A stretch of 57,364 nucleotides of DNA from Candidatus Polarisedimenticolia bacterium (lineage in GTDB: Bacteria > Acidobacteriota > Polarisedimenticolia > Gp22-AA2), in NCBI GenBank assembly GCA_036001465.1, contig DASYUH010000066.1, positions 1-57,364 of the forward strand, read 5' to 3'. Every line of letters starts with the position of its first letter. The stretch's first letter is position 1. Below the pieces are notes generated by a model. The model was not told the origin of the DNA, ran no database searches, and saw only the letters and a program-made list of their open reading frames with translations. Below, in pieces: positions 1-57,364 of the stretch. The translations under genes and the position numbers were made by a program.

Positions 1-44
1 GTACAGCAATGATGCGATGCGCCTGGTAGGATCGGCGGGCCTGA

Positions 45-75
45 CCCGAGTTGTTTCATATACGGCCGACTCGGG
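45..75. other. Short inverted repeat downstream of the DHFR-like remnant
   Basis: Seven-base arms CCCGAGT (45-51) and ACTCGGG (69-75) can pair around a 17-nt loop. The repeat lies just past the 3' end of the minus-strand gene that stops at 92. It could be a weak transcript-end hairpin, but there is no T-run, so a role as terminator is not shown. Nothing else is recognisable in bases 1-91. Confidence 0.3.
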
Positions 76-91
76 CTAATACGCCCACTGG

Positions 92-651
92 CTACCTTCT
101 CGGCTCATACCGCATCGCTACGGCCCCCGAGCCGAACTCCAGCCGGCTCACGAGCTTCAAGTCGACATGCTTCGATAAGCCTGCGAACAACGTCGGCCCA
201 TGCCCCGCTAGCCTGGGGTGCACGACGAACTCGTACTCATCGATCAACCCCAGCTCCGCCAACGCCTGCGGGAGCTTCACGCCTCCCACGAACAGTTCTT
301 TACCCGGCTCCTGCTTGAGCCGCTCAACGGCCTTTCCCAGATCCCGCGCACGAGCTCCGCGTTCCAATCGACCCGGTCCAGGGTGCTGGACACGACGTAC
401 TTCTTTGCCGCGTCGATCGTCCGGGCGAAGGGCTCCATCCAAGGTTCCATCCAATCAGGCCTCGCTCCCGTCGGCGCCGGCGCCCGCCACGCGGCCTCCA
501 TCATTTGGTAAATCACCCGGCCGAAGAGGAGGGCATCGGCCCGGTCGAGGTTCTCGGCCGCGTGACGATGCAAGTCTTCGTCTGAGGGTATTGCACGATG
601 ATCGCAGCCCCCGTCCAATGTGACGTTGATGGAATACCGGAGGGGTCGCAT
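92..651 (-). pseudogene. Dihydrofolate reductase family (RibD C-terminal-like) protein, frameshifted
   Basis: Two overlapping minus-strand frames together make one protein of about 185 residues. The first (start 651) opens MRPLRYSINVTLDGG and has the family pattern LLFGRVIYQMME. The second (to the stop at 92) carries KELFVGGVKLPQAL and the C-terminal FGSGAVAMRYE. Both are typical of small stand-alone DHFR/RibD-C reductases that bind NADPH. The frames join at a run of three G on the coding strand (343-345 on the + strand). One more G there would restore ELVRGDLGKAVERL. This is either a real one-base deletion or a sequencing error in a homopolymer. The physiological substrate of such stand-alone proteins is generally unknown. 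Confidence 0.7.
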
Positions 652-794
652 TACGTAAGAGTACCATTCGCCATAGGATTCTCAGTCGGTTGGCGTAGTG
701 CGGCGTTGACGCCCGGCGCCGGCCTGCGCTAAGGTGGGAGGCGCTCCCCCAAGCAGCGACAGGCAGCGCCCTCGCCAGCGGGCCGGGTGGCCGC

Positions 795-2744
795 ATGATC
801 GAGAAACCGCAGACCGGACAGGGAACCCGGCGCGCGCCGCGGCGGGCGAAGCCGCTCAGCCGCCTCAAGATCGGCGACGAGTGGACGGCGATCCAGATCA
901 TCGCCCGCTCGCAGGCCAATCCCCAGAAGGCGGTCGCGGAGCTGGTGGAGAACTCCATCGACGCCGGGGCGACCCGCATCATCATCACGCGCGGGCGCCG
1001 CCGCGGCCGGGTCTTCCTGCGGGTCTCGGATGACGGACGGGGGGTGCCGCTCAATGAAGAGGGCATCCCGGACTTTGACTATGTCGCGACGCACATCTGC
1101 GACTCCCTCAAGCGGCGCCTGGGCGAGCGCCAGCGCGGCGGTGTCCAGGGGGAGTTTGGCATCGGGCTCCTGGGATTCTGGTCGATCGGCCGCGAGCTGG
1201 AGATGGTGTCGCAGACCGGAGAGGCGCCGCCGCACATGATGATCCTGCGCAGCGGGTCCAGGACCTACGAGCGCCGCCGCAATCTGGGAGGCCGCACGGG
1301 GCCGGGGGTGGACGTCACGATCCACGAGGTCCACCGCGAGGTCCAGAGCCGGCTGACGGCGGAGAGGCTGCAGCGTTATCTCGGCGAGGAGCTGCGCGAG
1401 CGGATCCGGCGACAGGGAGTGACAATCGTTCTCGAGGACCGCCTGCCCCCCTCCAAGACACTGGAGGTGCGCCCGGCGGTGTTCCGCGGCGAGCGGATCG
1501 TCGAGATCGGCGAAATTCCGGTGGCGGATCACCCGCCGGTGCGCGCCGAGATCTACCTCGCTGCGGAGGCGCCTCCGGGCGCGGAGCGGCCGGCCGTGGG
1601 GCTCTATCGGCTCGGAACGCGCGTCTGCCAGGACATCGCGGCGCTACCGGAGTTCGCACGCGAGCCCTGGTCCACGGGAAGGCTGGAGGGCGCGCTCGAC
1701 TACGCCGATTTCCGGGTTGCGCCGGCGTCGCGCGAGGGGTTCGCCCCGGACGCCTCGTATCACCCCTTCGTGGACGCGGTTCGCGGGGTGGAGCCGATTC
1801 TCCTGAAGCGGCTGCGCCGCGAAGAAGAAGCGCGCGACGAACAGGCCGGGCGGTCGCTAGTGCGCGAGCTGCAGTCGGCGTTCGCGCGCCTTCTCAAGGA
1901 CCTTCCGGCCGGGGACTACGATTGGTTCGGCGCCGACGGCCGGCGCCCATTCGCGGGCGGAGGAGAGGGGCGCCCCGGGGGCCCCGACGCCGTGCCCGGA
2001 GGCAGGGACGGCACACAGGACGAGTTGGAAAGGGCGGCGGATCGTCCCGGGGTCACACCCGAGGCCGGCGAGGCGACCGCCGGCATGGCGCTTGACGGAG
2101 CGACCGAAGAGGCGGAAGCGGAGCCGATCATGCAGCCGGCACTGCTCACCGGACCGCTCGAGCGAGTCGTCATCCGGCCTGCAATCGTGCGCGTCGCAAT
2201 CGGACGGCGCCGCCGGCTGGCGGCCATCGCGTTCGACGCTTCGGGCCTCGTCATCCAGAGCGGGTCCGTGCCGGAGATCGACCGTGGCCTGGAGTACGCC
2301 TGGACTCTTTCTCCCGGTGCGGCATCGCTCATCGTCGAGCCCGGCGGCCGGGCAATCGTCGAGGCGGGGGGCTGTCCGGGGCGCGGCAGGCTTGCGGTGC
2401 GCGTGCGCCAGGGGGCCGGGGACGCACACACGCGCGAGGCGTCGGCCGAGGCGGACGTCCTCATGGAAGCGGAGGCGGCGCGCCGGGCGTTTCCGCCCCC
2501 GGTCTTCGTGCACGCGGCGGGCGAGACGTGGCGCTCCCGCTGGAATGGGGCCTCGGGGAAGCTCGAGGTGAACTCCGCCCACTCCGACTACCAAGTCGCG
2601 CGCCCGCATCCCGCTCGCCGCCGGCGCTACCTCGGGCGGCTGTATGCGAAGGAGCTCGTTCTCCACAACTTCGGGCACGAACCGCCCTCCGCCATCCTGG
2701 AGCGCCTGCTCGAGGTGCTCACGCGATTGGACGAACACCTGTAG
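795..2744 (+). CDS. GHKL-superfamily (MutL/Hsp90/MORC-like) ATP-binding protein
   Basis: The 649-residue protein has the ATP-binding Bergerat fold near its N terminus: an N box AELVENSIDAGAT (catalytic Glu/Asn around residues 49-53), a G1 box DDGRGVP (79-85) and a glycine-rich G2 segment GEFGIGLLGFW (about 120-130). Spacing resembles MutL/MORC-type ATPases rather than sensor histidine kinases, and no H-box dimerisation domain or receiver is present. Residues 375-450 are a low-complexity acidic/Gly-rich linker. The C-terminal 200 residues match nothing I recognise. It stands alone between decayed genes, with no kinase, nuclease or helicase beside it. I see no strong ribosome-binding site, so the ATG at 795 is the likely but not certain start. 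Confidence 0.75.
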   Translation: MIEKPQTGQGTRRAPRRAKPLSRLKIGDEWTAIQIIARSQANPQKAVAELVENSIDAGATRIIITRGRRRGRVFLRVSDDGRGVPLNEEGIPDFDYVATHICDSLKRRLGERQRGGVQGEFGIGLLGFWSIGRELEMVSQTGEAPPHMMILRSGSRTYERRRNLGGRTGPGVDVTIHEVHREVQSRLTAERLQRYLGEELRERIRRQGVTIVLEDRLPPSKTLEVRPAVFRGERIVEIGEIPVADHPPVRAEIYLAAEAPPGAERPAVGLYRLGTRVCQDIAALPEFAREPWSTGRLEGALDYADFRVAPASREGFAPDASYHPFVDAVRGVEPILLKRLRREEEARDEQAGRSLVRELQSAFARLLKDLPAGDYDWFGADGRRPFAGGGEGRPGGPDAVPGGRDGTQDELERAADRPGVTPEAGEATAGMALDGATEEAEAEPIMQPALLTGPLERVVIRPAIVRVAIGRRRRLAAIAFDASGLVIQSGSVPEIDRGLEYAWTLSPGAASLIVEPGGRAIVEAGGCPGRGRLAVRVRQGAGDAHTREASAEADVLMEAEAARRAFPPPVFVHAAGETWRSRWNGASGKLEVNSAHSDYQVARPHPARRRRYLGRLYAKELVLHNFGHEPPSAILERLLEVLTRLDEHL

Positions 2745-2853
2745 CTCTGGAGGCAGCCTGCCGGAGGCTACGCGGAGCCTTGCCCGAGGAGCGGCTTCCG
2801 CCCTCGGGTTCATGCACAATGTAAGTCCTCGTCCAATCGCGCTGCAGTGGCAG

Positions 2854-3182
2854 CTAGGCGCCCGTCCGTCCCGGATTGAGCACGAACTTCAGCTTCGGGC
2901 CGGTGAAGACGAACCCCTGGGACTCGTGGAAGCGCCGGGTCCGGTCCCAGGCGGGGGACTCGGGGGCGGTCACGTCGATGCGGCCCCAGCCGCGTCGGGC
3001 GGCCAAGTCCTTCACGGCGGCGATCAGGCGCCCGCCGACGCCTTGCGATCGAAACGGCGGGGCCACGTACATCTCGTTGATCACGCCGTAGGTTCCGTTG
3101 GCGTAGATGGCGAAGGACTCGACCAGGCGCGGGTCACCCGCGCGTGGCGTGACGCGTCCGCTTCCCGAATCGTGATGTTCAT
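2854..3182 (-). pseudogene. GNAT family N-acetyltransferase, internally deleted and frameshifted
   Basis: The C-terminal part carries an acetyl-CoA-binding GNAT core, YGVINEMYVAPPFRSQGVGG followed by RLIAAVKDLAARRG, with the R/Q-x-x-G-x-G/A loop. The genuine start is most likely the ATG at 3182, preceded by GGAGG, which reads MNITIREAD, a normal GNAT opening. That start is in a different frame from the core and only about 15-20 codons before it, where a complete GNAT has roughly 50-60. A deletion of about 40 codons has therefore removed the middle and shifted the frame. The open frame can be extended to 3201, but those extra residues are 5'-leader sequence. The leader and start are part of a repeat also found at 5213-5286. 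Confidence 0.65.
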
Positions 3183-3234
3183 CTTCGGCCTCCGGAACCA
3201 TCGCGCAGGATACATCGTCCGGGTCCGGGTCGCG
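3161..3234. repeat. Direct repeat copy 1: GNAT leader, ribosome-binding site and first codons
   Basis: These 74 bases match 5213-5286 in the same orientation with 8 mismatches (about 89% identity). On the minus strand each copy contains a GGAGG ribosome-binding site about ten bases before ATGAACATCACGATTC (MNITI). The repeat is therefore a gene start, not a transposon end. The two copies bracket the plus-strand glycosyltransferase-like gene. Confidence 0.8.
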
Positions 3235-3322
3235 CTTGGGGAGCCGTGGTGGTCAGGGCTCGCCGCTGGAACCGCAGCGTAACGCCACCACCGATGTACA
3301 CTCGTGCCGTGGAGTATCTCCA

Positions 3323-5227
3323 GTGAGAATCATCACACCAGGGAAGTGCTTGACTGCTCTCTCCGGGGGTATCACCTTCCTCAGTTCCATCCAGATTTTG
3401 ACGATCAGCCTCAGTCTGGCGCAGATCCAGATCTCGCAAGGCGCCGCGCTCGGAATTCTCCTCCTCTCGATCGTAGCCGGGTTCCTTGCGGGCTGCTTCC
3501 TGGAAGAGACCGGTTCTTTCGCGAGTGTTCCGGAGCCGACCCCGGGCGCCGCGTTCGGCCTGACCGGGACCCTTACCCTTTTCGCGTTCCTCGTCTACTT
3601 CTTGTCCTGGTTTGTCGCGCTCGTGGCGCCGGAGCGTTCATGGGACGGCCTCAGCTATCATCTGCCCACAATCCACTTGTGGGCGCGCAAGGGGCACCTG
3701 GATTGGATCGATCCGCGCTTCCCCCTGAGTCCGCTCATGAACGGCTACCCTAAGGGGGTCGAGCTCGTGTCCTTCGTGATGGTGGAAGCCTTCCGGAGCG
3801 ACCGGATGGCCACCACGAGCAATCTTCTGTATGTGCTGCTCGCGGTTCTGGGGATCGCGTATCTGTCGACGACCTTGGGCGCGACTCCGAAGATGGCCCT
3901 GTTCGCCGGAAGCGCGTTCCTGCTGGTACCGGTAGTGGAATTCCAGTCCATCACCACCTATACCGACGTTGCCTACTCCGCGAGTGCAATCGCATTCTTC
4001 GCCGCCCTGGCCTACGTCCTGTCCCGCCTGGGTGCCAGCTCCTGTCCACCCTGGCGAGCGATCCCGATGCTGGGGGGCGCCATCGGACTCATGTTGGGGG
4101 CCAAGGCTTCCTCCTGGGCCCTGGCGGGCACCGGCCTGGGAGTAGCGTGGATCGCCTGCCTGTTCATCCTGCCGCGCGTGGGATCCCGTGTCGCGAGCTC
4201 TCTTTTCCTCTCCCTGGCCCTGGCCTGCGGACTGTCGACAGGCGGTTACTGGTATCTGCGCAACTGGCTGAAGGCCGGGAGCCCGCTGTATCCCGTCGGC
4301 GTGGCGGTCGCCGGGCACGATGTGTTTCCCGGCCTCGCGATCCCGCAGGCCATCCGGCAAGAGATCAACACCCCCGACTTCATGAAACCCTGGTCGGCCG
4401 GCAGACGGGTCTTCAATAACTGGACCCAGGGCTGGAAGCGGTGGCCCGGAACGATCCTGGGGGTTGATTCCCGCGAGGGTGGTCTGGGGTATCTCTGGTT
4501 GCTGGGCTGCCTTCCTTCCATGGGCCTGATCGTTTTTCGCTGCGTGCGGCAGCGAGGTCTTCGGGCCCGCCTCCAGCCCACCCTGGTCGCAGGGATCGCA
4601 GCAGGCATCGGGTTCGTGGTGACGCCGATGAACTGGTGGGCGAGATATACGGTCTGGATTTATGGACTCGGGCTTCCCTGTTTCGCGTGGGCGCTGAGCG
4701 AAATCATTCGCTCCGCCAGGTCAGGGCGCTTGCCACGGATCTGGCTGGTCGCGTGCCTCTCCCTCCTGGTTTATGAAGGGGGACGATCGGAGTATGTCAT
4801 CCTCGGCAGAGCTTACCCGGGGCCGAGACCGCTCCATCCGGTTGAGCTCTTGCGCCCCGCCAATTGGCGCTGGAAGTCGAACTACGTTTTTCCAGAGACA
4901 CGGGGAACCATTTTCGACGAGATCGTAGCGAGCCACGATGCGGTCGCTCTGGGGCCAGCATGTCGGGAAGAGGGATGCCTGGCAAGCCGGTCTCTGGTTC
5001 TCGGCCAGCTTTCCTATCCCATTGGCGGACGGGATATCGTCCCGCTGACGGGTCCGGTTGATTCCGAGGCTGCCGCTGAACTCAGAGCCAGGCGGGTGCG
5101 GTTCGTCATCTGGGGAGCCGAGCAGCCTCCCGACCTGGGCGGCAACCTCTCCGTTCTGGAGACCCTCCATGTCTCCGGCTTCTGGGTCGTGGTCCTCCGT
5201 GAATCTGTCCACCTTCCTGAATCGTGA
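3323..5227 (+). CDS. Polytopic membrane protein, probable GT-C (PMT/ArnT-like) glycosyltransferase
   Basis: About 634 residues with some eleven hydrophobic segments and a soluble C-terminal part of about 130 residues. After two N-terminal helices comes a loop containing PERSWDGLSYHLPTIHLWA. An acidic residue followed by Tyr-His in the first large periplasmic loop is what GT-C lipid-sugar transferases use near the catalytic site. That makes a polyprenyl-phosphate-sugar-dependent glycosyltransferase of the inner membrane the best guess. I chose the GTG at 3323 because GGAG lies nine bases before it; an in-frame upstream extension to 3236 lacks membrane-protein character. The last ten codons (to LPES and the stop) fall in or next to the 5213-5286 repeat, so the natural C terminus may have been replaced. 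No other sugar genes are nearby. Confidence 0.55.
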   Translation: MRIITPGKCLTALSGGITFLSSIQILTISLSLAQIQISQGAALGILLLSIVAGFLAGCFLEETGSFASVPEPTPGAAFGLTGTLTLFAFLVYFLSWFVALVAPERSWDGLSYHLPTIHLWARKGHLDWIDPRFPLSPLMNGYPKGVELVSFVMVEAFRSDRMATTSNLLYVLLAVLGIAYLSTTLGATPKMALFAGSAFLLVPVVEFQSITTYTDVAYSASAIAFFAALAYVLSRLGASSCPPWRAIPMLGGAIGLMLGAKASSWALAGTGLGVAWIACLFILPRVGSRVASSLFLSLALACGLSTGGYWYLRNWLKAGSPLYPVGVAVAGHDVFPGLAIPQAIRQEINTPDFMKPWSAGRRVFNNWTQGWKRWPGTILGVDSREGGLGYLWLLGCLPSMGLIVFRCVRQRGLRARLQPTLVAGIAAGIGFVVTPMNWWARYTVWIYGLGLPCFAWALSEIIRSARSGRLPRIWLVACLSLLVYEGGRSEYVILGRAYPGPRPLHPVELLRPANWRWKSNYVFPETRGTIFDEIVASHDAVALGPACREEGCLASRSLVLGQLSYPIGGRDIVPLTGPVDSEAAAELRARRVRFVIWGAEQPPDLGGNLSVLETLHVSGFWVVVLRESVHLPES

Positions 5228-5286
5228 TGTTCATGTCCGGCCTCCGGAACCATCCCGCAGGATACATCGCCCGCGTCTCGGTCGCG
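5213..5286. repeat. Direct repeat copy 2: orphan GNAT gene start
   Basis: Second copy of the 74-base repeat. On the minus strand it shows GGAGG, then an ATG opening MNITIQE. The frame then runs into the 3' end of the glycosyltransferase-like gene, so only the leader and about seven codons of this second GNAT gene remain. The stop codon of the plus-strand gene lies inside it. Confidence 0.75.
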
Positions 5287-5290
5287 ACAA

Positions 5291-5306
5291 GGTGACTTTC
5301 GTCACC
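5291..5306. other. Perfect hairpin between the glycosyltransferase-like and CHRD genes
   Basis: GGTGAC and GTCACC are perfect arms around TTTC. The element lies about 65 bases after the upstream stop and about 75 bases before the CHRD start. It could be a weak terminator or an operator-like palindrome. No T-run follows. Confidence 0.35.
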
Positions 5307-5382
5307 GATCCGGGGCGGGCGGAAGATTCAAGCTGCCGGCGGAACCACTTCATCGCTCATCCGAGCGGAAAGGAGGAAGCAC

Positions 5383-5910
5383 ATGACGCGTGTGGGAATC
5401 GTATGGCTGCTTGCGGGTCTTCTGCTGGTCGGGACGGTCGGTGCGCCGGTGTCGGCGGACGACAATGGCCGGACGCTGAGGGCCACCTTGAAAGGGTTCG
5501 AAGAGCCCCCCTCCGTCTCCTCGACGGGGCGGGGGAGCTTCCGCGCCACGATCTCGGAGGATGGGACGGCCCTCACCTACACCATCTCGTACGAGGACCT
5601 CGAGGGGGACGTCCTGCAGTCGCACATCCACCTGGGCCAGCGGGGAGTGAACGGCGGCATCGCCGTCTTCCTCTGCTCGAATCTGGCGAACGGGCCGGAG
5701 GGCACGCCTCTCTGTCCCGGGCCGCGGGCGGGGAGCGTGAGCCGCACCGTGACCGGCGCCGATATCGTCGGGCCGTCGGGGCAGGGGCTGACGACCGGAG
5801 AGTTCGCCGAGCTGCTGCGCGCCATCGACAAGAACGTGACCTACGCCAACGTCCACTCCAGCAAGCACACGGGCGGAGAGATCCGCGGCCAGATCGAAAG
5901 CGAGGACTGA
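5383..5910 (+). CDS. Secreted CHRD-domain protein
   Basis: The 175-residue protein begins with a clear Sec signal peptide (VGIVWLLAGLLLVGTVGAPVSA, cleavage near residue 25). The rest is one CHRD domain, first described in chordin and common in bacterial exported proteins. It shows LRATLKGFEEPP at the start, SHIHLGQRGVNGGIAVFLC in the middle and YANVHSSKHTGGEIRGQI at the end. The domain's molecular role is not established; the protein would act in the periplasm or outside the cell. A strong AAAGGAGG ribosome-binding site precedes the ATG. It looks intact, unlike most of its neighbours. Confidence 0.88.
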   Translation: MTRVGIVWLLAGLLLVGTVGAPVSADDNGRTLRATLKGFEEPPSVSSTGRGSFRATISEDGTALTYTISYEDLEGDVLQSHIHLGQRGVNGGIAVFLCSNLANGPEGTPLCPGPRAGSVSRTVTGADIVGPSGQGLTTGEFAELLRAIDKNVTYANVHSSKHTGGEIRGQIESED

Positions 5911-5917
5911 AAGAGAT

Positions 5918-6247
5918 TCACCCGGACCGCGCCGGCAGGCGGGCCAGCTCGAGCATCTTCAGGACGGTGTTCCAGTTGCGGAAGGTGCTCGTGGTCTCGA
6001 GCGTCGAGTCGAAATACTGCGCCGTGAGCCTGCTGCGCGCGAGTCCGTTCCGGCACAGGAGGTAGATCTCGCCGCCGCGCAGGACGAATCGATCCGGCGG
6101 CGAGCTATCGGGATCCAGAAGTGCCGCCCGCGAACGGCCGGGACGCTCCGCCAGGAAGACGACGTGCAGGGTCCTCGGGTCCGCCGCGTCGCGCAGGAAC
6201 GGATTGTTCCTCGCGATGGCGTCGAGCTCGGCGGCCGTCCGCGTCAC
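5918..6247 (-). pseudogene. DUF1697 protein, C-terminal half only
   Basis: The preserved residues match the second half of DUF1697: AELDAIARNNPF, LHVVFLAERP, then GGEIYLLCRNGLARSRLT and the diagnostic STFRNWNTVLKMLELA near the end. A complete DUF1697 protein is about 180 residues and starts with a LLRGINVGG-type segment, which is absent. Homologous-looking residues continue a few codons upstream of the GTG at 6247 until an in-frame TGA near 6285. The 5' half has been lost, so this is almost certainly non-functional. Confidence 0.7.
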
Positions 6248-6340
6248 GACCGGCGCCTCGGGTGCTCTTAGCGCCCATCAGCAGTTCACTCCGCCTTCCC
6301 GCGTGCTGACCCCGCATCGGCCCCCTACCACCGCCGTATG

Positions 6341-6367
6341 CACAATGCCAGTCGCCTAAGCATTGTG
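6341..6367. other. Inverted repeat after the BamE-like remnant
   Basis: CACAATGC (6341-6348) and GCATTGTG (6360-6367) are perfect eight-base arms around an 11-nt loop. They sit about 20 bases past the stop of the minus-strand gene ending at 6388. Without a T-run it may be a weak transcript-end structure. A partly similar TGCACAATG stretch occurs near 2815. Confidence 0.35.
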
Positions 6368-6387
6368 CTAGTCGTATCGTCTGGGGC

Positions 6388-6786
6388 CTACCGTTTAGGT
6401 TCCGACCAGCCGCTAAGCTCATCGGAAATGAAGTAGACGTTGGCGTCGGCCCAGCGCCAGTAGGTCAGAGGCCCGCCCTCCACTCTCTCGGGCTCGCCGA
6501 GCAACGCTCGGACCTCATCCATGGTCATCCCGTGGCGCAGTTGACGCCAGTTCGCCAGGTCCCGCCATCTGGTCGACGCCGGGACAGGCCGGCCTTTCGA
6601 TGGCTCACTCTTGATGAGGGACTCCAGCTCACGTACGCGTCGTTCGAGGTCGGTGTTCGCGCGCTCGAGGAGCTCTATTCGGCGAAGGAGGCTGTCGGTC
6701 GACGTGTCCTACCCTGCCGCGACCGCCGGGATGGAAGCGGCTGCCAACGCGGCGAGAAGCGCGGTGCGGAGTATCGCGATCATCAT
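6388..6786 (-). pseudogene. Small exported BamE/SmpA-like protein with an in-frame amber codon
   Basis: Reading from the ATG at 6786 gives a signal peptide (MMIAILRTALLAALAAASIP, then AVAAG), a TAG at 6709-6711 as codon 26, and then about 106 further codons in the same frame. These encode a coiled coil (LLRRIELLERANTDLERRV) and a C-terminal RHGMTMDEVRALLGEPERV, the helix-turn pattern of SmpA/BamE-type lipoproteins of the outer-membrane assembly machinery. AAGGAGG lies seven bases before the ATG, so initiation is well supported. Because the coding pattern continues cleanly past the amber codon, this is a recent nonsense mutation, a sequencing error or, less likely, a suppressed codon. Translation could restart at an internal ATG, but that product would lack the signal peptide. 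Confidence 0.65.
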
Positions 6787-6878
6787 GGGCCTCCTTGGGC
6801 GCTAACCCAGTAGAGATTGATTGACGGCGTGAGTTCGGGGCCTTCCGCTCGGCCTCAGCGGCAGGCGCGACGGTGCGC

Positions 6879-7205
6879 TCATGCCCCGTCACCCTCGACC
6901 AGGTCGGATTCATGACGCACCACATGAGCGTCGATGCGAAGCACCCACCTGGACCCAGAACACTGCAACCACTGCGGCGTCGGCTCAACCACACCGCTTG
7001 CTATTAGATTGTCAGGTCGACCCTGCTCGTCCGTGTCTTCGTCAAACGCGATGGCGTCCATGCCGGCCGATAGCGGGACGTGGGCGTTCGTTTCGTCACG
7101 CGCGGAGTCACCGTGCGAGAGGCACAGCAGGTCCCCAAACACGCCGTTGAAGTCGGCTCGGAGGCGCGGACTTGTCACTTTCCCTTTCACCTCAAGTCCA
7201 CCCAA
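6879..7205 (-). CDS. Hypothetical protein (possibly 5'-truncated)
   Basis: I do not recognise a family. The reading frame encodes about 108 residues with natural-looking composition, including AGMDAIAFDEDTDEQGRPDN and QWLQCSGSRWVLRID. The first available start is a TTG at 7205 with no good ribosome-binding site. The same frame stays open upstream to a TAG near 7280 with protein-like sequence (RWVFSGYAPGSWCFAELSNY). The true start may therefore be lost or frameshifted, in keeping with the decayed genes to its left. The 165 bases from 7206 to 7370 hold nothing else I can support. Confidence 0.45.
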   Translation of the reverse strand: MGGLEVKGKVTSPRLRADFNGVFGDLLCLSHGDSARDETNAHVPLSAGMDAIAFDEDTDEQGRPDNLIASGVVEPTPQWLQCSGSRWVLRIDAHVVRHESDLVEGDGA

Positions 7206-7370
7206 CCAGTAATTAGACAGTTCCGCAAAACACCAAGATCCTGGGGCATAACCCGAAAATACCCAGCGAGCTGCCGTCTAGGCTCACAATCACGGCAATC
7301 CCGACTCGCAGCACTGTGCCCGAAACGCAGCCAACCCGTCAGCTTACGGCCGGTCCTCCCAGCCCGCCCC

Positions 7371-7781
7371 TCACACCCCCAGCGCCTTGGCCGCCTTCTC
7401 GTAGCTCTCCGGCTTGACCCAGAGGATCATCCCGAACCCTCCAGGCGAGCAGGCGGCGTTGGCGGCGTGCACGTTCACGCCGGCGTCGCCGAGCTTCTTG
7501 AACCACTCGGCGGCGGCACCGGGCCGGTCGGAGCCCTGGACGAAGAACGCCTGGTGCCGGGGGCTCAGCGACAGGCCGAGCCCCTTGACGGCCTTGGCCA
7601 GACCGGCGGTGTCGTCGGTCACGAAGTCGATCTGGGTCTGCCCCTTGCCGTCGGGAAAGGCGGTCATGGATAGCAGGTTGACCCCGGCCGCCTGGACGGC
7701 CGCCAGGATGCGATGCCCCTCGCCGGGGCGGTCGGGGGCGTGGACGTAGTGATAGTCAACGCGACGGAGCTTGTCGGCCAT
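7371..7781 (-). CDS. ACT-domain-containing small protein
   Basis: The 136-residue protein is made of two ACT-like repeats. The first (RRVDYHYVHAPDRPGEGHRI, then AAGVNLLSMTAFP) has the ligand-binding turn DRPGEG. The second (HQAFFVQGSDRPGAAAEWFK, then LGDAGVNVHAAN) repeats it. ACT domains bind amino acids or similar small molecules and regulate enzymes. With no attached catalytic domain this is a stand-alone ligand-binding or regulatory protein. The ATG at 7781 is preceded by AAGGAGG at ideal spacing, so the longer open frame to 7838 is rejected. It is divergent from the DsbA-like selenoprotein gene, with 86 bases between the starts. Confidence 0.75.
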   Translation of the reverse strand: MADKLRRVDYHYVHAPDRPGEGHRILAAVQAAGVNLLSMTAFPDGKGQTQIDFVTDDTAGLAKAVKGLGLSLSPRHQAFFVQGSDRPGAAAEWFKKLGDAGVNVHAANAACSPGGFGMILWVKPESYEKAAKALGV

Positions 7782-7867
7782 GGGAGACCTCCTTATATTC
7801 CCCAGGTTGGCGGGCGATACTAAAGAGGATGGTAACATAGGGCACTTTCGGAGGATACGGAGACACC

Positions 7868-8713
7868 ATGGCGAAGCAGATTCCCAACAACCCGGGGCGC
7901 GGGCCGTCGTTCGAGCGGCCGACGGCGGTGTCGGCCGGGACGATGCGGGCGGCGACCCTGGCGGGCGTGGCGATCCTGATCGGCATCACGGGCACCGACT
8001 GGTACGAGTCGCGGCAGCAGCGCACGGCGCTCAACGAGCGGCTGACCCAGCTCGAGACGCGGATGACCGCCCTCGGGACCAAGATCGAGAGCGGCGCGCG
8101 GGCGCAGGCGCGGCCCAGCGGGCCGGATCCGGACAAGGTCTACACGCTCAAGACCGAGGGATCGCCGTTCGTGGGGCCGAAGGCCGCGCCGGTGACCATC
8201 GTCGAGTTCTCCGACTTCCAGTGACCCTTCTGCGCGAGGGTCGGTCCGACCCTCGATCAAATCCGGAAGGTGTACGGCGACAAGGTGCGCATCGTCTGGA
8301 AGAACAATCCGCTGCCGTTCCACCCGAACGCCATGCCGGCGGCGCTGGCATCGATGGCGGCGTACGAGCAGGGGAAGTTCTGGGAGTACCACGACAAGGT
8401 GTTCGCCAACCAGCAGAAGATGTCGCGCGCCGACCTCGTGCAGCACGCCAAGGACCTGGGGCTCGACGTGAAACGATTCGAGGAGGCGATGAGCTCCGCC
8501 AAGGCGAAGCCGGCCATCGACGCCGACGCGGCGGAGGCCAAGTCGCTGGGGGCCAGCGGGACGCCGGCCTTCTTCGTCAACGGCCGCTTCCTGTCGGGGG
8601 CCAAGCCGTTCGACGAGTTCGCCCAGGTGATCAACGGCGAGCTGACGCGCCTGAAGATCCCGATCCCGCCGGGCGCCACGGTGGGGGCCGCCGCCCCGAA
8701 GCCGGGCGGATAA
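7868..8713 (+). CDS. DsbA-family thioredoxin-fold protein, probable selenoprotein (TGA read as Sec119)
   Basis: One TGA (8222-8224, codon 119) divides an otherwise continuous 281-residue frame. Upstream are a short N-terminal segment, a membrane anchor (about residues 28-45, TLAGVAILIGITG), a coiled linker and the start of the DsbA fold, VTIVEFSDFQ. Directly after the TGA comes PFCARV. In Cys homologues the motif reads FSDFQCPFC, so the TGA stands exactly for the first active-site cysteine and gives Sec-Pro-Phe-Cys122. The rest is a standard DsbA/DSBA-like thioredoxin domain with helical insert and SGTPAFFVNGR (cis-Pro loop). A SECIS-like hairpin follows the TGA. The protein should be an exported or membrane-tethered thiol/selenol oxidoreductase. 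ATG 7868 has GGAG upstream. If Sec is not inserted, only the 118-residue anchor fragment would be made. Confidence 0.85.
8222..8254 (+). promoter_or_regulatory. Candidate bacterial SECIS element of the DsbA-like gene
   Basis: After the TGA at 8222-8224, GAGGGTC (8236-8242) pairs perfectly with GACCCTC (8248-8254) around the loop GGTCC. Counting the U of UGA as 1, the loop G-G-U-C falls at 22-25. This is where the E. coli fdhF element has its SelB-contacting G23-U24. The seven-base-pair stem and five-base loop fit the general bacterial SECIS pattern (G in the first two loop bases, loop roughly 16-37 nt after UGA). An unpaired U at position 17, as in fdhF, is not obvious. Confidence 0.75.
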
Positions 8714-8734
8714 CTCTCGTTATGGAGGGTTGTA

Positions 8735-9013
8735 GTGGCGCTGGAGTTCGAGTGGGACCCCGCGAAAGCCCGGGTCAACGTCCGGAAGCACGGCGTCAGC
8801 TTTGAGGAGGCGGCAACGGTGTTCGGGGACCCGCTCTCGGTCACCATCAGCGATCCTCTGCACTCGACAGACGAGCAACGGTTCATAATAGTGGGGCGCT
8901 CCCGGCAGGGTCGAATCATCGTGGTCGTCCACGTCGATAGGGGGCACCGTATCCGAATCATCAGCGCGCGGCCGGCCGCGAGGCGCGAGAAAAGGAAGTA
9001 TGAAGAAACATAG
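8735..9013 (+). CDS. brnT: BrnT-family ribonuclease toxin
   Basis: The 92-residue protein matches BrnT throughout: FEWDPAKARVNVRKHGVSF at the N terminus, EAATVFGDPLSVTISDP, then RFIIVGRSRQGRIIVV and RIISARPAARREKRKYEE. BrnT is a RelE-fold endoribonuclease that blocks translation until bound by its antitoxin. The likely start is the GTG at 8735 with GGAGG upstream. It lies 21 bases after the DsbA-like gene and overlaps the next ORF by 14 bases, the usual coupled toxin-antitoxin arrangement with the toxin first. Confidence 0.85.
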   Translation: MALEFEWDPAKARVNVRKHGVSFEEAATVFGDPLSVTISDPLHSTDEQRFIIVGRSRQGRIIVVVHVDRGHRIRIISARPAARREKRKYEET

Positions 9014-9221
9014 AGTCAAGCGTCCTCAGGCAGGCATGTTGCGTGAATACGACTTCTCGGGTGGGGTACGCGGCAAGTATGCACGCCGATACGCGGCGGG
9101 TAGCAATGTCGTGGTGCTCGAGCCAGACGTGGCGCGGGTGTTTCGAGACTCGCGATCGGTCAACCAGGCACTTCGGGCCTTGACGGCCATCGCGCGGAAA
9201 CAACGGCGCAAGGCCTCGTAG
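9000..9221 (+). CDS. Small protein coupled to BrnT, probable cognate antitoxin
   Basis: The 73-residue basic protein overlaps the 3' end of brnT by 14 bases, as BrnA antitoxins do. It contains MLREYDFSGGVRGKYARRYA followed by NVVVLEPDVARVFRDSRSVN. The YDFSGGVRGKY segment and the following short strand and helix are common in small antitoxins encoded beside BrnT or RelE-like toxins. They differ from classical BrnA, which carries a more obvious ribbon-helix-helix. The C-terminal VFRDSRSVNQALRALTAIARK resembles the helix pair of an RHH DNA-binding dimer. Assignment as antitoxin rests on this pattern and on position. It likely represses the pair's own promoter. Confidence 0.7.
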   Translation: MKKHRVKRPQAGMLREYDFSGGVRGKYARRYAAGSNVVVLEPDVARVFRDSRSVNQALRALTAIARKQRRKAS

Positions 9222-9319
9222 CTCGAAGTCAGGGGACAATCCAACTACCCGCTGCAGCCGACGGCGGGCGGCACGTGCGGGGCCCGCGGCTGAGCGGGAG
9301 CGTTGGACCGACTGAGGGC

Positions 9320-9502
9320 ATGAGCAGAAGCATTCATACGACTGTCCGCTCCTGGATGGCGAAGCGCGGGAAGAAGGAACTCGGCGCGTCGATCAAGGTT
9401 GGAGACGCAGATCTGGAAGAGCTGTTGAAAAAGCGGCGATACAAGCGCACGACGCGGGTGAGTCGTCAGCGGCGCGGTGTTCGGCGTCGAGCTGCTAAGT
9501 AG
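9320..9502 (+). CDS. Small basic hypothetical protein
   Basis: A 60-residue, strongly basic ORF (MSRSIHTTVRSWMAKRGKKE at the start and a C-terminal RRYKRTTRVSRQRRGVRRRA stretch). No family is recognised. A weak GAGG lies close before the ATG at 9320; the frame can extend to 9275 but without a better start. It might be a nucleic-acid-binding small protein related to the preceding toxin-antitoxin genes. It could also be a chance ORF in GC-rich sequence. Confidence 0.4.
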   Translation: MSRSIHTTVRSWMAKRGKKELGASIKVGDADLEELLKKRRYKRTTRVSRQRRGVRRRAAK

Positions 9503-9547
9503 GACGTGAGCGTCGGCGCAGGCAGGTCGCGGACGAGGGAATCGGCT

Positions 9548-9868
9548 GTGAGCGAGCCACGGAAGGTCGAGATCGCACCGGACGGCGGGCTGTCGATTCT
9601 CTGGAGCGATGGCCACCAGGCGGTCTACACGCCGGCCCATCTGCGCCTCGCCTGCAAGTGCGCCCTGTGCGAGGACGAGTGGTCGGGTGAGAAGCGCCTC
9701 GTGGCCGCCTCGATCCCGGCCGACATCCGGGTGCAGGGCGTGAAGCCGGTCGGGCGCTACGGCCTGCAGATCACCTGGAGCGACGGACACTCCACCGGCA
9801 TCTACACCTTCGACAGGCTGCGCCCGATGTGCGAGTGCGGGACCTGCCTCGCGGCCGCGCGCGGGTGA
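9548..9868 (+). CDS. DUF971 domain protein
   Basis: The 106-residue protein is a complete DUF971 domain, the fold of the N-terminal domain of gamma-butyrobetaine hydroxylase. It has LSILWSDGHQAVYTPAHLR, a cysteine cluster CKCALCEDEW, and GRYGLQITWSDGHSTGIYTF followed by CECGTC. The paired Cys-x-Cys groups suggest metal binding; stand-alone DUF971 proteins are often near Fe-S or Mrp/ApbC-type functions. The GTG at 9548 (VSEPRKVEI) is the likely start, and the open frame upstream to 9506 is not domain-like. The stop overlaps the next start by four bases (GTGA). Confidence 0.85.
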   Translation: MSEPRKVEIAPDGGLSILWSDGHQAVYTPAHLRLACKCALCEDEWSGEKRLVAASIPADIRVQGVKPVGRYGLQITWSDGHSTGIYTFDRLRPMCECGTCLAAARG

Positions 9869-11211
9869 GCGACCCGGCGGCTGGCAGCCTCGCGGCCGGC
9901 GTCGCCCCCTCGTCCGGCGTCGCGCCGCTGCGGCACCTGGGGCGCTTCCGGCTCGTGGCGGTCGGCATCAACTCGGTCATCGGCGGCGGCATCTTCATCA
10001 TGCCGGCCGAGGTGGCCGGGCTCGTCGGGCCGGCCAGCATCGCCGCCTACATCGTGGCCGGCATTGTGATCAGCGGCGTCGGCCTGGCGCTGGCGTCGCT
10101 GGCGTCGCGCTACGAGACCTCGGGGGGGCCGTACCTCTATGTGCGCAGCGCCTTCGGGGAGTTCGCCGGCTTCCAGGTCGGCTGGCTCTTCTGCCTGGCG
10201 CGGCTCACGGCGATGGCCAACCTGGTCAACGGCTTCGCGCGCTACCTGGGGGCGCTCCTGCCCTGGGCGGCGAACCCGATCGGCCGCGCCGCGGTGATCG
10301 CCGCCTGCGCCGCCCTGATCATGACGATCAACTCGATCGGCATCCGGCAGACGTCGGGGGCGACCAACCTGTTCGCCCTCGCCAAGGTCGTCCCCCTGGT
10401 GATCCTCGGGATCGGCGGCCTGTTCTTCCTGCACGCCGAGAACTTCACGCTGACGCCGGTCGACCCGGTGAGCTTCCTGCGCTCGGTGCTGCTGCTCATC
10501 TTCGTCTTCTCCGGGTTCGAGATCCTGACCGTGCCGGCGGAAGAGTCGCTGCACCCGCGGCGCGACATGCCGTTCGCGGTGATCGCCACCGTCCTGGCCG
10601 TCTGCGCCATCTACCTGCTTGTGCACACCGTCGCCACCGGCATGCTGCCGGGGCTGGCGTCCGAGCAGGCCCCCCTGGCGACCGCCGCCGGCCTGATGGC
10701 GGGGGAGGCCGGGCGGTACGCCATGACCGTCATCGCCGCGACCTCGATGGCCGGCTGCGCGCTCGTCAGCCTCGTGGGAGGGACGCGCCTGCTGTACGCC
10801 ATGTCGCAGGCCCGGCAGGTCCCGGTGTGGATGGGGGCGCTGCACGAAGGCTTCAGGACCCCGGTGAAGGGGACCCTGCTGATGGGGGCGATCGGCACCG
10901 TTCTGGCCATCGCCAGCGCCTACAGCACCTTGGCGGCCATCAGCGCCGGGACGCGCCTTTTGGTCTACCTGGCCTGCTGCCTTGCCTGCCTGCGCGGCGC
11001 GCGGGGGGTTGAACCCGCAGGGGCCCGCGGCCGTATCATCCCTGTGCTCACGTCGATCGCGATCGTGGCCCTGCTCTGCGCCCTCAAGGGGAACGAGGTG
11101 GTCTGGGGGCTCACTGGCATCGCGCTCGGAACCGTGCTTTACTTTGGCATGACGCTCATCACGGGCGCGGGACGCGGGCGCACCGTCGAGGCGGTCGGAG
11201 GATTGAAATGA
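9865..11211 (+). CDS. APC-superfamily amino acid permease
   Basis: About 448 residues with roughly 12 predicted membrane helices. The first helix contains VAVGINSVIGGGIFIMPA, the glycine-rich substrate-binding break of APC transporters. Helix 6 shows FSGFEILTVPAEE followed by LHPRRDMPFAV, also characteristic. It should be an inner-membrane H+- or Na+-coupled amino acid transporter; the substrate cannot be read from sequence. GTG 9865 overlaps the preceding stop (GTGA), and its stop overlaps sppA (ATGA), so these genes are translationally coupled. Confidence 0.88.
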   Translation: MSDPAAGSLAAGVAPSSGVAPLRHLGRFRLVAVGINSVIGGGIFIMPAEVAGLVGPASIAAYIVAGIVISGVGLALASLASRYETSGGPYLYVRSAFGEFAGFQVGWLFCLARLTAMANLVNGFARYLGALLPWAANPIGRAAVIAACAALIMTINSIGIRQTSGATNLFALAKVVPLVILGIGGLFFLHAENFTLTPVDPVSFLRSVLLLIFVFSGFEILTVPAEESLHPRRDMPFAVIATVLAVCAIYLLVHTVATGMLPGLASEQAPLATAAGLMAGEAGRYAMTVIAATSMAGCALVSLVGGTRLLYAMSQARQVPVWMGALHEGFRTPVKGTLLMGAIGTVLAIASAYSTLAAISAGTRLLVYLACCLACLRGARGVEPAGARGRIIPVLTSIAIVALLCALKGNEVVWGLTGIALGTVLYFGMTLITGAGRGRTVEAVGGLK

Positions 11212-12926
11212 CGAAGGGCGGCAGGAAGGCACTGGTGATCGTCGGCATCCTGGTCGGCGCCCTCGTGGTGGTCGCCTTCATGTTGAGGATGTCCCAGCAG
11301 CCGGCAAGTGGGAGCGTCCTGGAGCTGGTCCTGCGCGACGAGATCCCGGACTACGTTCCGGTCAACGGCCTGGCGCAGATCCTGGGCGAGCCGAAGTTGA
11401 CGATGCGTGATTACGTCGAGGCGCTGCGCCTGGCGCGCGACGACAAGCGGATCAAGGGGCTCCTGGTCACCATCGACGGGCCGGACGTCGGGTCGGCCAG
11501 GCTGCAGGAGCTGCGAGACGCCATCACCGACTTCCAGAGCGGCAGCAAATGGGCCGTGGCCTACCTCGAGACGGCGGGTGAGTTCTCGCCGGGCAACCGG
11601 GACTACTACCTGGCCACGGCATGCGGCCGCATCTGGCTGGGCCCTTCCGGAGACATCAACCTCACCGGCATCCGGGCCGAAGTGCCGTTCGTCCGCGGGA
11701 CGCTCGAGAAGCTCGACATCGTTCCCGACTTCGACCACATCGGCAAGTACAAGAACGCCATGAACACCATCACCGACAAGGTGATGAACGAGCCGCACCG
11801 CGAGGCGATGGACGCCCTGGTGAATGCGGTGTTCGGGCAGATCAAGCGCGGCATTGCCGCCGGCCGCAAGATGAGCGAGGCGGAGGTCGAGGCCCTGATC
11901 GACAACGGCCCCTACGTCGGCCCGCGGGCGCTCGAAGCGAAGCTCGTCGACGCGCTCGGCTACCGCGACGAGATGGAGGCACGCCTCAAGGAGGAGAACG
12001 GCGGGTCGCTGCCCCTGATCAAAGTCGGAAAGTACCTCAAGGCGGGGCGCTTCTATACCAGCGGGCCGAAAGTCGCGTTGATCTACGGCCTGGGGGGCGT
12101 GTCGCGCGGCGAGAACGACTCCAATCCCATGACCGGCGAGATGAGCATGGGATCCACGACGACCGCCGCCGCGATCAAGCAGGCGCGCGAGGATGCGTCG
12201 ATCAAGGCGATCGTCTTCCGCGTCGACAGCCCGGGCGGCTCCTACATCGCCTCGGACGTGATCCACCACGAGGTGGAGCTGACCAAGGGCGTGAAGCCGT
12301 TCGTCGTGTCGATGGGGGACGTCGCGGGCTCGGGAGGCTACTTCGTCGCCATGGCGGCCGACAAGATCGTGGCCGAGCCGTCGACGATCACCGCATCGAT
12401 CGGCGTCCTGGCAGGCAAGCTCATCACCACCGGGTTCTGGAACAAGGTCGGCATCACGTTCGACGCCGTCCAGCGCGGCCGCCACGCGACCTTCTTCTCG
12501 ACCGGCTCGAAGTATTCCCCCGAGGAACGGGCGCTGTTCGAGGGCTGGCTCGATCGGATCTACAAGGACTTCGTCACCAAGGCGGCGAAGGGCCGCCACA
12601 AGACGTACGACGAGGTCCACGCCATCGCGCAGGGCCGGATCTGGTCCGGCGAGGACGCGCTCCGGCTCGGCCTGGTGGACCAGCTGGGAGGCCTGACGAC
12701 CGCCATCGGCCTGGCGCTGGAGGAGGCGAAGCTCCCGCCGGACGGCCGGGTGCAGCTCGTCGTCCTGCCGGAGAAGAAGAACTTCCTGCTCGAGATCCTG
12801 GGAGGTGAGGAGGTGCGCACCCCCTTCATGAGCCTCCGCGGCCAGGTCGAGGACTTCATCGAGAAAGGCCCGACGCCCCTGGCAGACGGGGTCCTGACGA
12901 TGCCATTCGTACCGGTCTTGCGCTGA
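11208..12926 (+). CDS. sppA: Signal peptide peptidase SppA (long, 67-kDa type)
   Basis: The 572-residue protein has an N-terminal membrane anchor (VIVGILVGALVVVAFML) and two tandem S49 domains, as in E. coli SppA. The general-base lysine is in GKYKNAMN (Lys182) of the first domain. The nucleophilic serine is in DVAGSGGYF (Ser375) of the second, matching the split Ser/Lys dyad of the long form. It degrades signal peptides left in the inner membrane, with the active site facing the periplasm. It overlaps the APC permease gene by four bases and is followed after nine bases by a small membrane protein. Confidence 0.93.
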   Translation: MTKGGRKALVIVGILVGALVVVAFMLRMSQQPASGSVLELVLRDEIPDYVPVNGLAQILGEPKLTMRDYVEALRLARDDKRIKGLLVTIDGPDVGSARLQELRDAITDFQSGSKWAVAYLETAGEFSPGNRDYYLATACGRIWLGPSGDINLTGIRAEVPFVRGTLEKLDIVPDFDHIGKYKNAMNTITDKVMNEPHREAMDALVNAVFGQIKRGIAAGRKMSEAEVEALIDNGPYVGPRALEAKLVDALGYRDEMEARLKEENGGSLPLIKVGKYLKAGRFYTSGPKVALIYGLGGVSRGENDSNPMTGEMSMGSTTTAAAIKQAREDASIKAIVFRVDSPGGSYIASDVIHHEVELTKGVKPFVVSMGDVAGSGGYFVAMAADKIVAEPSTITASIGVLAGKLITTGFWNKVGITFDAVQRGRHATFFSTGSKYSPEERALFEGWLDRIYKDFVTKAAKGRHKTYDEVHAIAQGRIWSGEDALRLGLVDQLGGLTTAIGLALEEAKLPPDGRVQLVVLPEKKNFLLEILGGEEVRTPFMSLRGQVEDFIEKGPTPLADGVLTMPFVPVLR

Positions 12927-12935
12927 GGAGAACCC

Positions 12936-13118
12936 ATGACGACGCTTGCCGGGCTCGTCCTGCTGTTTGCGGTGCTGGTGGGGATCATGGCGCTCATCGC
13001 AGCGCCGATCATGCTCGCCCTGTTCCTCGTCGCGATGGTCGTGAAGCTGGTCTTCTTCATCCTGTTCCTGCCTTTCAGGATGCTGGGCTGGCTTCTCAGT
13101 CCGTTCCCAGGATCCTGA
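12936..13118 (+). CDS. Small hydrophobic membrane protein
   Basis: Sixty residues, almost all hydrophobic, forming two closely spaced transmembrane helices (LAGLVLLFAVLVGIMALIA and IMLALFLVAMVVKLVFFIL). GAGGAG lies just before the ATG, nine bases after sppA stops, so it is probably the last gene of the DUF971-APC-sppA operon. It could be a small partner of SppA or of the permease. Family unknown. Its last 23 bases overlap the 3' end of the convergent propeller gene. Confidence 0.65.
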   Translation: MTTLAGLVLLFAVLVGIMALIAAPIMLALFLVAMVVKLVFFILFLPFRMLGWLLSPFPGS

Positions 13119-14712
13119 AATCGATGTCGGTCCGGGCCCCGTCCACGACCTGCACCGTCTGGAAGTGCGGCTCGGATCGGAGCGGCCGGGCCCCCTCGCC
13201 GACCGGAACGACCCGATAGGAGCCGGGTGGCGGCAACGGCGCCCTCCACGTGCCGTCGCTCTCCGGTACGACCCTCCCCCTCTCCCGGATGATGCTGTCC
13301 GGTCCGTAGATCACCACCGCCTTCACGAGCTCGGTCCGGCCGGTGATCCGGCCGGCGAGACCCGACCCGGGACCGGGCGGCGGGATCGGTGGGGTCGGCG
13401 TCGGCATGGGCGGCGGCGGAGTGGGCGTCGGCATGGGAAAGGGGGGGGACGGCTCCGGTGCGGGCGGTGGCGGCACGGGGGGGGTCGGCCCGGGCAGCGG
13501 CGGAGTCGGAGTGGGGGAAGGGGAAGGGAACGGCCTTGGTGTCGGTGACGGCGAGGGGGTGGGAGACGGCGACGGCGCGGGCTCCGGAATCGGAGGGATC
13601 TCGTCCCGTGGAAATCCCACCTCGACGACCCTTCCCTGCGGGAACGTCGCGACCAGCAGGTTGCCTCCGTCCTCCCCGAAGGCGATCGGCCTGATGGCGC
13701 GCGCCTCCCCGTCGAATGTCGCACCAACCGCTGAAAGGACGCGCCTGGCATCGAGATCGACGAACACCAGGCTGTTGCCGCCGCCGTGGACCGCGGCGAC
13801 ACGGCCGCCTCGGGAGAATGTGAGCGAATCGGCGTCGAATGGGACCGGAATGACACCGGTCGCCTCGTCCGCGTTTTTGCGCCGCTCCTCCGGCAGGCGG
13901 GCGGCGATGATCCCCGGATCGAAGAGCGTGATCTCCCTCGTGCGGACGGCATAGAGAATCGCGCTCCCGGGCCGGAAGCAGACGGCGCGGTTCGCCCCCG
14001 GCGAGCGGTAGTGCCAGGACAGCGCCAGCGGCCGCGTCGTATACGAGACGATCCGCCCCGGATAGGCCAGATAGATGCGGGTCCCCGCGGGGTCGAGCGT
14101 CAGGGCGGAGGGAAGATCGTCGACGTGGTCCGAGGCCACGACCTTGCCCGACTCGAGGTCGAGCTGGTGGATCCAGGTCCGCGCCTGTCCGGGGGCGGCG
14201 TCGGCGGTGGCGCGGCTCGACACGACGAAGGCCTGCGTGCCATCCCGGGACAGGACCGCCTGCCGGCCTTCGCCTTCGAAGCGAATCTCGCTCAGAATCC
14301 GGGCGGGAACGGGCCCGTCTCCGATTGCGATCAGGACTGCGACTCCCTCGGCGTGCGGGCGCCGCGCTCCTTTCGACGCCCGCCCATCGGGGGGGCCGGG
14401 CGCGGCCAGGGCAGGAAGGACGAGGCAGCTCCTGCCGTCTTCGGAGACCGCCATGTCGTTGACGGTCATCCGGTCAATCCGCGCCAGCGCGGCGGGCAGG
14501 GGACCGAGCCCGGGGGCCCCGGCGCTCCAGGAATACAGCCGGCCGTCGGGGCCGAGCACCAGGGACACGGAACCCCCGGGGATGGCTCCGGAACGGCCAG
14601 GGGGCTCCCCGGCGGGGGCGCCCGCGGCGGGCATGGCGTGCAGGGCCAGCGCCACGCCCAGGACGAGCGCCGCGGCGGCTGTTCTGCATGAACGCCGCAC
14701 GGGGGGCCGCAT
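13096..14712 (-). CDS. Exported beta-propeller-like protein with Pro-rich linker and carboxypeptidase-regulatory-like C-terminal domain
   Basis: About 538 residues. A signal peptide (TAAAALVLGVALALHAMPAAG) is followed by some 330 residues of repeated strands with motifs such as SVSLVLGPDGRLYSW, SRDGTQAFVVS and DPAGTRIYLAYPG, typical of WD40/YVTN-type propellers. A linker of about 70 residues is almost entirely Pro/Ser/Thr (PSPSPTPSPSPTPRPFPSPS and similar). The last 85 residues (AGRITGRTELVKAVVIYGPD, PPPGSYRVVPVGEG, TDIDFRILG) look like a carboxypeptidase-regulatory-like beta sandwich. This would be a periplasmic or surface protein; the partner is unknown. ATG 14712 is preferred over the more upstream open frame because the signal peptide follows it directly. 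Confidence 0.7.
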   Translation of the reverse strand: MRPPVRRSCRTAAAALVLGVALALHAMPAAGAPAGEPPGRSGAIPGGSVSLVLGPDGRLYSWSAGAPGLGPLPAALARIDRMTVNDMAVSEDGRSCLVLPALAAPGPPDGRASKGARRPHAEGVAVLIAIGDGPVPARILSEIRFEGEGRQAVLSRDGTQAFVVSSRATADAAPGQARTWIHQLDLESGKVVASDHVDDLPSALTLDPAGTRIYLAYPGRIVSYTTRPLALSWHYRSPGANRAVCFRPGSAILYAVRTREITLFDPGIIAARLPEERRKNADEATGVIPVPFDADSLTFSRGGRVAAVHGGGNSLVFVDLDARRVLSAVGATFDGEARAIRPIAFGEDGGNLLVATFPQGRVVEVGFPRDEIPPIPEPAPSPSPTPSPSPTPRPFPSPSPTPTPPLPGPTPPVPPPPAPEPSPPFPMPTPTPPPPMPTPTPPIPPPGPGSGLAGRITGRTELVKAVVIYGPDSIIRERGRVVPESDGTWRAPLPPPGSYRVVPVGEGARPLRSEPHFQTVQVVDGARTDIDFRILGTD

Positions 14713-14780
14713 TACCGGTTGCACCGTCCTGCCTCTCACGCTACAATCTGCGGACTTTCGCACAGGAGAGGGCCTCGCTC

Positions 14781-16055
14781 ATGCAGAGTCTGTTCGACGA
14801 CCCAGTTGAGGATATCAAGCTTCCCGACGAGAAGCCAAAGCGCAATTATAAAAAGCTCGTCCTGCTCCTGGGCGGCGTCCTGGTCGCGGCCGGACTGGGG
14901 GTCGGCGGGTACTTTGGTTACTTCGCGATGTTCCCGAAGAAGCTGACCGAGCGCCCGATCCCGATGAACATGGAGAAGCTGCTGGTCGAGCTGAAGACGG
15001 CGCGCGACTCGATCGACAGCGAGACCCGCGACATCTACGGTCGCATCCAGCAGTTCAATTCGAAGATGGAGACCATCGGCCGCAAGCCGGTCTCCTTCTC
15101 GCAGGTCTTCCTCCAGGGGCTCAGCGCCGAGGAGGAGCAGGCCCTCGACGAGCTGGTGCGCAACGAGAAGGACCCCTCGTACCGCGGGATCCTGGGGCAG
15201 GTCGTCGAAGACATGAAAAAGATTCGCGACCTGCAGAACAAGGTGTCCCAGCTCGAGACGCTCCTCCCCGGTGACGGGGTCGTGGTGAAGCCGGGAGACA
15301 CCCATATGAAGCTGGCGATCCAGTACTTGGCGAAGGAGAAGGGGGTCCCGGAGAGCCGGGCCAAGGAGCTGGTCTCCCGCCTGAACATCCTCGAAACCGG
15401 CATGGACAAGGGGATGAAGGTGCACTTCTACTACGATCCGGCGAAGGACTTCTTCGGGACCTGGGTGGAGCAGGGGGACGCCAAGCGCAGCCCCCTCGCC
15501 CTGGTCCGCGCCAAGGAGATGAAGCTGATCCAGGAGCGCGAGGTGGCCGTCGCCAAGGCGACCAACCTGGAGGGGGAGAAGGCCATCCTGGAGGAGATGC
15601 GCGACAATCTCCAGAAGGAGATCGAGGCGCTCGAGACCAAGAAGGCGCAGCTCGAATCGACCGTCTCCCAGCTCGAGATGGAGAAGGGCAAGGCCGAGGA
15701 GAACTACCGGGTCACCAGCGCCAAGCTGTCCGAGCACCAGAACTCGGTCTGGTACGACGCCGATCTCGAGGAGCGCCTGCGCGCCCGGGGTGTCTTGAAG
15801 ACCGTCAACAAGGTGGAGAACATCGGCGAGGTGAAATTCGCCAACAACATCGACCTGACCAAGACGAAATCGATCACCCTCAAGCCCAGCCAGTTCGGCA
15901 TCGACCACATCCGGGACGTGCGGGTCGTCCCGACCTTCCTCAAGGAAGGGCGCGACATCGGCGTCCGCTTCGCCGAGGACGGCACCGTGGAGGTCACCGT
16001 GCTGAACGAGTCGGCCCTCAGGGGCCAGAAGATCCTCTTCGTCGTCGCCCAGTAG
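14781..16055 (+). CDS. Membrane-anchored coiled-coil protein with LysM-like segment
   Basis: The 424-residue protein starts with a charged cytoplasmic tail (MQSLFDDPVEDIKLPDEKPK) and one transmembrane helix (VLLLGGVLVAAGLGVGGYF). A long periplasmic part follows. Around residues 170-215, VVVKPGDTHMKLAIQYLAKE and later LNILETGMDKGMKVHF have the spacing of a LysM peptidoglycan-binding module (V-x-x-GD-T near the start, N and G-x-x-L/V at the end). Residues about 245-320 are a strong coiled coil rich in E/K/L. The C-terminal strands are unassigned. ATG 14781 has AGGAGAG upstream. A cell-envelope scaffold is plausible, but this is not a named family I know. Confidence 0.65.
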   Translation: MQSLFDDPVEDIKLPDEKPKRNYKKLVLLLGGVLVAAGLGVGGYFGYFAMFPKKLTERPIPMNMEKLLVELKTARDSIDSETRDIYGRIQQFNSKMETIGRKPVSFSQVFLQGLSAEEEQALDELVRNEKDPSYRGILGQVVEDMKKIRDLQNKVSQLETLLPGDGVVVKPGDTHMKLAIQYLAKEKGVPESRAKELVSRLNILETGMDKGMKVHFYYDPAKDFFGTWVEQGDAKRSPLALVRAKEMKLIQEREVAVAKATNLEGEKAILEEMRDNLQKEIEALETKKAQLESTVSQLEMEKGKAEENYRVTSAKLSEHQNSVWYDADLEERLRARGVLKTVNKVENIGEVKFANNIDLTKTKSITLKPSQFGIDHIRDVRVVPTFLKEGRDIGVRFAEDGTVEVTVLNESALRGQKILFVVAQ

Positions 16056-16164
16056 CCCGGGAACCGGGTCCTTGCCCGGTCCTGGACCGGATTTCTCACC
16101 GTAGAGGTGGGGGCCGCTCCCTAGGCTCGCACACCTGCCCGGGGTGATCGCGCTCGGTGTGCTT

Positions 16165-16191
16165 GCGATCGACGCGGTCGCGATCGACGCG
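16165..16191. repeat. Two 12-bp direct repeats before the HNH gene
   Basis: GCGATCGACGCG occurs at 16165-16176 and again at 16180-16191, about 75-90 bases upstream of the promoter-like sequence at 16257. It could be an operator pair or a relic. The rest of 16056-16256 contains a modest GC-rich inverted repeat (ACCGGG/CCCGGT near 16066-16083) and no gene I can support. Confidence 0.4.
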
Positions 16192-16256
16192 AATCGCCAT
16201 GGCGCGTGCGGCGCGCATCAGGCTTTGCGCGTGACAAAAAATCTCTAACTTTTCGC

Positions 16257-16284
16257 TTGCAATCCAATTGAATTACGCTATATT
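16257..16284 (+). promoter_or_regulatory. Sigma-70-type promoter for the HNH gene
   Basis: TTGCAA (16257-16262) and TATATT (16279-16284) are separated by 16 bases in one of the few AT-rich patches of the window. They lie just before the ATG at 16291. Such a short leader leaves no room for a normal ribosome-binding site, so the transcript may be nearly leaderless, or translation may start further downstream. Confidence 0.55.
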
Positions 16285-16290
16285 TACACT

Positions 16291-18621
16291 ATGCGTTCCG
16301 CCGCCGCTTTGCGTGCATCGCATCATTCTTTGTACCCGCCCGCCGATCGCCCACGCGACGATCACCCGCCCATCGACCTCGCGCGCGCCGACCTTCCACG
16401 CGCGGATCTCGCGCGCATCCAGCCGGCGAAAATCGCGGCCCCGCGCCGCTTCGTCTGCAGGGAGGATGCGCCGGCCTATCACGTCCAGTCCGGCAACGAC
16501 CCGGCTGCTGACACCCCGGCCGCTGACACCCCGGCTGCTGACACCCCGGCCGCATCAGCCTCGAGCGCCTACCCGGTCGAGCGGTCTCTTCGCCAGGCCG
16601 ACGCCCTGGCGCTGTCGCTGCGGGCCGGGCTCGATCGCATCGCGATTCCCCTGGCGCGTGCGGCGGCCGCGTTCGTGCAGCGGCAGGCCTGGTCCGATTT
16701 CGGCTTCGCCCGGGTGGAGGATCATGCCCGCGAGCGATTCGGACGCTCGGGCCGGTGGGTAAAGGACTGCGCCTAGCTCGGGCGCGCTCTCAAGGCTCTC
16801 CCGCATTTGGCCGATGCCCTGACGGGAGACGACGGCGGCCGTTCCCTCGGGCGCGTGGCGGCGCTTCTCGTCGCCCGGATCGCGTCCGCCGATTCTCTGG
16901 CTGTCTGGGTCGCTCTGGCGCGGCGCGTCCCTATCCGCGCGCTGCGGGATTCGGTCCGGGCGGCGCGCGCCGCCGGGTCGGACTGGCCGGCGGATGGAGG
17001 GGCCCGAACTTTGGATAGCGAAGCCTCGCCCGAGGACGACACACAGCGAGCCGCGGATACCGAGGGCCCGCCCGATGACGGGCTGGACGATCTCTCCGAC
17101 CGCGCCCTTGTGACTATCCCCCTGCCGTCCCCGCTCCTGGCGGCGTTCGACGAGGTGGTCGACTTGTACCGCTGCGTCGAGGGGCGCGAGGCGAGCGTGA
17201 CCTCCTTCGTCGAGGCGCTGGTGGGGGAAGCCTGCTCCGCCGGCTTCCCGCCCGACGCCGATTGCCAGCCCATGAAGGTGTCCCCCGATCCCGCGGTCGT
17301 GGAGACCGCCCTGGCGCGCTCGACCGACAACTGGAGCCACCTGCCTTCGACTTCCCCCGCCTCCTGGTCCCTGGCGCTGGCGGGAGTCAGCCTGGCGCGT
17401 CTTCGGGATGTCGAGAGCGTCGCGGGGACCGGTGGCGCGGCCGAGCTCGACGGCCAGATCCTCGCCTTGCTGGTTCTCGAAGAAGAACTTGTCGCCCGCC
17501 TGGCGATGGTGCTGACCGACCTGGCCGAGCGCGGCGCCTGGTCGCTCCTCCGCTTCGCGGGCGTCGGGCACTACGCCGAAGAGCGCCTTGGCGTCTCGCG
17601 CACCTCGGCGGAGGACCGGGTCCGGGCGGTCCGCTCGCTGCGGCAGTTCCCGGTCCTGCGCGCGGCCTGCGAAGCGGGTCGCATCGGCTTCGAGGCGACG
17701 CTTCTCATTCTGAAGATTCTCGGCCGCGGCCCGGTTGCGGCCGACCTCGAGCGGGCCTGGGTCGCGCGGGCCGAAGAGGCCACCGTGAAGCGTCTCCGGG
17801 ATGAAGCCCGGGCGCTCGGGCGCACCCGCTCGCTTCGCGCCGCCGGGCTCGCGGGGGCGGTCCGGCCGGAGCCGCTGGACGACGCCGCGTGGCACGAGTC
17901 GCTGCGCCGCGAGTCGGGGACCGCGCGCGAGCGGGTGCAGCGCTTCGGGACCGCGGCCGCCGAGCGACCCAGCCCGGACGTTTTCCTCCGCCTCCGCCTG
18001 CCGCACGAGCTCGCCGGTGATTTCCTCGGCGTCATCGAAGCATTCCGGGAACGGCTGTCGAAGACGACCGACTCGGTCCCCTGGGACGAGCCGTGGCCGG
18101 ATGCTCACGCCGCCCCGTCCATGGTGGCAGCCCGGACGTTTTCCGTCCGCTCCCGCCGCCTGCCGGCCTGGGTCGGCCTCCTGGCTCTCCTCGAGGACTT
18201 CGTCCACACCTGGGACCCGCCACACCGCATTGCCGGCGCCTCGGCCAGCGCCCGCGCAGGCGCCCCGAAGCGCCCCGGCGATCCGGTCTATTCCCGCGCC
18301 GGATGGCGCTGCAGCGCCCCCGGCTGCACCTCGCGGAAGAACCTGGACGACCATCACGTCGTCTATCGCTCGCGGCGTGGCGGCAACGGGCTCGACAATC
18401 GCATCTGCGCGTGCCGCTTCCACCACTACCTGGGAGAGCACGGCGAGCTGGCGTCCTGCTGCGGCAAGGCGCCGCTCGGCATCCTGTGGAGGCTCGGGAA
18501 GAAGGACGTCGGGGTCTGGTACCGTAACGAGCGGAGGGTTGACGCGCCGACTCCTGAATTCAGGCCGGGTCGCACTCGCGCGACATGCGATCCGAATGAA
18601 GTGCTGAGAAATCCCGGCTAG
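16291..18621 (+). pseudogene. HNH endonuclease (DUF222-like) gene with in-frame amber codon
   Basis: A frame of 776 codons is broken only by a TAG at 16774-16776 (codon 162). Upstream are an unusual Ala/Asp/Pro-rich segment with three AADTP repeats and a helical region ending RFGRSGRWVKDC. Downstream the same frame continues LGRALKALPHLADALTGDDG, as expected of this family, through long helical repeats to a C-terminal HNH nuclease domain: GWRCSAPGCTSRKNLDDHHV, then NRICACRFHHYLGEHG, with zinc-binding cysteines and the DHH/H catalytic residues. No good start codon lies just after the TAG. The gene is probably a pseudogene by nonsense mutation; sequencing error is the other option. Proteins of this type are common, often multi-copy, and of uncertain role. 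Confidence 0.7.
16501..16545 (+). repeat. Three 15-bp tandem repeats inside the HNH gene
   Basis: CCGGCTGCTGACACC and its one-base variant CCGGCCGCTGACACC alternate three times, encoding AADTP repeats. The number of units probably varies between strains by replication slippage. The repeats keep the frame and so do not explain the amber codon downstream. Confidence 0.85.
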
Positions 18622-21600
18622 GGTCCGAGAGGCTCCCACGCATGGCCGGTGAGCGCCACGTAGCGCTCGGCCAGGAGGCGTCCTCTCTCCGGGTCGCTCC
18701 CCGCCGACTCGAGCTCACCGAGGAACCCGATCGCCCAGGGGCGGTCGGGGTGCGTCTCGAGGTAGTCCTCCAGGATGGCCGCCGCCGCGCCGCGGTCCCC
18801 CGCGAGGGCGCGGGCCCGCGCGAGGAGGGGCGGGACCTCGTCGTTGGCGGGATCGAGCGCCCGGGCATCCTCGAGGAGCGCAATCAGGCGGTCGGGCGGC
18901 GTGAAGCTCCACCCGCTCCGCGCCTGCGCCAGCCTGTCCGCCGCTTTGCGCGCGGCGTCCGGCTCGAGACGGCGGCGCTCGGCGGCCTCCTCCGGCCGGC
19001 GTCCCGCGCGCCCGAGCGCGTCCGCCAGGAGCGTGCGGGCCGCGCGGTCGGCGGGATGGGCTCTCAGGTGCTCCCGCAGCGGCGCCACGGCCGCGTCCGA
19101 ATCGCCGCTCAGGTGGAGCGCCGCTCCGAGCAGGTACGCGAAGTCGTCGAACTCCGTGTCCCCCGCCACGGCTCCGGCCACCCCGTTGTTCCAGCGCGCC
19201 GGCGCGAGGGGAGTCAGGACGAGCAGGGCGGCGCCGGGATCGCCCAGGCGCAGGAGACTCTCCCCGAGGCGGAGGCGCGCCGTCCGATCGTCCGGGTCCC
19301 GATCGAGCAGAACCTGCGCGTGCCGGCGCACCGCGGGCCAGTCTGCCGCAGTTCTCCCGAGCTCGAGAAGGGCGCGCCTGAGGCCCGCGTCCTGCGGGAA
19401 ATCGCGGGCCGCGGCGGCGAGCCATGCGCGGGCCTCGTCCTGCCGATCGGCCAGCCCCAGCGCCTCGCCCGCGGCCCGCGCGGCCAGGGGATTCCGCTTC
19501 AGGGCCAGGGAGCGCCCGGCATAGACCCCGGCGACGTCGGGGTAGCCCTGCGCCACCGCCGCGGCGGCCAGCCGGGCCCAGAACAGGCTCTGGAGCCCCT
19601 GATCCATCGGCAGCCGGACCTGCCGCGCGATGCCGGTCGTGCCGTCCGCGAACATCGAGGCCAGCTCGCGCGCCTGCGCCTCCTGTTCCGCCTTGCGGCG
19701 GGACAGCATGCGCAACGGGGCGGCGAACTCGATCCGCATGTTGTCGTCGGTGTTCGCCGGCCCCCGCCCGAGGCGGGCGCGCAGCTCCTGGCCGCCGACC
19801 CAGTAATGCGCCAGGAGATCGTCGGGAGTGCGGATGCCTATCCGCTCGAGATCGGCGAGGACGCGCGGATTGGCGTGCCTGAGGATGGCGTCGAGGGGGA
19901 ACGGGGCGCGGCCGTTCGTGCCGATGACGATGGCGTCGGAGGCGATCCGGAAGACGTGCACTCCGGGGAAGACCGAGGCGAACCCCCTCAGGATCGATCG
20001 GAAGTCCTCGGCCGTCAGCTCGTACAGCTGCACCCACTGGCAGAACACGCCATCGGGGCCCAGGCGCGAGCGGGCCAGGCTGAAGAAATCGCGGGTGAAG
20101 AGGCTGGCGGCTCCCGCCACCCAGGGGTTGGACGGCTCGGAGATGATCACGTCGTAGGGCTCCCGGCTCAGCAGCAGGTGGTTGCGCGCGTCGTTCACCA
20201 CCAGCCGGACGCGCGGATCCCGAAGGGGCGCGCCGCTCTGGGCGTCGAAGAACCGGCTCCCCTCGACGACCGCGCTCTCGAGCTCGACGCAGTCGATGGC
20301 GCCCGCCGGATGGCTGAGTGTCGAGCCGAGCGTCACGCCGCTTCCCAGCCCCACGACCAGCACGCGCTCGGCCCGCGGAGCGAGGAGCATCGGGACCTGG
20401 GCCACCAGCACCTGGGTCGGGAGATCGCCCGCCCGAGCGGCCTTCATCCATGGGAACGGCTCGGCGAGGCCGGGAGGCACCGAGGCGTCCGGCTTGCCGT
20501 TGACCAGGAGGCTCAGCGCCTTGGTCGTGCGGAAGACGGTCACCGTGCAGGTCAGCCCCTCCTTGAAGAGCAGGATCTCGCCGTGGTTGGCCTTCACTTC
20601 CTCCTGGAACCGGCGCCGGTCCACGCCCCGGTATCGATCGGCGTAGCGGAACACGCCGCTGGACAGGATCTCGGGAGGCAGGGCCGGCGACGCCAGGATG
20701 GCGTTGGCCACGAAGGCGGCGACAGCACAGACGAACAGGATGCGGAGCCTGGCGGCCGGGGCCGGTCGCGCCGCGAGGAGGCCCCAGAGCGCCAGGAGCG
20801 CGCTCGTCACGATCCCCGCCAGGATCGTCCCGCGGCTGCCGAGGCGGGGGACGAGCCAGAAGCCGGCAAGGAGCGATCCCGCGATGGCGCCGAGCGTGTT
20901 CCAGGCATAGGCACGGCCGACCACACGGGGGGCCCCTTCGCGCGAGAGGCTCAGGCCGCCGAGCGTGATCGGGAACATCGCCCCCAGCGCAAGAGTCGGG
21001 AGGATCATGACCCCGGCGGCCAGCGCCAGCTGCACGCCCACGAGCCCCCTGGCCGAGGGCTGCAGCCGATCGTGCGCCAGGACGTAGAGGTACGGCAGCT
21101 CGCGGACGAGATAGAGCCCCAGGTACGTCGTCAGGGCGACGAGCACCTGCGCCAGCGAGGCCGCGAGCAGCACGGGTGCGCCCCTCTTCATGAGCCGCGC
21201 TCCGATCCACGCCCCCGATGCGAGACCGAGCAGAAAGGTCGTGAGCATGATGGTATACGAGTACGTCGAGGAACCGAGGACCAGGACCAGCAGGCGGCTC
21301 CAGGCGACCTCGTAGGCCATGGCGGTCGCTCCCGAGATCGCATAGAGGGCGATGAGGGTGCGGTCGGCCCGCGCGCCGTCCGACCCGACCCCCGCCGCCT
21401 GCCGCACGCCGTCCGCCGCCGGTCCGGGTTCTGCGCCGCGGCGTTCCGCGTCCCCCGGATCCGGGCCGCGCCGGAATCGCGCCACCAGGATCGCCCCTCC
21501 GGCGGCCAGGAGGTTGAGCCCGACCGCGAGCCATTCCGTCCGTCTCAGTCCGATGGAAGGAAGCAGGACGAGCCCGGCGGCGGCGCTGCCGAGGACCGCC

Positions 21601-22190
21601 CCGAAGGTGTTCGCGGCGTAGAGAAAGCCGATCCGCCTGCCCGTCTCGGCCCGGCCCCCGGCGGCGGCCACGCGGCTGGCCAGGGGGAGCGTCGCCCCCA
21701 TCAGGGCCGTCGGCAGCAGCAGGACCGACCCGCACAGTGCCAGTCGCCCCAGGCTGAACAGCGCGAACGATTCGTGGAAGTGCGTCCAGCTCAGGCGGTA
21801 CAGGGGAACGAGACCCTGGAGGAGGACCGGGACCAGGAGCCCGGAAACGCCGATGAGGCACTCGATGACGGCATAGACGTGGAGAGGCTGGAAGCGCTCC
21901 AGCCGGTGCGCCCCCCGGCCCATCCAGGCGGAGCCGCAGGCGAGCCCTCCCATGAACGCGGCCAGGACGGTCGCCACCGCGAACGAGGTCGCCCCGAAGA
22001 CCAGCTCGAGCGATCGCATCCAGGCGACCTCGTAGATGAGCCCGCTGGTCCCCGACACGACGAGACAGAGCATGAACCCGACGAAGGGAAAGGGAAGCGA
22101 TCCAATCCGGGGGGTCTTCACCCCGCCGGGTGGTGGCTCCGCGGCCTCGGACTGGGGCCGGGACAGGGGAATGGCGGCGCGCCCTGACAT
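18618..22190 (-). CDS. Fused polytopic membrane / spermidine-synthase-like / TPR protein
   Basis: About 1190 residues in three parts. Residues 30-480 contain some 14-16 membrane helices in two related blocks; SGTSGLIYEVAWMRSLELVF in the first and SGATAMAYEVAWSRLLVLVL in the second show an internal duplication. Residues about 590-800 form a Rossmann-fold spermidine-synthase-like domain with VLVVGLGSGVTLGST, the acidic DCVELESAVVEGSRFF, and VNDARNHLL with YDVIISEPSNPWV. The C-terminal 350 residues are TPR-like helices. The aminopropyl-acceptor site of true spermidine synthases is not evident, so the reaction is unknown. The fusion type is widespread in soil bacteria. ATG 22190 is preferred over the TTG at 22202. 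The stop lies a few bases from the end of the convergent HNH gene. Confidence 0.85.
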   Translation of the reverse strand: MSGRAAIPLSRPQSEAAEPPPGGVKTPRIGSLPFPFVGFMLCLVVSGTSGLIYEVAWMRSLELVFGATSFAVATVLAAFMGGLACGSAWMGRGAHRLERFQPLHVYAVIECLIGVSGLLVPVLLQGLVPLYRLSWTHFHESFALFSLGRLALCGSVLLLPTALMGATLPLASRVAAAGGRAETGRRIGFLYAANTFGAVLGSAAAGLVLLPSIGLRRTEWLAVGLNLLAAGGAILVARFRRGPDPGDAERRGAEPGPAADGVRQAAGVGSDGARADRTLIALYAISGATAMAYEVAWSRLLVLVLGSSTYSYTIMLTTFLLGLASGAWIGARLMKRGAPVLLAASLAQVLVALTTYLGLYLVRELPYLYVLAHDRLQPSARGLVGVQLALAAGVMILPTLALGAMFPITLGGLSLSREGAPRVVGRAYAWNTLGAIAGSLLAGFWLVPRLGSRGTILAGIVTSALLALWGLLAARPAPAARLRILFVCAVAAFVANAILASPALPPEILSSGVFRYADRYRGVDRRRFQEEVKANHGEILLFKEGLTCTVTVFRTTKALSLLVNGKPDASVPPGLAEPFPWMKAARAGDLPTQVLVAQVPMLLAPRAERVLVVGLGSGVTLGSTLSHPAGAIDCVELESAVVEGSRFFDAQSGAPLRDPRVRLVVNDARNHLLLSREPYDVIISEPSNPWVAGAASLFTRDFFSLARSRLGPDGVFCQWVQLYELTAEDFRSILRGFASVFPGVHVFRIASDAIVIGTNGRAPFPLDAILRHANPRVLADLERIGIRTPDDLLAHYWVGGQELRARLGRGPANTDDNMRIEFAAPLRMLSRRKAEQEAQARELASMFADGTTGIARQVRLPMDQGLQSLFWARLAAAAVAQGYPDVAGVYAGRSLALKRNPLAARAAGEALGLADRQDEARAWLAAAARDFPQDAGLRRALLELGRTAADWPAVRRHAQVLLDRDPDDRTARLRLGESLLRLGDPGAALLVLTPLAPARWNNGVAGAVAGDTEFDDFAYLLGAALHLSGDSDAAVAPLREHLRAHPADRAARTLLADALGRAGRRPEEAAERRRLEPDAARKAADRLAQARSGWSFTPPDRLIALLEDARALDPANDEVPPLLARARALAGDRGAAAAILEDYLETHPDRPWAIGFLGELESAGSDPERGRLLAERYVALTGHAWEPLGP

Positions 22191-22233
22191 GGCACACGTC
22201 AATTTAATGATTCTTGTGCCGTAGTCCAGCCCG

Positions 22234-23631
22234 TCAGGCGGAGTTCGTGCCCGCCCCCGGCCCCTCGAGCCGGCGCAGGGAGCGCCCGAGCCAGGTCAGA
22301 AACACGCTCGACGACACCGAGGAGGCGATGACGAGCCCGCCCAGGAGACCGTAGAGCGGCTCCACCGAGAGGGCGGCCGCCGCCCTCATCCCCAGGAAGG
22401 CGCAGGGGATCGTCAGGAGGAGGTAGCGGAAGACCGCCATGGTCAATCCGGGCCGGCCGCGCTGCAGGCCTTCGAACGCCGGCCGGCACAGGACGAATGG
22501 AACCATGACGAGGCAGGCCAGCGGACAGAAACGCAAGGCGACGGTGGCCAGCTCGGCGGTGCGCGCCGACTCGGCCAGGGCGCGGGCGAGGCGCGGGCCG
22601 CCCAGGAGGAGCGCCGGAGTCACCACGGCGACGCAGTAGAGGGCCGCCGCCAGCGTGATCTGACGCATCCCCTTCCTGATCGCCTCGATGGCCCCTTCTC
22701 CGAAGCGCCGCGCCACGAACGGCAGGACCGCGACGGCCGAGGCGATGATCGGCATGGCGGCGAACTGCAGGACGCGCGAGAAGATCCCGTAGGCCGCGAT
22801 CGACTCGGTGGCCCCCGGCTGGCGGGCCAGGAGCCAGTTGACCAGGGCCGTCTCCACCGCCATCAACCCGTAGGTCAGGACCGCCGGCACGGCGAGCGAC
22901 ATCAGCGAGCGCAGGGGAGCCGGGTCCCGGGCCGGGTCGCTGTCGAGGCCGCTCGCCTGCCGCGCCGCCTCGTGCGCCGCGGCCTTGCGCAGCGCGTACA
23001 CCAGCCCGCCGAGCCTGCCCAGGACGGTCGACAGGGCGATCCCGAACACGCCCCAGTGGAAGACGAACAGGAAGATGGCGTTCAGGCCGACGTTGATCAG
23101 ATTCGACCAGATGCCGGCCCACATCGTGGAGCGGGTGTCGTGGTGCGCCTTGATGATGGAATCGGGGATGATCGACCAGAACGAGGTGAAGGCCGAGCCG
23201 CCGATGAGCACGGAGCCGTAGATCGAGAACTGCCGCGCCAGGGCGGGGTCGAGCCCCATCCGGTAGGCGCCGAAATAGATGTACAGGGCGATCGCCGAGA
23301 ACACCGGCACCAGCGTCCAGACGGTGCGGCGCGACACCGCGAGGATCTGCTCGATGCGCGCTCCCTGCCGGCGCCCCATCGCCTGCGACAGGTTCGCCGT
23401 CAAGCCGGTGGACAGCCCCACCCAGCAGGCGATCATCAGAATCTCGTAGGGGAACGACAGGCCGCCGACCGCGGCGATGGCCGCGTCCCCGAGAGTGGCG
23501 GCGAACGCCAGGTCCACGAAGGTGAACAGCGATCGCATCTGGAAGGACAGGATGAGCGGCGCGGCCATCTTCAAGATGGACGAGGGGGCGTGCCCGGCGG
23601 CTCGGCCGGAGCGGCTGTCGGGGGATGTCAT
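22234..23631 (-). CDS. MATE-family efflux transporter
   Basis: The 465-residue protein has about 12 membrane helices in two MatE halves. The first opens ILKMAAPLILSFQMRSLFTF followed by VDLAFAATLGDAAIAAVG. The second contains LMSLAVPAVLTYGLMAVETA and repeats the pattern. It should export cationic drugs or metabolites using a Na+ or H+ gradient. It lies 43 bases upstream of the fused spermidine-synthase gene on the same strand and may share its transcript. The C-terminal 25 residues are a short charged tail. Confidence 0.88.
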   Translation of the reverse strand: MTSPDSRSGRAAGHAPSSILKMAAPLILSFQMRSLFTFVDLAFAATLGDAAIAAVGGLSFPYEILMIACWVGLSTGLTANLSQAMGRRQGARIEQILAVSRRTVWTLVPVFSAIALYIYFGAYRMGLDPALARQFSIYGSVLIGGSAFTSFWSIIPDSIIKAHHDTRSTMWAGIWSNLINVGLNAIFLFVFHWGVFGIALSTVLGRLGGLVYALRKAAAHEAARQASGLDSDPARDPAPLRSLMSLAVPAVLTYGLMAVETALVNWLLARQPGATESIAAYGIFSRVLQFAAMPIIASAVAVLPFVARRFGEGAIEAIRKGMRQITLAAALYCVAVVTPALLLGGPRLARALAESARTAELATVALRFCPLACLVMVPFVLCRPAFEGLQRGRPGLTMAVFRYLLLTIPCAFLGMRAAAALSVEPLYGLLGGLVIASSVSSSVFLTWLGRSLRRLEGPGAGTNSA

Positions 23632-23724
23632 CGGGACGGTCCGAGGCTCCGCGAAGGCCCGTCATTCTAACAGAGACGACGGGCATCGTCCGAGCCAAGG
23701 AATTACAATGACCCGGGAGGATGC

Positions 23725-25872
23725 ATGGAGGAGCGGCGACTGACCCGTCTGCGGATGTTCGCCGACTGGCGCCCCTTCGTCTCGCTGCTCCACCGCCCGC
23801 CCGGGGAGAAGCGGTTCCTCCTCCTGGTGCCCCTGACCGGGGTCGTGACCGGACTCGCCTCCGTGGCGCTCATCCGCCTGCTCGGGCTCTTCCAGGGGCT
23901 CTTCTGGGGCTCGCGTCACGAAATCCTCGAGCACGCCCTGGCCCTGCCGCTGTGGCACCGCTTCCTCGTCCCGACCCTGGGCGGGGCGATGATCGGGCTC
24001 ATCGTCTTCATGACCCGCGAGCCGGTCGGCGGGCACGGCACGACCGCCCTCATCGAGGCGGTGGCGCAGCGGGGCGGAGTCCTGCATCTCGGCCGGAGCC
24101 TCCTGAAGGCGGCCGCGACCATCATCACGGTCGGGACCGGCGGCTCGCTCGGGCGCGAGGGACCGCTGATCCGCGTCGGCGCGGCCCTCGGCTCGGTCCT
24201 CGGCCGGCGCTTCCACCTCGCCGGCAACCGGCTGAACATCCTGCTCGGCTGCGGGGCCGCGGCCGGCATCGCGGCCGCCTACAACGCGCCGATCGGCGGG
24301 GCGCTGTTCGCGCTCGAGGTGATTCTCGGCAACTTCGCCCTGGAAAGCTTCGGCCCGATCGTCGTCGCCGCGGCCATCGGCACGGTCATCTCGCGCCATC
24401 TGATCAGCGCCTATCCGGCGTACCACCCGCCCGACTACAGCACCCTGACCAGCGGCTGGGAGCTCTGGCACTACCTCTTGATGGGGATCCTCATCGGCGT
24501 CGCCTCCTCGCTGTTCATCCTGGCGCTCCGTGGCGCGGAGAAGGGCTTCAAGCGGCTGCCGCTTCCGGAATGGGCGAAGCCGGTGGCGGGGTTCGCGCTG
24601 CTCGGCCTGATCGGCGCCTTCGTTCCGCACGTGTTCGGCAACGGCTACGACACCACGAACCACGTCCTGCTCGACGACGGTGTGGTGCCGCTCAGTCTCG
24701 TGATCGTGCTGCCGCTCCTGAAGCTCGCGGCGACCGCCCTCACCGCGGGGTCGGGCGGCTCGGGGGGCCTGTTCACGCCGACCCTGTTCATCGGGTCGAC
24801 GCTCGGGTACGTCTACGGCGCCTGGTGCCACGAGTCGTTCCCGCTCGCGACCTCGGTCCCGGGCGCCTACGCCCTGGTCGGGATGGGGGCGATGATCGCG
24901 GGGACCACGCAGGTGCCCCTCACCTCGATCATGATCATCTTCGAGCTGACCGGCGATTACGAGGTCATCCTGCCGCTCATGGTCGCCTGCACCGGTGCGG
25001 TGGTCGTGTCACGGCTCCTGCACCGCGAGTCGATCTACACCGAGTCCCTGATCGAGCGCGGCGTCCGGCTGGGCGGCAGGATGGAGGAGCTGGTCATGGA
25101 CACCATCCAGGTGCGCGATCTCATGCGCTCGGCCTGCGCTCCGGTGAACGAGCTGGAGAGCGTGGGGGTGGTCATGAAGCGGCTGCTCGAGGAGGGCCGG
25201 AAGGAGCTGTTCGTCGTCGGCGAGGACGGCCGCCTGCTGGGAGCGATCACGCTGGGGGACCTCTCCGAGCCCCTGCGCAATCCCGAGGCGGCGCAGACGC
25301 TGCGCGCCCGGGACGTCATGTACACGGACGTGCCGGTGCTGCGCGAGGGCGATCTCCTGTCCGTGGCGATCGGCCGCTGGAAGCAGGTCAGCCGCGATCG
25401 GCTCCCGGTCGTCGACTCGCCGGAATCGCGCCGCTTGGTGGGGGAGCTGTCGGCGGGGGACATCATCGCGGTCTACAGCCAGGAAGTCCTGCACAAGGAG
25501 GCCCGCCTGGCGCGCTTCGATCGCCGCGGGCCGGGCGAGCGCCCCCAGACGACCTTCGTCGAGCTGCCGGGCGAATACGTCGTCGCCATGGTCATGCTGC
25601 CCGAGTCCTTCCCCGGGATGACGTTGCGCGAGCTGGGCGCCCGCCAGCGCTTCGGAGTGAACATCATCGAGCTGAAGCGGGCCCTCCCCGGCGGCCGGGA
25701 GCGCCGCATCATGCCCGACCCGAACACCGAGCTGAAGCCGGGGGATGGCCTCATCGTGGTGGGCCGCCCCGCGGAGATCGCCCGCCTGGGCGATCCGATC
25801 TCCCTGGCGGAGATCGCCGCGGCGCACCAGGTTCCGGCCCCTCCAGATACCTCTCGTCCCCCGGGTGGTTGA
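23725..25872 (+). CDS. ClC-family chloride channel/exchanger with CBS pair and TrkA-C domain
   Basis: About 715 residues. The membrane part (to about residue 430) carries the ClC signatures GTGGSLGREGPLIR (gating glutamate Glu145), AAYNAPIGGALFALE and GSGGSGGLFTPTLFIG. A CBS pair follows (VRDLMRSACAPVNELESVGV to RLPVVDSPE). A C-terminal RCK/TrkA-C-like domain contains GMTLRELGARQRFGVNIIEL and NTELKPGDGLIVVGRPAEI. The CBS and TrkA-C domains suggest gating by nucleotides or other cytosolic ligands. Whether it is a channel or a Cl-/H+ exchanger cannot be decided here. GGGAGG precedes the ATG, and TACAAT at 23704-23709 is a possible -10 box. Confidence 0.9.
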   Translation: MEERRLTRLRMFADWRPFVSLLHRPPGEKRFLLLVPLTGVVTGLASVALIRLLGLFQGLFWGSRHEILEHALALPLWHRFLVPTLGGAMIGLIVFMTREPVGGHGTTALIEAVAQRGGVLHLGRSLLKAAATIITVGTGGSLGREGPLIRVGAALGSVLGRRFHLAGNRLNILLGCGAAAGIAAAYNAPIGGALFALEVILGNFALESFGPIVVAAAIGTVISRHLISAYPAYHPPDYSTLTSGWELWHYLLMGILIGVASSLFILALRGAEKGFKRLPLPEWAKPVAGFALLGLIGAFVPHVFGNGYDTTNHVLLDDGVVPLSLVIVLPLLKLAATALTAGSGGSGGLFTPTLFIGSTLGYVYGAWCHESFPLATSVPGAYALVGMGAMIAGTTQVPLTSIMIIFELTGDYEVILPLMVACTGAVVVSRLLHRESIYTESLIERGVRLGGRMEELVMDTIQVRDLMRSACAPVNELESVGVVMKRLLEEGRKELFVVGEDGRLLGAITLGDLSEPLRNPEAAQTLRARDVMYTDVPVLREGDLLSVAIGRWKQVSRDRLPVVDSPESRRLVGELSAGDIIAVYSQEVLHKEARLARFDRRGPGERPQTTFVELPGEYVVAMVMLPESFPGMTLRELGARQRFGVNIIELKRALPGGRERRIMPDPNTELKPGDGLIVVGRPAEIARLGDPISLAEIAAAHQVPAPPDTSRPPGG

Positions 25873-26794
25873 GGGTCCAGTAGGCCAGCCGCTGCGTCCA
25901 CTTCAGGCGGTAGCCGCTCCCGTCCGGGCGATCCCACGCCACGAGGACGTACGGGTAGTCGCGCGAGGTCCAGAAGAGCTCGGGCGGCCCCTCGGTAGCC
26001 TGCAGCTCCCAGCGCAGGGCGCGGAACGCTCCGGCCGGAACCTGCACCCGCTCCTCGGCGGCCGCCTTCAGGGTCGCGGGCCGGACCTCGGGTGGCGCGC
26101 CCCGGCTGTCGATCTGGGACGGCACGATCCGGAGGGGGAGGGCCGTTCCCGGCGCCTGGGGCAGCGATCGGATCCACAGGGGGAGCGCGTCGTAGAAGAC
26201 GACGTCCTCTCCGGCCGGAATTCCGTAGGTCGCCTCCGCCTGGCCGTCCCAATACGTATGCACGTGCAGCGCGCGACCGCCGGCCCGCCGCGTGTATTCC
26301 TTGTAGGTGTTGCCGCACCACTCGTTGGAGGTGAGCGACAGCTTCACCAGCTCCATGGTGCCCCGGTCGAAGAACGCCGAGGCCATCTGATGATAGCTGT
26401 AGATCCCGGTCTGGTAGTTGATGACATGGTTCAGCTTCAGGACAGGGAAGAGGTCGGCAGGGTCGTGTCCGGGGTCCGCCTTCACCATCTGCCGTTTCGA
26501 AAAGTCCTCCTTCACGACGATCAGATAGGCGGTCAGCCGGCGCGGCGCGCCATAGCGGCGCACCGAGGCCTCATAGGCGTCGATCTCGGCGCGCCCGTCG
26601 TCCCAGAGAGCGCTCGCGGCGAACGCCTCCGGGCCGGCCGCCGCCATGGCGGGGACCGGCGCGGCGGGGGGAGATCCGCCTGCCGCGTGGCCGGCGGGGA
26701 CGCTTCCCGGGCAGGCGGCGCTCGCGGCCGCCAGGGCGAGCAGGAGGACCGCGGGCGCCAGGCCGGCTTCCAGGGACCGCCCTCCGTCTCTCAT
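25751..26794 (-). CDS. Exported protein of unknown function, DUF3108-like
   Basis: About 347 residues with an N-terminal signal (LAPAVLLLALAAASAAC), possibly a lipoprotein with Cys28 in a non-classical lipobox. The mature part has alternating strands such as AYLIVVKEDFSKRQMVKADP, INYQTGIYSYHQMASAFFDR and VQVPAGAFRALRWELQ. Together with the 'VPAGxF' motif these recall DUF3108-type periplasmic beta proteins; this is a tentative link. The last 40 codons lie inside the 3' end of the convergent ClC gene (122-base overlap) and are Pro/Arg/Gly-rich. The C-terminal tail may therefore be read-through of a lost stop. The start at 26794 lies 12 bases from the insertion sequence's target duplication, so its native promoter has been displaced. 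Confidence 0.6.
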   Translation of the reverse strand: MRDGGRSLEAGLAPAVLLLALAAASAACPGSVPAGHAAGGSPPAAPVPAMAAAGPEAFAASALWDDGRAEIDAYEASVRRYGAPRRLTAYLIVVKEDFSKRQMVKADPGHDPADLFPVLKLNHVINYQTGIYSYHQMASAFFDRGTMELVKLSLTSNEWCGNTYKEYTRRAGGRALHVHTYWDGQAEATYGIPAGEDVVFYDALPLWIRSLPQAPGTALPLRIVPSQIDSRGAPPEVRPATLKAAAEERVQVPAGAFRALRWELQATEGPPELFWTSRDYPYVLVAWDRPDGSGYRLKWTQRLAYWTLNHPGDERYLEGPEPGAPRRSPPGRSDRPGGRSPRGGPPR

Positions 26795-26854
26795 GGCCCA
26801 GAGTGTACCCGATGGGAAAATGCCCGAGAACCGTGGAGGTGGCTGGCGGCTGAG

Positions 26855-27850
26855 TCAGGGGGCAACCGGGAGCCTGCCCCAGTTCTCTCTCCAGGCGAGG
26901 ACCTCTTCTTCGCGGTAGCGCCTGGACGCCAGGCCCAGCGCCTGTGCCGGGGTGGTGCCGGTCCGGTTGGTGATCGGCCGGCAGTAGTTCACCCATAACG
27001 AGGCAATCTCCAGGTGTTGCTGCAGGCGCAGCCGGCGTTTGCTGACGCACCAGCTGCGACGCCGCAGGCGGGCCAGGAAGTGCCGCAGCCGGGCATTGGT
27101 GTGATTGATGGGGAAGAGCGGGTTCGTCCGGTCCCGCCGCGTCGATGCGGAATGCGGCGCCCAGATGAATCGTCGTCCGAACAGCCGCCGGCCCAGGCGC
27201 TCGTAGAGGGGCTTCCGGTCGGAATGCAGGACCACCGCGCCGCCGGTGGCCACGCAGCGCCGCAGGCGCAGGAGGACCGCCCGCACGGCGGCGGCCGATT
27301 GCGAGGGACGCCGGCCGTAACGTGCCTCGTGCTCGGCCCTCCTGCGCCGCTGCGTCGGGGTCATGCGTCCCTTGCGCCGGAGCGGCCCCGCCTCCGAGGC
27401 GATGAGGAAGAAGCTGCGCGGCTCGATGAGCACGGGGACGGTCACCGGCTGGAAGCGGTTTCCCTCGAAGGTCTCCAGCTCGTCGAGCATGAACGGTCCC
27501 TGCAGGGACTCCAGGCGGTTGGCGTGGAACCGGGCGGCATGGCGGGCCAGCCAGAGGAAGCGGTGCTCGACGGTGCGGCGGGCGACGCCCAGGACGCGGG
27601 CGGCCTGGCGCAGTGCCACGCAGGCGAGCATCAGGCGCAGGAAGGGCGCATTGAGGTGAGGCTTCTTCTGATTGCGGTCGGCCCGGAAGGACTGCCGGGA
27701 GAATCGGCGGCGGCAGAGCCGGCAGCGGAAGCGCTGCACCGGATGGGCACGGCAGCGCGGGTAGTAGAGTCCGTCGCGATGGAAGAACGGCGCGGCGGGG
27801 TCGAGCCGGGCGGTGCAGGGGGCAAACGGGCAGCGCGGTGGAATGAACAA
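26855..27850 (-). CDS. IS transposase (zinc-finger, IS1/IS1595-like DDE type)
   Basis: The 331-residue protein starts with a cysteine-rich zinc finger (PFAPCTARLD, RFRCRLCRRRFSRQSFRAD), as in InsA-type or IS1595-type transposases. A helix-turn-helix follows (ACVALRQAARVLGVARRTVE). Candidate catalytic acids lie in FMLDELETFEGNR and VVLHSDRKPLYERL, and a late conserved segment reads NHTNARLRHFLARL with WVNYCRP, also seen in IS1-like enzymes. It mobilises the element at 26806-28071. There is no frameshift or truncation. The element's inverted repeats do not match those of IS1 itself, so family placement is uncertain. Confidence 0.75.
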   Translation of the reverse strand: MFIPPRCPFAPCTARLDPAAPFFHRDGLYYPRCRAHPVQRFRCRLCRRRFSRQSFRADRNQKKPHLNAPFLRLMLACVALRQAARVLGVARRTVEHRFLWLARHAARFHANRLESLQGPFMLDELETFEGNRFQPVTVPVLIEPRSFFLIASEAGPLRRKGRMTPTQRRRRAEHEARYGRRPSQSAAAVRAVLLRLRRCVATGGAVVLHSDRKPLYERLGRRLFGRRFIWAPHSASTRRDRTNPLFPINHTNARLRHFLARLRRRSWCVSKRRLRLQQHLEIASLWVNYCRPITNRTGTTPAQALGLASRRYREEEVLAWRENWGRLPVAP

Positions 27851-28030
27851 GCGAGCCTCCGTCGACGCGGACGGACGCGCGTATAGAAAGGATCGTGCCA
27901 GAGCGAAAACGCCCGATCGGGCGAGCAGACTGCCTGACAGGTCAGCAACTTAGCCGAGGCGTCCGGCGGGAGGAGGCCCTCAGGCTGTCCGCGGAAGGAC
28001 AGAGCTCCGATTCAGCGCCTCCTAGCCGGA
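27851..28030. other. Non-coding 5' part of the insertion sequence
   Basis: This 180-base stretch between the transposase start and the right inverted repeat contains no supported gene. It should hold the transposase promoter on the minus strand, but I see no clear -35/-10 pair. After the target duplication, 28072-28124 is an ordinary short leader for the STAS gene. Confidence 0.4.
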
Positions 28031-28124
28031 CGCTGGCCTCCACGGTCGTAGGGCATTTTCATACCCGATGGCTTAGAATGGCCTCCACCGCGATGCCCGC
28101 GGCTGTCACGCCTGAGGGGGGAGC

Positions 28125-28466
28125 ATGAGCTTGAAGGTCAGGGAAGCTGGCAAGGTCCGGATACTCGACATCAAGGGGAAGCTGACGCTGGGCGAGGCGG
28201 TCGAATCGCTCGACAAGTCGGTCAAGGGGCTCCTGGAGGAAGGGAACACCCGCCTCATCGTCAATCTCAAGTCGGTCGATTACGTGGACAGCGCGGGCAT
28301 CGGCGAGCTGGTCGCGGCCAAGAAACGCTACGTCGAGAAGAAGGGGGACGTGAAGCTCCTGATGCCGACGCAGACCGTCTACAACGTTCTGTCGATGCTC
28401 TCCCTGCACCTGATCTTCGAGATCTTCCAGGACGAGGCGAAGGCGCTCGGATCGTTCGCCGGTTGA
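28125..28466 (+). CDS. STAS-domain anti-sigma factor antagonist (SpoIIAA/RsbV-like)
   Basis: The 113-residue protein is a single STAS domain: VRILDIKGKLTLGEAVESL, then LIVNLKSVDYVDSAGIGELV with the phosphorylatable serine at about position 56 (DSAG), and VKLLMPTQTVYNVL. When dephosphorylated such proteins bind an anti-sigma kinase and release a sigma factor; a serine kinase phosphorylates the DSAG serine. No partner kinase or phosphatase is in the window. GGGGGAGC precedes the ATG. Its stop overlaps the TTG start of the pseudouridine synthase. Confidence 0.9.
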   Translation: MSLKVREAGKVRILDIKGKLTLGEAVESLDKSVKGLLEEGNTRLIVNLKSVDYVDSAGIGELVAAKKRYVEKKGDVKLLMPTQTVYNVLSMLSLHLIFEIFQDEAKALGSFAG

Positions 28467-29557
28467 GGAGCCTGGTCCTCGAGGTCGCCCCGGAGGACGC
28501 CGGCCGGACCCTGCAGGCCATTCTGCACGATCGGGGAGGCTTCAGCCACAGCGAGGCGCGGGGGCTCATCGACGCCGGATCGGTCAGGCTGCCGGCCGGC
28601 GGCCGAGACCGCGCCTCGAGACCGATCGGCCCCGGCGAGTACGCGCGCCGCGTCGCCGCCGGCGAGCGCTACGAGATCCAGGTCGATTCCTCCCGCCGCT
28701 ACCGCCCGCAACCCCCGCCCCGGCCCGGCGAGGGGTACCGGATCATCCACCAGGAGCGCGAGCTCCTCGTCGTCGAGAAGCAGCCCCGGCTCCTGAGCGT
28801 CCCGACGCCCCTGCGCGAGGACGAGGACAGCCTGGTCGAGAGGCTCCTCGAGTCCGAGCGCGACAGGGGAGTCCGCCGACCGGCCCTTTACGCCCTGCAT
28901 CGCCTCGACTGGGACACCAGCGGTCTGCTGCTGTTCGCCCGCTCGCGGCGCGCCTTCGAGGCGCTCGAGGCCCAATTCAAGACCCGGACCATCGAGAGGA
29001 TCTACACCGCGGTGGCGAAGGGCCGGGTCGAGCCGGACGAAGGACGGTTCGAAAGCCATCTCGTCGAGGACCCGAGGAGCCTCAAGGTGCACTCCACCCG
29101 CCGCCCTGGAGAAGGCAAAGAGGCGATCACCGAATACACCGTGACCGAGCGTCTGCCCGGGGCCACGGTCCTGTCGGTACGCCTGCGCACCGGCCGCAGG
29201 AATCAGATCCGGGTCCACCTGGCCGAGGCCGGCCATTCTCTCATCGGCGACCGCAGCTACGGCCGGCGCACGTCCCTCATCGGGCGGACCGCGCTGCACG
29301 CCAGGACGCTGCGCTTCGTCCATCCGGTCACCGGCCAGCGCGTCGAGTTCGAATCGTCGCTGCCGCGCGACATGCGGCACCTGATCAAGGCGCTCCGCCG
29401 GGGTGTGGCCGCGGAGCAGGCCGCGGACCCGGACGCCGCGGGCGCGGCCGCAGGGGCCGGCAGGCCCGGCGAGGCCGGCCGGCCCGGGCCGGCCGGAGCC
29501 GCCAGGCGTCCGGGCCGCCGCCGGCGTGGCGGGCCAGGAGGAAAACATCCGGGTTGA
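28463..29557 (+). CDS. RluA-family RNA pseudouridine synthase
   Basis: The 364-residue protein begins with an S4-like RNA-binding region (LQAILHDRGGFSHSEARGLI). The catalytic domain contains the diagnostic ALHRLDWDTSGLLLF with catalytic Asp149, then VRLRTGRRNQIRVHLAEAGH and IGDRSYGRR. It isomerises uridine to pseudouridine in rRNA or tRNA; the target site cannot be read from sequence. The last 50 residues are a Gly/Ala/Arg-rich tail (GRPGEAGRPGPAGAARRPGR) not needed by the fold. The likely start is the TTG at 28463, overlapping the STAS stop by four bases. Confidence 0.88.
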   Translation: MRSLVLEVAPEDAGRTLQAILHDRGGFSHSEARGLIDAGSVRLPAGGRDRASRPIGPGEYARRVAAGERYEIQVDSSRRYRPQPPPRPGEGYRIIHQERELLVVEKQPRLLSVPTPLREDEDSLVERLLESERDRGVRRPALYALHRLDWDTSGLLLFARSRRAFEALEAQFKTRTIERIYTAVAKGRVEPDEGRFESHLVEDPRSLKVHSTRRPGEGKEAITEYTVTERLPGATVLSVRLRTGRRNQIRVHLAEAGHSLIGDRSYGRRTSLIGRTALHARTLRFVHPVTGQRVEFESSLPRDMRHLIKALRRGVAAEQAADPDAAGAAAGAGRPGEAGRPGPAGAARRPGRRRRGGPGGKHPG

Positions 29558-29681
29558 CGCCGCCGGGCCCACCCTGTCCTGAGTTATCCTTAGGTGTGCA
29601 GCGACCGCCGAGCGCACCCGATTGCGGAGGACATCCCCCTTGCCCCGTTCAGGCAGCAGCCCCGGCGCCCAGGAAGCTCCG

Positions 29682-31001
<1,320 letters not shown>

Positions 31002-31012
31002 CGGGAGCGACC

Positions 31013-32308
31013 GTGCCCGGTCGATCGCAACGCACGGCGCGGCGGACGCGATCGGTCGCCGCCCCTCCCACGCGCGTGCTCCTGCTCCTGCCCGCGACCA
31101 CCTATCGCGCGCGCGACTTCATCCAGGCCGCGGAGCGGCTCGGCGTCGAGACCGTCGTCGGCTCCGACCGGAGGCAGGCGCTCCAGGACCTGCAGCCGGC
31201 ACGCGGTGTGACGCTCGACCGGCGCGATCCGGCGACCGCCGCCTCCCAGATCGTCGCCTTCGCCGCCTCACATCCCCTGGCGGCCATCGTCCCGACCGAC
31301 GACGAGAGCGCGGTCGTGGCGGCCGCCGCGTCCGCCCGGCTCGGCCTGCCCCACAACCCGCCCGAGGCCGCGCGCGCGGCGCGGCGCAAGGACAGCCTGC
31401 GCCGCATCCTGCACGCCGGCGGCGTCCGGACGCCGCCCTACGACCTCATGACCCTGGAGGACGATCCTGCGGCGGCCGCCCGGCGGCAGACGTTTCCCTG
31501 CGTCCTCAAGCCGACGTTCCTGGCCGCCAGCCGCGGCGTCATCCGCGCCGACGGCCCGGACCAGTTCGTCGCCGCCTTCCGGCGCATTGCCGCTCTGCTC
31601 GGCGATCCCGACGTCGCCGAGAAGGGGCAGGACGCCGCCCGACTGATCCTGGTGGAGGAGTTCATCCCCGGCGTCGAGGTCGCCCTGGAAGGGCTGCTCA
31701 TCCGAGGGCGCCTCAAGGTCCTGGCGCTGTTCGATAAGCCGGATCCGCTCGACGGTCCCTTCTTCGAGGAGACGCTCTACGTGACCCCGTCCCGGCTGCC
31801 GGCCGGGAGCCGAAAGGCGATCGAGGCCCTGACGGCCCGGGCCGCCCGCACCCTCGGCCTGAGGACGGGACCCGTGCACGCCGAGCTTCGCCTGAACGAG
31901 CGCGGCCCCTGGCTCATCGAGCTGGCGGCGCGTTCCATCGGCGGGCTCTGCTCGCGCACCCTGCGCTTCTCGACCGGCCTGTCGCTCGAGGAGGTCGTCC
32001 TGATGCACGCCCTGGGCCGGGACGTGACCCGGCTCCGGCGGGAGTCGCGGCCCGCCGGGGTCATGATGATCCCGATTCCGCGCGCCGGAATCCTGCGCGG
32101 CGTCTCGGGCCTTCAGGAAGCCCGGAACGTCGGGGGGATCGAGGACATCACGATCAGCGCGACCCTCGGCAAGCCGCTGGTGCCGCTTCCGGAGGGGTCG
32201 TCCTATCTGGGGTTCATCTTCGCGCGCGCAGCCAGTCCGGCGCGGGTCGAGGCGGCCCTGCGGGAGGCGCACCGGCGAATCGCCTTCGCCATCCAGCCGG
32301 CGGGCTAG
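31013..32308 (+). CDS. ATP-grasp domain carboxylate-amine ligase-like protein
   Basis: About 431 residues. An N-terminal Rossmann-like subdomain (TRVLLLLPATTYRARDFIQA) resembles the pre-ATP-grasp fold. The ATP-grasp follows, with FPCVLKPTFLAASRGVIRAD, VEEFIPGVEVALEGLLIRG and the metal-binding VHAELRLNERGPWLIELAAR. Such enzymes activate a carboxylate as acyl-phosphate and join it to an amine or thiol, as in dipeptide or siderophore ligases; the substrate is unknown. GTG 31013 with GGGAG upstream is the start; the open frame reaching 30029 is a shadow of gltA. The TAG stop is embedded in a CTAGGAGCC motif. Confidence 0.82.
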   Translation: MPGRSQRTARRTRSVAAPPTRVLLLLPATTYRARDFIQAAERLGVETVVGSDRRQALQDLQPARGVTLDRRDPATAASQIVAFAASHPLAAIVPTDDESAVVAAAASARLGLPHNPPEAARAARRKDSLRRILHAGGVRTPPYDLMTLEDDPAAAARRQTFPCVLKPTFLAASRGVIRADGPDQFVAAFRRIAALLGDPDVAEKGQDAARLILVEEFIPGVEVALEGLLIRGRLKVLALFDKPDPLDGPFFEETLYVTPSRLPAGSRKAIEALTARAARTLGLRTGPVHAELRLNERGPWLIELAARSIGGLCSRTLRFSTGLSLEEVVLMHALGRDVTRLRRESRPAGVMMIPIPRAGILRGVSGLQEARNVGGIEDITISATLGKPLVPLPEGSSYLGFIFARAASPARVEAALREAHRRIAFAIQPAG

Positions 32309-32319
32309 GAGCCTCTCCC
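32305..32319 (+). repeat. Degenerate copy of the stop-codon-embedded CTAGGAGCC motif
   Basis: CTAGGAGCCTCTCCC matches the core CTAGGAGCCTGTCCG at 13 of 15 positions. As at the minus-strand copies, the TAG is the stop codon of the adjacent gene (here the ATP-grasp gene, plus strand). With such a short match, chance is possible. Confidence 0.35.
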
Positions 32320-32323
32320 GTGC

Positions 32324-33067
32324 TCAGGCTTTGGCGGAGACCAGGATGAGGTAGCGCGACCCGGCCTGGAACGGCGCGCCGTCCAGAGAGCTGACAGGAT
32401 CCTCGGCGATCAGCCCCGCCTCCGAGAGGAGCGCGCGGATCTCCCGGAGCGTGTACACCCAGTGCAGGCCGGTCCTCGTGTGGGTCTCGCCCCGGCGCAC
32501 GAACGTGTAGGTCGTCTCGAGACACCCGTCCACGGCGTGATAGCGGTTCTCCTCGAGAAACAGGATGTCGTCGACTTTCGACCATTCCCGCTCGACGAGA
32601 TTGGGGAGGATCGATTCCGCGGTCATTCCGCTGTCGAGAACGAAGCGGGCGCCCGGCTTCAGCGCCCGTGAGATCGCCCCGACGAACTCCCGGAGCCCCG
32701 CAGGTTCGATGTACCCGAAGCTGTTTCCGAAACAGCAGGCGGCATCGAACTCGGAGCGCCAGGGAAGGTCCCGCATGTCGGCCTGCCGCCAGTCGACGTT
32801 CAGGCCGGAGGAGGCGGCGCCCGCGCGCGCCAGGTCGATCTGTTCTTTCGAGAGATCGACGCCGGTCACGGCGAAGCCCCGCGAGGCCAGCTCGAGGGCG
32901 TGCCGGCCGGCGCCGCATGGCACGTCGAGCACCCGATCCCCGGGCTGCAGCCTCAGGGCGCGCGCCAGGAAATCGGCTTCGAGACGCGTCTGCTCCGGCG
33001 GCATCGCCTTGCGCCACATCTCGACGACGACGCCCTGGAAGAAGCTCTCGTACCAGCGGAAATCCAT
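32324..33067 (-). CDS. Class I SAM-dependent methyltransferase
   Basis: The 247-residue protein has motif I VLDVPCGAGRHALELA, the acidic VTGVDLSKEQIDLAR and motif II-like FDAACCFGNSFGYI. A four-stranded C-terminal part (YHAVDGCLETTYTFVRRGET) resembles small-molecule methyltransferases. The substrate is unknown. It is the downstream partner of the flavoprotein gene, with a 12-base spacer, so the two are probably cotranscribed. Confidence 0.85.
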   Translation of the reverse strand: MDFRWYESFFQGVVVEMWRKAMPPEQTRLEADFLARALRLQPGDRVLDVPCGAGRHALELASRGFAVTGVDLSKEQIDLARAGAASSGLNVDWRQADMRDLPWRSEFDAACCFGNSFGYIEPAGLREFVGAISRALKPGARFVLDSGMTAESILPNLVEREWSKVDDILFLEENRYHAVDGCLETTYTFVRRGETHTRTGLHWVYTLREIRALLSEAGLIAEDPVSSLDGAPFQAGSRYLILVSAKA

Positions 33068-33079
33068 GCGCGGATTATG

Positions 33080-34357
33080 TCACGACCGTGACGTCCGGAA
33101 ACCATCGGTCCCCGCGGCGCCGAGGCCGGCGGCCCGTCCCGTCGCCCACGCCCAGAGGAAGTTGTAGCCGCCGATCGGGCCGAACGCGTCGAGCATCTCG
33201 CCGCAGAGGAAGAGGCCCGGATGCCGTCGGCTCTCCAGGGTGCGCGGATCGATCTCGGCGAGGCTCACGCCGCCGCCGGTCACCTCGGCCTTGCGATACC
33301 CTTCGTCGGCCGTCCACGGCAGGTCCCCCCGGACGAGCGTGTCGATGAGGCGAAGCCGCTCGGCGCGGCGCAGGTCCGCGAGCGGCCGCGCGGGCTCGAC
33401 CCCGGCCGCCACGAGCAGGGCGGTGGCCAGGCGCTCGGGAAGCTCGGCGCGGAGCGCCCCCGCCACGGTCCGGGCGCCCCGGGGGCGGAGGGCCTGCTCC
33501 CACTCCCGCGCATCGAGCCGGCACCAGCGGACCTCGAGGCGAGCCCGGGGCCCGTTTCCTTCGCGGGATCGCACCGCGACGTGGGAAATATCGAGCACCG
33601 CCGGTCCGCTGTACCCCTTGTGCGTGAACAGGAACCCGCCGGCCGCGGCCGCCTCCCGGCCGGAGCCGCGGGCGCAGAGCGTGACCTCCACCGAGACCCC
33701 CGCCAGGGACGCGAAGGGGGCCGGGTCCGCGGTGAGAGGCGTGAGAGCCGCGTAGGTCGGGTGCACGGCATGCCCGAGCCGTCCGGCGACCCTCAGGCCG
33801 AGCCCGTCGCTGCCGGTGGAAGGGACGGAGAGACCGCCCGTGGCCACCACGACGGCGTCCGCCACGAGCGGCGGCGCCCCCTCCCGTTCGATCCGCCAGC
33901 CGTCCGCAATCGGCGTGAAATCGGTGACCGTCGTGCCGGTCAGCACGGTCGCGCCACGGCGGCCCGCGAGCTCCAGGAGCCCGTCCCGCACGTCCCGGGC
34001 GCGGTTCGAAGCAGGGAAGAGCTTGGCCGACTCCTGCTCCTCGACGAGCGGGATCCCCATCTCCCTCTCGAAGAAGACGATCTGTTCCCGGAGAGGCCAG
34101 GAGCGGACCATCTTGCGCAGGAGGTGAGGAGGGGAATCGGTCACGAAGCGGGATTCCTCGACCCGCGCCGGCAGGATGTTGCACCGGCCGCCGCCGCTGA
34201 TCAGGATCTTGCGGCCGCCGTCCCGTGTGCGCTCGAGCAGGAGGGTCTCCGCGCCCGACGTGGCGGCGAAGATCGCCGCCATCGTGCCGGCCGCGCCCGC
34301 GCCGACCACGACCACCCGCCGCTGTCCGGGCTTCACGTTCGAAGGCCCGGCGATCAA
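33080..34357 (-). CDS. HI0933-like (BaiN/RdsA-type) flavoprotein
   Basis: About 425 residues. The N terminus has an FAD-binding Rossmann motif VVVVGAGAAGTMAAIFAATS and the family hallmark GGRKILISGGGRCN. A second FAD contact lies at the C terminus (HPGLFLCGEMLDAFGPIGGY with NFLWAWATGR). GFLFTHKGYSGPAVLDIS is also diagnostic. Members are FAD-dependent reductases; one branch is implicated in bile-acid dehydroxylation, but the general role is unclear. The start is a TTG at 34357 that overlaps the stop of the small upstream ORF (TTGA), or a GTG eight codons later. It is followed by a methyltransferase gene. Confidence 0.88.
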   Translation of the reverse strand: MIAGPSNVKPGQRRVVVVGAGAAGTMAAIFAATSGAETLLLERTRDGGRKILISGGGRCNILPARVEESRFVTDSPPHLLRKMVRSWPLREQIVFFEREMGIPLVEEQESAKLFPASNRARDVRDGLLELAGRRGATVLTGTTVTDFTPIADGWRIEREGAPPLVADAVVVATGGLSVPSTGSDGLGLRVAGRLGHAVHPTYAALTPLTADPAPFASLAGVSVEVTLCARGSGREAAAAGGFLFTHKGYSGPAVLDISHVAVRSREGNGPRARLEVRWCRLDAREWEQALRPRGARTVAGALRAELPERLATALLVAAGVEPARPLADLRRAERLRLIDTLVRGDLPWTADEGYRKAEVTGGGVSLAEIDPRTLESRRHPGLFLCGEMLDAFGPIGGYNFLWAWATGRAAGLGAAGTDGFRTSRS

Positions 34358-34488
34358 TCCGTGTCGGGAAGGGCGCGATCCGCGGCCAGCAGGCGCGCAT
34401 GCCGGATCAGCTCGGCTCCCGTCAGGACGCCCCAGCCGCGGGACAGGGCCAGGGATCGAGCCGCATCGATGGTGTAGGCACCCGACAT
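34354..34488 (-). CDS. Short protein, N-terminal half of a duplicated small family (copy A)
   Basis: The frame of 44 residues starts at ATG 34488 (MSGAYTIDAARSLALSRGWG) and continues VLTGAELIRHARLLAADRA before stopping. The same pattern SLVLSRGWGVLTDRELVAHA appears in copy B at 34501-34770. B continues for about 60 further residues, so A looks truncated at its 3' end. Its TGA overlaps the TTG start of the flavoprotein gene, so translation of the two may be coupled. Function unknown. Confidence 0.45.
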   Translation of the reverse strand: MSGAYTIDAARSLALSRGWGVLTGAELIRHARLLAADRALPDTD

Positions 34489-34500
34489 GGTGCGGTTATT

Positions 34501-34770
34501 CTACTCCCGCCGGGCGTCATCGAGAGACGGCGCAGCGGAAAGGGCTCGAAGCAATTCCGCTTTCGCGTCCGCCACCGCGAGCCATTCGAGGGCCGGGTCG
34601 ATGTCCCGGAAGACCTTGACCTGCACGTCCGTTACGTCGACGAAATCGCAGAGCTGGTGGAAATGCGGCCTGAAGCGCGGGTCGGCGGCCAATGCGCGGG
34701 CGTGCGCCACGAGCTCGCGATCCGTCAGGACGCCCCAACCCCTGGAGAGGACCAGAGACCGGGACAGGCT
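34501..34770 (-). pseudogene. Start-less copy B of the same small family
   Basis: From about 34750 down to the TAG at 34501 the frame reads SLVLSRGWGVLTDRELVAHA, then RALAADPRFRPHFHQLCDFV and a helical C terminus. It is homologous to copy A over the first part but lacks the opening ten residues and any start codon. It begins instead at the CTAGGAGCCTGTCC motif that ends the outer-membrane-protein gene. Together A and B contain one whole protein split over two damaged copies. Confidence 0.5.
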
Positions 34771-34775
34771 CCTAG
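34762..34775 (-). repeat. CTAGGAGCCTGTCC motif at the end of the OMP gene
   Basis: On the minus strand the sequence reads CTAGGAGCCTGTCC, and its TAG is the stop codon of the outer-membrane-protein gene. The same 14-15 bases recur at 44759-44773 and 48585-48599 in the same orientation and position relative to a stop. Confidence 0.6.
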
Positions 34776-35305
34776 TTTCCCCACCGCCAGGTGAACCCGG
34801 CGTTGGCGGCCAGCCCGTCGAACTGGGTGTCCCGATCGAACGCCGCGAGCGTGATGGTGGTGTCCATCTTTCTCCACAGCGCCTCGACGAAGAAGCGGGA
34901 GCCTTCGCCGCCGAACTCCAGTCCGGCCTGCCCGTAGATCCCGCTCTGGTTGTCGATCTCCCCCTGGTCGGTGTCGAGGAAGAAGTAGGAGACGCCCGCC
35001 CCGACATACGGATTGATCGGCCCGCCCGGGAGCAGGTTGACGCGCAGGCCGCCTTCCACCGGCTTGGCCTTGACGTCGACCATCTGTCCCTGGACGTCGG
35101 TCGAGAAACTCGGATAGTAGGTGCCGTGAAAGTCGAGCTCGAGATACTTGACGAAGTTGAATCCTGCGCGGACCCCGCCCCCCTTGCTGCTGTCCGCCTG
35201 GTCGGAGTCCCAGTACGATCCGTAGAGACCGAAGCTGCCTGCGTGGGCCGGCACGGAGAACACGGCAAGAGCGGCGAGCGCGATGGCGAAGTTTTTCCAG
35301 TTCAA
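34772..35305 (-). CDS. Outer-membrane beta-barrel protein
   Basis: The 177-residue protein has a Sec signal peptide (NFAIALAALAVFSVPAHAG). Alternating amphipathic strands follow, such as FGLYGSYWDSDQADSSKGGG, VRAGFNFVKYLELDFHGTYY and NPYVGAGVSYFFLDTDQGE, with a terminal aromatic strand FTWRWGN. That length suits an eight-stranded OmpA/OmpW-like barrel; the C-terminal residue is Asn rather than the usual Phe. It confirms a Gram-negative envelope. Ligand or role unknown. Confidence 0.78.
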   Translation of the reverse strand: MNWKNFAIALAALAVFSVPAHAGSFGLYGSYWDSDQADSSKGGGVRAGFNFVKYLELDFHGTYYPSFSTDVQGQMVDVKAKPVEGGLRVNLLPGGPINPYVGAGVSYFFLDTDQGEIDNQSGIYGQAGLEFGGEGSRFFVEALWRKMDTTITLAAFDRDTQFDGLAANAGFTWRWGN

Positions 35306-35410
35306 GTTGACCTCCCCGGCGGGACAAGCGACCCGCCCAGTTGAATTGAGCCCCCACCTACCGTAGCGCAGATTTCGGGCACGGGCAAATGGCGGACAGG
35401 GGAGGGTGGG

Positions 35411-35833
35411 CTATCTTGATGGACGCTTCCGGGGGGCCGGCTGTCCCCCGGCGCGCCGCGCCGGCGCCCGCGTCTTCTTCTTCGGGCTCATCGAGCCCGG
35501 ACGAGCGTGCCGCGGCTGGTAGACGCCGATCTTCCCGCCGCCCGGGAGCGGAATCTGCGTGAGCAGCCCCCATCCCAGGCTCTGCACCGGAGCGCAGGCG
35601 ATCCCCTGCTTCTTCATGTCCGCGGTCAGCGCCTTGACGTCGTCGCACATCAGGAAGAACTCGTGAACGTCGTTCTCGTCGGAAGGATGGACCGCCACCT
35701 CCGCCGGCGGCAGCCCGAAGATCAGCCAGCCGTCGCCCACGTCGACGTGCGGCAGCCCGAGCACGTCGCGCAGCATGGCGCGGTCGGCGTCGGGGTCCTT
35801 GCTGTAAATGATCGAATGCGCGCCGATGATCAT
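35411..35833 (-). CDS. VOC (glyoxalase/dioxygenase fold) protein
   Basis: The 140-residue protein is one VOC module: SIIYSKDPDADRAMLRDVLG, then WLIFGLPPAEVAVHPSDEND and VHEFFLMCDDVKALTADMKK, with PGGGKIGVYQPRH near the end. A Lys/Arg/Pro-rich tail of about 25 residues follows and is not part of the fold. VOC proteins bind a metal and act on small molecules or bind drugs; which applies here is unknown. AAAGGAGGAG precedes ATG 35833. Its start overlaps the ada stop by four bases, so it is coupled to the DNA-repair gene. Confidence 0.82.
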   Translation of the reverse strand: MIIGAHSIIYSKDPDADRAMLRDVLGLPHVDVGDGWLIFGLPPAEVAVHPSDENDVHEFFLMCDDVKALTADMKKQGIACAPVQSLGWGLLTQIPLPGGGKIGVYQPRHARPGSMSPKKKTRAPARRAGGQPAPRKRPSR

Positions 35834-36876
35834 GATCTCCTCCTTTCCAGATCGAGCAGATACTGCTTCCGCCACAGGCCGCCGCCGTAGCCGCACAGGT
35901 GTCCGTCCTTGTTCACGATGCGGTGGCACGGGATCACGATGGCAATGCGATTGAGGCCGTTCGCCCGCCCCACCGCGCGGACCGCCCGGGGCTGTCCCAC
36001 CGCGGCCGCCATCTCTTCGTAGGAGCGCGTCTCCCCGTACGGGACGGCGAGCAGCTGCGTCCAGACCCGCCCCTGAAAGGGGGTCCCGGGATAGGTCAGC
36101 GGAACCGAGAACCGGCGCAGCGAACCGGCGAAATACGAGGCCATCTCCTCCTGGAGCCGATCCAGGTGCGCGTTCGAACCGGGGATGACCGGCGCCCCGA
36201 ACACCCGGCGCACGGAGCCGATCTGCGCCTCGAGCATCCTCCGGTCGGTGTACTCGACCAGGCAGACGCCCGCGGCCGTCGCTCCGGCCACCAGGGGGCC
36301 GAGGGGGCTCTTCATCCAGGCGAGGAGCACGCACTCCTTCTCGCGGGAAGCGCCGGGCGGGCTGCCGAACGCCCGGGCGAACGCCTCGCGAAACCCGCTG
36401 TGCGAATCGTAGCCGCTCTCGTACACGGCGTCGTCGATCTCCCCCCCCTCCCGGATGAAGCTCAGGGCGCCGGTCAGCCGCCGGGAGCGCGCGTAGGCGT
36501 GGAAGGTCATGCCATAGCGGCTGAGGAAATAGCGCCTCACCGTCCCCGGGTCGACACCCCGGAAGCGCAGGTCGGCCTCGGACAGCCGCTTCGACGGATG
36601 GTCCTCGACCGCCGCGATCAGCTCGGCGGCCCAGGCCGGCTGGTCGTCCAGCGCCAGGGGGAGGCACCGCCTGCAGGGGCGGTAGCCGGCGGCGAGCGCG
36701 CGCCCGGCGCTCGCGAAGTACTCGACGTTCTTCGGGAGCGGTTTTCGCGCCGGGCAGGTCGGCCGGCAGAAGATCCCGGTCGTGCGCACGCCCAGGAAGA
36801 AAACGCCGTTGTAGGAAGCGTCCCGCCGGAGGTAGGCCCGCTCCATCTCGGCCGGCGGCGGCATCAGCGTGTTCAT
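35830..36876 (-). CDS. ada: Ada: bifunctional DNA alkylation repair methyltransferase and transcription activator
   Basis: The 348-residue protein has the full Ada layout. The N-terminal zinc domain contains GIFCRPTCPARKP and YRPCRRCLP, with Cys37, 41, 68 and 71 matching E. coli Cys38, 42, 69 and 72; Cys37 would accept methyl from phosphotriesters. An AraC-type helix-turn-helix follows (about 85-175). The O6-methylguanine transferase domain contains RAVGRANGLNRIAIVIPCHR with acceptor Cys317. It repairs methylated DNA and, once methylated, activates the ada regulon. The VOC gene downstream is in the same operon. Confidence 0.94.
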   Translation of the reverse strand: MNTLMPPPAEMERAYLRRDASYNGVFFLGVRTTGIFCRPTCPARKPLPKNVEYFASAGRALAAGYRPCRRCLPLALDDQPAWAAELIAAVEDHPSKRLSEADLRFRGVDPGTVRRYFLSRYGMTFHAYARSRRLTGALSFIREGGEIDDAVYESGYDSHSGFREAFARAFGSPPGASREKECVLLAWMKSPLGPLVAGATAAGVCLVEYTDRRMLEAQIGSVRRVFGAPVIPGSNAHLDRLQEEMASYFAGSLRRFSVPLTYPGTPFQGRVWTQLLAVPYGETRSYEEMAAAVGQPRAVRAVGRANGLNRIAIVIPCHRIVNKDGHLCGYGGGLWRKQYLLDLERRRS

Positions 36877-36946
36877 TGGCGGAGTCTACCCGAGGGGGCC
36901 GCATCGATCCACCGAAGATCGGGCGTGGATGTCGCGGCGCGGCCGT

Positions 36947-37693
36947 CTAGCGGGCGGCCATGCAGGATCGAACCGTCGCCAGGGAGCGGTGATCCGCGCG
37001 CGCCAGGCAGTCCAGGAAATCCCGCCGGAGCGGCTCGAACTCGGGTCCGCAGAAATCCCGGAGGAGAGGCATCCGCTCGAAACGGGAGCTCCAGGCTTCG
37101 AGGACGTCCGCCCGGGCCGGTCCCGCGAACGAAAGCTCCAGGTCCTCGACAGTGAACTCCCGGGTCACCGTGAATCCGGACGTCTTCAGATGGCTCGGCA
37201 GCCTTCCGCCCATGTGAAAGTCATAGCGGCCCGCGGCAAACGCGTCGGCGGCGTAGGCCTCGAGGAGCGATCGGGTGCGGTCGCCGAGCGGCTCGTGCCC
37301 GAACAGGTTGTCGATCTCGGTGAGCGCGATCCAGCCGCCGGGCCTTAGACGTCTCCGCCAGGACGCGAGGACCGGGGGCAGATCGGGGAAATAGGCGGCG
37401 GCGAAGCTGGACCAGATGCCGTCCGCCGTGACGTCGAGGCCGGAGAGGGTTTGCAGATTGCTTCGATGAAACTCCGCGCCCGCGAGGCGCCTCGCCCGCG
37501 CCCGGCTCAGGAGCTCCTCGTTCCCGTCGACGCCGATCACACGCGCGCCCCGGGCCTCGAGCTCCGCCGCCTGATCCCCCACCCCGCAGCCGAGGTCCAG
37601 GACGGTCTGCCCGCCGAGAGGGGGCAGGGCCTCGAAGATGCGCGGCCAGGCGCGCCAGACCGCCTGCCGCCGGTATCCGCTGGCGAGACTCAT
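36947..37693 (-). CDS. Class I SAM-dependent methyltransferase
   Basis: The 248-residue protein shows motif I VLDLGCGVGDQAAELEARG, the acidic RVIGVDGNEELLSRA, a motif II region with WSSFAAAYFPDLPPVLASWR and RPGGWIALTEIDNLFG. The C-terminal 100 residues are helical. It resembles generic methyltransferase domain 11/25 enzymes; substrate unknown. I start at ATG 37693 (MSLASGYRR); the longer frame to 37753 overlaps the cupin gene and is not domain-like. Confidence 0.85.
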   Translation of the reverse strand: MSLASGYRRQAVWRAWPRIFEALPPLGGQTVLDLGCGVGDQAAELEARGARVIGVDGNEELLSRARARRLAGAEFHRSNLQTLSGLDVTADGIWSSFAAAYFPDLPPVLASWRRRLRPGGWIALTEIDNLFGHEPLGDRTRSLLEAYAADAFAAGRYDFHMGGRLPSHLKTSGFTVTREFTVEDLELSFAGPARADVLEAWSSRFERMPLLRDFCGPEFEPLRRDFLDCLARADHRSLATVRSCMAAR

Positions 37694-37703
37694 GCGGCGG
37701 GTC

Positions 37704-38066
37704 TTACCCGCGGCGCTGCGGCGGCTCGTACGCCTTGCCGGGAGTGCCCCCAAGGGCGAGGATCGTCACGCCGCGCGGGCCGGGGGTGATCTTTCTCTTC
37801 TGCCCTGCGCCCACGCGCGCCAGGGTGCCCGGCACGAGATCCCAGGTCTCCCCGCCGGCGACGAGCTTCCCGTTGCCCTCGAGCACGACGTAGACCTCTT
37901 CCTGGCCGTCCTTCGCGTGATCGTGGTCCGGGTAGTCCGGCCAGCCGGAGGGCAGCTTGAGGAGGTTCATCCCCCAGGCCGTCACGCCGAGACCCCGGCC
38001 GGCGTAGAGGAACTGGCCGTGATAGCTCTCGAGCTCGTCGAAGCGCTTCACCGTCACGTCGACCAT
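37704..38066 (-). CDS. Cupin-domain protein
   Basis: The 120-residue protein is a single small cupin. The first motif is in DYPDHDHAKDGQEEVYVVLE (His, His, Glu metal ligands) and the second in GGETWDLVPGTLARVGAG. Such proteins are metal-dependent isomerases, dioxygenases or sensors; this one lacks other domains. It lies 4 bases after the S41 peptidase gene and 10 before the methyltransferase, suggesting one transcript. Confidence 0.85.
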   Translation of the reverse strand: MVDVTVKRFDELESYHGQFLYAGRGLGVTAWGMNLLKLPSGWPDYPDHDHAKDGQEEVYVVLEGNGKLVAGGETWDLVPGTLARVGAGQKRKITPGPRGVTILALGGTPGKAYEPPQRRG

Positions 38067-38070
38067 CGTG

Positions 38071-39456
38071 TCACCTCTTCCACTCGATGGGGAAAAATGT
38101 GCCCGCCTTCACGGGATCGATCGTGACGCCGCAGAGCGACGCCGCGCGTGACATCACGGGGTCGCGCCCGGCCGCCAGGTCCGCCCCGGTGGGAAGGAGG
38201 ACCTCGTCCGGCGTGACGCCGGTTTTTTCGAGGCTCTTCCCGTCGGCCATGATGATGTCCGCGATCGTGATGCTCGCCCCGAAGAAGATTCCCGAGTTGT
38301 CGCCGATCATGTGGCTGTAGGTTCGCGACATCATCACGGCACCGGCGGTCCGGTCGCCGAGGACCTTGGCCCGTCCCGTCAGCTGCATCACACGCGCGAA
38401 CAGCTCAGAAGCCGAGGCGGATCCGCCATCGACGAGCACGACCAGCGTTCCCTTGTAGACGTCCCCCGCCTTTCTCGCCGCCACGGGCTTCATCCTCTCC
38501 CGGCTCTTGACGTCTCCGATCGGCACGTCGTCTCCCGCGAACGCGCCCACCAGTCTCTCGAGCGTCTCGACGGCGCCTCCGCCGTTGCCGCGGAGGTCAA
38601 GGATGGTCGCCTTGCGGGCCCTGACCTTCTTCATGCTGACCTCGATCTCGGCGGCGTCCAGATCGAAGGCGGGCATCTTCCAGATCACGAGGTCGTCGCC
38701 AAATTCCATGAAGCGATGTCGCGCCAGGTACGCCTCGTCCTGCAGCTCTCGGATGTAGTCACCGAGGTCTCCCGATTTCGTCAGGCGCATGACCCGGTTC
38801 TTCTCCTCGATCTTGGCCTCGAAATCAATCTTGCGCTCCGGGCCGTCCGGGCTCTGGACGACAAGCGGTATCGAGACGCGGGGCGAGAGGACCCGGTAGA
38901 CGTAGCTCAGGCCCCAGGCGCTCTTTCGCGTCGCCGGATGCCCGTCGAGGGAGACAAGAAGATCCCCCCGCTTCAGCCCCTTCACGGCGCCGTCGGTCCC
39001 TTCCTGGACGGCCGTGACATAGCAGCGATCGCCGATCGCCTGCATGCGCCATCCGAACTGCACCTGCGCGGCCCTCCCGGGGGGGATGAACGAGGTATGC
39101 GAGTCGTCGAGCTGCAGCAGGGGACGGGCCACCGCCGCGAACAGCTGCGAGATCGAAGTCGCCTGGGCGATCTTGTCGCCGGCGGTCTGGAAGGCCTCGT
39201 CGAGACGGAGTCCATGGTACTCGGTGCTGTAGTAAAACTTCTCGAGGTCGTCCCGGACGATCCGGAGCATCATCCTGGCCCGCTCGCGCTCGAACTTGCT
39301 GAGCTCCTCGGACCAGGCGGGCCGAAAGGCGGTGATCGACAGAAGAGCGACGCCGGCGAGGCCGATCGCCCGGGCGCGACGCAGGTCGACTGCCGGACGG
39401 CCGGGGAGGCCGGTCCTGGCGCCCTGGGAGACTCCTCCTGGAACGTGCGTGGCCAT
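38071..39456 (-). CDS. S41-family (C-terminal-processing-like) peptidase
   Basis: About 461 residues. An N-terminal signal anchor (AIGLAGVALLSITAFRPAWS) precedes a helical domain, a PDZ-like segment (RGDLLVSLDGHPATRKSAWG) and the S41 catalytic core with ILDLRGNGGGAVETLERLVG. The nucleophile motif GGSASASELFARVM follows, then GDRTAGAV. It should be a periplasmic protease cutting C termini or unfolded proteins; the extended N terminus resembles tricorn-like or DPP-type S41 members more than CtpA. ATG 39456 is chosen because the signal peptide follows it closely. Confidence 0.85.
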   Translation of the reverse strand: MATHVPGGVSQGARTGLPGRPAVDLRRARAIGLAGVALLSITAFRPAWSEELSKFERERARMMLRIVRDDLEKFYYSTEYHGLRLDEAFQTAGDKIAQATSISQLFAAVARPLLQLDDSHTSFIPPGRAAQVQFGWRMQAIGDRCYVTAVQEGTDGAVKGLKRGDLLVSLDGHPATRKSAWGLSYVYRVLSPRVSIPLVVQSPDGPERKIDFEAKIEEKNRVMRLTKSGDLGDYIRELQDEAYLARHRFMEFGDDLVIWKMPAFDLDAAEIEVSMKKVRARKATILDLRGNGGGAVETLERLVGAFAGDDVPIGDVKSRERMKPVAARKAGDVYKGTLVVLVDGGSASASELFARVMQLTGRAKVLGDRTAGAVMMSRTYSHMIGDNSGIFFGASITIADIIMADGKSLEKTGVTPDEVLLPTGADLAAGRDPVMSRAASLCGVTIDPVKAGTFFPIEWKR

Positions 39457-39500
39457 GCGGTTCGGGTTCGAGCCCGCATGATAACGCAATCGTCCGAGGG

Positions 39501-40409
39501 TCACAAGGATCGGGACGCCCCGTGTAGGGACACCCCGGGGTGCCTCAGCCTCTCGCGGCCGAGAAGCGCCAGGGCGACGCCGCCCAGGATCAGGATCGAA
39601 GCCAGGGCGAGACGGAGCGATACGGTCTCGGAGAGGAAGACGACGCCGGCGACGGCGGTCAGAACCGGGACCGGAAGCTGGACGAAGGCGGCGCGGGTGG
39701 CGGTGAGCCCGGTCAGGGCGGCATACCAGAGGACGTAGCCGCCGCCGGACGCCAGGACGCCGGAGGCGATCGCGAGAAGCGCCCCGGCCGGCGTGACGTG
39801 GACCTGGCGGAGGAGGACGAGGCTGACCAGGAGCGCCGGCGGCACGGCGCGCGTGAAGTTGCCGGCGGTCTCGAGCAGCGGGTTGGCCGTGCCCCGGCCC
39901 CGCAGGGAATAGATCCCCCAGGACATCCCGGCGATCGCCATGAGCGCCGACCCCGCGGCGGACGGCGCCCGCAGGCCCGGGAACACGAGGTACACCAGGC
40001 CGCCCAGCGCGAGCGCCAGGCCGAGCCATTGCAGCGGATGGGGCCGCTCGCCCGATCGAATCGCGGCCACCATCATGGTGGCCTGCACCGATCCGAACAG
40101 GACGAGGGCCCCGGTGCCGGCGCCCAGGCTCAGGTAGGCGAAGGAGAAGGGGACGGAGTACAGGAAGAGCAGGATGGCCGACGTCCATGTTCCTCCGAGA
40201 GGGAAGGTGCGGCTCCGGCGGACGCGGGCGAACACCATCAGCGCGACGGCCCCGCAGGCCAGCCGGATGGTCGAGAAGGTCGCGGGGTCGATCGACTCCC
40301 GGCCGAGCGCCCGCCTGCAGAGAATCGAATTGGCGGCGAACGCGATCAGCGCGAGCGACGCGCAGGCGATCGTGCCGGCCCGCGTCCGGGGGATCGCCGC
40401 GGTCGTCAC
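39501..40409 (-). CDS. EamA/DMT-family transporter
   Basis: About 302 residues with ten predicted membrane helices in two EamA repeats: ACASLALIAFAANSILCRRA with STIRLACGAVALMVFARV in the first, ALLAIASGVLASGGGYVLWY with PVPVLTAVAGVVFLSE in the second. It probably exports an amino acid or metabolite. The GTG at 40409 (VTTAAIPRTRAG) is the likely start; the longer frame overlaps the selenoprotein gene by 86 bases. It follows the selenoprotein gene by ten bases. Confidence 0.82.
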   Translation of the reverse strand: MTTAAIPRTRAGTIACASLALIAFAANSILCRRALGRESIDPATFSTIRLACGAVALMVFARVRRSRTFPLGGTWTSAILLFLYSVPFSFAYLSLGAGTGALVLFGSVQATMMVAAIRSGERPHPLQWLGLALALGGLVYLVFPGLRAPSAAGSALMAIAGMSWGIYSLRGRGTANPLLETAGNFTRAVPPALLVSLVLLRQVHVTPAGALLAIASGVLASGGGYVLWYAALTGLTATRAAFVQLPVPVLTAVAGVVFLSETVSLRLALASILILGGVALALLGRERLRHPGVSLHGASRSL

Positions 40410-40419
40410 GCCCGCGCGG

Positions 40420-42267
40420 TCACCGGAGAAGCCGGGCGAGGGCCGCCTCGGCGTCGGCGTGCAGGGTCGGCGGGGCGCCGTAGTACGCCGCCACGGTCCG
40501 TCCATCGCCGCCGAACAGGAACAGCGTCGGGACCGCGCTCACGTCGCCGAAGGCGCGGCCCAGATCCGGCGTGCCGATCGTCCAGACGATCGGCAGCTTC
40601 AGGTCGGCGGCGATCCTGCGGATCTCCGGCTCTTCGGAATGAACCGCGACGGCCAGCACCTCCAGGCGGTCGCCGTGGCGCCGCTTCAGCTCGCCCAGCC
40701 AGCCGAGCGTGCTCCGGCAGGGCGGGCACCAGGTCGCCCAGAACTCCACCAGAACGGGGCGTCCGGCGAGATCGGCGCGCGTCAGGGCGCGCCCGTCGAG
40801 ATCCGTGATGGCCAGATCCGGCAACTCCGCCAGCGCCGCGGGTTGCGCGGGAGCGGCCTGCGCGCGGGCGCTCTCCTTCCGGCCCTCGAGGATGAGGGTG
40901 ATCATCCGGGCCAGGTCGGCACGGAAGCGATCGTGGCTGGCGGCGCTCTTGAAGGGTGTGTACCGGCCGCCCCCCTCCGTCTCCCCCTTGCCGTAGAAGC
41001 CGAAATCGCTCGGGGTCGCGACCAGCACGTCGTCCACGAAGATCGCGGGGTAGCGGGTCACCCCGAGGCTCTTCGCCAGCTTCGAGTCGCCGTAATTCTC
41101 CTCCACGAAACGCACCTTGCCGTCGAATTCCGAAACCACGCCCTGCGCCAGCAGACCTGCCGGGTCGGAGAGGTTTCAGGTGTACGGCCAGCGCACCAGC
41201 GTCACCGTGACGCGCGGGGCGGGCTCCCGCTTCGCCGGCCGCGCGGGCGCGAGGGCGGCGAAGTAACGCGGCAGCACGTCGTCGGCGATCGCCGCCGCGA
41301 CGGCGGGACCGGCCCCGGCGGCGGGGTGCGCGATGTCGGCCTGGGCTGCCTCGAAGAAAAGCCGCCCGAGGCTGTGGTCGATGCCGCCCGCCTCGAGGCG
41401 GGCGGCCAGCCCGCCGAGCCGCGCCTCCAGGGCGCCGGCGTCCGCGGGCGGCGCCGTGGCCGGGCGCAGGGGGGCGAATCGCCGCGCCGCCTCGAGGTAG
41501 CGCAACAGCGCGCCGTAACGCAGCCCGGCCTCGTCCAGCTCCCGCGCCTCCTTCAGCACGCCGCTCGCCACGATGAACTCCGTGTGCCGGTCGATCGAGA
41601 CCGGCGGCTTGTACACCGACAGGAGATCGCGCTGCAGCGCGGCGATCTCGGCGGACAGTCCGCGCACCGGCGGCGCTTTCCGGGTGGTCGGCGCCGCAAT
41701 CTGGCGGCAGAATGCGGCGAACTCCCGCTGCGCCTGCGCCGCTCCCAGGTAGAACAGACCGCTGTCCGGCGTCGTGCTCCGCCCGTACTCGAGACTGGCG
41801 TCGTAATAGACCCGCACCTGGTGGAGGACCGCCTCGCCGAGGGCGCGCACCAGCGCGGGCTGCACGCCGTCGAACGAGGCCGGCGAGGGACCGCGGAGAT
41901 CGTCGCGCAGCACCCGCCCCATGCGGGCCCACTCCGCCTCGAACCCGGAGGCGTCGGTACGCAGGCCGGGCGGGCGGGTCCTGAGGTACTCCCACGCCGA
42001 CAGGTTCTCCCGCGTGGCCGCGAGCCGCTGCAACGCCAGGAGCCGCCGCCCGTCGCGCAGGGCTTCTTCCGTGCGCTCCATGGCCGGGCCGGTCGCCTCC
42101 TTGACCTGGTTCCACATCTCGTCCGTGGAGGTCATGCCGCTCTGATAGGCGGACCAGCGGGCGATCTCGGCGTCGACCGGGTCCGGCGAGGCGGCCTCCG
42201 GAGCCGGGAGCGTGCATGCGAACACCGCCGCGAACGCGGCGACAACCAGCCTGCATGTGTCGATCAT
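40420..42267 (-). CDS. Exported double-thioredoxin-fold protein, probable selenoprotein (TGA read as Sec364)
   Basis: A continuous 615-codon frame is interrupted only by TGA at 41176-41178 (codon 364). Residues 1-25 are a signal peptide (VVAAFAAVFACTLPAPEAAS). Residues 25-345 are helical and not assigned. A first thioredoxin fold follows: strand VTVTLVRWPYT, then the TGA, NLSDPAGLLAQGV, and LGVTRYPAIFVDD (cis-Pro407). The TGA therefore sits at the redox-active position, giving Thr-Sec-Asn-Leu-Ser. After a linker comes a second, TlpA-like domain with VEFWATWCPPCRST (Cys514, Cys517). A SECIS-like hairpin follows the TGA. If the TGA were a true stop, the first thioredoxin domain would be cut after its first strand and the second would have no signal peptide. 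A periplasmic selenol/thiol oxidoreductase is inferred. Confidence 0.82.
41148..41178 (-). promoter_or_regulatory. Candidate bacterial SECIS element of the double-thioredoxin gene
   Basis: After the TGA (41178-41176 on the minus strand), CCGGC pairs with GCTGG (41163-41159 with 41152-41148, one G-U pair) around the loop AGGTCT. Counting U of UGA as 1, the loop occupies 21-26. The ten bases GCAGGUCUGC at 19-28 are the same as I recall for E. coli fdhF, at the same distance. A lower stem TCCGA (positions 10-14) with TCGGA (46-50) is also possible. This is a stronger match than the element at 8222. Confidence 0.8.
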
Positions 42268-42369
42268 GGGGGACTCGTGACCTGGAATCGAAGGGCCCTT
42301 CCCCAGGCAGGTGGGGAGAGGGATCACGCGAAGTGACCGCGCTATGCTATACCAGAAGCGGCCCGGTAC

Positions 42370-42903
42370 ATGACCAGGAACAGGCGCGTGAAGGCGGAAC
42401 GTCCCAGGCGGGGCGCCCCCTCGGTGGCGGGGGCCGCGCTGGCCCGCGTCCGGACGATCTGCCTCGCCCTGCCCGAAACGCACGAGAAGGAGGCCTGGGG
42501 CGCGCCGACGTTTCGCGTCCGCGGCAGGCTGTTCGCGATGTTCGTGGACGATCATCATGGCGACGGGCGGCTGGCCGTCTGGTGCGCTGCGCCGCCGGTC
42601 GCCCAGGAGGCGCTGGTCGCCGCGGAGCCGGATCACTTCTTCGTCCCGCCGTACGTCGGGACCCAGGGCTGGGTCGGCGTTCGCCTCGACACCGGGCTTG
42701 CATGGGACGTCATCGCACAACGCCTCGAGACGGCCCACGGCGTCTCGATGTCGAAGGGGAAGGTCAGCGGACGGGTCCGCAGGGCGGGTGCGGCCGTTCC
42801 AGGGCCTCCGCCAGCCGCAGCTCGGGCCGGTCGTGGGGAACGAAACCTTCCCAGAACCACGGCAGGCAGGTCTCGCCTAGGAGCGCGTCGGCGAGATACT
42901 TGA
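42370..42903 (+). CDS. MmcQ/YjbR-family protein with altered C terminus
   Basis: Residues 25-120 match the YjbR (CyaY-like fold) family: VRTICLALPETHEKEAWGAP, TFRVRGRLFAMFVDDHH, then FFVPPYVGTQGWVGVRLDTG and WDVIAQRLETAH. YjbR proteins are small DNA-binding-like proteins of unclear role. After about residue 125 the sequence becomes Arg/Ala/Pro-rich and overlaps the minus-strand remnant at 42764-43058. The natural last 20 residues seem to have been replaced at a junction near 42735-42760. TATGCTATAC at 42341-42350 may be its -10 region. Confidence 0.7.
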   Translation: MTRNRRVKAERPRRGAPSVAGAALARVRTICLALPETHEKEAWGAPTFRVRGRLFAMFVDDHHGDGRLAVWCAAPPVAQEALVAAEPDHFFVPPYVGTQGWVGVRLDTGLAWDVIAQRLETAHGVSMSKGKVSGRVRRAGAAVPGPPPAAARAGRGERNLPRTTAGRSRLGARRRDT

Positions 42904-43058
42904 AGATCCCTTCCGGCCTGCATCAGGCGGGTCACGACGGCATCGACCTGCGACGGATCGATCCCCGCGCCGTCGAGGCGCCGGATCGCGGGGGGCGCGG
43001 AGGCGCAGCCGACCAGCAGGAGCGCCAGGGGGACGCCGAGAGCCCCGCATTTGGCCCC
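42764..43058 (-). pseudogene. Lipoprotein gene remnant (serine-hydrolase-like N terminus joined to a foreign frame)
   Basis: From the palindrome downward the minus strand reads a lipoprotein signal (LGVPLALLLVGCAS, lipobox VGC) without a start codon. IRRLDGAGIDPSQVDAVVTR follows, resembling the opening of class C beta-lactamase-like hydrolases. At LMQAGR the frame is lost, and another frame continues IFKYLADALLGETCLPWFWE to a stop at 42764. A deletion has removed everything between. The start codon region was replaced by the palindromic repeat at 43059. The family of the C-terminal piece is uncertain. Confidence 0.5.
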
Positions 43059-43112
43059 AGGAGTGTGTCCGAGTATTCGGCCGGGCCCGGCCCAATACTC
43101 GGACACACTCCT
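43059..43112. repeat. 54-bp near-perfect palindrome of the TAGGAG repeat family
   Basis: AGGAGTGTGTCCGAGTATT (43059-43077) and its exact reverse complement (43094-43112) flank GGCCGGGCCCGGCC, itself palindromic, with a single C/C mismatch on the axis side of each arm. The right half, on the minus strand, is close to the single copy at 48571-48599 (25 of 29 positions). The element lies between the 3' end of the TPR gene and the lipoprotein remnant. It looks like two head-to-head copies of a short mobile or REP-like repeat. As RNA it would form a very stable hairpin and could end transcription from either side. Confidence 0.8.
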
Positions 43113-43117
43113 AAGCG

Positions 43118-44758
43118 TCATCGGGCAGGCGAGCCGCCCGCCCGGGCCAGCTCGGGCAGATCGGGGTCGGCGTCGCGCCAGAAGCGCCGCGCGGCTTGAA
43201 GCTCCCGGTCGGAGGCGGCCGCATCCCCGTTGTGACGCAGCACGAGCGCCATCGCGAAATGGCTTCCGCCGTACGCCGCGTCGTGATCGAGCATCTGTCC
43301 CGCCGTGTACTCCGCCAGCTCCCAGTCGCCGGCCGCGACGGCGCTGCGCGCAATCGATTCGAGGCGGAAGAGCGCCTGCGACCACGCATCGGGGCCCGGG
43401 ATCGAGCGAAACGCCCGCTGCACGTCCTGGAGAATCGCGCGTCCTTCGGCTCCCTTGCCGGTCCTGAGCAGGAGCTCCCCGCGGAGCGACTCGACCCAGG
43501 GCTCGACGGCGGATCGGCGCGGCACGATCCCCGGGGTGATGCGCGGCACCGCCTCGAGCTCGAGGCGCGCGGCCTCGAGGGCGGCGGCCGCCTCGTCGAG
43601 ACGCCCGAGCCCGATGAGCGCCTGCCCCGCCAGCGCCTGGCCGACCGTCCGGGACTGAGGGTACGGGGTGCGCGCCAGGGCGCGCGCCGCCTCGAGCGCT
43701 TCGGCGTAACGGGCGCGGTGGATCAGGAAGCTCGGGAACTCGCGCATGTTGAAGGCGCGATAGGCGTCCACCGGCGCGAGGGCCGTCGCCTCGCGCATCG
43801 TCTTCTCCGCCTGCCGCATCTGCCCCTTGTGCTCGTAGCACGTGGCGAGCAGGTCGAGGTTGTGCCCGTGGTGCCAGTCGAAGGACGGATCGATCCGCTC
43901 CGCCTCGTAGTAGGCGCGCTCGAGGGCGTCGGTCTTCTTGAACTGGACGATGGCGTCGTCGATGCGGCCGACCCGCCTCAGGTCGTGCCCCCACATGTGG
44001 GCCGCGTGAGGAATGGCGGGGGCCAGGCGCGCGTAGGCTTCGCCGTGCGCCAGCGCCAGGTCGATCCGGCCGATGGTCTCGTAGGCATGCACGAGAAAAT
44101 GGTGGGCCGAGGCGTAGTCCGGGGCGAGCTTCAGGGCCCGCTCGTAGAAGGCGACCGACCCCGAGGTCCCGCGCTGTCCCCGGCCCGTGGCGTTCGGCTC
44201 CTCGGCATTGCCGCGCAGGAGCCAGAGCTGCGGGTTGTCGAGATCGAAGGGCAGGGCGTCGTCGATCGCCTTCCTGTAGGCGAGAAGCTTTCCCGCGTCC
44301 TCGATGTCGTCCATCGCGTCGAGCTGCTTCCCGCGGATGTCGATGAGCCGGCGCTCGCGCTCGGAGACTCCGGGGCCGGGCGCCCTCGCCTTGTCGAAGG
44401 CGCGCCGGGCCGCATCGGGATTGTCGAGCCCGGAGTAGACGCGGCTCAGTCCGACGTGGGCCATCGCCAGGGCCGGATCGAGACGGAGCGCCTGATGGAA
44501 CGATCGCCCCGCCTCGATCCAGACGTACGACTCGAGATAATTGAGCCCCTGGTCGTAGTAGGCCCCGGCCTCCTTCGATTTCGTGGTGACCGTCTCGCGC
44601 GAATTGCCGATCCCGCTCCGGAGCGGCACGGGCCGCTCGAGGAGGCCGGCCGGGACGTACGAGGGGGGCACCGCGCAGGCGGCGTGCGGGTCGTCCTGGG
44701 CCATGGCCGGGCCCGCGGCCAGGGCGACGCACAGGATCGAGCCGGCGATGGACCGCAT
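43118..44758 (-). CDS. Exported TPR-repeat protein
   Basis: The 546-residue protein has a signal peptide (SIAGSILCVALAAGPAMAQ). A cysteine pair region (CAVPPSYVPAGLLERPVPLR) precedes about ten tetratricopeptide-like helical pairs, e.g. YYDQGLNYLESYVWIEAGRS, ALAMAHVGLSRVYSGLDNPD and YASAHHFLVHAYETIGRID. HMWGHDLRRVG and DWHHGHNLDLLATCYEHKG are His-rich stretches between repeats, seen in related exported TPR proteins of soil bacteria. Role unknown; probably a periplasmic scaffold. Its ATG lies 11 bases past the serine-hydrolase stop. The TAGGAG of the repeat motif supplies its ribosome-binding site. Confidence 0.8.
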   Translation of the reverse strand: MRSIAGSILCVALAAGPAMAQDDPHAACAVPPSYVPAGLLERPVPLRSGIGNSRETVTTKSKEAGAYYDQGLNYLESYVWIEAGRSFHQALRLDPALAMAHVGLSRVYSGLDNPDAARRAFDKARAPGPGVSERERRLIDIRGKQLDAMDDIEDAGKLLAYRKAIDDALPFDLDNPQLWLLRGNAEEPNATGRGQRGTSGSVAFYERALKLAPDYASAHHFLVHAYETIGRIDLALAHGEAYARLAPAIPHAAHMWGHDLRRVGRIDDAIVQFKKTDALERAYYEAERIDPSFDWHHGHNLDLLATCYEHKGQMRQAEKTMREATALAPVDAYRAFNMREFPSFLIHRARYAEALEAARALARTPYPQSRTVGQALAGQALIGLGRLDEAAAALEAARLELEAVPRITPGIVPRRSAVEPWVESLRGELLLRTGKGAEGRAILQDVQRAFRSIPGPDAWSQALFRLESIARSAVAAGDWELAEYTAGQMLDHDAAYGGSHFAMALVLRHNGDAAASDRELQAARRFWRDADPDLPELARAGGSPAR

Positions 44759-44773
44759 CGGACAGGCTCCTAG
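44759..44773 (-). repeat. CTAGGAGCCTGTCCG motif linking two genes
   Basis: Here the motif serves two genes. Its TAG is the stop of the serine-hydrolase gene (44770-44772), and its AGGAG sits eight bases before the ATG of the TPR gene at 44758, acting as ribosome-binding site. This copy could be an ordinary stop/ribosome-binding-site overlap, but the following CCTGTCC is shared with the other copies. Confidence 0.55.
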
Positions 44774-46575
44774 CGTCTCACGAAGGTGTACGTTCCGGAC
44801 GCGTCGATCTGCCTGAGCTCGGTGACGCGCCCGCCCGAGACCACGAACTCGTACTGGACGTCGGAGAATTCCTTGACCCTGAAACGATGCGGCCGCCAGG
44901 GGAGAAGCGCCTGGAACGGCTGGCCGGGGAAGACCAGACCGAGCGTGCCGTCCTCCTTCAGGACGACCTCGAACCGGGCGCCGGTCGGCGTCTCGTAGGT
45001 GCCGGCGTACTGCCGCAGCGTCGTCACGGCCGAAAGCTCGGCGGGGACCCGGCGGGTGAAGGTGACCTCGGCCTCGTCGAGCGACACCAGGGCCTTGTCG
45101 ATCTCCCCCTGGGGGCTGGTGGAGAAATTCACCGACCATTTCCCCTCCTGCTCGTCGTCGGGAGAGTCGAAGCGGTCGTAGTGGAAGTGATCGAGCGGCA
45201 GGCGGATCCTGTGGAAGTCGAACCCCAGGCCGGCGTCCTTCTGGACAATCGTCAGGACGCCGTACGCCGGGTGCCCGAACTCGCCGGCATAGTCCGCGAG
45301 AGGATGGGACGGCTTCGTCCCCGGAATCCGCTCGCCGCCCGCCTTGGCGCGGGCCTCCTTCCCGGCCTCTTTCCCTTTCAGGCGGATCGCCAGATTCCGC
45401 TCGCTCCACGGTGTCGGGTCGAGACCCAGGAGCCGTTCATAGATGTTGTACGAGACCACGTTGTAGAGGGGGGCGGCATGATCGCCGATGACCAGGACGA
45501 TGACCCCGAGCCCGTCGTTCGGCATGCTCGAGACCTGGGAATGGAAGCCGTTGATGTCGCCGCCGTGGTAGGTGAGCAGGTGGCCGCGGTAGGACGCGGT
45601 GAACCGCCCCGTCCCGTAAGCGGGATTGAGCAGCTCGCCGAAGCCGCGCGACTCGAGCAGGCTGTTCGGGAGCGCGATCGCGGGCTGCAGCGTCGCCTTG
45701 AGGACGGCCGGGGGGATCACCGCTCGGCCGGCGCCCTTCCCGTCGTTCACCAGCGCGATGAGCCACTTCGACATGTCCTCGAGGTTCGAGTTGATGGCCC
45801 CCGCCGGCCCGATCCCGACCGCCTCGCGATAGTAGGGGATCTCGTACAGCTCGAACGAGTCCCGGCGCTCCGTGAACGGGACGCCGTGGTCCGCCTGCTT
45901 CACCATGTCGTCGATCGTGAACACGGTCGAGGTCATCCCCAAAGGCGCCAGGAGGCGCTCCGTCACGAACTCCTCCCAGGTTGTCCCCGAGAGCAGCTCG
46001 ACGACGCGCCCGGACCCGGCGTACATCATGTTGTTGTACAGAAACGTCTGCCGCAGCGGCTGCGACGGCTCGAGATACCTGAGCCGCTCGTAGAGCTCCT
46101 GGCGGGTGAAGTCCGACTTGTACCAGATGGTGTCGTGGCGGGTGATCCCGGTCCGGTGCGACAGCATGTCCCGGATCGTCACCGTGGCGGTCAGGTCGTC
46201 GTTGTAGAACTGGATCCCCGGAACGAACTGGCGCACCGGCTTATCCCAGTCGAGCTTCCCCTCCTCGACCAGAAGCCCCGCCGCCACCGCGGTGAACAGC
46301 TTCGTGTTGGAGGCGATCGGGACCGTCGTCTTCGGCGTGAACGGGAGCCTGCGGCCGTAGTCCCGGAAGCCGTACCCCTTGGCGAAGACCAGCCGGTCCT
46401 TGACCACCACGCCGACCCCGATGCCGGGGACGTTCCAGTCCTTGACGACCTTCTCCATGTAGGCGTCGAGCCCCTTCAGCCGCCGGTCCGCGGTCTGGTC
46501 GGCGGCGGCCGAGAGGCCCGCGGCGGCCGCGGCGCAGACCAGGATCGTGGCGATCGCGAATCGATCCTTCGTCAT
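44770..46575 (-). CDS. Serine hydrolase (class C beta-lactamase-like) with C-terminal DUF3471-like domain
   Basis: The 601-residue protein has a signal peptide (AIATILVCAAAAAGLSAAA). The beta-lactamase/transpeptidase fold follows, with nucleophile motif SNTK (Ser89-Lys92), YNN (Tyr180-Asn182) and a later HGGDINGFHS that replaces the KTG box. Residues about 400-600 form two beta-rich C-terminal domains (YAGEFGHPAYGVLTIV, LRQYAGTYETPTGARFEVVL) as in DUF3471-bearing hydrolases. Such enzymes cleave D-amino-acid peptides, esters or cell-wall fragments rather than necessarily antibiotics. It lies between ggt and the TPR gene, all on one strand. Confidence 0.87.
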   Translation of the reverse strand: MTKDRFAIATILVCAAAAAGLSAAADQTADRRLKGLDAYMEKVVKDWNVPGIGVGVVVKDRLVFAKGYGFRDYGRRLPFTPKTTVPIASNTKLFTAVAAGLLVEEGKLDWDKPVRQFVPGIQFYNDDLTATVTIRDMLSHRTGITRHDTIWYKSDFTRQELYERLRYLEPSQPLRQTFLYNNMMYAGSGRVVELLSGTTWEEFVTERLLAPLGMTSTVFTIDDMVKQADHGVPFTERRDSFELYEIPYYREAVGIGPAGAINSNLEDMSKWLIALVNDGKGAGRAVIPPAVLKATLQPAIALPNSLLESRGFGELLNPAYGTGRFTASYRGHLLTYHGGDINGFHSQVSSMPNDGLGVIVLVIGDHAAPLYNVVSYNIYERLLGLDPTPWSERNLAIRLKGKEAGKEARAKAGGERIPGTKPSHPLADYAGEFGHPAYGVLTIVQKDAGLGFDFHRIRLPLDHFHYDRFDSPDDEQEGKWSVNFSTSPQGEIDKALVSLDEAEVTFTRRVPAELSAVTTLRQYAGTYETPTGARFEVVLKEDGTLGLVFPGQPFQALLPWRPHRFRVKEFSDVQYEFVVSGGRVTELRQIDASGTYTFVRR

Positions 46576-46609
46576 GCCTCGCGCTCCTCCGTGTTCCGGC
46601 CTGCGCCTT

Positions 46610-48487
46610 TTACCAGGCGATGCCGTAGTCCTCGCCGTGGTTGCTCGAGGCGCCCCACATCGTGCCGTGCCTGCGGTCGAACAGGATGCCGTTGATCGGC
46701 CCCGAGGTGCGCTCGGCCGTGGTGATGGTGTATCCCATCTTCTTGAGCGCGCCGCGGACGCTCCCGGGCGTCGAGGTCGCGACCAGGATCCGGCCGGGAT
46801 ACGCCTCGTGGCCTCCGAAGGACGAGCGCATCTGCTCGCTGTTGATGTTCGGCGCCTCGGAGGCCTCCTGCGGCGTCATGCCGAACTCGACGATGTCCAG
46901 GAAGAACTGCAGCAGGTTCTGGTCCTGCGAGTCGCCCCCCTGGACGGCCATCGCGAGGTAGGGGAGCCCCTCCTTCAGAGCCAGGGTTGGCGTGAGGGTG
47001 ACGCGCGGGCGCTTCCCCGGCTCGATGACGTTGAACGGTCCGTCCTCGGGGCGGGTCGCGAACATCTGCGCCCTCTGGCTGAGCCCCACGCCGGTCCGCC
47101 CGGCCACGACCGCCGGGATCCAGCCGCCGCTGGGGGTCACCGACACGACCCATCCGGCCTCGTCGGCGGCTTCGATCGACGTCGTGCCGCGGTAGAACTG
47201 CTCGCCGAACGCCGCCGCCGATCGTCCCGCGGGCGGCTGCGCTCGCGGGGCCGGGGTCGCATCCGGCTTCGGCTCGACGGTCCAGCGCGACAGGAGATCC
47301 CGGAACGGGTTCGTGCCCCCCTGGTGGGGATACGGGTCGCCCGGCTTCACCTTCGGGTCGTTCGCCGACCAGTCGATCTGCGCGTAGCGCGCCCTGGCGT
47401 ACTCCTTGGAGAGGAGCCCATTCACCGGCTCCTCGGGCGGGAAGTACGGATCGCCGTAATAGAAGTCACGGTCGGCGAAGGCGAGGTTCATCGTCTGGTA
47501 GAGGGCGTGGATGTATTTCGGGGAGTTGTAGCCCATTCCTTTGAGATCGGCGTTCTCGAGGATGTTGAGCGCCTGCAGCATGACCGGGCCCTGCTGCCAG
47601 ATCGGCAGCTTGTAGACGGTGATCCCCTTGTAGTCGGTGCTCAGGGGCTCCTCGATCCTCACCTTCCAGTCCGCCAGGTCCCGCATCGTGATGAGGCCGC
47701 CCTCCTCCTGGACGCCGCGCACCAGCTCCTGCGCGATGTCCCCCTTGTAGAACCGGTCGTAGGCGGCGTAGATCGCCTCCTTGCGGCTCTTGCCGTTCTT
47801 GAGCGCCGCGCTCTCCGCCTCGACGAGCCGGCGCAGCGTCGCGGCGAGGTCCTTCTGCGCGAAGATCTCGCCCGCCTCCGGCGCCTCGCGCGGCCCGCCC
47901 GCGTGCGGCAGGAAGACGGCGCTGGAGTATTTCCACTTCTTGATCTCCGCCTTCGACCGCTCGATGCTGTTCGCCGTCTCCGCCTCGATCGGATAGCCGT
48001 CGGCCATCTGGATGGCCGGCGCCAGGACTTCGCCCAGGGACAGCGTGCCGTACTCGGCCAGCATGGTCAGGAGCCCGCCCGGCGTGCCCGGCGTGATCGC
48101 CGAGAGGGGACCGTACTCGGGAGGGAAGCGCATCCCCTTCGATCGGTAGAACTCGACGGTGGCGCCGGTCGGGGCGACGCCGAGCGCGTCGATCCCGATC
48201 ACCTTCTTGAGGCCGGGATGGTAGATGAGCGCCTGCGTCTCCCCTCCCCAGGCCAGGACGTCCCACATCGTCGTCACGACGCCGAGCATGGCGCAGGCGG
48301 CGTCCACCGCGTTCCCCCCCTTCTGGAACATCATCGCCCCGGCCGTCGCCCCGAGGGGCTTCCCGGTGATGGCGATCCAGTGCGAGGCGTGCAGCGGCGG
48401 CTTCTGCGTCCGCGCCGCGGGCAGCGGCGTGATCGCCAGGGCGAGCAGGGCGAGGCACAGGGGGGCGGCACGGCGGGACGTTTTCAT
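46610..48487 (-). CDS. ggt: Gamma-glutamyltransferase
   Basis: The 625-residue precursor has a signal peptide (LCLALLALAITPLPAART). The large-subunit signature is GAMMFQKGGNAVDAACAML, and the autocleavage/catalytic threonine is in FYRGTTSIEAADEAG (Thr435). The small subunit carries NINSEQMRSSFGG and GASSNHGEDYG. It hydrolyses gamma-glutamyl amides such as glutathione in the periplasm. The motif after the threonine is TTSIE instead of the usual TTHxS, an uncommon substitution that may mark a subfamily with other substrates. GGAGAG precedes the ATG. Confidence 0.9.
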   Translation of the reverse strand: MKTSRRAAPLCLALLALAITPLPAARTQKPPLHASHWIAITGKPLGATAGAMMFQKGGNAVDAACAMLGVVTTMWDVLAWGGETQALIYHPGLKKVIGIDALGVAPTGATVEFYRSKGMRFPPEYGPLSAITPGTPGGLLTMLAEYGTLSLGEVLAPAIQMADGYPIEAETANSIERSKAEIKKWKYSSAVFLPHAGGPREAPEAGEIFAQKDLAATLRRLVEAESAALKNGKSRKEAIYAAYDRFYKGDIAQELVRGVQEEGGLITMRDLADWKVRIEEPLSTDYKGITVYKLPIWQQGPVMLQALNILENADLKGMGYNSPKYIHALYQTMNLAFADRDFYYGDPYFPPEEPVNGLLSKEYARARYAQIDWSANDPKVKPGDPYPHQGGTNPFRDLLSRWTVEPKPDATPAPRAQPPAGRSAAAFGEQFYRGTTSIEAADEAGWVVSVTPSGGWIPAVVAGRTGVGLSQRAQMFATRPEDGPFNVIEPGKRPRVTLTPTLALKEGLPYLAMAVQGGDSQDQNLLQFFLDIVEFGMTPQEASEAPNINSEQMRSSFGGHEAYPGRILVATSTPGSVRGALKKMGYTITTAERTSGPINGILFDRRHGTMWGASSNHGEDYGIAW

Positions 48488-48570
48488 GGTGGGCTCTCCA
48501 CGCGGACGTGTGATGGTCGGTGACGTTATACCGCAGGCCCCCGATCGGCTTCAACCGCCGCGCCGAGAGG

Positions 48571-48599
48571 CCCGGCCCAATACCCGGACAGGCTCCTAG
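48571..48599 (-). repeat. Single copy of the TAGGAG...TATTGGGCCGGG repeat
   Basis: On the minus strand it reads CTAGGAGCCTGTCCGGG followed by TATTGGGCCGGG. It matches half of the palindrome at 43059-43112 at 25 of 29 positions. Its TAG is the stop codon of the ABC permease gene. The copy therefore begins exactly at the gene's end. Confidence 0.7.
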
Positions 48600-49633
48600 T
48601 TCCAGCGGAACAACTTGAGCGCCACGACGGAGGCGACCACGCCCCACACCAGCATGACGAGAACGCGGCCGGCCTGCGAGGACAGGTCGGCCCCTTCCAG
48701 GATCGCGGCGCGCAGTGCGTCGTTGAGGGCGGTGAGGGGGAGCGCCTTGACGAACGGCTGCATGGCGGCGGGGAAGCGATCGGAGGAGAAGAAGATCCCC
48801 GAGAAGACGAACATCGGAAGCATGACGATGTTCATCAGTCCCGATGCGGTCTCGATCCGGGCGGTGCGGGAGGCGACGAGGAGGCCGAGACCGGCGAACA
48901 CGAACGCCCCGAGGACGGCGAGCAGGATGACGGTCCCCAGAGAGCCCTGCACGACCAGGTGGAAGATGAGGCGGCCGAAGATCAGGAGGAGCGCCATCTC
49001 GGTGAGCACCAGGAGGATGCGGCTGGTCATGATGGCGCCGAGAAAGTCCGTGCGCTTCATCGGCGTCGCGATGAGGCGCTTCAGGAGCCTGCGGGTGCGC
49101 ATGTCGACGAGCAGGAAGCCCACGCCCCACATGCCGCCGCTCATGATGTTCATCCCGAGCAGGCCGGGGATGAGGAAGTCGATGTAGCGGGCGCCGGGCT
49201 CCGTGATGAGCGTTTCCTTGACCGGCACCGGATCGGCGCGGCCGGCGGCGCGCTGCAGGGCGTCGTGCACCCTCTGGCGCGCCAGCACGCTGTCGGGCCG
49301 CGTCGGGTCGTAGCGGTACTCGTACGTGGCCCCCGGCACCACGACGAGGGCGACCTTGCCGAGACGCAGGCGCTTGGCCGCCTCGGCGTCGGAGACGGTC
49401 TCGGCCACGAACCCATGGTCGGGGGAGAGGGCCGCGAGGACCGGCCCGGATCCCTCGGCCTCGACGACCCCGACGACGATCTGGTCGGGCGGCTTGTTGC
49501 GGAACGCCATCCCGAGGCCGATCGCCAGCAGGATCGGGAAGATGAACACCCAGAAGACGACCTCCGGCTCGCGCATGAGCTCGCGCATGCGGGCGAGGAC
49601 GAGCAGAAGGAACGGATGGCGGCCGCTACTCAT
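48596..49633 (-). CDS. ABC-2 type transporter permease
   Basis: The 345-residue protein has one N-terminal helix (VVFWVFIFPILLAIGLGMAF), a periplasmic domain of about 130 residues and five further helices, the usual ABC-2 exporter layout. IPGLLGMNIMSGGMWGVGFL and MLPMFVFSGIFFSSDRFP are typical. It should pair with the ATPase encoded immediately upstream, whose last eight bases overlap its start. Substrate unknown; similar pairs export drugs, lipids or polysaccharides. Confidence 0.9.
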   Translation of the reverse strand: MSSGRHPFLLLVLARMRELMREPEVVFWVFIFPILLAIGLGMAFRNKPPDQIVVGVVEAEGSGPVLAALSPDHGFVAETVSDAEAAKRLRLGKVALVVVPGATYEYRYDPTRPDSVLARQRVHDALQRAAGRADPVPVKETLITEPGARYIDFLIPGLLGMNIMSGGMWGVGFLLVDMRTRRLLKRLIATPMKRTDFLGAIMTSRILLVLTEMALLLIFGRLIFHLVVQGSLGTVILLAVLGAFVFAGLGLLVASRTARIETASGLMNIVMLPMFVFSGIFFSSDRFPAAMQPFVKALPLTALNDALRAAILEGADLSSQAGRVLVMLVWGVVASVVALKLFRWN

Positions 49634-50585
49634 CGCGCAGATGCCGTCCGGTGAGCGCCACGAAGACGTCCTCCAGGCTGGCGTGGCGGGTGGTGAGGCG
49701 CGACAGGGTGTGCCCGTCCCGCCCCAGCCTCGCCAGGAGGGCCGGAATGGCGATGTGCGGCTGATCCACCGTCAGGAGGATGCTGCCCGACTCGGCGCGC
49801 GCCGACTGGACCGAAGGAACGTCCAGGAGGCTTCGAGGGTCGGGCGGGGACGGGAGGGGCGCGGCCGCCGAGGCGCCCCCGTTCACCGCGAACTCGACCA
49901 CGTGCTCGCCGTGGAGCGAGGCGATCAGCTCGGCGGGCGTTCCCAGCGCGATCACCCTGCCGTGGTCGACGACCGCCACCCGATCGCACAGCTTCTCCGC
50001 CTCGTCCATGTAATGGGTCGTCAGGAGAATCGTCCGGCCGCGCCGGCGCAGGTCGCGGATGATGTCCCAGAGCGAACGCCGTGACTGCGGGTCGAGGCCG
50101 GTCGTCGGCTCGTCGAGAAAGAGCAGGTCGGGATCCCCCACGAGGGCGCAGGCCACGGCGAGCCTTTGCCTTTGCCCGCCCGAGAGCTTCATGACCCACG
50201 CCCGGCGCTTCTCGGTGAGGCCGAGCTCCTCCATCACCTCGCCGGCCGGGCGCCCCTGGCGGTAGAAGGAGGCGAACAGCTCCAGGGTCTCCTCGACGGT
50301 CAGCTTGTCGGCGAGCCGGGTTTCCTGGAGCGACACGCCGATCCGTTCGCGCAGCCCGGCGTGGTCGCCGTCCCAGCGCAGCCCGAGCACCTCGACGTCG
50401 CCGCCGGTCGGATCGAGGATCCCCTCGAGGATCTCGACCGTCGTCGTCTTGCCGGCTCCGTTCGGTCCCAGGAGCCCGAAGCACTCCCCGGAGCGCACCT
50501 CGAGATCGAGGCCGCGCACCGCCTCCACCGGGGGCTTGGTGTCGTAGATCTTGCGCAGATCGCGGCAGCGGATGGCGATGTCCAT
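49626..50585 (-). CDS. ABC transporter ATP-binding protein
   Basis: The 319-residue protein has Walker A GPNGAGKTTT (about residues 40-48), signature LSGGQRQRLAVACAL, Walker B LLFLDEPTTGLDP and the switch His in LLTTHYMDEAE, so it is catalytically complete. The 90-residue C-terminal extension is typical of DrrA/CcmA-like exporter ATPases. ATG 50585 is the start; the frame extending to 50741 is antisense to the peptidase gene. It forms an operon with the permease. The divergent metallopeptidase gene starts 20 bases away, so their promoters must overlap each other's coding regions. Confidence 0.92.
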   Translation of the reverse strand: MDIAIRCRDLRKIYDTKPPVEAVRGLDLEVRSGECFGLLGPNGAGKTTTVEILEGILDPTGGDVEVLGLRWDGDHAGLRERIGVSLQETRLADKLTVEETLELFASFYRQGRPAGEVMEELGLTEKRRAWVMKLSGGQRQRLAVACALVGDPDLLFLDEPTTGLDPQSRRSLWDIIRDLRRRGRTILLTTHYMDEAEKLCDRVAVVDHGRVIALGTPAELIASLHGEHVVEFAVNGGASAAAPLPSPPDPRSLLDVPSVQSARAESGSILLTVDQPHIAIPALLARLGRDGHTLSRLTTRHASLEDVFVALTGRHLRDE

Positions 50586-50604
50586 GAGGGGCGCATGATA
50601 GCGC

Positions 50605-52365
50605 ATGGTGATACCATCCGGGGCCGTGGCCTGGACGGAAAGGAACGGCTCCCGCAAGCGCGTCCGCGGCGCTCTCGCCGCCTTCGCCCTCCTGATCGCC
50701 GTCCCGGCGTGCGGGTCCGGACCGGGCGCGGGGCTCGACAAGGTCGAGGCCGCCTACCGGGACGCGCGCCACCACAAGGATCAGATCGACGTGACGCGAT
50801 CGCGGGGGGCCGTGACCACCCCGCGCGGCGTCCCGCTCGCCGATCTCGTGGCACGGTATCGCGAGGCGCGGGGCAATCTTCAGGGTCTGCTGGCGGCCGT
50901 CCCGATCGCCGGGTTGTCCGCCGAAGACGCCCGAGCGCTCGAGGTGATCAGGCGGACGTTCGAGAAGGACCTGGACGAGGAGAAGGATCCCCCGGGCGGA
51001 GCGGAGGCGGCGGCCCCCGGGGGCGCGGCCCCCGCGGCCACGCCGGCTCCGGAGACCGCCGGTTGCTCCTATGACGCCTCGGCGCTGGCGCAGGGGCCGG
51101 AAGGGATGGCGGCTCTCTCCGACCGGATGTACGCCTGCTTCGGGAAGGCGGCCCGGAATCTCCCCTTTGAAGGCCAGACGCTGGACCGGCTGACGATCTT
51201 CAGCATGCTGCCGGTCACCGAGGACCCCGCGCGCCGGAAGAGGCTGTTCCTGGCGATGGCGCCCGTCTGGACGTCGATCAACGGCGACGGCGGCCCCGGC
51301 AGCCCCTACCGCCGGCTGATCCGGCTGAGCGCGGCGAAGAGGGCGGCGGACAAGAACCCTGTCGAGTCGGGGGCGGGCAATCTCGGGATCGACCCCGGCG
51401 CCGTCGAAGGGTGGCTGACCTCGGTTCTCGAGGCGTGGCGCGCCGTCACTCCGGACCGGCCGATCGAGCCGTGGGACTTCGCCTATGAGGCGGGGAAGGC
51501 CAACCGCGCCCTGCGGACCGCGGTCACGAAGGAGATCCTGAAGCCGGCGAACGACCGCTTCTACGCCGACCTGGGGGCGGACGTCGAGGCGCTGGGCATC
51601 CGGTACGACCTCGAGCCGCGCGAGGGGAAGGACCCGGTGGCCTTCACCACGTTCGGCGCGCGCCCGCACCTCGAGGACGGCGCGTGGGCCCCGGGCGAGC
51701 CGTGGGTGTTCGCCTCCTACCGGGTCGGCAGCCTCGACAACCTCAACGAGCTCCTGCACGAGACGGGACACGCCGTGCACATTGCGGCGATCCGGACGCG
51801 GCCGGCGTTCATGGACTGGCCGGACAGCGACCTGTTCACCGAGGGAATCGCCGACGTCGCGGCGCTCGAGATCTTCGAGCCGGCGTGGCAGCGGAAGTAC
51901 CTGGGGACGTCGGTGCCGCTGGCCGACTCGCTGCGCGCGAAGTACGCCGGCATCGTCATGGACGTGGCCTGGTCGCTCTTCGAGATTCGTCTGCACCGGA
52001 GCCCGGAATCCGACCCGAACGCCGTCTGGACGGAGATCACGGAGCGGTACTTCCGGATCCGGCCGCACCCCGAGCTGTCCTGGTGGGCGGTGCGCGGGCA
52101 GCTCATCAACCTTCCCGGCTACATGCTCAACTACGCCGTCGGCGCGATCATGGTCGCCGACCTGCGCGCCCGCGCGAAGGAGCTGCACGGCCCCTTCACG
52201 GAAGGCGACGCGTCGTGGTACGCGTGGATGTCGGAGCGCCTCTACCGCTTCGGCCTCGAGCGCCCCTCCCGCCAGGTCATCGAGGACTTCCTCGGCCGGC
52301 CCGTCTCGCCCCGGGCGCTCCTCGCGGACCTGTCACGGGCCGGGACCCCCCAGACCGGCTCCTGA
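50605..52365 (+). CDS. Zinc metallopeptidase lipoprotein (gluzincin, M3-like)
   Basis: About 586 residues. A lipoprotein signal (LAAFALLIAVPACGSG) is followed by a low-complexity Ala/Pro stretch around residues 130-155. The catalytic part carries LNELLHETGHAVH (His385, Glu386, His389 of HExxH) and the third zinc ligand Glu413 in DLFTEGIADVAALE. Spacing fits a gluzincin peptidase of the M3/M2 type acting in the periplasm. The start may be ATG 50605 or a GTG at 50626. It faces away from the ABC exporter. Confidence 0.82.
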   Translation: MVIPSGAVAWTERNGSRKRVRGALAAFALLIAVPACGSGPGAGLDKVEAAYRDARHHKDQIDVTRSRGAVTTPRGVPLADLVARYREARGNLQGLLAAVPIAGLSAEDARALEVIRRTFEKDLDEEKDPPGGAEAAAPGGAAPAATPAPETAGCSYDASALAQGPEGMAALSDRMYACFGKAARNLPFEGQTLDRLTIFSMLPVTEDPARRKRLFLAMAPVWTSINGDGGPGSPYRRLIRLSAAKRAADKNPVESGAGNLGIDPGAVEGWLTSVLEAWRAVTPDRPIEPWDFAYEAGKANRALRTAVTKEILKPANDRFYADLGADVEALGIRYDLEPREGKDPVAFTTFGARPHLEDGAWAPGEPWVFASYRVGSLDNLNELLHETGHAVHIAAIRTRPAFMDWPDSDLFTEGIADVAALEIFEPAWQRKYLGTSVPLADSLRAKYAGIVMDVAWSLFEIRLHRSPESDPNAVWTEITERYFRIRPHPELSWWAVRGQLINLPGYMLNYAVGAIMVADLRARAKELHGPFTEGDASWYAWMSERLYRFGLERPSRQVIEDFLGRPVSPRALLADLSRAGTPQTGS

Positions 52366-52403
52366 CCGCGATATACTCCCGGTACACCATTCGAGGGGGC
52401 GGC

Positions 52404-53462
52404 ATGGCCATCGATCAAGATCGTCTCGATCAATTCATTGGAAAGGCGCTCGGCGACATCGGAGGGACCTTCCACGCCGCCCTGGTTCTCCTCGGCGAGA
52501 AGCTGGGGCTCTACAAGGCGCTGGCCGAGGGCGGGCCGCAGACGCCCGCGGACCTGGCGAAGCGCACGAAGACGACCGAGCGCTACGTGCGCGAGTGGCT
52601 GAACGCGCAGGCGGCGGCCGGGTACGTCCTGTACGACCCGAAGACCGGCGCGTACAGCATGACGGAGGAGCAGGCGTTTGCGCTGGCGGACGAGGCGAGC
52701 CCGGCCTACCTGCCGGGGGCGTTCCAGGTCGCGACGGCGGCGATCAAGTCGCGCGACAAGATTGAATCGGCCTTCCGGACAGGCGACGGCGTCGGCTGGC
52801 ACGAGCACGACCCCGACCTGTTCGAGGGGACGGAACGCTTCTTCCGGCCGAACTATTCGGCCCATCTCGTCACCTCCTGGATTCCCGCCCTCGACGGGAT
52901 CGACGAGAGACTGAAGAAGGGGGCCGTCGTTGCCGACGTCGGGTGCGGCCACGGGGCCTCGACCGTGATCATGGCGCGCGCCTATCCGAAGTCCACGTTC
53001 GTCGGCTTCGACTACCACAAGCCTTCCGTCGAGAAGGCGCGGCACGTGGCGAAGAGCGCGGGAGTGTCGGACCGCGTGACCTTCGAGGTCGCCCGGGCGC
53101 AGGACTTTCCGGGGACGAATTACGACCTGGTCGCGTTCTTCGACTGCCTGCACGACATGGGGGACCCGGTCGGCGCCGCGCGCCACGTCCTGAAGACGCT
53201 GGCCAAGGACGGGACCTGGATGATCGTCGAGCCGTTCGCCCACGATCGGACGGAGGACAACCTGAACCCGGTCGGCCGCGTCTATTACAGCGCCTCGACG
53301 CTCATCTGCACGCCCGCGTCGCTGGCCCAGGACGTCGGCCTGGGGCTCGGCGCCCAGGCAGGGGAGAAGCGCCTGCGCGAGGTGGTGACCGCCGGCGGCT
53401 TCAAGCGCTTCCGGCGCGCCTCCGAGACGCCGTTCAACCTGGTGTTCGAGGCGCGGGCCTGA
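52404..53462 (+). CDS. Winged-helix plus class I methyltransferase (Rv2258c-like)
   Basis: The 352-residue protein begins with a winged-helix dimerisation domain (GLYKALAEGGPQTPADLAKR, then ERYVREWLNAQAAAGYVLYD). The Rossmann SAM domain follows: VVADVGCGHGASTVIMARA, TFVGFDYHKPSVEKAR, and YDLVAFFDCLHDMGDPVGAA. The arrangement matches small-molecule methyltransferases related to Rv2258c; substrate unknown. GAGGGGGC lies just before ATG 52404. It stands 38 bases after the peptidase gene and may share its transcript. Confidence 0.88.
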   Translation: MAIDQDRLDQFIGKALGDIGGTFHAALVLLGEKLGLYKALAEGGPQTPADLAKRTKTTERYVREWLNAQAAAGYVLYDPKTGAYSMTEEQAFALADEASPAYLPGAFQVATAAIKSRDKIESAFRTGDGVGWHEHDPDLFEGTERFFRPNYSAHLVTSWIPALDGIDERLKKGAVVADVGCGHGASTVIMARAYPKSTFVGFDYHKPSVEKARHVAKSAGVSDRVTFEVARAQDFPGTNYDLVAFFDCLHDMGDPVGAARHVLKTLAKDGTWMIVEPFAHDRTEDNLNPVGRVYYSASTLICTPASLAQDVGLGLGAQAGEKRLREVVTAGGFKRFRRASETPFNLVFEARA

Positions 53463-53487
53463 ATTCTCGGACGGGCCCCCGGGCCGC

Positions 53488-54174
53488 CTACGGCTTGACG
53501 ATCTCGAGCAGCTCGACCTCGAAGTTGAGGGTCGCCCCGGGCTTGATGTGCGGCGGCGCACCCCGGTCGCCATAGGCCAGCTCGGGCGGGCAGACCAGCC
53601 GGCTCTTGCCCCCCACCTTCATCATCTGCACTCCCTGCGACCAGCACGGGATGACGTTGGCGAGCGGGAACTGGGCCGGCTCGCCGCGATCGATGGAGGA
53701 ATCGAACACCGTCCCGTCGGTCAGGGTCCCCTTGTAGTGCACCTTCACGGTGTCGGACTTCGTCGGCGACGGGCCGGTGCCGGCCTTGATCTCCTGGATC
53801 ACGAAGCCGGCCGGCGTCTTCACCGCCCCCTTCTCGAGGGCGGCCTTGGACAGGAATTCCCCGCCGGAAGCCTTCTCTGTTGCGGCGCCGGCGGTCGAGC
53901 GGGCCTGCGCCAGCTCGCGGAGCTTCGGCCCGTACACCGCCAGGTCGACCTGCCGGGTGCGCTTGAGAGCCCCGTCGGTGAAGCCGGCCTTCACGGTTTC
54001 GACCTCCGCTTCGCTCAGGCCGAAGGCGCTCAGGTTCTCGCTCATCACGAGTCCGAGGGCGTACAGGGTCTTCTGGTCTTCCGTCTTGAGATCCACGGCG
54101 GTGGCCTTCGATGTCTTCGAGCAGGCGGCCGCCGCCAGGGTCACGGCGAGCGCCAACACCAGGGCATTCTTCAT
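53488..54174 (-). CDS. FKBP-type peptidyl-prolyl isomerase lipoprotein
   Basis: The 228-residue protein has a lipoprotein signal (LVLALAVTLAAAACSK). An FkpA/Mip-like helical dimerisation domain contains LYALGLVMSENLSAFGLSEA. The C-terminal FKBP domain shows VHYKGTLTDGTVFDSSIDRG, CWSQGVQMMKVGGKSRLVCP and ELAYGDRG, so the isomerase pocket is complete. It assists folding of envelope proteins in the periplasm. ATG 54174 (MKNALVLAL) is preferred over 54189 because the signal peptide follows it directly. Confidence 0.92.
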   Translation of the reverse strand: MKNALVLALAVTLAAAACSKTSKATAVDLKTEDQKTLYALGLVMSENLSAFGLSEAEVETVKAGFTDGALKRTRQVDLAVYGPKLRELAQARSTAGAATEKASGGEFLSKAALEKGAVKTPAGFVIQEIKAGTGPSPTKSDTVKVHYKGTLTDGTVFDSSIDRGEPAQFPLANVIPCWSQGVQMMKVGGKSRLVCPPELAYGDRGAPPHIKPGATLNFEVELLEIVKP

Positions 54175-54298
54175 GAGAGCCACTCCCACACTAAGGGTTC
54201 ACTGCGACGAGGCGCTCGCCTTTTCCTGCGGGTCGGCGGGTCCGAAGTGTCCGAGGCCGACGTATATTAACCCGAAACGGTCAGGTGGAGAGCATGAC

Positions 54299-54712
54299 AT
54301 GAAAAGGCCCGGCAAGCCGGAACCCCGGCCCGTTCCCGCCGACGGGGTCCTCGCCCGCCTGAGGGATGCCCTGCGGGCCCTGGCCCTGCCCGCCGACGCG
54401 CAGGCCGGGCTGCTGCCCTCGTTCACGGGCGGGCCGGATGAATTCGCCCTCCATTTCGATCAGTGCTTCCGGGCGGCCTCGGCCGAGGGGGCGGTCCGGA
54501 TGTCGCGGGCCCAGAGCCGAGCCCTCCTGGACGTGGACGGCCTGCTGGACCGGATGTCGGGCCAGGACAACGCACGCCTGTGGACCACCGGCGCCCTCGT
54601 CAACAGCCGTGAATGGACCCGCCTCAGGAAGGCGGCACGGGACGCGCTCCTGGCCTTTGGCTGGGGGCTCGAAGTCCCGCCTGCGAAGCCGTTCGAGCAC
54701 ATCGAGTGGTAG
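54299..54712 (+). CDS. Hypothetical protein coupled to the membrane/spermidine-synthase fusion gene
   Basis: The 137-residue soluble protein (GVLARLRDALRALALPADAQ, GPDEFALHFDQCFRAASAEG, REWTRLRKAARDALLAFGWG) is mainly helical. I do not recognise a family. GGAG lies before the ATG at 54299, and TATATT at 54263-54268 could be its -10 box. Its last seven bases overlap the GTG start of the following gene, so the two are translationally coupled and probably function together. Confidence 0.65.
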   Translation: MKRPGKPEPRPVPADGVLARLRDALRALALPADAQAGLLPSFTGGPDEFALHFDQCFRAASAEGAVRMSRAQSRALLDVDGLLDRMSGQDNARLWTTGALVNSREWTRLRKAARDALLAFGWGLEVPPAKPFEHIEW

Positions 54713-57225
54713 GGACGCCGCCGGCCGGGGCCGCGGGCACCGCGTCCGGAGCCCCGGCGGGCCGGACGGCGGGGCGGCGCACCTGCGCGGGCCTGTTCCT
54801 GGTCACCCTCGCCACCCTGCTGGACGAGATCCTGCTCACCCGCATCTTCAGCGTGGCGACCTGGTATCACTTCGCCTTTCTGGTCATCTCGGTCGCGATG
54901 CTCGGGATGACGGCGGGGGCCATCGCCGTCGGCGTGTTCGGCCGCACGTTCACCGAGGAGCGGACGCGACGCCACCTGGCGGTCTCGTCGCTCCTGTTCG
55001 CGGTGACGCTCGGGCTGGGGTTTCTGGTGCAGATCCGGATCCCGTTCTCGACCGACCTCACGGCGGGCGCGCTGGCAGGGAACGCAGCCATCCTTCTCCT
55101 GGCGACCGTGCCATTCGCCTGCAGCGGCGTCTGCGTCTGCCTGGCGCTGACGCGGTTCCCGCGGCAGGTGGGACGCCTGTACGCCGCCGATCTCGCCGGC
55201 GCCGCGGCCGGCTGCGTGGCGGTGATCGGCTTCCTGAGGGTGACCGACGGTCCGACCGCGGTGATCGGCGCCGCCGCGCTGGCGGCGGCCGGGGCGATCG
55301 GCTTCGCGCTCGACGCCTCGGACGCGCGGCTCGTCCGGGCGAGCGTCGTGGCCGCCGCGGTCTTGTCCTGCGTCTGTGCGATCCACACCGTGCTCGTCTG
55401 GAACCAGGCCCCGATCGTGCGCCTCCTGTCGGTCAAGGGGACGGTCGAGGAGCGGCCGCTGTACGAGAAATGGAACTCCTTCTCGCGCATCCGCGTGCGC
55501 CCCGCGCAGACGGCCAGCCCGCTCGGGTGGGGGCTGAGCCAGGCGTTCCGGCCGAGACACGAGGTGCGCCAGCTGATCCTCGACATCGACGGCGGGGCGT
55601 CGACGGTCCTGACCGGATTCGACGGCGATCTGGAGGCGGTCGAGCACCTGCGCTACGACGTCACGAGCGTGCCGCACCTCCTCCGGCCGCGCTCGCGGGT
55701 GCTGGTGATCGGCGCCGGGGGCGGCCGGGACATCCTGGCGGCCCTGGTCTTCGGGCAGCGCTCGGTGGTCGGCGTCGAGATCAACGAAGAGATTCTGCGC
55801 GCCGTCACCGGAAGGTTCGGCGCGTTCACCGGGCACCTCGAGCGGGACCCCAGGGTCCTGCTGGTCAACGACGAGGCGCGCAGCTACGTCGCGCGGCAGC
55901 GCGGGCGGTACGACATCATCCAGGCGTCCCTCATCGACACCTCCGCCGCGACCGCGGCCGGAGCGTTCGTCCTGACGGAGAACTCGATCTACACGCTGCA
56001 GGCCTGGAAGGTCTTCCTGGATCACCTGGCGCCGCGCGGCGTGCTGGCGTTCTCCTGGTTCTACTTCTCGGGGCGGCCGGCGGAGATGTACCGGCTCACC
56101 GCCCTGGCGGGGGAGGCCCTCCGCAGGCGTGGGATCGCCGAGGTCCGTCGGCACATCCTGCTGGTGCGGCACCGGACGGCGGCGAAGAGCGTGGGCACGC
56201 TCCTGGTCAGCCCCGATCCGTTCTCGCCGGAGGACCTGGCCGCCCTCGATTCGATCGCCGGCACCCTGAGGTTCGACGTCGTGCTGGCGCCGGATCTCAC
56301 GGCCGACCCGGTCTTCGCGGTGGTGGCGGCGGCCACCAACCCCGGCGTGATCGGCGACGGGCTCCCTCTGCGCGTGGACCCGCCCACGGACGACACGCCG
56401 TTCTTCTTCAACATGCTCCGGCTGCGGGACGCCTTCCGGCACCTTCTGGGGATGCAGGCGGAAAGCCCGGCGCCGGAGGGGGCCGCCGGAGCCGCCGGTC
56501 AGGTCGCAGGCGGGACCTCCCCCGACCCGGGGAGCCTGGAGGGGAATCTGAAGGCGGTCGTGCTTCTCTGCGCCCTGCTCGCGGCGGTCATGGCGCTCAC
56601 CCTGATCGCGCTTGCGGTGCCTATCGTCCTGGCGGCGCGGCAGGAGGCGCGGCGCGGCGCGATCCCGTACCTGCTGTACTTCGCCTGCATCGGGTTCGGG
56701 TTCATGCTGGTCGAGATTTCCCAGGTGCAGAGGCTGATCGTCTTTCTGGGGCATCCGGCGTACGGCCTGACCGTCGTCCTGTTCTCGCTGCTCCTGGCTG
56801 GCGGCGCGGGGAGCCTGGCGACCCGATCCCCGGGCCCGACCGTCGCGGAGCCTCCGGGCGGAGTCTGGCGCCTGGCAGTCCTGGTCGGGGCGCTCCTGCT
56901 CTTCGGGGGAGCGACGCCATCGGTCATCGGGGCCTTCGCCGCCTCCGGGACGCCGGCGCGCATTCTGGTGTCGGTGGTGCTCCTGCTGCCCATCGGCTTC
57001 GTCATGGGGATGGCATTCCCGGCCGGGATGGGCGCCGCGGAGGGGCGCTTCCCGGGGATGGCGCCCTGGTTCTGGGGAGTGAACGGCGCGGCCTCCGTGT
57101 GCGCGTCGGTCCTGGCGACGGCGATCGCCCTGTCGTCCGGGATCGCGGCGGCGTTCCGGGCCGGATGCGGATGCTACCTCCTGGCGCTCGCGGCCTTCGC
57201 CGTCGCGTCGCGGCAAACAAAATGA
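54706..57225 (+). CDS. Polytopic membrane protein fused to a spermidine-synthase-like domain
   Basis: About 839 residues. Residues 25-230 have seven or so membrane helices (LLDEILLTRIFSVATWYHFA is the characteristic opening). Residues about 240-560 hold a spermidine-synthase-like Rossmann domain: VLVIGAGGGRDILAALVFGQ, VVGVEINEEILRAV, LVNDEARSYV and YDIIQASLIDTSAATAAGA. C-terminal helices follow (GFGFMLVEISQVQRLIVFLG). The order differs from the protein at 18618-22190, which has two membrane blocks before the domain and TPRs after it. The reaction is unknown. GTG 54706 overlaps the previous stop. The final TGA lies exactly at the left end of an insertion-sequence copy, so the C terminus may be shortened. 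Confidence 0.82.
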   Translation: MVGTPPAGAAGTASGAPAGRTAGRRTCAGLFLVTLATLLDEILLTRIFSVATWYHFAFLVISVAMLGMTAGAIAVGVFGRTFTEERTRRHLAVSSLLFAVTLGLGFLVQIRIPFSTDLTAGALAGNAAILLLATVPFACSGVCVCLALTRFPRQVGRLYAADLAGAAAGCVAVIGFLRVTDGPTAVIGAAALAAAGAIGFALDASDARLVRASVVAAAVLSCVCAIHTVLVWNQAPIVRLLSVKGTVEERPLYEKWNSFSRIRVRPAQTASPLGWGLSQAFRPRHEVRQLILDIDGGASTVLTGFDGDLEAVEHLRYDVTSVPHLLRPRSRVLVIGAGGGRDILAALVFGQRSVVGVEINEEILRAVTGRFGAFTGHLERDPRVLLVNDEARSYVARQRGRYDIIQASLIDTSAATAAGAFVLTENSIYTLQAWKVFLDHLAPRGVLAFSWFYFSGRPAEMYRLTALAGEALRRRGIAEVRRHILLVRHRTAAKSVGTLLVSPDPFSPEDLAALDSIAGTLRFDVVLAPDLTADPVFAVVAAATNPGVIGDGLPLRVDPPTDDTPFFFNMLRLRDAFRHLLGMQAESPAPEGAAGAAGQVAGGTSPDPGSLEGNLKAVVLLCALLAAVMALTLIALAVPIVLAARQEARRGAIPYLLYFACIGFGFMLVEISQVQRLIVFLGHPAYGLTVVLFSLLLAGGAGSLATRSPGPTVAEPPGGVWRLAVLVGALLLFGGATPSVIGAFAASGTPARILVSVVLLLPIGFVMGMAFPAGMGAAEGRFPGMAPWFWGVNGAASVCASVLATAIALSSGIAAAFRAGCGCYLLALAAFAVASRQTK

Positions 57226-57364
57226 AAATGCCCGACGAGCGTGGAGGCGGGGTGCGGCCGGGTCAGGCGGCCATGGGGAGCCTGCCCCAGTCCTCTCTCC
57301 AGGCGAGGACCTCTTCCTCGCGCCAGCGCCTGGGGGCCAGGCCCAGGGCCTGGGCCGGCGTGAT
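57223..57364. mobile_element. Insertion sequence copy 2, partial at the window edge
   Basis: TGAAAATGCCCGA followed by GCGTGGAGGC matches the left inverted repeat of the copy at 26806-28071. The sequence stays similar (about 80% by eye) to the window's end. Only the first 140 bases are visible. The element's first bases double as the stop codon of the preceding gene. Confidence 0.75.
57263..57364 (-). CDS. IS transposase, C-terminal end only
   Basis: The visible 33 codons read ITPAQALGLAPRRWREEEVL then AWREDWGRLPMAA, corresponding to the end of the transposase at 26855-27850 (TPAQALGLASRRYREEEVLA). Several differences show that the two copies are not identical, so they diverged or arrived separately. 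The rest lies beyond the window. Confidence 0.75.
   Translation of the reverse strand: MTPAQALGLAPRRWREEEVLAWREDWGRLPMAA

Follow-up and report, generated by a model that had tools for sequence, protein, structure and literature searches.

The window, by which we mean the whole 57,364-nucleotide stretch of DNA analysed, contains on its minus strand (40420..42267) a gene of 615 codons plus a TGA stop, in which an internal TGA is read as selenocysteine (Sec) at residue 364. Full-length homologues were found in 25 species. The UGA and the hairpin that follows it are kept in all 25, and no Cys version was found in the genomes searched, so we regard this as a real, apparently undescribed selenoprotein family. 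That UGA364 is decoded as Sec via a SECIS element is close to certain in our judgment, even though the case is built on sequence comparison and not on experiment. With good confidence, the observations as a whole are best explained by a Sec-bearing oxidoreductase of the cell envelope, whose oxidised Sec is reduced by the protein's own TlpA domain; the relay and the substrate in this explanation are inferred.

The reading frame opens at the ATG at 42267 and closes at the TGA at 40422-40420, and its sole internal in-frame TGA is codon 364 (41178-41176). 

An earlier note on this DNA had reported this minus-strand frame of 615 codons with one TGA at 41176-41178, preceded by VTVTLVRWPYT and followed by N-L-S and, further on, by VTRYPAIFVDD, and all of these elements are in place. 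Codon-position GC is 0.75/0.56/0.93 before the TGA and 0.73/0.51/0.90 after it, the same high-GC coding signature on both sides. The gene has both an internal in-frame TGA and a terminal one, and TGA is thus a sense codon and the gene's own stop. Many homologues also terminate at TGA, and the recoding is therefore local.

The protein turned up in 25 distinct species when 60 relatives, 396 genomes from across the phylum and 84,980 species genomes were searched. The Sec364 codon (41176..41178, minus strand) is TGA in 25/25 of them, in the context T-x-VRWPxT-U-xxSDPA-x-LL, so that the conservation of Sec in homologues, which the earlier note had named as a check, is observed. Over the Sec and TlpA domains, identity to the window protein goes down to 46%, and the TGA is retained even where as many as half of the residues differ. 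In the 396 genomes of the phylum, no match at E up to 1e-5 had Cys, Ser or any other residue in place of Sec, and the 41 class genomes gave no convincing Cys homologue at E up to 1, with a gap in the matches from E 7e-47 to 0.05. The uninterrupted Cys homologues that had been expected are therefore missing from both sets, because the family appears, as judged from these sequences, to be Sec-only. This leaves the case for Sec unharmed.

The distribution of the family is patchy: two of five sampled genus members have it, and the other three (75-92% complete) are without it. Plasmid records gave no match. An all-phyla contig search by exact peptide found 13 loci, of which 11 carry the label Acidobacteria or one of its classes and 2 the label Planctomycetota; such exact patterns reach close relatives only, and phyla other than Acidobacteriota were only partly covered. 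The homologues on Planctomycetota-labelled contigs, L031 and L040, reflect either mislabelled bins or lateral transfer; in the tree, L031 falls among the sequences nearest to that of the window (97/96 support).

Downstream of the UGA lies a SECIS hairpin, CCGGCA-GGUC-UGCUGG (41148..41163, minus strand), which spans nt 16-31, with the U of UGA as nt 1, and has its loop 18 nt after the UGA. The consensus at nt 16-31 in the 25 species is CC[A/G]GCA-[GGUC/AGUU]-UGCUGG. At nt 19-28 the window has GCAGGUCUGC, and the same ten letters stand in the same register in E. coli fdhF, as a comparison with 5,368 E. coli genomes confirmed. The earlier note had placed the GGUC loop at the fdhF distance from UGA, and the register is indeed identical.

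Selection on this element can be read from the codons. The Ala+6 codon is GCA in 25/25 species, compared with a 5% background among Ala codons in these genes, and the Leu+9 codon is CTG in 25/25. Codon conservation measured against codon usage gives a mean z of 4.4 over codons 1-9 and of 0.5 over 94 later columns, and synonymous shuffles of the window gene alone recreated the apical sequence in 15/5000 cases. Gly(GGT)-Leu(CTG) is found in 14 species and Ser(AGT)-Leu(TTG) in 11, so whenever the amino acid changes, the Leu codon changes synonymously with it, even though TTG makes up only 8% of Leu codons. At the RNA level, pair 22:25 is G-C in the 14 and A-U in the 11, with no intermediate. On the best tree, which was built without the hairpin pair columns, this pair switched four times, twice across well-supported branches and always at both sites. 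Because independent switch events are few, the tree test cannot become significant by itself, and the weight of the SECIS evidence rests on the codon bias. A covariance model of the hairpin, in which the window sequence itself is included, scores 67 bits (E 1.4e-16) at the window site; a scan of the genome with this model found no other strong site, the next reaching 22.6 bits (E 0.014).

Published criteria for bacterial SECIS elements comprise a stem of 4-16 bp, a loop of 3-9 nt, a G in the first two loop positions and a distance of 16-37 nt from the UGA (PMC13188914). Stem length, loop size, G position and spacing fulfil them in all 25 hairpins: the stem has 6 bp or more in 23/25 and 5 bp in 2/25, the loop has 4 nt, the spacing is 18 nt, and G stands at loop position 2 in all and also at position 1 in 14. 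The published energy limit is at most -7.5 kcal/mol (PMC13188914). The apical hairpin alone gives -7.9 kcal/mol or lower in 13/25, -7.2 in 10 (the window included), and -3.9 and -4.6 in 2, and 55 nt of the window fold at -21.7 kcal/mol; the published score covers another span. A bulged U17 has been reported as essential for E. coli SelB (PMC8659212). It is absent here, where position 17 is a paired C, and the SelB contact must therefore differ in part from that in E. coli. The family also departs from the fdhF element in its uninterrupted 6-bp stem and in the AGUU loop variant. The AGUU and GGUC loop sets (11/25 and 14/25), both without the bulged U17, are natural material for the study of SelB-SECIS recognition in the phylum.

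The machinery for Sec insertion, which the earlier note had proposed to look for, is present in the genome: SelA (541 bits), SelB (347 bits), SelD (364 bits) and a tRNA-Sec with anticodon UCA (73.9 bits). SelA is above its curated cut-off in 15/15 sampled genomes with the family. This complete set bears on the possibility that the UGA is read by near-cognate readthrough as another amino acid, Trp or Cys, and not as Sec. Only mass spectrometry could exclude such decoding, but we consider it very improbable, given also the SECIS at the fdhF register, the redox-active position of the residue, and the lack of a TGG, TGC or TGT version of the codon in any species with the protein.

Two further selenoprotein genes were noticed. 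The SelD gene of the same genome (L065, G000:C13:57411-58343) is interrupted by an in-frame TGA, SGG-U-AAKL, and thus encodes a selenoprotein SelD. Within the window, a plus-strand gene at 7868-8713 has a TGA at 8222-8224. Its frame is DsbA-like, EFSDFQ-U-PFC, and the UGA is directly followed by a strong hairpin, GAGGGUCGGUCCGACCCUC. The gene matches NCBIfam NF041057 (Rcas_1661 thioredoxin-like (seleno)lipoprotein) at E 4e-32, below the cut-off of that model, and is of a known kind.

The protein begins with a signal peptide at residues 1-26 (MIDTCRLVVAAFAAVFACTLPAPEAA; 42190..42267), assigned by reading the sequence; homologues have similar hydrophobic N-termini, two of them lipoprotein-like. 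Three domains follow, all encoded on the minus strand: an all-alpha domain at residues about 28-340 (41248..42186), the Sec domain at residues 352-460 (40888..41214) and a ResA/TlpA-like thioredoxin domain at residues 475-615 (40423..40845). An AlphaFold2 model built from the 25 sequences has a mean pLDDT of 86.8 and a pTM of 0.83, with a pLDDT of about 90 in the N-terminal domain; in it the second thioredoxin-like domain covers residues 480-615. The architecture first put forward, a Sec-containing thioredoxin fold fused to a TlpA domain, is borne out for both of these domains, but it overlooked the N-terminal helical domain of ~310 residues.

In the Sec domain, which contains W-P-Y-T-U-N-L-S and a cis-Pro loop, R-Y-P, DSSP assignment of the model gives E353-359, U364, H367-381, E385-391, H396-400, P407, E408-411, E414-417 and H442-460. 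This is the thioredoxin order beta-alpha-beta-alpha-beta-beta-alpha, in which the redox motif opens helix 1 and the cis-Pro precedes the third strand, and the model topology thereby supports the thioredoxin fold that had been proposed around the TGA, with the first strand before it and the cis-Pro loop after it. At the sequence level the match to thioredoxin is weak (E 0.1-0.25), no thioredoxin model of Pfam or NCBIfam is above cut-off for this domain, and the assignment rests on motif, register and model topology. HMMER aligns T-U-N-L-S to W-C-G-P-C of a resurrected thioredoxin (3ziv), again weakly (E 0.21). This alignment puts Sec364 at the position of the N-terminal, nucleophilic Cys and Ser367 (41167..41169), which is invariant in the 25 species, at that of the resolving Cys. 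Where Sec364 had been suggested as a resolving or catalytic selenol, the catalytic role is thus the one that agrees with the alignment, weak as it is, and the resolving place belongs to Ser367. The second Cys of the dithiol CxxC of thioredoxin and glutaredoxin is absent, and the only redox-type residues conserved in all 25 species are Sec364, Cys514 and Cys517.

The two Cys residues form the C514-P-P-C517 motif (40717..40728) of the C-terminal domain and are both present in 25/25 species, as is WCxPC, which in the window reads WATWCPPC. This domain matches Pfam Redoxin above cut-off (4.2e-12, 46.5 bits) and, by VIA, ResA/DsbE structures (Z 19.3 to 3gl3, 18.0 to ResA 1su9). The NCBIfam ResA and TlpA equivalogs score 55.7 of 230 and 52.3 of 170 bits, both below their curated cut-offs. 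The matches listed by the PDB fold searches (Foldseek, VIA) lie almost wholly in the TlpA domain, and we therefore make no claim on known folds for the N-terminal or the Sec domain.

The UxxS motif raises the possibility that Sec is inserted but that the enzyme acts chiefly as a glutathione-peroxidase-like peroxidase, with a hydroperoxide reduced by Sec and the TlpA domain serving merely to regenerate the Sec. Peroxidase-type selenoproteins are known with UxxT (GPX-like) or UxxS (peroxiredoxin-like family) (PMC13188914). The Sec domain here, however, resembles thioredoxin, cis-Pro loop included, and not GPX or Prx, and has no match to the peroxidase families of Pfam or NCBIfam, which makes this function a possible but unlikely one.

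The N-terminal domain has no match in Pfam and only one weak match among PDB sequences. In 5 species it is a separate gene directly upstream, whose end lies 122-205 nt ahead of the UGA; the Sec gene in these species has its own signal-like N-terminus. Profiles of the N-terminal domain and of the Sec domain find an identical set of 15/396 genomes, and the two are therefore inherited as a unit. The existence of the separate gene, and the use of TGA as the genome's normal stop, at the end of the window gene as well, could be taken to mean that the UGA is a real stop and that a second protein arises by re-initiation. In those five species, however, the split precedes the UGA, which still lies within the frame of the Sec gene. 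A stop would also break up the thioredoxin fold after its first strand and ahead of its helix, at a point flanked by invariant residues, leave the re-initiated protein without the first strand, and provide no explanation for the selection on the hairpin codons. We give this alternative practically no credence and retain the decoding of UGA364 as Sec.

Neighbouring genes in the 25 loci do not name a substrate, and none recurs except that of the N-terminal domain. An EamA transporter, an S41 peptidase, a beta-lactamase and a gamma-glutamyltranspeptidase near the window gene were rejected as clues to function, as they are not conserved. In one locus (L091, 6348-8564, genome G047) the helical domain follows, in one protein, a secreted domain of the metallo-beta-lactamase fold, a relative of SoxH-type/quinoprotein-relay zinc metallohydrolases, and L094 and L036 have weakly similar genes close to the family. 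The fusion is a possible clue to the substrate.

For the favoured Sec-bearing oxidoreductase we propose the following mechanism. SelB with tRNA-Sec decodes UGA364, helped by the hairpin, as sequence comparison shows, and the signal peptide would place the product in the cell envelope, secretion being inferred. A thiol/selenol redox role is highly likely. With UxxS replacing CxxC in the middle domain, we propose that the selenolate attacks a substrate, be it a peroxide, a sulfenic acid or a disulfide; the sequence shows that the middle domain itself offers the Sec no Cys as a partner. Oxidation would leave the selenium as a selenenic acid or in a mixed selenenylsulfide, which the CPPC of the attached TlpA/ResA-like domain would then reduce. 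This intramolecular relay, already suggested in the earlier note, is inferred, and we lean towards it only slightly. The CPPC in turn may be recharged by a DsbD/CcdA membrane electron carrier. DsbD_TM was found in 15/15 genomes with the family, but DsbD is common in bacteria and this is weak evidence for recharging. The N-terminal domain, in cis or from the adjacent gene, would most likely hold the substrate or position the two redox domains.

A 2026 catalogue lists 119 prokaryotic selenoprotein families and subfamilies (PMC13188914). In its TlpA/redoxin entries the Sec belongs to the redoxin motif (UxxC, UGC), its UxxS entries are a rhodanese, an arsenate reductase and a peroxiredoxin-like family, and in none of the 119 does a UxxS thioredoxin domain of its own stand ahead of a CPPC TlpA domain (PMC13188914). 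NCBIfam 20 has no model covering residues 1-470. The earlier note's remark that it knew of no described selenoprotein of such architecture agrees with the catalogue and with NCBIfam 20. We found no description of such a protein in the literature, but most subscription papers were outside our coverage and a prior description is not fully excluded.

Among the closest known systems, the ResA-like WAxxUGC selenoprotein (NF041054), or UGC-containing TlpA family (PMC13188914 Table 1), shares the TlpA/ResA-type thiol-disulfide oxidoreductase domain and a UGA-encoded Sec, and our C-terminal domain matches NF041054 weakly (1e-7, 31.6 of 300 bits, below cut-off). There, however, Sec lies within the TlpA-domain motif, whereas the window protein has an all-Cys TlpA domain, Sec in a separate upstream UxxS domain, and the helical domain in addition. 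Sec thioredoxins and Trx-like proteins (UxxC) likewise replace the N-terminal active-site Cys of a thioredoxin fold with Sec, but in our family the second Cys is an invariant Ser, no Cys homologues were found in the searches above, and thioredoxin models stay below cut-off. The rhodanese/DsbD fusion-like selenoprotein TsoB (NF045694) resembles it in the fusion of a Sec-bearing domain to redox domains, yet has two Sec and a different Sec-domain fold, and only a short redoxin part matches the window protein (18 of 805 bits). By its predicted fold the family belongs among the thioredoxin-fold selenoproteins, and it stands out among them in two ways: no Cys form was found, and it is strictly paired with a helical domain of unknown nature.

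Bacterial selenoproteins are for the most part Cys enzymes in which Sec takes the place of Cys, and it is through the Cys forms that annotation detects them. With no Cys form found here, pipelines that treat UGA as a stop would split the gene into an orphan and a 'TlpA' fragment. The family shows that there are Sec-only families still to be discovered, through conservation of UGA and SECIS alone. More tentatively, the helical domain, the UxxS selenol thioredoxin and the TlpA reductase may form, as one unit, an obligately selenium-dependent envelope system for a substrate unsuited to cysteine. Relatives either retain Sec or are without the entire system, and no Cys form was seen. A helical domain of unknown function is now tied to selenium chemistry, and because relatives keep Sec or lack the gene, the family offers a natural test of what selenium does beyond sulfur.
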